Virus record (IMG/VR): IMGVR_UViG_3300028581_003249
Coordinates: 1-22,578 of that record
From: a virus
Length of the DNA: 22,578 nucleotides
Strand: one strand, 5' to 3'
The position numbers were made by a program, and so were the translations under genes. A model generated the notes under the pieces. It was not told the DNA's origin and searched no databases. It worked only from the letters and a program-made list of their open reading frames with translations. Of the stretch, positions 1-22,578 are shown piece by piece (position 1 is the first letter of the stretch; each line of letters starts with the position of its first letter).

Positions 1-633
1 CGGGATGATGAGCAAATCGTGGTTGCCGGCCGTGACGCGATCGCCGTCACCCTGAGCGCGAACGCGGTCGATGTAGCGCACGAGCCCGAGGTTCCACCAG
101 CCGGCCCGTCCCGGCTTCTTCGGGCGCGGCACGGTGATGTTCTGAGCAGTGAGGGCGATGCGCTGCGGCTTCGCCGGAGCCGGCGCCTTGCCGACGATCT
201 CGGCATACGGAAAGTGAGCCCCCGGGCAGGCCGTGATGTTGCCCGGCACGTCGCGGTGACGCGGAGCGGGCAGGTTGCGCCCGTGGCGCCGGCGAATGTC
301 GGCGACGAGCTCGCGGCCGGCCTTCAACTGTGCAGCCGGCATGGCGTGCTTGTCGAAGTTGCCGATGAAGCAGATGCCGATGCCGTTGTTGGCGTTCTTC
401 GTGTGGCCGCCGTAGGCCCACTCCGGGCGGCCCCGATGGATGGAGCCGTTTGGGTAGACGACGTAGTTGTAGCCGATGCCCCGATACCCCGGGATCTTGA
501 GGTGCCAGCTGTGGATGTCGACGACGGTCGCGTTCTGCCCCGACGCGGAGTGATGCAGCGGGATGCTCTGCGGCGGACCAACGCGCCGGACCAGAGCGCC
601 ACGCCACGCATACTTGTGCTCGATGACCTTCAC
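1..633 (-). CDS. N-acetylmuramoyl-L-alanine amidase endolysin, C-terminus cut off by window edge
   Basis: Predicted endolysin that cleaves the amide bond between muramic acid and the stem peptide during host lysis. I translated 211 codons from a GTG at 633; the reading frame is still open at base 1. The protein has the amidase_2/PGRP pattern. It contains an early 'LHHSA' zinc histidine motif, then 'YNYVVYPNGSIHRGRP', 'GGHTKNANNGIGICFIGNF', and a late 'PRHRDVPGNITACPG' carrying the second histidine and the cysteine expected of the zinc site. About 50 further residues follow the amidase domain and may begin a wall-binding region that lies outside the window. GAGGAGG stands 7-8 bases before the GTG and overlaps the end of the upstream 112-aa gene, so the two are probably translated together. 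The GTG start is preferred because only this frame gives the conserved motifs. Family assignment is firm; the specificity of the missing part is unknown. Confidence 0.93.
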   Translation of the reverse strand, partial: MKVIEHKYAWRGALVRRVGPPQSIPLHHSASGQNATVVDIHSWHLKIPGYRGIGYNYVVYPNGSIHRGRPEWAYGGHTKNANNGIGICFIGNFDKHAMPAAQLKAGRELVADIRRRHGRNLPAPRHRDVPGNITACPGAHFPYAEIVGKAPAPAKPQRIALTAQNITVPRPKKPGRAGWWNLGLVRYIDRVRAQGDGDRVTAGNHDLLIIP

Positions 634-643
634 GGACGCCTCC

Positions 644-982
644 TCAGTCCTCGTCGCCGGCGGCGCGGGCGGCCTCGATCGCTTCGATGAGCTCGGCCCG
701 CAGGTTCAGCCCCTCGACGTCGACGCACTCGGCCTCGCACGCGGCGCGGAGCTCCGCCAGGTTCATGCGCGAGAGCTGCTTCGGCGGCTGCGGCGCGTCG
801 TCGGCGGCCGGCCTGCCGGAGTGCACGACCAGGCCGCGCGCCGGCTTCTTCGCGGCCGGCTCCCCGGACAGCAGGCCCGCGGCCCGCGCCTCGTCGTCGG
901 TGATGACCGCGCCCGGCGAGAAGCGGAGAACGGTGCGCCCGTCGGCGGCCTTGCCGTAGACGCGCCCCTTGACCTTGAACAC
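644..982 (-). CDS. Small protein with C-terminal SAP/HeH-like helical motif, 112 aa
   Basis: Function unknown. The N-terminal half is a short beta-rich stretch ('VKGRVYGKAADGRTVLRF') followed by an Ala/Pro/Lys-rich linker. The last 40 residues ('MNLAELRAACEAECVDVEG' then 'LRAELIEAIEAARA') resemble the helix-extended loop-helix of SAP or HeH/LEM-type domains, which often appear at the ends of small phage structural or DNA-associated proteins. GTG start at 982, with a G-rich ribosome site (AGGGGG) about 7 bases upstream. The gene lies directly upstream of the amidase and 11 bases separate the stop from its start. A remnant of the GAGGAGCCAC leader used by the three genes further upstream lies about 20 bases before the start. 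The domain call rests on pattern only. Confidence 0.72.
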   Translation of the reverse strand: MFKVKGRVYGKAADGRTVLRFSPGAVITDDEARAAGLLSGEPAAKKPARGLVVHSGRPAADDAPQPPKQLSRMNLAELRAACEAECVDVEGLNLRAELIEAIEAARAAGDED

Positions 983-1047
983 GAGGAACCCCCTTCGATC
1001 GGTTGTGGCTCCTCGAGTGTCGCGCGAGCGTCACCGGCCGCCGGGCA

Positions 1048-1090
1048 AACGAAAGGCGCCGGCCTCCCCCTCGAGGGGAGCGCCGGCGCC
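1048..1090 (-). terminator. Intrinsic terminator after the three-gene cassette
   Basis: A perfect 9-base stem (GGCGCCGGC at 1055-1063 with its complement at 1082-1090) continues into a second 6-base stem (CTCCCC with GGGGAG) around a 5-base loop. Reading the minus strand, the hairpin follows the stop of the 77-aa gene at 1108 by about 17 bases. A T-rich tail (TTTCGTTTG, 1046-1054) comes next. This is the clearest rho-independent terminator in the window. Confidence 0.75.
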
Positions 1091-1107
1091 GGCGGGAGCG
1101 CCCAGCC

Positions 1108-1341
1108 CTAGCTGAGCACGAAGACGGTGGTGGCGCCGATCCGGGCCGCCTCCCTGCGCGCGGCCCGCGCGGCATCCCCGTAGGTGCCGCTCACGAAGTA
1201 CGGCTCCTCCGGCGTCGGCATCGGCTCGGTGGCGAGCACGTTGCTGGTCGCCATGGCGAACGCCCAGAGGCCGCGCCCGCGCGGAGCGCGGCCGGCGTTG
1301 GCCCTCTGGTACGGCGTGGTGTCGACGAAGATGAATGACAT
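1108..1341 (-). CDS. Hypothetical protein, 77 aa, last gene of the post-capsid cassette
   Basis: Not recognised. The protein begins with a hydrophobic strand ('MSFIFVDTTPYQ'), has an Arg/Gly-rich turn and a central 'GLWAFAMATSN' segment, and ends with a helix ('GDAARAARREAARIGATTV') and a terminal strand 'VFVLS'. This suggests a small alpha/beta fold with no membrane segment. The ATG at 1341 is preceded by AGAGGAGCCACC, the same ribosome-site cassette as the two genes before it. It is the third gene of a short unit that starts at the promoter at 1963-1990 and ends at the terminator at 1048-1090. Confidence 0.75.
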   Translation of the reverse strand: MSFIFVDTTPYQRANAGRAPRGRGLWAFAMATSNVLATEPMPTPEEPYFVSGTYGDAARAARREAARIGATTVFVLS

Positions 1342-1368
1342 GGTGGCTCCTCTGGCTCGTCGTTCCGA

Positions 1369-1623
1369 CTACAGGACGTTGGGATGGCCGGCCGCGCGAG
1401 CCTCGTCGAGGACGAGCTTGGTGGCGTTCTCGCACATCATGCGGAGCTCGGCCACGGAGATGAAGGCCGGCGCCGCCTGGTAGGCGTAGCCGGTGAGCAT
1501 GTCCCAGGAGGAGTCGTCGCCGAGGCCGAGGTCGAGCGCCTCGCGCGCGGTCGCGGCGAGGCCAGAGGCGAAGCGGGCAATCTGGCTGAGCTGGTCAGGG
1601 GTGTAGTTGGTGTCGGTGGCCAT
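1369..1623 (-). CDS. Hypothetical helical protein, 84 aa
   Basis: Not recognised. The sequence is predicted to be almost entirely helical: 'YTPDQLSQIARFASGLAATA', then 'WDMLTGYAYQAA' and 'VAELRMMCENATKLVLDEA'. It is acidic and lacks a signal peptide or clear membrane span. ATG at 1623, behind AGAGGAGCCC. It is the middle gene of the three-gene cassette, 30 bases after the 89-aa gene and 27 bases before the 77-aa gene. Its size and helical character would fit a small accessory or inhibitor protein, but nothing in the sequence shows a target. Confidence 0.75.
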   Translation of the reverse strand: MATDTNYTPDQLSQIARFASGLAATAREALDLGLGDDSSWDMLTGYAYQAAPAFISVAELRMMCENATKLVLDEARAAGHPNVL

Positions 1624-1653
1624 GGTGGGCTCCTCTCGCTCTCGGCAGGACGG

Positions 1654-1923
1654 TCAGTCGGCGGAATCGTCGGTGACGCCGCCGAGCCAGACGTCGATGA
1701 CGGCGGCGAAGTCGTCGGGGCGGATCGGGCCGGCGCTCAAGCTCGTGACGTGCACGCCGTTGGGGTAGAGCAGGCTGGCGGTGTACCAACCGAAGTCCTC
1801 GTGGCGATCGCTGCACTCGACGTTGACGACGTGGCTGACCTGGCCGCCGGCGTACATGCGCGTGTGCTCGCTCCACTCGCCGGGCTGAAGGCTATCGATG
1901 CTCTTGGTGACCTGCTCCGACAT
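1654..1923 (-). CDS. Hypothetical protein, 89 aa, first gene of the post-capsid cassette
   Basis: Not recognised. It looks like a small mixed alpha/beta protein: alternating strands ('GQVSHVVNVECSD', 'FGWYTASLLYPNGVHVTSL') and a C-terminal helix ('DDFAAVIDVWLGGV') with an acidic tail. ATG at 1923 behind AGAGGAGCCACC. It is the first gene after the strong promoter at 1963-1990, which would give a leader of about 30 bases. A stem-loop separates it from the capsid operon, so it is probably expressed independently of the head genes. Confidence 0.78.
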   Translation of the reverse strand: MSEQVTKSIDSLQPGEWSEHTRMYAGGQVSHVVNVECSDRHEDFGWYTASLLYPNGVHVTSLSAGPIRPDDFAAVIDVWLGGVTDDSAD

Positions 1924-1935
1924 GGTGGCTCCTCT
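1921..1935 (-). repeat. Repeated ribosome-site/start cassette (also at 1339-1353 and 1621-1636)
   Basis: The 15 bases AGAGGAGCCACCATG (minus strand) occur identically at the starts of the 89-aa and 77-aa genes. They occur with one extra base at the 84-aa gene. A shortened copy (GAGGAGCCAC) lies near 1004-1013, upstream of the 112-aa gene. The repeat marks the three genes as one co-evolved or copied translation unit. Confidence 0.7.
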
Positions 1936-1962
1936 CGGTGGGTGCTCCTCCTGACATGTACT

Positions 1963-1990
1963 ATTATACTCTATGGCGAAGGATAGTCAA
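1963..1990 (-). promoter_or_regulatory. Strong sigma70-type promoter for the 89/84/77-aa genes
   Basis: On the minus strand TTGACT (1985-1990) is followed by a 16-base spacer and a perfect TATAAT (1963-1968). The predicted start site is about 30 bases upstream of the ATG at 1923. The AT-rich stretch stands out sharply from the high-GC surroundings. The bases just upstream (AAACCTTTTCCC) are A/T-rich like an UP element. Confidence 0.8.
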
Positions 1991-2061
1991 CTAGCAGGGA
2001 AAAGGTTTCGAGATGAGTCGTCTCCTGGCGTGGGTACGGTCAGGGAGGCGCGCAGGACGCA

Positions 2062-2097
2062 GACGGCCCGAGCTCGCCGAAGCGGGCTCGGGCCGTC
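2062..2097. terminator. Large stem-loop between capsid gene and next promoter
   Basis: GACGGCCCGAGC (2062-2073) pairs perfectly with 2086-2097. The stem can extend four more pairs (one G-U) to a CGAA tetraloop. It lies 43 bases past the capsid stop and upstream of the next promoter, as expected for the end of the head transcript. There is no T-tract, so it may act as a processing or stability element rather than a classical terminator. Confidence 0.6.
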
Positions 2098-2139
2098 GCC
2101 TTGTCACGCGGAGCCGCCCGGGCGGCTCCTCTCAGAGGA

Positions 2140-3510
2140 TCACGGTGCGCTGATCTCGCAGAACGCCACGGTCTCCATGGCGCCGGCGGCGCAGGCGAAC
2201 TCGGCGAGGATCGCCACGAGGTTCTTGATGAAGTAGTCCTCGTGCGAATCCGAGAGCGCGATGCTGATGCCCTCGTGCATCCAAACCGCGAACTCGCGCC
2301 AGACGCCCATGATGCTCATGCCGGCCGGCAGGTCGAAGTTCGGAAGCACGAGGCACCCCTCGACGTCGATCGGGTTGACGCCGCGCGGCGATCCGAAGAT
2401 GAAGCCGCCGGTCTCGATCTCCGCGTAGGCGGCGCCGGTCGCATCCGGCATGCCGTACTTGGTGTCACGAGCGAAGCGAAGCAGCTTGTAATCGGCCCGA
2501 GAAACGAAGCAGACGTTCGGCGCCTCGCCGTAGCCATCGCCGATCGTCACGACGCCGTCGTAGATATCCTCGATCATCGACGCGGCGTCGACGCCGGAGC
2601 GGTCGACATGGCCGATGCCGGCCGTGTTGGTGATGCCGAGCAGATTGGCGCCCAGACCGTCGCCGGCGATGACCTGCCGGGCCAGGCGGCGGCGCAGGCC
2701 CCACTCGAGCTTCGCGTCGATCAGGCTCTTGACGCCGGCGACGTCGCGGAGCGCCTGCTTTGCGGCCGGCATCCAGTGCGCCAGCGTGGTCACGTCGAAC
2801 GTGACGGGCTCGAGCTCGAGCGCGCTCTCCGGCTTGGCGTTCGTCGCCGCGTTCGCGGCCGTGGTCTCGGCCACCTCGGCGGCGGCGCTGGTGAACGCCT
2901 TCTCGCGGACCCACTTGACGCTGGTCGAGTCCGTGGTCGCCATGGTGATGAGGTCGAGCACGGTCAGCGGCGGCAGGAGCGGCAGCGGCCGGATGCCGGG
3001 CCTTGCGTCGGGCTCGACCACGTCGGCCGGCGTCGAGAAGATGGAGGCCTGCGGGCTGCGCATGATGGCGCGCGCCTGCTCGCGGTCGGCCACCCTGATG
3101 CTGGCCGTGGTGCCGATGGCCTGCTTGGAGCCGGCGGTCTCGGGGATCCGCGCGGCGACGTCGCGGTACACCTCGCTCCCGGTGAGCTGGTCGCCCATCG
3201 AGACGCGCGAGCCGGCGTCGGCCGGCTGCGCGGTGCGCGCGGCCGGACGCTCGGGAGCGTCGTCGCCCATGAGCTCGAGCACGTCGCGGTAGGCGCGCTC
3301 GGCGGAGCGGGATGCGTCGGCGGAGGCGTTGTAGGTCTCCTGCGCGGCCTGGGCGGCGGCGAACTCGGCCGTGCCGGAGACGTCCTCGTCACCTGCGAGC
3401 GCCTCGAGCGCCGTCTTCGCCTGGACGAAGTCGTCCCACCGGGCGCTGGCCTCGGTGGTGGCGGCGTCGGCCTGCTCGCGGAGCTTGCGAGCACGTTCCT
3501 TGAGCTTCAT
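2140..3510 (-). CDS. HK97-fold major capsid protein
   Basis: Builds the icosahedral head. The 456-residue protein has the layout of the phage_capsid family. About 100 N-terminal residues form a charged coiled coil ('MKLKERARKLREQADAATTE' onward) that normally serves as the scaffolding delta domain removed by the protease. A linker and the HK97-fold core follow. Core landmarks include 'HWMPAAKQALRDV', 'LARQVIAGDGLGANLLGI', the 'GFIFGSPRGVNPI' region and a C-terminal 'REFAVWMHEGISI' with 'NLVAILAEFACAA'. ATG at 3510 with AGGCAGGA upstream, 15 bases after the protease stop. It is the last gene of the head operon in this window. No head-tail connector follows it, which is unusual for this family. 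Confidence 0.93.
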   Translation of the reverse strand: MKLKERARKLREQADAATTEASARWDDFVQAKTALEALAGDEDVSGTAEFAAAQAAQETYNASADASRSAERAYRDVLELMGDDAPERPAARTAQPADAGSRVSMGDQLTGSEVYRDVAARIPETAGSKQAIGTTASIRVADREQARAIMRSPQASIFSTPADVVEPDARPGIRPLPLLPPLTVLDLITMATTDSTSVKWVREKAFTSAAAEVAETTAANAATNAKPESALELEPVTFDVTTLAHWMPAAKQALRDVAGVKSLIDAKLEWGLRRRLARQVIAGDGLGANLLGITNTAGIGHVDRSGVDAASMIEDIYDGVVTIGDGYGEAPNVCFVSRADYKLLRFARDTKYGMPDATGAAYAEIETGGFIFGSPRGVNPIDVEGCLVLPNFDLPAGMSIMGVWREFAVWMHEGISIALSDSHEDYFIKNLVAILAEFACAAGAMETVAFCEISAP

Positions 3511-3525
3511 GCTTCCTGCCTTTCG

Positions 3526-4374
3526 TTAGTGTCGTCTGCTCGCCAGCCGGAGCGACGCCAAACCCTTCGGAGTCATGGTGCGTGGAGCGTCACCCGAAGC
3601 GGACGGCGCCGGGTCCGACGCCCTCCCTTCGAGCGTGGAGAGCACCTCGTCGAGCTGATCGCGGGCGGTGCGGAGCTTGCCCTCGTTCTCGGCTGAGATG
3701 GTGCGGCCGATGGCGAGCGGCTCGCGGCCACGGTAGTGCGGATCCGGATTGAAGCCGAGCGCCTGGAGCACGCCGAAGTCGCACGCCGCCGCGGCCTGGC
3801 CGGCCACGATCTCGGTGACGAAGCCCCACTCCTGCGCCTCGGCGGCCGAGAGGTACGTCTCGGCGCCGAGCGCGGCCGCGAGCTCCTCCTCGGTCTTGGT
3901 GCACCGCTGCATGTAGATGCCGGCCATGATGCCGCCGACGCGGTCGAGCCACTCGGCCTGCTCGCGGAGCTCCGTCGCGTTGCCGATGCAGACCATGGCC
4001 GGCCAGTGCACCATGAACAGCGCGTTGTCGTACATGGCGACGTCCTCGCCGGCGAGCGCCAGGATGGTGCCCATGCTGGCGGTCCACCCCTCGACGCGCG
4101 ACGTGACCTTCGCCGGATGACTCACGAGCGCGTTGTAGATGGCGAGCCCGTCCGAGACGGAGCCGCCAGGTGTCGAGAGATGCAGCACGATCTCCGGCGT
4201 GTCGATCGCCGCAATCGTCTGGCAGAGCTCCTTCGCGGTGAGCGACGGGTCGTACCAGTCGTCGCCGATGACGTCGTAGATCCAGACGTCGGTCGCGGTC
4301 GGCTTGCCCTCGGCGCGGGCGGCCGCCTTGATCTCGTAGAACGGTCCCTTAGCCTTCGGGAACTGCCGACGCAT
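3526..4374 (-). CDS. ClpP-like (S14) prohead protease
   Basis: Serine protease that matures the prohead by cutting the capsid N-terminal domain. The 282-residue protein carries the ClpP fold. 'HLSTPGGSVSDGLAIYNAL' precedes 'GWTASMGTILALAG' with the nucleophile Ser100; 'NALFMVHWP' gives His123; 'GAETYLSAAEAQEWG' places a glutamate (Glu172) where ClpP has its catalytic aspartate, as seen in other phage ClpP-like proteases. I chose the ATG at 4374 rather than the one at 4389 because AGGAGG lies between them, six bases before the second ATG. The gene overlaps the end of the portal gene by 26 bases. The C-terminal 60 residues are charged and may be self-cleaved. An 18-base repeat shared with 5959-5976 lies inside its 3' end. 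Confidence 0.92.
   Translation of the reverse strand: MRRQFPKAKGPFYEIKAAARAEGKPTATDVWIYDVIGDDWYDPSLTAKELCQTIAAIDTPEIVLHLSTPGGSVSDGLAIYNALVSHPAKVTSRVEGWTASMGTILALAGEDVAMYDNALFMVHWPAMVCIGNATELREQAEWLDRVGGIMAGIYMQRCTKTEEELAAALGAETYLSAAEAQEWGFVTEIVAGQAAAACDFGVLQALGFNPDPHYRGREPLAIGRTISAENEGKLRTARDQLDEVLSTLEGRASDPAPSASGDAPRTMTPKGLASLRLASRRH
3584..3601. repeat. 18-base direct repeat, copy 1 (copy 2 at 5959-5976)
   Basis: GGAGCGTCACCCGAAGCG is identical at 3584-3601 and 5959-5976. Similarity continues on the plus-strand left side (CATGG.CG.G). Copy 1 is inside the protease gene; copy 2 is just upstream of the 79-aa gene. The shorter core GCGTCACC also occurs near 1029 and 12331, both upstream of minus-strand genes. 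Role unknown. Confidence 0.55.
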
Positions 4375-5707
4375 CGTCGTCCTCCTCATCGGTGGTAGTC
4401 GGGCGCCCGGCGCGCATCGCCTCGACGACGAGTGCCTCGTGCATGGACGCGGAAGCGGCCGGCTCGGCCGCGGTCGGCGCCTCGGGGTCGAGCAGGTTGG
4501 CCGGCACGCGCGGCCGGTTGTACGGGTTCGCCGGGTCGGCAGGGTCGCCGATCGGGTCGAGCCGCTTGAGCTTGCGGTTGTCGTTCGACGACGTGGTGCC
4601 CGACGAGGTGAGCAGCATGATGGACTGCGCCTCGGCGAGCGGGTCCGGCTTGAGGATCTCGCCCAGGTCGAACTCGGTGAAGACGCCCTCCCGGACCCAG
4701 GTCGCCACCGGGTCGATGAGCTGCGCCTCCTCGGTGTCCTCGATGAGCGTGCAGTACGGCGAGACGGTGTCGACGTAGAACGAGCGCCGAAGCTCCGAGA
4801 TGTTCGAGTAGGTGGCGTGGTCGAGGATGCCGACCATCGGCGCCGGGATCCCGTAGGTGGCCGCGGCCTCTTCGCGCGTAGCCTTGCGGGTCTCGATGAG
4901 CGAGACGTCAGCGGCAGACTGCGAGAGGCTGTGGAAGGCGAGGCCTTGGTCGAACACCCCGAGCGTCTTGCCGCCAGGAGACGAGTAGAGCTCCTCGAGC
5001 TCGGCGCGCAAGCGCGGGATGGTGCGCTCCTGGAGCAGCTTGTCGGTGGTGAACGCGCCGCGGAGCGAGGGTCCGTGCTCGAGCGCCTGCAGCTGCCAGT
5101 CGGTCGCCGCGTCCTCGATGCCGAGCGTGCGCCGGAGCGGCTCGAGCGGCGAGCGCCCGCCCATGAGCTTGTAGTGGACGACGTCCTTCGGCAGCACCGT
5201 GATGAACTCGCCGAGGATGCCTTCGGGCCGGATGCGGTACTCGTTCGTCTGACCGCCGGCGTCCTTCTTCTCCTGCACCCACGGCCACGGGATCGGCCAG
5301 AGCTCTACCGGCGGCCGGCCTTCGCCGGGCCGGAGCTTGAGCTCGAGGTGGTTGCCGTGCGTGAACAGGTTGAAGGCGAGCGCGCCCTTGCGGTCGAAGG
5401 CAGACCCGCCAGGGAACGGCCGCCGCAGGAGCTTCGCCAGGTCGTGCGTGCGCGTGCGCTTGCGCTCGTCGCCCTCGCTCCCGAGGTAGACCTTCTCGGG
5501 GAGCCGACTGATGGCGAGGTAGAAGGTGCGCACGGCTGCGTAGATCCACGGCTGCGTGAAGACGATCTGCTCGTAGGTCGCCGATCGGCTGCCCCACAGA
5601 GAGACGGAGCCGGCCGAGGGCCCGGAGTAGGTGGTGATGCCCTTGCCGGCCCACGGCAGGGATGCCTGCGCCCGCACCGGCGCGCCCTTGGAGATGATGA
5701 CCGTCAC
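4349..5707 (-). CDS. Phage portal protein
   Basis: Forms the dodecameric portal ring through which DNA is packaged. The 452-residue protein matches the HK97-type phage_portal family. It has an N-terminal 'YEQIVFTQPWIYAAVRTFYL' helix, a 'NHLELKLRPG' and 'VELWPIPWPWV' wing region, 'DVVHYKLMGGRSPLEPLRRTL', and the typical clip/stem sequence 'EEAAATYGIPAPMVGILDHATYSNISELRRSFYVDT'-like segment around residues 300-340. The C-terminus is acidic and low-complexity. I use the GTG at 5707, which overlaps the stop of the 79-aa gene as GTGA, rather than any start further upstream in an antisense-like stretch. The gene lies upstream of protease and capsid in canonical head-gene order. Confidence 0.93.
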   Translation of the reverse strand: MTVIISKGAPVRAQASLPWAGKGITTYSGPSAGSVSLWGSRSATYEQIVFTQPWIYAAVRTFYLAISRLPEKVYLGSEGDERKRTRTHDLAKLLRRPFPGGSAFDRKGALAFNLFTHGNHLELKLRPGEGRPPVELWPIPWPWVQEKKDAGGQTNEYRIRPEGILGEFITVLPKDVVHYKLMGGRSPLEPLRRTLGIEDAATDWQLQALEHGPSLRGAFTTDKLLQERTIPRLRAELEELYSSPGGKTLGVFDQGLAFHSLSQSAADVSLIETRKATREEAAATYGIPAPMVGILDHATYSNISELRRSFYVDTVSPYCTLIEDTEEAQLIDPVATWVREGVFTEFDLGEILKPDPLAEAQSIMLLTSSGTTSSNDNRKLKRLDPIGDPADPANPYNRPRVPANLLDPEAPTAAEPAASASMHEALVVEAMRAGRPTTTDEEDDDASAVPEG

Positions 5708-5943
5708 GGCTCTCCCGTCTCGATGATGCGCTGGATGAAGCCAACGCGCGCGATGGGCACGAGGGCCTCGCCGTCGATCGCCACCGTGCTGCCGTCGCCG
5801 TTCAGGTAGGCAGCGTGACGGAGCACGTAGACGTCGGAGTGCACGGCCAGGAGCACGCCACGAATCGAGGAACCGTCGCGCGTGTGCATGACGACGGTCT
5901 CGGTCTCGAGATCCTTCAGGTACGGGCGCCGGCTGATCCTCAT
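5704..5943 (-). CDS. Small beta-barrel-like protein before the portal, 79 aa
   Basis: Function unknown. The sequence alternates short strands ('TETVVMHTRDGSSIRGVLLAV', 'DVYVLRHAAYL', 'TVAIDGEALVPIARVGFIQRI') in a pattern like an LSM/SH3-type small barrel. Residues 'DGSSIRGVL' resemble the turn of such folds. Small proteins of this kind are found just upstream of portal genes in several high-GC phages, but their role is not known to me. ATG at 5943; the stop overlaps the portal start by four bases, so translation is probably coupled. The 18-base repeat copy at 5959-5976 lies about 16 bases upstream of the start. Confidence 0.75.
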   Translation of the reverse strand: MRISRRPYLKDLETETVVMHTRDGSSIRGVLLAVHSDVYVLRHAAYLNGDGSTVAIDGEALVPIARVGFIQRIIETGEP

Positions 5944-5958
5944 GGGACCATGGTCGCG

Positions 5959-5976
5959 GGAGCGTCACCCGAAGCG
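5959..5976. repeat. 18-base direct repeat, copy 2
   Basis: Identical to 3584-3601. On the minus strand it reads CGCTTCGGGTGACGCTCC and ends 16 bases before the ATG of the 79-aa gene. A related sequence (TTTCGGTGACGCAGCGGCGACCAT region, 12319-12342) stands at nearly the same distance before the ATG at 12312. This suggests a leader or operator element. Confidence 0.5.
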
Positions 5977-5979
5977 ACG

Positions 5980-6005
5980 ACGGCCGCCCCGAGCGGAGCG
6001 GCCGT
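5980..6005. terminator. Stem-loop between HTH gene and portal operon
   Basis: ACGGCCGC (5980-5987) pairs with GCGGCCGT (5998-6005) around a 10-base loop. It lies 55 bases after the stop of the 71-aa HTH gene and upstream of the 79-aa gene. There is no T-tract, so it could be an attenuator or weak terminator. Confidence 0.4.
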
Positions 6006-6059
6006 TAAGCCTGGCGCGGTCTTTCGCGGGCGGTCAGATGACGAGCATGGCGAACTCGC

Positions 6060-6275
6060 TCACGAGTCGCCGGCCGGCGGCCTGCGGAATCCCGGCCCGA
6101 ACTCCGGGTTGCCGATCGGCCGCGGCTTGAACTCGTCCACGCTCTCGGGATCGACCAGAAAGTCGCGGCCGATCTTGCGGGCCCGCAGCCGGCCCTCGTT
6201 GATGTACTGAAGCACCCGCCTTCGGGTCACGCCGAGCCGCTCGGCGGCGGCGGTGGTGGTGATGGGGTCTGGCAT
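6060..6275 (-). CDS. Excisionase/MerR-like helix-turn-helix protein, 71 aa
   Basis: Small DNA-binding protein. Residues 1-55 have the winged HTH of the excisionase (HTH_17/AlpA-like) family: 'TTTAAAERLGVTRRRVLQYI' forms the recognition helix pair and 'GRLRARKIGRDFLVDPESVDEF' the wing. The tail is Pro/Gly-rich. Such proteins act as directionality factors or transcription regulators. I chose the ATG at 6275 because AGGGAG lies upstream and the family motif begins right after it. The gene is unusual here: it lies inside the head operon, between the terL relic and the portal unit. A TACAAT box with flanking TGGCAG half-sites precedes it. It might belong to the event that inserted the transporter gene, or be an ordinary head-operon regulator. 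Confidence 0.85.
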   Translation of the reverse strand: MPDPITTTAAAERLGVTRRRVLQYINEGRLRARKIGRDFLVDPESVDEFKPRPIGNPEFGPGFRRPPAGDS

Positions 6276-6302
6276 GGCTTCGGCTCCCTTCCGTGAATCC
6301 CG

Positions 6303-6368
6303 CTGCCATAATTGTACGCCGTGTGGCAGGATAGCGCCAGGACCCACGGGGTGACGGCGCTGCCACAC
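6303..6368. promoter_or_regulatory. Promoter and candidate operator of the 71-aa HTH gene
   Basis: On the minus strand TACAAT (6311-6316) with TGGCGC 17 bases upstream (6334-6339) could form a promoter. GTGTGGCAG (6321-6329) is a perfect 9-base inverted repeat of CTGCCACAC (6360-6368). A third CTGCCA is at 6303-6308. The half-sites flank the -10 box, as expected for autoregulation by a small HTH protein. Inference from spacing only. Confidence 0.4.
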
Positions 6369-6443
6369 TGGCCGCGCTCCTTTCGCAGCGAGGCTGCGGT
6401 CCGTGGCGGGACCAGCGCCTCGCACTTCCTCCTGAGACCCTCT

Positions 6444-6572
6444 TGGACCTTGGTGATGCGCCAGCCGGGAGGCTTCTCCTTGACGCTGGCGTTCAGCACC
6501 TGTCGGTGAGGTCCGCGTTGCCGCCGAGCCGCCCGCGCCCCTCCTTGAGCACGTCCACGAGCATCATCGAGG
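6444..6572 (-). pseudogene. Relic of a terL 3' end
   Basis: 129 bases align with 8081-8210, inside the 3' part of the intact large-terminase gene. The hand alignment shows about 15 mismatches and one missing base over 130 positions, about 88 percent identity. The peptide 'QVLNASVKEKPPGWRITKVQ' corresponds to 'QVLNAGVKETPHGWRVTKVQ' of TerL residues 459-478. The one-base deletion near 6503 shifts the frame, so the fragment cannot encode a continuous terminase end. Homology stops abruptly on both sides. The relic is in the same orientation as terL and lies on the far side of the transporter gene. The rest of 6276-6653 holds only the two promoter regions. Confidence 0.85.
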
Positions 6573-6603
6573 AGCAGGGTGCAGCTGAAGCCGGGTCCTG
6601 ACG

Positions 6604-6609
6604 CTATCA
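6604..6609 (+). promoter_or_regulatory. Possible -10 box for the CNNM-family gene
   Basis: TATCAT lies 45 bases upstream of the ATG at 6654, just past the terL relic. No good -35 hexamer is visible at the usual spacing. The ribosome site GGAAGGAAAG (about 6635-6645) is clear. The promoter call is weak. Confidence 0.3.
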
Positions 6610-6653
6610 TTGGGCCCTGCGAACTGGCTTCGACCGGAAGGAAAGAGCACACG

Positions 6654-7952
6654 ATGCTTGTTGAGACCATCGCCCTCTTCCTCTTGATCCTGGTGAACGG
6701 CGCGCTCGCCATGTCTGAGCTGGCCCTCGTCTCATCGCGGAGGAGCCGCCTCGAGCATCAGGCGACTCAGGGCAGCCGTGGTTCCCAGGCGGCGCTGCGC
6801 CTCATCGACGATCCGGGCCGGTTCTTGGCGACGGTGCAGATCGGCATCACGCTCGTGGGCATCGTCGCCGGCGCGTTCGGCGGCGCGACGCTGGGGCGGC
6901 GGATCGGAGACTGGCTGAATGAGATCCCGTGGATCTCGCCCCATGGCCAGCTCGTCGGCATGACTGTCACCGTAGCCGCCATCACCTACCTGTCGCTGAT
7001 CCTCGGCGAGCTCGTGCCCAAGCGCGTCGCTCTGGCCCAGCCCGAACGGACCGCCTCCCTCGTGGCGAGACCGATCGAGGTGCTTTCGAAGATCGCCATA
7101 CCGGCGGTGTGGGTGCTCCACGCCTCCACCGAGAGCGTCCTGAAGGCTCTTCGGCTGTCGGGCGTCCGGGAGACGACGATCACGGAGGACGAGGTCAAGT
7201 CCCTGATCGCCGAAGGCACGCAAGCCGGTGTCTTCGTCCCGCAGGAACAGGAGATGATCGAAGGCGTGCTTCGCCTGGCTGATCGCTCCGTCAGGGTCAT
7301 CATGACGCCTCGCGCCAACGTCGTCTGGGTCGACGTGAGCTCCGACCGGGATGCCATCCTTGGCATGGTCGAGGCGCATCGCTTCTCGCGCCTGCTGGTG
7401 TGTGACGGGACCCTGGACCGGCCCATCGGATTCGTCCACACCAAGGACCTCCTTCCCGGGGCTCTCCGCAAAGGCGACGTCACTGCCCTGCGCAGTCTGA
7501 CGGGCCCCCTGCTGTGCGTGACGGACCGCACGCCCGTCCTTCGCCTTCTCAGTCGATTCAAGAAGGAGGGCATCCATAACGCGGTGGTGGTCGACGAGTA
7601 CGGCATGACGGAGGGCGTGGTGACCCTGACCGACGTCATCGAGGCCATTGCGGGGGATCTTCCGGAGCGCGGCGAAGCCAACGAAGCTCAGATGGTACGA
7701 AGAGACGACGGCTCGTGGCTTGCGGACGGGATGACGCCGACCGACGAGGTGGAGAGCGCCACGGGGATCGACATGGGAGATGAGGTCGAGACGCTCGCGG
7801 GCTTCGTGCTGGAGCATCTGGAGCGAATACCGGAGACCGGCGCACACTTCGAGTGCGGAGGCGCGCGTTTCGAGGTCGTCGACATGGACGGCAACCGCAT
7901 CGACAAGGTGCTCATCCACGTGAGCCGGAGCCACGCCCAGACGGACGGGTGA
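6654..7952 (+). CDS. CNNM/CorC (HlyC) family membrane transporter
   Basis: Integral membrane protein of the hemolysin C/CorC family, whose members are linked to magnesium or other divalent-cation transport. The 432-residue protein has the full three-part layout. An N-terminal CNNM (DUF21) domain of about 190 residues begins with the helix 'ETIALFLLILVNGALAMSELAL' region and includes 'VQIGITLVGIVAGAFGGATL' and 'LILGELVPKRVAL'. A CBS-domain pair follows at about 210-335 ('RVIMTPRANVVWVDV', 'HNAVVVDEYGMTEGVVTLTD'). A CorC/HlyC C-terminal domain spans about 350-425 ('DEVETLAGFVLEHLERIPE'). I chose ATG 6654 because a GGAAGGAAAG site precedes it and the first helix starts there. It is on the opposite strand to the phage genes, ends 26 bases from the terL stop, and is flanked by the terL relic. 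It looks like a bacterial gene carried as cargo; GCCGGC is rare in it compared with phage genes. Confidence 0.93.
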   Translation: MLVETIALFLLILVNGALAMSELALVSSRRSRLEHQATQGSRGSQAALRLIDDPGRFLATVQIGITLVGIVAGAFGGATLGRRIGDWLNEIPWISPHGQLVGMTVTVAAITYLSLILGELVPKRVALAQPERTASLVARPIEVLSKIAIPAVWVLHASTESVLKALRLSGVRETTITEDEVKSLIAEGTQAGVFVPQEQEMIEGVLRLADRSVRVIMTPRANVVWVDVSSDRDAILGMVEAHRFSRLLVCDGTLDRPIGFVHTKDLLPGALRKGDVTALRSLTGPLLCVTDRTPVLRLLSRFKKEGIHNAVVVDEYGMTEGVVTLTDVIEAIAGDLPERGEANEAQMVRRDDGSWLADGMTPTDEVESATGIDMGDEVETLAGFVLEHLERIPETGAHFECGGARFEVVDMDGNRIDKVLIHVSRSHAQTDG

Positions 7953-7977
7953 GCGCCGAGTCCTGTAGTGGGCACGG

Positions 7978-9513
7978 TCAGGCCGTGATGACGCGCGGAT
8001 CCGTGCGCCCGACGGCCTCGCCCTCGGCCAGGTACGACGCCATGACGCAGGCGACCGCGGCGTCGATCTTGAGGTCGTCCTGGACCTTGGTGACGCGCCA
8101 GCCGTGCGGCGTCTCCTTGACGCCGGCGTTCAGCACCTGGTCGGTGAGCCCGCCGTTGCCGCCGTGCCGGCCGCGGCCCTCCTTGAGGACGTCCAGAAGC
8201 ATCATCGAGGCGGCACTCATCTTGGCGTCGTTCTGGCGGAACTCCTCGACGGGCAGGCCCCACTCGTTCTGCAGGCGGAGCATCGACCGCGTGAAGTAGT
8301 TCGGGTCACAGGCGACGCGCACGACGTTGAAGTCCTCGCAGAGCTCGACGATCTTGGCCTCGATGGGATCGTGGTCGATGTAGCCGAGCGCCTCGTCCTT
8401 GTGCCAGATCCAGGCGAGCCAGTTGTGGAAGCCCTCGGGGTCGACCTGGTCGAAGACGAGCGCCGACGTGTCGCGCGTCCACGAGGCGTCGAGACCGATG
8501 ACGGCCGGCAGATCGGGCACGATGAGCGGCCGCGCGTCGCAGGCGTGCCAGAGCTTCGCCGGATAGGCCCGGTTGGTGCCCTTGGACGGGAAACGGTTGA
8601 GGTGGTACCGCTCGAACTGCGGGAACGGCATCGTGTTGTAGGCGTCGAGCAGGTCGGCGCCTGAGATCCACGACTGCGGGTTGGCGGCCCGCCACACGGC
8701 CGGGTCGTGGCCGTCGGCCTCGTCGTCGGCGCCGACCCAGTAGACGTAGGCCCGCGGATCCTCGGCGGCGCTCTTGAGGAGCTCCCACAGCGGGCCCTTG
8801 CGCTCCTCGCCGGCCGTCGAGATCGTGATGAGGAGCGCGTTCGGCTGGCCAATCATCCCCGAGAGCATCGCGTAGCGCATCGAGTCGTCCTTGTGGACGT
8901 GGTACTCGTCGATGATGACGACCTGGCCGTGGATCCCCTGGGCGCCGCCGGCGTCGTAGGCGACGGTGTAGATGCGCTGCCCGGTCTCCTTCACGATCAC
9001 CTCGTTGGTGCGGACCTCGCAGGCGACGCGGAGCATCGGGTCGGCGTAGACCATGCGGCGCAGCTTGTTGAAGACGATCTTCGCCTGCGGCCGGTTGCGC
9101 GCGACGATCACGTACTCGCCCTCGATGACCGGCTCGGTGAAGGCGAGCGCCAGGATTAGCGCCGCCGAGAGGCTCGACTTGCCGGAGTTGCGCGGCAGGC
9201 CCAGGACGGCTTCGCGGTACTTGCGCATGCCGCGGCGGTCGACGCAGCCGAAGATCGGCCGCAGGACGTCGTCGCGCTGCCAGAGCTCGGGTACGAACGG
9301 CTTGCCGGCGAAAGCCCGGTCGGGGTGACGGATGAAGGCGGAGAGGAACATCCCCACGAGCCGCGCGAGCTCCTCCCCACGCTTGGTCGTGCGGTAGCGG
9401 CCCGGCACGCGCGGGAGCGCACGCTTCGCGGCCGGCGCCTTGCGGCGGTGCGCGGATCCAGTGCGGCCCTTCGCGGCTGGACGCGCGGTGGCCTTGCGCT
9501 TCGCGGCCGCCAC
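7978..9513 (-). CDS. terL: Terminase large subunit
   Basis: ATP-driven packaging motor and nuclease that cuts and pumps phage DNA into the prohead. The 511-residue protein fits the HK97-type terminase_1 family. Walker A is 'GLPRNSGKS' (105-113), Walker B 'VVIIDE' (198-203), and a coupling region 'LLITISTAG' follows. The RNase H-like nuclease shows the expected acidic residues in 'IGLDAS' (Asp342), 'VACDPN' (Asp403) and 'KIDAAV' (Asp484). A Lys/Arg/Ala-rich N-terminal 35 residues is an extension. GTG at 9513, four bases after the TerS stop, with GGAG upstream. The protein appears complete although the gene end abuts a plus-strand transporter gene. A second, broken copy of its 3' end lies at 6444-6572. 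Confidence 0.95.
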   Translation of the reverse strand: MAAAKRKATARPAAKGRTGSAHRRKAPAAKRALPRVPGRYRTTKRGEELARLVGMFLSAFIRHPDRAFAGKPFVPELWQRDDVLRPIFGCVDRRGMRKYREAVLGLPRNSGKSSLSAALILALAFTEPVIEGEYVIVARNRPQAKIVFNKLRRMVYADPMLRVACEVRTNEVIVKETGQRIYTVAYDAGGAQGIHGQVVIIDEYHVHKDDSMRYAMLSGMIGQPNALLITISTAGEERKGPLWELLKSAAEDPRAYVYWVGADDEADGHDPAVWRAANPQSWISGADLLDAYNTMPFPQFERYHLNRFPSKGTNRAYPAKLWHACDARPLIVPDLPAVIGLDASWTRDTSALVFDQVDPEGFHNWLAWIWHKDEALGYIDHDPIEAKIVELCEDFNVVRVACDPNYFTRSMLRLQNEWGLPVEEFRQNDAKMSAASMMLLDVLKEGRGRHGGNGGLTDQVLNAGVKETPHGWRVTKVQDDLKIDAAVACVMASYLAEGEAVGRTDPRVITA

Positions 9514-9516
9514 CGT

Positions 9517-10011
9517 CTACTCCGCCATGAGCTCGCGCAGGCGCTTCTGAATGTCGAGCACCATAGAGCCCGTCGCGGCCTCCATGAGGTTGCCGCGGAT
9601 CCGCGCCAGCGGGTTGAGCCCGAGCACGTCGGAGAGCTGCCGCATCGTCACGGCAGCGTCCTTCGCGACCTTGATCATCGGGTTCGGCATCGGCCCGCTC
9701 TGGCCGGCGACCAGCACGCCCTTGCGGGTGATGAGATCGCAGGCGTCGGCGTGCACCTGGGCGGCCTGGCAGTAGGCGCGCACGAGCGGCAGGTCGACCT
9801 CGCGGAGAGTGCGGAGCGCCGACATGTCGGCGACGATCGTGCACCACACCGCCTTCGCCACCTCGGGCATATCGGGCGGCGGCTCGCGATGCGCGAGCTC
9901 GGCCGGCGGCGCCGGGCCGAGCACGGCCGGCGACCCGGAGCCGGTCTGCGGCCGGTGCCCGCTGCTGTGGCTCTTCCCGCGCTCGGGATCACGTGGACGA
10001 CCGCGTGCCAC
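9517..10011 (-). CDS. terS: P27-type terminase small subunit
   Basis: Recognises phage DNA and loads the large subunit. The 164-residue protein has the P27 small-terminase pattern: 'PPPDMPEVAKAVWCTIVADM' early, 'LREVDLPLVRAYCQAAQVHADA', then 'GPMPNPMIKVAKDAAVTMRQLSDVLGLNPLAR'-like region near the C-terminus, in which the 'NP' and 'LGL.P.AR' elements are typical. The N-terminal 40 residues are basic and Pro/Ser-rich. GTG at 10011, with GGGAG about 11 bases upstream. It lies directly upstream of terL, the usual order. Assignment is firm at family level. Confidence 0.92.
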   Translation of the reverse strand: MARGRPRDPERGKSHSSGHRPQTGSGSPAVLGPAPPAELAHREPPPDMPEVAKAVWCTIVADMSALRTLREVDLPLVRAYCQAAQVHADACDLITRKGVLVAGQSGPMPNPMIKVAKDAAVTMRQLSDVLGLNPLARIRGNLMEAATGSMVLDIQKRLRELMAE

Positions 10012-10017
10012 GCCGGT

Positions 10018-10296
10018 CTACTCCCACCGCTCGAGCTCGCCAGATGGCGCCGCCGGCGCCGGCGCGCCGCCGGATCCGCCCTCCGGCGGGCTCTCTCGGC
10101 GCTCGATCTCGGTGAGCAGGCGCTCGATGTCGCGGACGATGACCGTCGTCTCCGGGAAGACCATCTCGCGGCGCTTCTCGATCTCGCGCGCGGTGCGCAG
10201 CCGTTCTCGCTCGATCTCGAGGAGCTCCTTGAGGATAGGGAGCGGCGCCGTGAGCTTCGGCGGGTCACCGGCGCGTGGACGCGAAGCCTTCGCCAT
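10018..10296 (-). CDS. Coiled-coil protein between HNH and small terminase, 92 aa
   Basis: Function unknown. The centre is a long charged helix ('LKELLEIERERLRTAREIEK' through 'IVRDIERLLTEIERRES') that should form a coiled coil. The ends are Pro/Ala/Gly-rich. ATG at 10296 overlaps the stop of the HNH gene by one base (TGATG), and the gene ends six bases before the TerS start. Its place between the packaging HNH and TerS suggests a packaging accessory, but no known family is evident to me. Confidence 0.78.
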   Translation of the reverse strand: MAKASRPRAGDPPKLTAPLPILKELLEIERERLRTAREIEKRREMVFPETTVIVRDIERLLTEIERRESPPEGGSGGAPAPAAPSGELERWE

Positions 10297-10625
10297 CACC
10301 GACCGACCCGGTTGAGCGCGTGACCGCGGGACTGGCCGGCCTCGGCCATGCGCCACCACATGTTCCGATTCTTGGACCCCGGGTGCATCAGCGCGTGGCA
10401 CTCGTTGCAGAGCACCATCATGTTCGCCGGCTCGAAGGCGAGCTCGTCGTCGATGCCGGACGTCGCCACCGTGATGATGTGGTGGACGTGGCGCGCCGGC
10501 GCGCCGCAGCACTCGCACTCCTCCCCGCGCTGCTCGAGCACGGTGAAGATCGCGCGGCGGTAGCGCCGCTGGGCTTTCGCCGCCGCAGATCCGGACCGGC
10601 GGCGGCGGCGCTGGCGCGCGCTCAC
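10296..10625 (-). CDS. HNH endonuclease of the packaging module
   Basis: Predicted metal-dependent nuclease. The 109-residue protein has a basic N-terminus and a zinc-supported HNH domain: 'CECCG' (paired cysteines), 'ARHVHHIITV' with the catalytic His pair, 'EPANMMVLCNECHALMHPG' with the Asn, second cysteine pair and final His. HNH proteins beside terminase and portal genes are needed for terminase activity in several cos-type phages. That role is likely here by position. GTG at 10625 overlaps the methylase stop as GTGA. The next gene starts at its stop codon. Confidence 0.9.
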   Translation of the reverse strand: MSARQRRRRRSGSAAAKAQRRYRRAIFTVLEQRGEECECCGAPARHVHHIITVATSGIDDELAFEPANMMVLCNECHALMHPGSKNRNMWWRMAEAGQSRGHALNRVGR

Positions 10626-11941
10626 GAGGCGAGCCTCGCCCGGCCGCCCGTGACGGTCTCCCAGCGGCTCACGGCGACGTCGACGTACACCGGGTCGAGC
10701 TCGACGCCGTAGCAGGCGCGGCCCTGGCGCTCGGCGGCGATGAGGGTCGAGCCGCTCCCCAGGAACGGGTCGTAGACGAGCCCGGCCTTCTTCGTGCTGT
10801 TGACGATGAGGCGGCTGAGCAGGCCGACCGGCTTCATGGTGGGGTGCGAGTCGGAGCGGCGCGGCCGGTCGTGCCGGATGACGTCGCTGGCCTCGTAGAT
10901 CTCGCGCAGGAGCGCCACGAGCTCGTCGCGGTCCAGGGTGTCCAGGTCGGGCTGCCGATCGGCGATGAGGGCGGACCGCTTGCGCCCGCCGTGCCAGGAG
11001 TGCCGGCCGCCCTGCTTCCAGCCGTACAGCACGGGCTCGTGCTGGCTGTGGTAGTCCATCATGCCGAGCACGAAGTTGTCCTTGATCCACACGAGGTTCT
11101 GCGCCACGTGCCAGCCGCACTCGAGCAGGGCGGTCTCGAACTCGATGCGGCGCGCGTCGGAGTGGAAGACGTAGCAGGGAGCGCCGTCGCGGCAGCTCAC
11201 GAAGGCGAGGCCAAGCGCGTCCTGGACGAGCTCCAGTAGGGCAGAGGACGAGAGCTCGTCGTTCGAAATCGACCGGTGCTTGCCGACCGTCTGCCCACGG
11301 ATGGCGGCGGTCTTCTCCTTGTTGGCCACGTAGTCGACGCCGTAGGGCGGGTCGGTCAGGACGAGATCTGCGGCGCGGCCGCCGAACAGGGCTGCGACCA
11401 CGTCGACGTCGGTCGAGGATCCGCACGCGATCCGGTGCCCACCGAGCTCCCAGACGTCGCCGAGCTTCGCGGTCGGCGCGGCCTCGTCGGCCTCCGGCAC
11501 GTCGTCGTCGGCGTCGCCCGGCGCGATCTCCGCAAGGCCGTCGAAGCCGATGCCGTTCAGATCCCAGCCGCCGGCGTCGAGCTCCGCCAGCATGTCGGCG
11601 AGCACGACGTCGTCCCACTCGGCGAGCTCGGCGGTGCGGTTGTCGGCGAGCGCGTAGGCGCGCACCTGGTCGTCGGTCCAGCCGGCCGGCACGCGCGTGA
11701 TGGCGACCTCGGTCCAGCGCAGGTCGCGCATGGCGACGAGGGTGCCGTTGCCGGCGATGACCTGCAGATCGCCCCGCACGACCAACGGACGGCGCTGCCC
11801 GAACTGCTCGAGCGAGCCCTTGATGGCGTCGAGATTGCGGCGGCCATGCTTGCGAGCGTTGCGCGGGTCGAGCGTGAGTGAGGCGATCGGCACGACCTCC
11901 ACCTCGAGCTCCGGCGTGCCGGCCTTCGCGGCCTTGCCCAT
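10622..11941 (-). CDS. ParB-like domain fused to N6-adenine DNA methyltransferase
   Basis: Predicted orphan DNA methyltransferase that transfers a methyl group from S-adenosylmethionine to adenine in phage DNA. The 439-residue protein begins with a ParB/sulfiredoxin-like domain (about 14-105: 'LTLDPRNARKHGRRNLDAI', 'FGQRRPLVV', 'VIAGNGTLVA'). The catalytic domain has motif IV DPPY (197-200), then 'HPTMKPVGLLSRLI' and the SAM-binding 'DPFLGSGST' (391-399). DPPY before the FxGxG motif places it in the beta class. Such ParB-methylase fusions are common in phages and usually lack a paired nuclease; they may protect phage DNA from host restriction. ATG at 11941, behind AAAGGA, two bases after the upstream stop. 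It lies just before the packaging HNH gene. Confidence 0.93.
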   Translation of the reverse strand: MGKAAKAGTPELEVEVVPIASLTLDPRNARKHGRRNLDAIKGSLEQFGQRRPLVVRGDLQVIAGNGTLVAMRDLRWTEVAITRVPAGWTDDQVRAYALADNRTAELAEWDDVVLADMLAELDAGGWDLNGIGFDGLAEIAPGDADDDVPEADEAAPTAKLGDVWELGGHRIACGSSTDVDVVAALFGGRAADLVLTDPPYGVDYVANKEKTAAIRGQTVGKHRSISNDELSSSALLELVQDALGLAFVSCRDGAPCYVFHSDARRIEFETALLECGWHVAQNLVWIKDNFVLGMMDYHSQHEPVLYGWKQGGRHSWHGGRKRSALIADRQPDLDTLDRDELVALLREIYEASDVIRHDRPRRSDSHPTMKPVGLLSRLIVNSTKKAGLVYDPFLGSGSTLIAAERQGRACYGVELDPVYVDVAVSRWETVTGGRARLAS

Positions 11942-11943
11942 GG

Positions 11944-12312
11944 TCAGTCCTTTCCGAGAGTCTCGTTGATGGCGGAGTCGAGCGCCTGCGCGACGCGCGT
12001 GCAGCGCCAGGCGAGCGCCGGCCTGGCGTCGACGCCGAGCCGCGCGAAGACGCCGGCGAGCGTCTTGGCCTCGAGGAACGCGCGCGCTACCTGCTCGTCA
12101 GTCGCGGCCTTCGGCGCCGGGTGTGCGTGGACGACCGGCTCGAGCGGAGCGCCCTCGGCCTCGAACTCGGCGCGCACGACCGCCGAGGCCTGGCGGGCTC
12201 GGCTTGCGGCCTTGCGGCAGACGGCGTTGCAGTAGCGTGGCGTCGGCCCGCGGGACCCTCGCTGGATCGCGCGGCCACACCACTCGCACAGCAGGATCTC
12301 GAGCTTGACCAT
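11944..12312 (-). CDS. Small Cys-motif (zinc-finger-like) protein, 122 aa
   Basis: Function unknown. An N-terminal zinc-binding pattern is clear: 'CEWCG' (residues 9-13) and 'RYCNAVCRKAA' (26-36), giving a CxxC...CxxxC cluster followed by Arg/Lys residues. The rest is helical ('QASAVVRAEFEAEG', 'EQVARAFLEAKTLAGVFARLG', 'AWRCTRVAQALDSAINETLG'). This looks like a small DNA-binding or adaptor protein, of the kind found near phage methylase genes. ATG at 12312 has only a weak ribosome site (CGAGG). It is the first gene of the packaging operon after the divergent space before mod. The GGTGACGC element lies about 20 bases upstream. Confidence 0.8.
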   Translation of the reverse strand: MVKLEILLCEWCGRAIQRGSRGPTPRYCNAVCRKAASRARQASAVVRAEFEAEGAPLEPVVHAHPAPKAATDEQVARAFLEAKTLAGVFARLGVDARPALAWRCTRVAQALDSAINETLGKD

Positions 12313-12610
12313 GCCTCGATGGTCGCCGCTGCGTCACCGAAACCCGTGACATGGGCGCCTCGCAACATGTGACCGCTTCTGTGGCGCCGCCAGAATCGCC
12401 AATTTCGGGCTCGCGCGTTCCCTCAGGAAGGCAGGGTCTGCGCAACGCGCGCGCTGTGATTCGACCCCCTACCCCTCGCCGCCAGACAGCACGAAGGCCC
12501 CACGACGCCTGATCACACCGCGAGGACTCCGGATGAGCGACGGCCTACCGCCCGCCCCGCGCGGGTGATAGCCTCCGGCACGTGAATCCGCTGCTCGAAA
12601 TGGACCGCGC
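12313..12610. other. Divergent intergenic region between packaging operon and restriction system
   Basis: 298 bases without a credible gene. Left side: a GGTGACGC-type element (12331-12338) and an imperfect inverted repeat GTGACATG / CATGTGAC (12346-12353, 12366-12373) precede the minus-strand packaging genes. Right side: a TGATAGCCT sequence (12566-12574) resembles an extended -10 box for mod, about 35 bases upstream of its ATG, without a good -35. I see no tRNA or attachment site here. Confidence 0.5.
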
Positions 12611-14719
12611 ATGGCGGTGATTGACGACCTGTTGTCGCACGTCAGCGACGACGGGCTTCGCACCCAACTGTCGGAGGCTGTGGCGCACCTACGGAGGCGG
12701 AAGAAGTTCGGCCTAGTCTTCGAAGAGCACATCCCCGAGACCGTCGTTCTCCCTGCTGCCGGCCTTCGAGAGGGCAGCGCGGTCATGCTGCGATGCGAGC
12801 CGAAGGACAAGACTCGGTACATAGTCGAAAGCATCGCCGGCGCTCAGGCCAAGATCACGGCCGGCGATGGGACTCCCTCGCGCAAGGTAGGTGTTGACGG
12901 TCTTCTTGTGCTCAAGCCTTTTGGGGAGCCTGTCTATCCGGTCCTGCGCCAGACTGGCAGCATCGATCGCAACCCGGACCTGCCCTACCACGCAGTCATC
13001 AACGGCGAGAACTTCCACGCGCTTCAGTTGCTCCTGTTCGCCCACGAGGGCCAGGTCGACTGCATCTACATCGACCCGCCATACAACACCGGAGCTCGCG
13101 ACTGGAAGTACAACAACGCTTTCGTGGACGCGCAGGACAGCTGGCGCCACTCCAAGTGGCTGTCGTTCATGGAGAAGCGGCTTCGGTTGGCGAAGAAGCT
13201 GCTGAAGCCCGACGGCGTCCTCATCATCACGATTGACGAGCACGAGGTTCATCACTTGGGCGTCCTTTTGGCGCAGGTCTTCCCTGAGTACCTGCGACAC
13301 ATGGTCAGCGTCGTAATCAACCCCAAGGGCACCGGCAAGGTGAACTTCGGTCGTGTCGATGAGTACGCCTTCTTCGTGATTCCGGACACCGGCGCCTCTC
13401 TTGTCAGCGTGCCGGTCGGCGCAACGGCCGTCGTCGTCGAAGACGACGCAGAGGATTCCGGAGGCGACGAGGAGGACGCCGGCGAGCCGAGGGAGGCAAT
13501 CGAGGGAGCCGGCGACGAGAATCTGCCTTTCCCAGCCGGCGAACGAGCGATGTGGGAGCTCCGTCATGCTCGTCGCCGTGGTGGCGAGTCGTCGTATCGG
13601 TCGCAACGTCCCAATCAGTTCTACGCGCTGTACGTTGACGAGTCCGCCCGCCGTGTTGTGCGGGCAGGGCCTAGTCTGAGCCTCGATGAGGACCCCGACT
13701 TCGGGGAGATTGACGGGCTGAAGCCGATCTGGCCCATAGATCGTGAGGGCAATCATCGCTGCTGGCGATACGTCCCCACGAGTATGCAAGAGCTCATCGA
13801 TGGTGGCTTCGTGGTGATGGGACGGCACAACGCCGCACAGGACACATACACCGTGAACTACTGGGTGAGAAAGACGACGTCGAGGAAGCCGAAGACCGTT
13901 TGGTGGCACACGTCTCACGACGCGGGCACCCACGGCACGACTCTCCTTCACGCGTTCTTGGGCCGCAGGCAAGCATTCAACTTCCCGAAATCGATCTACG
14001 CCGTCCGTGACGCGTTGGCGCTTGTGGTGAGGAATCGCCCCGACGCACTGATCGTCGACTTCTTCGCGGGATCTGGCACCACCCTGCACGCTGCCGCTCT
14101 CCTGAACACCGCGGACGGCGGCCGGCGCCGCGTCATCCTCGTGACCAACAACGAGGTAGACGAGAAGACCGCGAAGGCCCTCAACAAGAAGGGGCAGTTT
14201 GTGGGCGACGAGGACTTCGAAGCTCACGGCATTGCACACGCCGTGACGATCCCTCGGGTCCAAGCTGCGCTATCCGGCGTGCGCCAGGACGGAACACCTG
14301 TGCCCGGGAAGTACATCGGGGGGCGGAAGTTCGCCTCCGGGCTGGCCGGCAACGCAGCGTTCTTCGACCTGTGCTATGAGGACGCGGACTTGCTTGAGAC
14401 AGGCACGCACTTCGACGACATAGTCCCCCTGTTGTGGCTTGCCGCCGGGTGCTACGGAGACCCCGGCCGGCTGGAGGCAGGCGAGGACTGGTTGATGCCG
14501 AAGGGGTCGCCGTTCGCCGTTCTGCTTGACGAAGACCGCTTCCGCGGCTTTCTCGCCGAACTGGCGAAGCGTCCCGACATTGACCACGTCTGGCTCGTAA
14601 CCGACAGTGAGAATGCGTTCGCGCGCATGCGGAGCCGAGTCCCGGCCGGCCGGTCTGTCGGCATGTTGTACCGCGACTACCTGCGCAACTTCAGGATCAA
14701 CGCGCGAGTTGCCCGATGA
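12611..14719 (+). CDS. mod: Type III restriction-modification DNA methyltransferase (Mod)
   Basis: N6-adenine methyltransferase and recognition subunit of a type III restriction system. The 702-residue protein has motif IV in 'IYIDPPYNTG' (153-161), then a long target-recognition region (about 240-460), then the SAM-binding 'DFFAGSGTTLHAA' (483-495). This order is beta class, as in known Mod proteins. A charged acidic insert (about 276-304) lies in the recognition region. About 150 C-terminal residues ('AFFDLCYEDADLLETG...') likely contact Res. The start ATG at 12611 has little ribosome-site signal; the reading frame has no better start nearby. Its stop overlaps the res start by four bases (ATGA). 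The gene is on the opposite strand to the phage genes and appears lower in GC, so it is probably acquired defence cargo. The methylation site cannot be read from sequence. Confidence 0.93.
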   Translation: MAVIDDLLSHVSDDGLRTQLSEAVAHLRRRKKFGLVFEEHIPETVVLPAAGLREGSAVMLRCEPKDKTRYIVESIAGAQAKITAGDGTPSRKVGVDGLLVLKPFGEPVYPVLRQTGSIDRNPDLPYHAVINGENFHALQLLLFAHEGQVDCIYIDPPYNTGARDWKYNNAFVDAQDSWRHSKWLSFMEKRLRLAKKLLKPDGVLIITIDEHEVHHLGVLLAQVFPEYLRHMVSVVINPKGTGKVNFGRVDEYAFFVIPDTGASLVSVPVGATAVVVEDDAEDSGGDEEDAGEPREAIEGAGDENLPFPAGERAMWELRHARRRGGESSYRSQRPNQFYALYVDESARRVVRAGPSLSLDEDPDFGEIDGLKPIWPIDREGNHRCWRYVPTSMQELIDGGFVVMGRHNAAQDTYTVNYWVRKTTSRKPKTVWWHTSHDAGTHGTTLLHAFLGRRQAFNFPKSIYAVRDALALVVRNRPDALIVDFFAGSGTTLHAAALLNTADGGRRRVILVTNNEVDEKTAKALNKKGQFVGDEDFEAHGIAHAVTIPRVQAALSGVRQDGTPVPGKYIGGRKFASGLAGNAAFFDLCYEDADLLETGTHFDDIVPLLWLAAGCYGDPGRLEAGEDWLMPKGSPFAVLLDEDRFRGFLAELAKRPDIDHVWLVTDSENAFARMRSRVPAGRSVGMLYRDYLRNFRINARVAR

Positions 14720-17274
14720 GGGTTGTCCTCAAAGACTTCCAGTCGGATGACCTCGTCGAGCTCCTCGACTCGTTCGCTGACGCTCACCAAGTCCATCGTG
14801 CGTCGGCACTTCTGCTGAACGCTCCAACTGGTGCCGGAAAGACCCTCATGGCGACTGCGTTCATTGAGGCTGTGCTCGACGGTACGGAAGAAAGCCCCGG
14901 CGATCCGAGCGTCACGGTTGTTTGGCTGACCGACCAGCCTGAGCTCAACAAGCAGACCCGGGAGAAGATGCTGCGGACTTCGAGCGTCTTGACGTCTGAC
15001 GACTTGATCATCATCGACGGGTCTCTGGACGCCGAGGCTTTGACTCCCGGAAGGGTGTACTTCCTCAACACTCAGAAACTCGCAACGACTAGCTCCCTTG
15101 TGAGGGCTGGCGATGACAGGACGTTCACCCTGTGGGCGACCTTGGCGAACACCGTGAATCGCGCTCCGGACAAGTTCCTGCTGGTGGTAGACGAGGCGCA
15201 CAGAGGCACGAAGGGCAACGACGCCGCCGAAGCCGAGTCCATCATGCAGAAGTTCCTCAAGGGCAGTGCGGGAGAGATACCCATGGTGCCGCTTGTGGTC
15301 GGGATCAGCGCAACGCCCGATCGTTTCAGGGGGCTTTGCGCGGATACGAATCGTCCTCTCTTTGCGGTTGATGTAGACCCAGAGCGGGTGCGCGAATCCG
15401 GGCTTCTCAAGGAGTACGTGGACCTCTACCATCCCGAACAGATTCAGCCCGGCCAAGCCACGATGCTGACGCAGGCCGTGGGGGCATGGAGGGAATACGC
15501 CTCGCGCTGGAGTGCCTACGGTCTCGCCGAGAGCGAGCAGGTTCCTCGCCCCGTGCTGCTGGTGCAGGTTGAAGACGCGAGGGCGGGCGCATCGGGTGCA
15601 TCGTCGACCGATCTTGGGATGGTGGTCGCAACGCTCGCCAAGGAACTCGGTCAGGAGGCCGAGGGGGACTGGCTCGCTCATGCCTTCCAAGACGACACAG
15701 ACCTGTCCGTCGCGGGCCACACTGTTCGTCACCTTGCACCATCAGCGATTGACGATGACCCAGACGTCAAGGTGGTGCTCTTCAAGACGAGCTTGAATAC
15801 GGGCTGGGACTGCCCACGGGCCGAAGTCATGGTGTCATTCCGGCGAGCCAAGGACGAGACCAACATCGCGCAACTCGTCGGCCGCATGGTGCGGGCGCCG
15901 CTAGCTCGACGAATCGACGCGGACGAGCACCTGAACACGGTTGCCTTGTATCTGCCGTTCTATGACCGGGCAACGGTGGAAAAGGTGGTCAACAGGCTCA
16001 CCCAGCCGGACGCTGGCGTTCCTCCGACCTCGGCCCGGGAAGGCGAAGATACTGTCACGCTGACTCGCGCCGCCGACAAGGCCGAATGCTTCGAGCTGCT
16101 CGAGCGACTGCCCACGGAGACCGTGCCGCGAGTCCGACCGACTAAGCCAGTGCCGAGAGTCGCGAGATTAGCTGCACTGCTTGCGGAGATGGCACTCGAG
16201 ACGGATCCGGTCAAGACGTATCGGGGTCGTCTCGTGCAGGTCCTCATGCAAGAACGAGAGAGATTGAGTGGTGACGCCGACTTCAAGAAGCTCATGGATG
16301 AGGGCGCCGTTCTCGACATCCGCCTTCGCCGCGTCGCTTACGGGACGACTCAGGCTGCCGAGCAGGCGGAGCCCGTGGCTGCGGGTGACGCAGACGCCGA
16401 TGTGGACGACCAGGTCGTGTCGGAAGACACAATCCCCGGTCTGGTGCACGCCTCCATCGCCGAACAGGATCTTGAAGACCTGAGCAACCTAGCCGGCAAA
16501 CGGCTCGGCGAAGGTCTGCACAAGGAATACATCCGTGACCGGCTGGCGACAGGGGCCGTGTCCGCTCGCGTAGCGAAGCTCGAGGTGCACGCACTCGTGG
16601 CAACACCAGGTGTAGCGACCAAGGTTGACGCGGCAGCGGACGCGCAAAGGCGAGAATGGGTCGACGCCTACAAAGCCACCATCAATGCCGGCGACGAGAG
16701 GTACGTGCAGGCGCTCCGAGAAATCGAAGCAGCCGGTTCAAGGCCCGAGACCACGACAATCGTCGCCCCCCAGAGCATTGAGTGGTCCAAGGCCGAGACG
16801 ACATGGAAGAAGCACCTCTACGTTGGCGAAGATGGAACCTTCCCTGATGACTTCGCGAAGTCCAGCTGGGAACGGCGAGTGGTCGAGACGGAGACTGCGA
16901 GAGATGACATCGTCGGCTGGTTCCGCAATCCCGACCGAAAGCCATGGTCTCTGTGCATCGCGAGACAGGCCGGCATGAAGTGGGTGCCGTTCTATCCGGA
17001 CTTCATCCTCTTCAGAAGGACCCCCAGCGGGATCATTGCGGACATTGTGGACCCGCACTTGCTGTCCGCTGAGGACATGCCGCAGCGGGCCGTTGAGCTG
17101 GCCAGGTATGCCCAAGATCAGAGTCAGCACTATGGACGAATCGAAATGGTTCTCTTTGAGGGTCCCAGCGACCAGAATGGCAAACGGCTTGACCTAAGCA
17201 GCGAGGCCGTTCGCGCCGCCGTGGCCAACGTCGCCACGTCGGATCAGCTCAAAGCTCTTTTCGCGAGCGTCTAG
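14716..17274 (+). CDS. res: Type III restriction enzyme helicase/nuclease subunit (Res)
   Basis: ATP-dependent translocase and nuclease that cuts unmodified DNA together with Mod. The 852-residue protein has an SF2 helicase core: Walker A 'APTGAGKT' (36-43), 'VVDEAH' (157-162), 'GISATPDR' (196-203), 'NTGWDCPRAE' (361-370) and motif VI 'QLVGRMVRAP' (386-395). A long middle region follows. A C-terminal nuclease-like region contains 'FYPDFILFRR' (Pro761-Asp762) and then 'IIADIVDPH' (773-781). A canonical PD-(D/E)XK site would have Asp/Glu-x-Lys in this second strand; here the lysine place is not obvious. Related Res proteins I recall often have 'LEPH' or 'DPH' here, so this may be a subfamily trait and not damage. 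It is coupled to mod by ATGA. A stem-loop follows the stop within 20 bases. Confidence 0.92.
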   Translation: MRVVLKDFQSDDLVELLDSFADAHQVHRASALLLNAPTGAGKTLMATAFIEAVLDGTEESPGDPSVTVVWLTDQPELNKQTREKMLRTSSVLTSDDLIIIDGSLDAEALTPGRVYFLNTQKLATTSSLVRAGDDRTFTLWATLANTVNRAPDKFLLVVDEAHRGTKGNDAAEAESIMQKFLKGSAGEIPMVPLVVGISATPDRFRGLCADTNRPLFAVDVDPERVRESGLLKEYVDLYHPEQIQPGQATMLTQAVGAWREYASRWSAYGLAESEQVPRPVLLVQVEDARAGASGASSTDLGMVVATLAKELGQEAEGDWLAHAFQDDTDLSVAGHTVRHLAPSAIDDDPDVKVVLFKTSLNTGWDCPRAEVMVSFRRAKDETNIAQLVGRMVRAPLARRIDADEHLNTVALYLPFYDRATVEKVVNRLTQPDAGVPPTSAREGEDTVTLTRAADKAECFELLERLPTETVPRVRPTKPVPRVARLAALLAEMALETDPVKTYRGRLVQVLMQERERLSGDADFKKLMDEGAVLDIRLRRVAYGTTQAAEQAEPVAAGDADADVDDQVVSEDTIPGLVHASIAEQDLEDLSNLAGKRLGEGLHKEYIRDRLATGAVSARVAKLEVHALVATPGVATKVDAAADAQRREWVDAYKATINAGDERYVQALREIEAAGSRPETTTIVAPQSIEWSKAETTWKKHLYVGEDGTFPDDFAKSSWERRVVETETARDDIVGWFRNPDRKPWSLCIARQAGMKWVPFYPDFILFRRTPSGIIADIVDPHLLSAEDMPQRAVELARYAQDQSQHYGRIEMVLFEGPSDQNGKRLDLSSEAVRAAVANVATSDQLKALFASV

Positions 17275-17290
17275 CCGGCCTCGTCGCGCG

Positions 17291-17345
17291 GGGAGGGCGG
17301 CTCTCGTCCACAACCGGCGCGCTTCGGAAGCGAAGCCGCCCTCCC
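17291..17345. terminator. Large stem-loop between convergent res and membrane-HAD genes
   Basis: GGGAGGGCGGCT (17291-17302) pairs perfectly with 17334-17345. The 31-base loop contains a smaller hairpin (CGCTT with AAGCG). It lies 17 bases past the res stop on the plus strand and about 150 bases past the HAD gene on the minus strand, so it can serve both transcripts. There is no T-tract. The rest of 17346-17498 shows no gene. Confidence 0.65.
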
Positions 17346-17498
17346 TCCATTGTGACCGGCTACCGTTTCGGGGACTTCGCCCACACGCACAGAACTTCCG
17401 GCCAATGCCACTCTATGGAGCGTGCCGGTCAACCCGCAAGGTAGACAATCGCCTGCCCTGAGCCTGAGCTGGGCGCCGCCCGGAGGGAACATCGCCGC

Positions 17499-18791
17499 TC
17501 AACCGCCCAAGGCCGCCGGTACCTCGCGAAGCTCGTTCACGACAATCAGACGGCCGTTGGTCAAGTACCGTGCCAACTCCGCATCGTCGACGTTCCAGGG
17601 CCGACGAACGAGGATCGCGCGACCCGACGAGTTCTCGAGGAACTCGAGCACATTGCCAATGTAATCATCCACCAAGACGTCGACCGCGCAGATGCTCTTG
17701 CCGGCTTCGCGTGTGTTCACGAGCTCGTCTGCGAAGAGGCGCCGTCTTTGTAACCATCGCTCAGTGCCCTCGCGAGCGTCGAGAGGCCTGGCCGTGATTA
17801 CGACAACACGGTGCCTGCGGAAGAGCCGAGCAAGCATTCGTCGCGCTCCCCTGTGAACCGGCATGCTGGCGACGTAGTTGGGGTCGCCTAGTGCCCTGGC
17901 GATTTCCGTCGATATGTCCGACGGGCCGAAGTCGTATCGCCAGTCGACGATATCGTCGTATTCCAGAGCGATGCCAAACTCTTCCTTCACGCGGGGGATC
18001 ACCCCTGTAATCTGGTTTCCCAGCACGCCATCGATGTCGATGCCGATGACGGTGCCAGCGTCCTTGGCGGCCTGTCTGCGCCTCGTTTCTGCCCTGCGTT
18101 CATGTCGGTACAGGCACACAACCGCCAGGAAGGTCAGGATTGAAACGATGTTCAGTGCAGTGCTCGGCCATAGTCGCCAGAGGATCGCGTAGAGGATCAC
18201 CAGGAGACCCAGTGCCCACATGTACTCAAGAATCGGCCTGAGATTGCTTGCCAACGGGCCGTAGGTGCGTCTTCGCGTCACGCCCGACAGCCAATAGACC
18301 CCGAAGACCAGCGGATACCCGAGCAGGTGCCGCCAGATGTCGGCAGACGGGTCAGACTCAAAGAAGGCAATGGTGAACAGCAGATAGGCATACAGGACGA
18401 CGATGACCATGTCCGATCCGAAGCGCGCCCACTCCGTCCAGCCGTAGCGCCTCATGTCATACGGCCGGTCGACCATCGTGAGGTGCCAGTCGTACCAGCT
18501 CATCACCGTTGTGACGTAGACGGCGCACAGCGCCACGATCGCCGCGCTGTGTTCAGTTGGATTGCCGCCTGGGATCGGGTTGATCACGACGGCACGGTAA
18601 GCGACCAGGCTCTGGGCTATGACCAGGGCGAAGACGAACTCGGGCAGCTTGATCAGCTGATCGGATATCTGCCGGGTGTCAAGTGGGCTCATGAGTATCT
18701 CGAAGTTGACTAGGGGCATCGTAGCGTATCGCGCACTTGCTGAGCTGTCCGAAGACGGCCCGCGCTGCCCCGACGAAAAGCGCCATGACAT
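17499..18791 (-). CDS. Multi-pass membrane protein fused to HAD/5'-nucleotidase-like domain
   Basis: Predicted membrane-anchored phosphatase or nucleotidase. About residues 50-230 hold five or six hydrophobic spans ('FVFALVIAQSLVAY', 'AAIVALCAVYVTTVMSW', 'MVIVVLYAYLLFTIAFF', 'LLGYPLVFGVYWLSGV', 'MWALGLLVILYAILW', 'ALNIVSILTFLAVVCLY'). A basic linker ('RHERRAETRRRQAAK') puts the C-terminal domain on the cytoplasmic side. That domain has HAD motif I 'GIDIDGVLGN' (250-259), motif II 'VVVITARP' (329-336), a lysine in 'EAGKSI' (365) and motif IV 'VDVLVDD' (370-376), resembling the NT5C-type 5'-nucleotidase group. The start is uncertain: ATG 18791 overlaps the upstream stop, while ATG 18719 or 18692 would remove a low-information N-terminus. 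It is convergent with the type III system and follows two small genes. I do not know a named family with this exact architecture; substrate unknown. Confidence 0.87.
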   Translation of the reverse strand: MSWRFSSGQRGPSSDSSASARYATMPLVNFEILMSPLDTRQISDQLIKLPEFVFALVIAQSLVAYRAVVINPIPGGNPTEHSAAIVALCAVYVTTVMSWYDWHLTMVDRPYDMRRYGWTEWARFGSDMVIVVLYAYLLFTIAFFESDPSADIWRHLLGYPLVFGVYWLSGVTRRRTYGPLASNLRPILEYMWALGLLVILYAILWRLWPSTALNIVSILTFLAVVCLYRHERRAETRRRQAAKDAGTVIGIDIDGVLGNQITGVIPRVKEEFGIALEYDDIVDWRYDFGPSDISTEIARALGDPNYVASMPVHRGARRMLARLFRRHRVVVITARPLDAREGTERWLQRRRLFADELVNTREAGKSICAVDVLVDDYIGNVLEFLENSSGRAILVRRPWNVDDAELARYLTNGRLIVVNELREVPAALGG

Positions 18792-18979
18792 CAATCCGCG
18801 AGCAGCATCGTCCTAGGGTCGACGAGGAAGTCGCGACCGTCCTCGAGGACGAGGCGCCAGTTGGGCCGCTTTCGCTCGATCTTGGCTACGGGGCAGAGAT
18901 CGCCCCGAGTCGAACGGTAATACACCGGCTTCTTCTTCCATCGGGCTGCTCGACTTAGGCTTACTCGCTCCAAGGTCAC
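18791..18979 (-). CDS. Small basic hypothetical protein, 62 aa
   Basis: Not recognised. The short basic protein has an Arg/Lys-rich N-terminal half ('LSRAARWKKKPVYYRS') and a beta-like C-terminal half ('NWRLVLEDGRDFLVDP'). I use the GTG at 18979, which overlaps the stop of the 118-aa HTH gene as GTGA. A GTG one codon earlier is also possible. Its own stop touches the ATG of the membrane-HAD gene. The chain of overlapping ends is the main argument that it is real. No separate ribosome site is visible, so it probably depends on coupled translation. Confidence 0.6.
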   Translation of the reverse strand: MTLERVSLSRAARWKKKPVYYRSTRGDLCPVAKIERKRPNWRLVLEDGRDFLVDPRTMLLAD

Positions 18980-19332
18980 CACGTTTCATAGTAGAGGAAC
19001 CGGTGGCCCCCGAGAGGGCGATAGACGCTCTCGCCACTCGAGGTGCCATCCTTTGCGTCATCGATGTGGGGCAAGGATTCGCTGCGCGCGGACGGCCTTG
19101 GTGGCTCATCTTGCGCTTCACCCCCCAGAAGGTCGCGCACGATGGGCGCCGTCGGCAGCACAATCCTTCGGCCAATTCGCAGGACAGGCCATGGATACGT
19201 TCCAGCTGCGATGCTCTCGTAGAGCGTGTCACTGCTGCATCCGAGCAGGGGCGCAAGCTCCCGCACGCCAACGGTTGCCCTGGTCTTCAAGTCGTCGAGG
19301 GTCAAGATCGTCTCGGATGACGAGTCCTTCAT
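18976..19332 (-). CDS. Helix-turn-helix (excisionase/AlpA-like) DNA-binding protein, 118 aa
   Basis: Predicted regulator. Residues about 13-65 match the HTH_17-type fold: 'TVGVRELAPLLGCSSDTLYE' forms the helix-turn-helix and 'GTYPWPVLRIGRRIVLPTAPI' the wing. The remaining 50 residues are charged and probably disordered, ending in an aromatic 'GGHRFLYYETW'. ATG 19332 is chosen because GGGAGGTGG stands upstream at a good distance; longer starts lack a ribosome site. It leads a three-gene chain with the 62-aa protein and the membrane-HAD protein through overlapping ends, so it may regulate that unit. An excision function is also possible, but no integrase is in the window. Bases 19333-19500 hold no convincing gene. 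Confidence 0.8.
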   Translation of the reverse strand: MKDSSSETILTLDDLKTRATVGVRELAPLLGCSSDTLYESIAAGTYPWPVLRIGRRIVLPTAPIVRDLLGGEAQDEPPRPSARSESLPHIDDAKDGTSSGESVYRPLGGHRFLYYETW

Positions 19333-19500
19333 GCCGCCCACCTCCCGCGATGCCGATGTGCCCCCGTATTCGCCGCACTTGATGCGTCTCCGCATCGCCA
19401 CGGACAGGGAAGGTCGGACGCAGCAAGTCGACGGGGAAGGGTCTTGCCCTGCTCTGTCTCACGCACGACATGGCAGCCCATTCGCCGCGTGCGAGCCCCC

Positions 19501-19725
19501 TCATCGGCTGGCCGCGAACGCCTCGATGTCGACGCGCCGGTAGAGGTTGCGCTTGACATCGCCCGGAATGTCGACGGGCCGGATCGCTCCAGCGGCGACC
19601 CACTTGCGGAACGTTACCTTGCTGACTGAGCAGAGCTGAGCGGCCACTTGCTCGGAGACGAGGATGCGTTCGCCTATCGGCACTATCTCTCGTCTGCGAG
19701 GTGAGACTCCTTCAGCCTTGCTCAC
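19501..19725 (-). CDS. Helix-turn-helix (MerR/excisionase-like) protein, 74 aa
   Basis: Predicted small DNA-binding protein. 'ILVSEQVAAQLCSVSKVTFR' and 'KWVAAGAIRPVDIPGDVKRN' followed by 'LYRRVDIEAF' give the classical two-helix plus wing layout of the AlpA/excisionase group, where the wing precedes an 'R...DIE.F' ending. GTG at 19725 with GGGAGG six bases upstream. It lies 170 bases upstream of the 118-aa HTH gene and 121 bases after the holin-like gene. It may be a repressor or directionality factor; the sequence does not decide between them. Its N-terminal 15 residues are charged and not part of the fold. Confidence 0.82.
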   Translation of the reverse strand: MSKAEGVSPRRREIVPIGERILVSEQVAAQLCSVSKVTFRKWVAAGAIRPVDIPGDVKRNLYRRVDIEAFAASR

Positions 19726-19846
19726 GACTGCCTCCCGTTCTCGTGTGTCGGTTCGGCCACGATAGCGGATGCCTGGGACGCGATTGGCCAGCGCGAGGTC
19801 TCCTCACACCATGCGCCGGGCCAGCGGGAGTGCTGGAGCTGAACGA

Positions 19847-20059
19847 TCAGCCCTCGTCATGCGGACCGGAGGACGCATTGAGCGCGGCCATGAGCGTCGT
19901 CAGCGCGGCGACGATGCCGAGCACGGCCTGCACCGCGCTGTTGAGCTGGTCGGTCGTGACCAGGCCGAACGCGAGCGCGCCCGCGACCGCGGCGGTCACG
20001 ATTCCGTAGATGGCCTTGCGGCGCGGCGGCGTGAGGTAGCGGTTGATTCTGGCGAGCAT
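19847..20059 (-). CDS. Holin-like small membrane protein, 70 aa
   Basis: Probable holin that would permeabilise the inner membrane so the endolysin can act. Two hydrophobic segments are visible: 'AIYGIVTAAVAGALAFGLV' (about 16-34) and 'AVQAVLGIVAALTTLMAAL' (about 42-60). A basic N-terminus ('MLARINRYLTPPRRK') and a short acidic C-terminus flank them. This is like the short two-span holins of high-GC phages. ATG 20059 is chosen because GAGAGGAG precedes it by about 7 bases. It is the last gene of the recombination operon. It lies far from the endolysin at the left edge, so the lysis genes would be split unless the element is circular. An alternative is a general small membrane protein. Confidence 0.75.
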   Translation of the reverse strand: MLARINRYLTPPRRKAIYGIVTAAVAGALAFGLVTTDQLNSAVQAVLGIVAALTTLMAALNASSGPHDEG

Positions 20060-20070
20060 TGCGTCTCCTC

Positions 20071-20400
20071 TCAGACGGCGACTTGGGACGGGTCGCACTT
20101 GCTGCGGCGAGGCCGGAACGGCAGGTAGGGGTACTCGGCGAGCATTAACCGCGTCAGACCGCTCCGCAGGTTGTGGTTGATCTTGTAGGGCTCCTCATCG
20201 AGCTTCTGGAGCCCCAGGCGGGTCGCCAGGGCCGGCGAGCGCAGAGCCTCCATGTAGGTCTGCATCGAGCAGGAGCCGCGCCGGCGCATGTCCTCGTGCG
20301 CCCAGACGATGATCTCGTCCCAGGCAGCGCGGTGCTCGTCACGCCACGCGAGAGCCTCGAGGAGCGTCGTGTTGTCCAGGGACAGCTGCAGGTCGTTCAC
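20071..20400 (-). CDS. Phage protein of a conserved small family, 109 aa
   Basis: Function unknown. The helical protein contains 'DEIIVWAHEDMRRRGSCSMQ', 'YMEALRSPALATRLGL', then 'YKINHNLRSGLTRLMLAEYP'. The pattern of a basic 'RRRG' turn followed by 'Y.INHN....L.RLM....P' is like a small protein seen in many actinobacterial phage early regions, usually annotated as hypothetical. GTG at 20400 overlaps the stop of the HTH gene upstream (GTGA), with CAGGAG before it. It ends 11 bases before the holin-like gene. A DNA-binding role would fit its charge, but nothing proves it. Confidence 0.78.
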   Translation of the reverse strand: MNDLQLSLDNTTLLEALAWRDEHRAAWDEIIVWAHEDMRRRGSCSMQTYMEALRSPALATRLGLQKLDEEPYKINHNLRSGLTRLMLAEYPYLPFRPRRSKCDPSQVAV

Positions 20401-20597
20401 GCTTCGCTCCTGCGGGTCCGGCGAAGCGGGTAGCAGAGCTGCCCCTGAGCCTCGAGAACCTCGAGCCAACGCTGGGCAGTAGCGACGGAGATGCCCGCCA
20501 GGGCGGCGATCTCGCGCCGCGTCGGTGGGTTGGAAGGGTCGCGGCGGGCGCGTTCGTTGTAGAAGGCTGCCACCTCCGCGGGGATCGGCCGGGTCAT
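20397..20597 (-). CDS. Small HTH protein, 66 aa
   Basis: Predicted DNA-binding protein. 'YNERARRDPSNPPTRREIAA' and 'LAGISVATAQRWLEVLEAQG' form a winged helix-turn-helix like the N-terminal domain of LexA or GntR-type regulators, followed by a short strand 'QLCYPLRRTRRS'. There is no effector domain. ATG at 20597 overlaps the RusA stop by four bases (ATGA). The stop overlaps the next start as GTGA. It is a plausible regulator of the recombination operon, for instance at the palindrome at 22139-22155, but that is inference. Confidence 0.78.
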   Translation of the reverse strand: MTRPIPAEVAAFYNERARRDPSNPPTRREIAALAGISVATAQRWLEVLEAQGQLCYPLRRTRRSEA

Positions 20598-20974
20598 GCT
20601 TTCGGGTCCTTTCGAATCGTCACGACGACGCGCGGGCGGCGCCGGTCGAGGTGGAACTCGTCGGTGAAACCGACAACGTGCTTGCGGCCGTCGCCTGCGA
20701 GGATCCCGAGCCGCACGAGCGCGTCGAGGATGAACTTCTTCGCGAAGGCGACGTTGTCGACGTCGCGGCGCCGGTCGGGCTCGTGCCAGGCGAAGGTCAG
20801 GAAGACCGGCCCGTCGATGGGCTCGAGGCGGGCGATCTTCACGCCCCAGGCGACCTGCCACTCGGCTTCCTTCTTGGCGCGCGCGCCGGCCTTCGCATGG
20901 GTACGGTTGGCTGCCGTGTACTCGTTGAGCCCAGGCAGCCGGCCGGGGATGGTGAAGGTGACCGCTTCAGACAT
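20594..20974 (-). CDS. rusA: RusA-family Holliday junction resolvase
   Basis: Endonuclease that resolves four-way DNA junctions during phage recombination and before packaging. The 126-residue protein has the RusA layout: an N-terminal 'TFTIPGRLPGLNEYTAANR', a middle strand 'GPVFLTFAWHEPDRRRDVDN', then 'FAKKFILDALVRLGILAGDG' and 'VVGFTDEFHLDRRRPRVVVTI'. The 'D.DN..K...DAL...G...DD'-type acidic motif is present, though the last position reads Asp-Gly rather than Asp-Asp. ATG at 20974 with GCGAGGA upstream; the small membrane peptide gene upstream ends 8 bases inside its start. It lies downstream of the ERF gene, as in many phage recombination modules. Confidence 0.9.
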   Translation of the reverse strand: MSEAVTFTIPGRLPGLNEYTAANRTHAKAGARAKKEAEWQVAWGVKIARLEPIDGPVFLTFAWHEPDRRRDVDNVAFAKKFILDALVRLGILAGDGRKHVVGFTDEFHLDRRRPRVVVTIRKDPKA

Positions 20975-21107
20975 CGCGGTCCTCGCCGACCGGGCCGTAG
21001 ACGGGCGGCGTCGGCTTCGCGGCCACCCTTGCCAAGGCAAGGACGAACACCACGGCGACCATGCCGAGCGGGACCGCGACCACGGCGATGAGGAGCACGG
21101 ACGTCAC
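20967..21107 (-). CDS. Small membrane peptide, 46 aa
   Basis: Not recognised. The peptide is one long hydrophobic helix ('MTSVLLIAVVAVPLGMVAVV' then 'FVLALARVAAK') and a short Pro/Gly-rich acidic tail ending 'VGEDRDV'. It should insert in the membrane with its tail in the cytoplasm. GTG at 21107 overlaps the stop of the 77-aa gene as GTGA, and its own stop overlaps the RusA start (ATGTCTGA). The tight overlaps on both sides and the well-formed helix support a real gene despite its size. Confidence 0.7.
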   Translation of the reverse strand: MTSVLLIAVVAVPLGMVAVVFVLALARVAAKPTPPVYGPVGEDRDV

Positions 21108-21337
21108 GTGGGCTCCCCGGGCTGCGGCGGGTCTTCCTTGCAGGAGTCGTCGTCGACAGGATCAGCGACCTCACGAGCGCGCCGCGCGCGAAGCTCGCCC
21201 TCGCCTGCGATGCCGGCGCGCCACTCCCGGTACTCGTCGACGGTGCGGCAGAACGACGGCGGCGGCCCGAACAGGCGCCGGTTGTCTTCCTCGATCTCCT
21301 GCTCCTCGAGCCGGCGGGCTTCGTCGCTGCAGCTCAC
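21104..21337 (-). CDS. Charged hypothetical protein, 77 aa
   Basis: Not recognised. The protein is Glu/Arg-rich, with an N-terminal coiled-coil-like helix ('DEARRLEEQEIEEDNRRLFG'), a central 'FCRTVDEYREWRAGIAGEGE' segment and an acidic, probably disordered tail. Two cysteines occur (one at the very start and one in 'SFCRTV', a third near the end). GTG at 21337 overlaps the stop of the 32-aa membrane peptide gene as GTGA; longer starts would run antisense to the ERF end and give Arg-rich nonsense. It belongs to the overlapping ERF-RusA operon. Confidence 0.68.
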   Translation of the reverse strand: MSCSDEARRLEEQEIEEDNRRLFGPPPSFCRTVDEYREWRAGIAGEGELRARRAREVADPVDDDSCKEDPPQPGEPT

Positions 21338-21432
21338 GCGGCTACCCAAGCGGCGGCGCACAGCACGAAGGCCACGACGGCGACGATGCCGCCCATGAGG
21401 ACATGGGCGACGACGAGCTCGCGGGCGGTCAC
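21334..21432 (-). CDS. Tiny membrane peptide, 32 aa
   Basis: Not recognised. The 32 residues are almost one membrane helix: 'ELVVAHVLMGGIVAVVAFVL' followed by 'CAAAWVAA'. GTG at 21432 overlaps the ERF stop as GTGA and its stop overlaps the next GTG in the same way. Because the overlap arrangement on both ends matches every other junction in this operon, I think it is translated. It is similar in style to the 46-aa peptide downstream but not in sequence. Confidence 0.6.
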   Translation of the reverse strand: MTARELVVAHVLMGGIVAVVAFVLCAAAWVAA

Positions 21433-22094
21433 GACGCCACCTCCCCGGTCCGCGGATCCGCACCAGCGGTCGCGGCGCGAGCGCGCCGATCGGTCTCGGC
21501 GACCAGGCGGTCGATGAGGTCGGACGCCTGCGCCTTGTCCAGCGCATCGGTCGACTCCACGCCGTAGCGCGTCAGGACCTTGGCGAGCTCCGCGTCGGTG
21601 ACTCCGCCGCGATCGACCTCGGCAGCGATCTTGGCGAGCTGCTTCGCGGTCGCGTGGTTGCCCGAGCTCGCGCGGCGGGCGCCGCCCTCGTCGCCGGAGT
21701 CTTCGCCCACCGAGGCGATGCCGAGGGCCGCCATGATGGCGAAGCGACGCGCCGAGGTGATCGAGCCGCCGGTCTGCTTGCTGTCCTCGCCCGCCGGCAG
21801 CGCCAGCGGCCCGAACTCGAACTGCTCCCCCGACTCGTGAAGCACGATCGTGGTGATCTGCACCTCGTCGTCCTTCGTGGTGACGTCTTGCATGACGGCC
21901 AGGCCGTGCCTGGTGAGGACCGGGCGGACGTGAGCGAGCACGGTGGCGAGGTCGGCGTAGGGGAAGCTGAACGCGGCCTTGGTCTTGTCTCTGGGCTGGA
22001 TCGTCGCCGTGGATGCCTTGCCGACGTCGGTGATCTCGGCTTGAAAGGCGACGAGGGCGGCGGCGAGCGTGGACGCGGGCTGAACGTCTGTCAC
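21429..22094 (-). CDS. erf: ERF-family single-strand annealing recombinase
   Basis: Anneals complementary single strands during phage recombination and genome circularisation. The 221-residue protein has the ERF core over residues about 10-140: 'ALVAFQAEITDVGKASTATI', 'FSFPYADLATVLAHVRPVLT', 'RHGLAVMQDV' and 'GGSITSARRFAIMAALGIAS'. The last is the family's most typical motif. A charged linker and a C-terminal helical region ('ATAKQLAKIAAEVDRGGVTD') follow. I use the GTG at 22094, which has AAGGAG seven bases upstream. An ATG at 22115 is possible but lacks a ribosome site. The operon promoter and palindromic operator lie about 40 bases upstream, and the membrane peptide gene overlaps its stop. 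Confidence 0.92.
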   Translation of the reverse strand: MTDVQPASTLAAALVAFQAEITDVGKASTATIQPRDKTKAAFSFPYADLATVLAHVRPVLTRHGLAVMQDVTTKDDEVQITTIVLHESGEQFEFGPLALPAGEDSKQTGGSITSARRFAIMAALGIASVGEDSGDEGGARRASSGNHATAKQLAKIAAEVDRGGVTDAELAKVLTRYGVESTDALDKAQASDLIDRLVAETDRRARAATAGADPRTGEVAS

Positions 22095-22129
22095 GCGAGG
22101 GCTCCTTTCGGACATGCGGTTACTCCATG

Positions 22130-22155
22130 TGTATACAGGTTACGTCGGACGTAAC
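22130..22155 (-). promoter_or_regulatory. Palindromic operator and -10 box upstream of ERF operon
   Basis: GTTACGTCGGACGTAAC (22139-22155) is a perfect palindrome with 8-base arms around one base. On the minus strand it is followed within 3 bases by TATACA (22130-22135), a good -10 box. The -35 region is poor. A repressor on this palindrome would cover the spacer, so the operon is probably repressed in lysogeny or early in infection. The repressor itself is not identified. Confidence 0.6.
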
Positions 22156-22196
22156 TCTTGGGCGATAGCGAAAGCACAAGCACAAGATCGGGGAGG

Positions 22197-22562
22197 TCAG
22201 CCGGGACGACGCCCGCCGGAGTGGCAGGCGAGGCAGCAGACGAGCAGGTTGGAGCCGTCGGCGGGGTTGTGCGTCGGATCCTCGTCTCTGTGGTGCGTCT
22301 GGCAGACGAGGCCCCCGTCAGGGCGCCGGGCCAGGGCGGCGCCGCAGGCCTCGCAGCGACCCTTTGCGCGGCGGATCGCGCTGCGACGGGCGATGCGGTA
22401 GGCGGAGCTCTTGTAGCCGGCCCGCCGCGGGTCGGCTGCGAGGCGCCCGGCTTCGCCGGCGTGGATGGCGCAGGTGTCGGCGCCCGGGAGAGCGAGCGCC
22501 GGGCAGTAGCGGCAACTGCTCCGCCCCAGGCGCGTGGTGCTCGACTGGCGGAAGACGCTCAC
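22197..22562 (-). CDS. HNH endonuclease, 121 aa
   Basis: Predicted metal-dependent nuclease. The N-terminal third has a Cys/His cluster ('SSCRYCPALALPGADTCAIH') that may bind zinc. The HNH domain follows: 'RCEACGAALARRPDGGLVCQ' then 'THHRDEDPTHNPADGSN' with the His pair and Asn, and 'LLVCCLACHSGG' with the last cysteines and histidine. GTG at 22562 overlaps the stop of a gene entering from the right (GTGA). It lies upstream of the ERF operator, so it belongs to another transcript. It may be a homing-type or replication-associated nuclease; it is distinct in sequence from the packaging HNH at 10296-10625. Confidence 0.88.
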   Translation of the reverse strand: MSVFRQSSTTRLGRSSCRYCPALALPGADTCAIHAGEAGRLAADPRRAGYKSSAYRIARRSAIRRAKGRCEACGAALARRPDGGLVCQTHHRDEDPTHNPADGSNLLVCCLACHSGGRRPG

Positions 22563-22578
22563 TCGGCGTTGGCCTCGT
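22559..22578 (-). CDS. Last codons of an upstream gene, cut by window edge
   Basis: The bases before the HNH start read Glu-Ala-Asn-Ala-Glu-stop in a frame that enters from the right edge. The stop overlaps the HNH GTG as GTGA, matching junctions elsewhere in the window. Nothing can be said about the product. Confidence 0.45.

Follow-up and report, generated by a model that had tools for sequence, protein, structure and literature searches.

Why a tailed-phage genome should carry a phosphatase fused to a bundle of membrane helices, immediately beside a type III restriction system, is the question raised by the window, the whole stretch of 22,578 nucleotides from virus record IMGVR_UViG_3300028581_003249 that was analysed here. 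The window also holds genes for an HK97-type capsid, a ClpP-like protease, terminase, holin, RusA and ERF. The gene concerned, here called TM-HAD, had been predicted from sequence to form a defence or superinfection-exclusion module with an HTH protein and a small basic protein. The features that bear on this prediction are the following.

11944 to 12312, minus strand: conserved phage gene g12312, the far border of a cargo slot (comparison with the related phage G004)
12611 to 14719, plus strand: type III restriction methyltransferase (Mod), in the cargo slot (Pfam, PADLOC/profile matches)
14716 to 17274, plus strand: restriction subunit (Res) of the type III system, running towards the TM-HAD gene (Pfam, PADLOC/profile matches)
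17499 to 18791, minus strand: TM-HAD gene (Pfam and PHROG matches, AlphaFold and PDB matches, homolog in genome G079, contig L063)
17502 to 18062, minus strand: HAD phosphatase domain, with DxD (D253, D255), T334, K366, D376-D377 and an RPWN motif (alignment, profile, structure match)
18060 to 18668, minus strand: six-helix membrane domain of no known family (signatures common to both homologs, hydropathy, AlphaFold)
18791 to 18982, minus strand: 63-aa basic protein, a phage-family gene overlapping the TM-HAD gene (comparison with G004)
18976 to 19401, minus strand: excisionase/MerR-like HTH protein, upstream (profile matches, comparison with G004)

The position of the open reading frame, the order of the genes and their convergence on mod-res are as first described: on the minus strand the HTH, 63-aa and TM-HAD genes follow one another head to tail, each overlapping the next, and run towards the plus-strand mod-res pair, which ends at 17274. 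Translation could begin at ATG 18791 (430 aa) or TTG 18794 (431 aa), and the ATG is the likelier start because it overlaps the upstream stop codon as TGATG. Residue numbers count from the TTG, so that D253 is the nucleophile called D252 in the original prediction, which counted from the ATG. The length of the frame proves nothing, because the sequence is 67% GC and the longest stop-free run in order-1 random sequence of the same composition averages 417 codons. Judged from sequence, TM-HAD is a real gene, the evidence being the domain match, the intact motifs and a full-length homolog of 41% identity. Neither promoter-like sites nor an excess of terminators were found.

The C-terminal part of the protein, about residues 246-431, had been likened to the NT5C-type HAD nucleotidases, and the likeness has been strengthened. 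Pfam NT5C (PF06941) matches residues 248-404 at E 2.8e-12, with 47.3 bits against a curated cut-off of 24.8, and phrog_420 matches the HAD part at E 4.5e-19. HAD motifs I-IV are all intact (D253-x-D255, T334, K366, D376-D377) and align with those of soluble relatives from actinobacteria and phages, and a profile built from HAD relatives matches 3bwv (1.3e-29) and the human and mouse 5'(3')-deoxyribonucleotidases. The AlphaFold model of the domain (pLDDT about 91) has the HAD fold, and it superimposes on 3bwv at Z 19.4 (rmsd 2.2 over 162 residues) and on human mdN and cdN at Z about 17, dehalogenases and other HAD enzymes reaching at most 15. By profile and predicted structure, then, the domain is of the NT5C type, and nucleotidase activity is predicted. 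NT5C enzymes are normally housekeeping enzymes of nucleotide pools. The deoxyribonucleotidases 3bwv, mdN and cdN share the fold and all catalytic motifs, but they are soluble, single-domain proteins, whereas TM-HAD adds a 240-residue membrane domain in front. A basic stretch, RHERRAETRRR, follows the last helix and by the positive-inside rule would place the HAD domain inside the cell.

The helices of the membrane domain occupy about residues 40-240. Five or six spans had been proposed, in agreement with hydropathy (five to six in the window protein, six in the G079 homolog) and with the six long helices of the AlphaFold models. Both homologs carry the signatures S-W-Y/F-D-W-H and R-x-x-S-D in this domain. 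No known sensor domain (CARF, SAVED, TIR and the like) was detected in the protein, and a ComEC-like DUF4131 match on the helices fell below the cut-off and was treated as compositional. The TMEM175 potassium channels, which also have six helices of similar length, bear a weak structural likeness to the bundle: in Foldseek searches with the isolated bundle, bacterial TMEM175 made up four of the top 13 matches, all matches having E of at least 0.16, and the bundle aligns with 5vre at Z 10.1 (rmsd 5.2 over 169), a value that unrelated helical bundles exceed. The membrane domain has no match to Pfam TMEM175 (PF06736), hhalign against TMEM175 gave no support, and the RxxxFSD motif of TMEM175 helix 1 is absent from the window and G079 proteins; kinship with TMEM175 is thus not supported by the profile tests.

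The fusion of these two parts is very rare, in keeping with the original description of the domain combination as unfamiliar. A full-length homolog, 41% identical across both parts, occurs in one of 396 Actinomycetota genomes (G079), and it is the one other full-length copy in total among roughly 1,000 bacterial genomes. A profile search of the same 396 genomes with the membrane domain alone, which like the full-length search had been proposed as a check, again matched only G079, whose protein retains this domain, fused to HAD, at 38-41% identity; a second search of one actinobacterial class gave the same genomes as the first and adds nothing. There were no matches in 299 Pseudomonadota genomes, and tblastn against 50,697 GenBank phages and 72,556 PLSDB plasmids returned no fused homolog, the only matches being soluble nucleotidases of remote similarity (E about 3). 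Pattern scans with the single protein brought up no relative in IMG/VR or in GTDB genomes, and an IMG/VR scan with a two-sequence alignment found soluble HADs only, IMG/VR having been scanned by exact patterns that may miss distant copies. The motif W[YF]DWH-x6-P[YF] occurs in seven viral contigs of one unrelated family, presumably oxygenase-like by eye, with no similarity to TM-HAD beyond the motif. Soluble HAD relatives of about 200 aa are found in about 20 genomes per sample of roughly 400, and phages often carry soluble NT5C proteins (BFVD list; PHROG 420). In a tree the HAD domains of the two fused proteins are sisters (97/92), with long branches nearby that leave the deeper placement of the pair unsure. 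No PADLOC or NCBIfam defence model matches TM-HAD.

The setting of the gene in the phage genome is clarified by the relative G004 (41.5 kb), with which the window shares the order HNH, RusA, g20469, holin, 63-aa gene, cargo, g12312, ParB-like gene, terS, terL, cargo, portal, ClpP and capsid. Between the 63-aa gene and g12312 the window holds TM-HAD and the type III restriction system, and the same slot of G004 (L091 6199-15954) encodes Vsr endonuclease, C5 methylase, an unknown 260-aa protein, Type ISP-like methylase and PLD-SNF2 helicase. The helicase has DISARM DrmD and an anti-phage PLD protein as relatives. Taken together, these occupants mark the slot as a site for restriction or defence cargo. 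TM-HAD is absent from all sister phages that were searched. The GC3 of TM-HAD, mod and res is 0.73-0.79, against 0.93-0.95 for core phage genes, which fits the expectation for acquired cargo. Prophage hotspots act as reservoirs of defence systems (PMC9122126), and the anti-phage hotspots of P2/P4-type prophages are alike in placing variable cargo, including many restriction-type systems, between two conserved phage genes; they belong to another phage family, however, and the cargo here is TM-HAD with a type III system, or in the sister ISP and PLD-SNF2 genes with a C5 methylase and Vsr. Two incidental features of these genes may be recorded: the G004 slot contains DISARM-like parts in an unrecognised arrangement, and the C terminus of Res, a protein for which no close viral relatives were found, has a nuclease-like motif, PDF...DIVDPH, that lacks the lysine usual in PD-(D/E)xK.

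The second copy of TM-HAD lies on a chromosomal contig of G079, L063, in an element marked by a serine recombinase gene that overlaps tRNA-Ala. After flanking housekeeping genes that we take by eye to be rne, obgE, nadD and others, the order is tRNA-Ala, serine recombinase, a short gene, DNA methyltransferase, a HARE-like winged helix, a large ATPase-like protein, a 97-aa gene and TM-HAD. The methyltransferase is type II-like (PDLC03323, E 2e-113), and the HARE-like winged-helix/HTH protein, a weak match, is encoded in the same operon direction. The large protein (756 aa) has no family match in any library and is GHKL ATPase-like by motif only; one plasmid relative of it adjoins DndB-like and NgoMIV genes. 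The 97-aa gene resembles the N-terminus of larger Streptomyces plasmid proteins, partly annotated as helicases. No phage structural genes were found on the contig. TM-HAD travels on two unrelated elements, both with DNA-methyltransferase systems adjoining. Carriage on a mobile element with restriction or defence neighbours, as originally proposed, is thereby borne out for both known copies, one in a tailed-phage genome and one in a serine-recombinase element at tRNA-Ala, and G004 fills the same phage slot with restriction-type genes; homologs of the fused protein are not found mainly in housekeeping loci, and the soluble HAD relatives are scattered through Actinomycetota. The stretch L063 9473-15491 is in its own right a candidate undescribed restriction or defence operon.

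These comparisons do not support a dedicated three-gene module. The 63-aa protein is 74-75% identical in G004, its only relative in IMG/VR, and that phage has neither a TM-HAD gene nor an HTH gene between holin and 63-aa gene; at the TM-HAD copy in L063 no relative of the HTH or 63-aa protein was found. Because it is present in G004 without TM-HAD and absent near the L063 copy, the 63-aa protein is no partner dedicated to TM-HAD, and the TGATG overlap points to translational coupling within this phage rather than to a conserved module. The 63-aa and HTH genes have a GC3 of 0.73-0.74, the same low level as the cargo, and may also be of outside origin, the 63-aa gene perhaps having been acquired before the split from G004.

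HAD phosphatases are starting to appear in defence. Chp, a membrane-bound HAD phosphatase effector of type III-A CRISPR, lowers ATP and IMP and stops phage growth (PMC12715507), and the validated system DS-9 contains a HAD phosphatase (PMC13092281). Chp is likewise tethered to the membrane, with catalytic D, D, S/T, K and D residues at a presumed cytoplasmic site, but its order is HAD, four helices, CARF, whereas that of TM-HAD is six helices, HAD. The TM-HAD protein ends with the HAD domain and has no CARF match in Pfam or PADLOC, and no cas genes were found among the examined ORFs of the window or L063. The best explanation may be that TM-HAD works like Chp without being a member of the Chp family. 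With the Chp ingredients in reverse order and no CARF, we propose that the membrane domain is both sensor and anchor and that the NT5C domain would serve as a nucleotide phosphatase on activation. The membrane part of Chp is itself unexplained, and why some HAD phosphatases of defence sit in the membrane is a question that the authors of the Chp study name (PMC12715507).

From the predicted fold, motifs and topology, and from the mobile, restriction-linked context that was found, we infer a substrate, a trigger and a role in defence. The six-helix domain would hold an NT5C-type 5'-nucleotidase at the cytoplasmic face of the inner membrane, and TM-HAD is phage cargo, placed beside the type III restriction system in a slot of variable defence genes, that most likely gives the lysogen protection from rival phages. 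Infection would be sensed by the membrane domain, or would free it from inhibition, and the activated HAD domain would go on to strip phosphate from nucleotides, probably (d)NMPs, stopping replication of the invader. We thus tentatively favour a prophage-borne defence or exclusion effector in the form of a membrane-tethered nucleotidase, the defence role being read from association. This reading is now more specific, in that it points to a cargo slot with restriction genes in the sister phage and to a methyltransferase operon at the second element; with only two copies of TM-HAD known, the argument from neighbouring genes has very few data points behind it. If it is right, TM-HAD possibly shuts down cells attacked by rival phages. 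A broader proposal, possible but doubtful, is that the protein represents a class of membrane defence effector not described before: a six-helix sensor or channel domain would exert direct control over the NT5C domain at the C terminus, and phages and integrative elements would have spread this autonomous, CARF-free equivalent of Chp beside restriction systems.

The same fold would suit a metabolic phage gene, a tethered nucleotidase that recycles nucleotides or balances dNTP pools and has no role in defence. Its fold is that of a 5'(3')-deoxyribonucleotidase, soluble NT5C proteins abound in phages, and the second slot of this phage family carries metabolic and transport genes, so that cargo need not mean defence. 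Yet soluble phage nucleotidases need no six-helix anchor, and TM-HAD occupies a slot that G004 fills with restriction genes while its other copy adjoins a methyltransferase operon; a purely metabolic role we consider unlikely. The roles of the two domains might instead be inverted, with the bundle as the killing or pore-forming part and the HAD domain as a regulatory sensor, for example of a nucleotide-gated channel. Point mutants in the HAD site of Chp stayed toxic, and its authors keep open the inverse model in which the membrane part is the effector (PMC12715507). For TM-HAD this arrangement appears improbable, as the likeness of the bundle to TMEM175 on which a channel could be modelled falters on the Foldseek E values, the higher Z of unrelated bundles, the Pfam and hhalign comparisons and the missing RxxxFSD.

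Quite improbable, too, is a role in superinfection exclusion or lysis timing, in which the membrane part would contact the phage's own holin or the machinery of DNA entry and the HAD domain would act on membrane-linked phosphates, not on free nucleotides. HAD phosphatases are promiscuous, and TM-HAD comes after the holin, HTH and 63-aa genes in minus-strand order, but the second copy lies on a contig devoid of phage structural genes, so that a part in phage lysis or exclusion cannot be what the protein does in general. As a CARF-free, six-helix version on a prophage, TM-HAD offers a simple one-gene test of membrane part against phosphatase as effector, and the interval from the 63-aa gene to g12312 gives an anchor for finding more defence cargo in a little-sampled phage family.

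Other variable sites occur in these phages. In the second cargo slot, the gap between terL and portal, the window has a CNNM/CorC (PaeA-like) transporter gene (6579-7952, plus strand), and G004 has Crp, flavodoxin and FMN reductase genes. At 6430-6572, on the far side of the CNNM gene, some 142 nt from the 3' end of terL occur a second time (74-81% to relatives), like an insertion or recombination scar. The sister phage G003 has an insert of about 5 kb between its portal and ClpP protease genes (L003 10294-15533) with ORFs of 525, 541 and 415 aa; the one large ORF of this insert that was searched had no Pfam match. A perfect 26-nt sequence at 5948-5973 of the window, where the portal-side gene cluster starts, is found again at a different place in G003, near the ClpP/capsid junction (L003 16345-16370), and is possibly a shared boundary or regulatory sequence.
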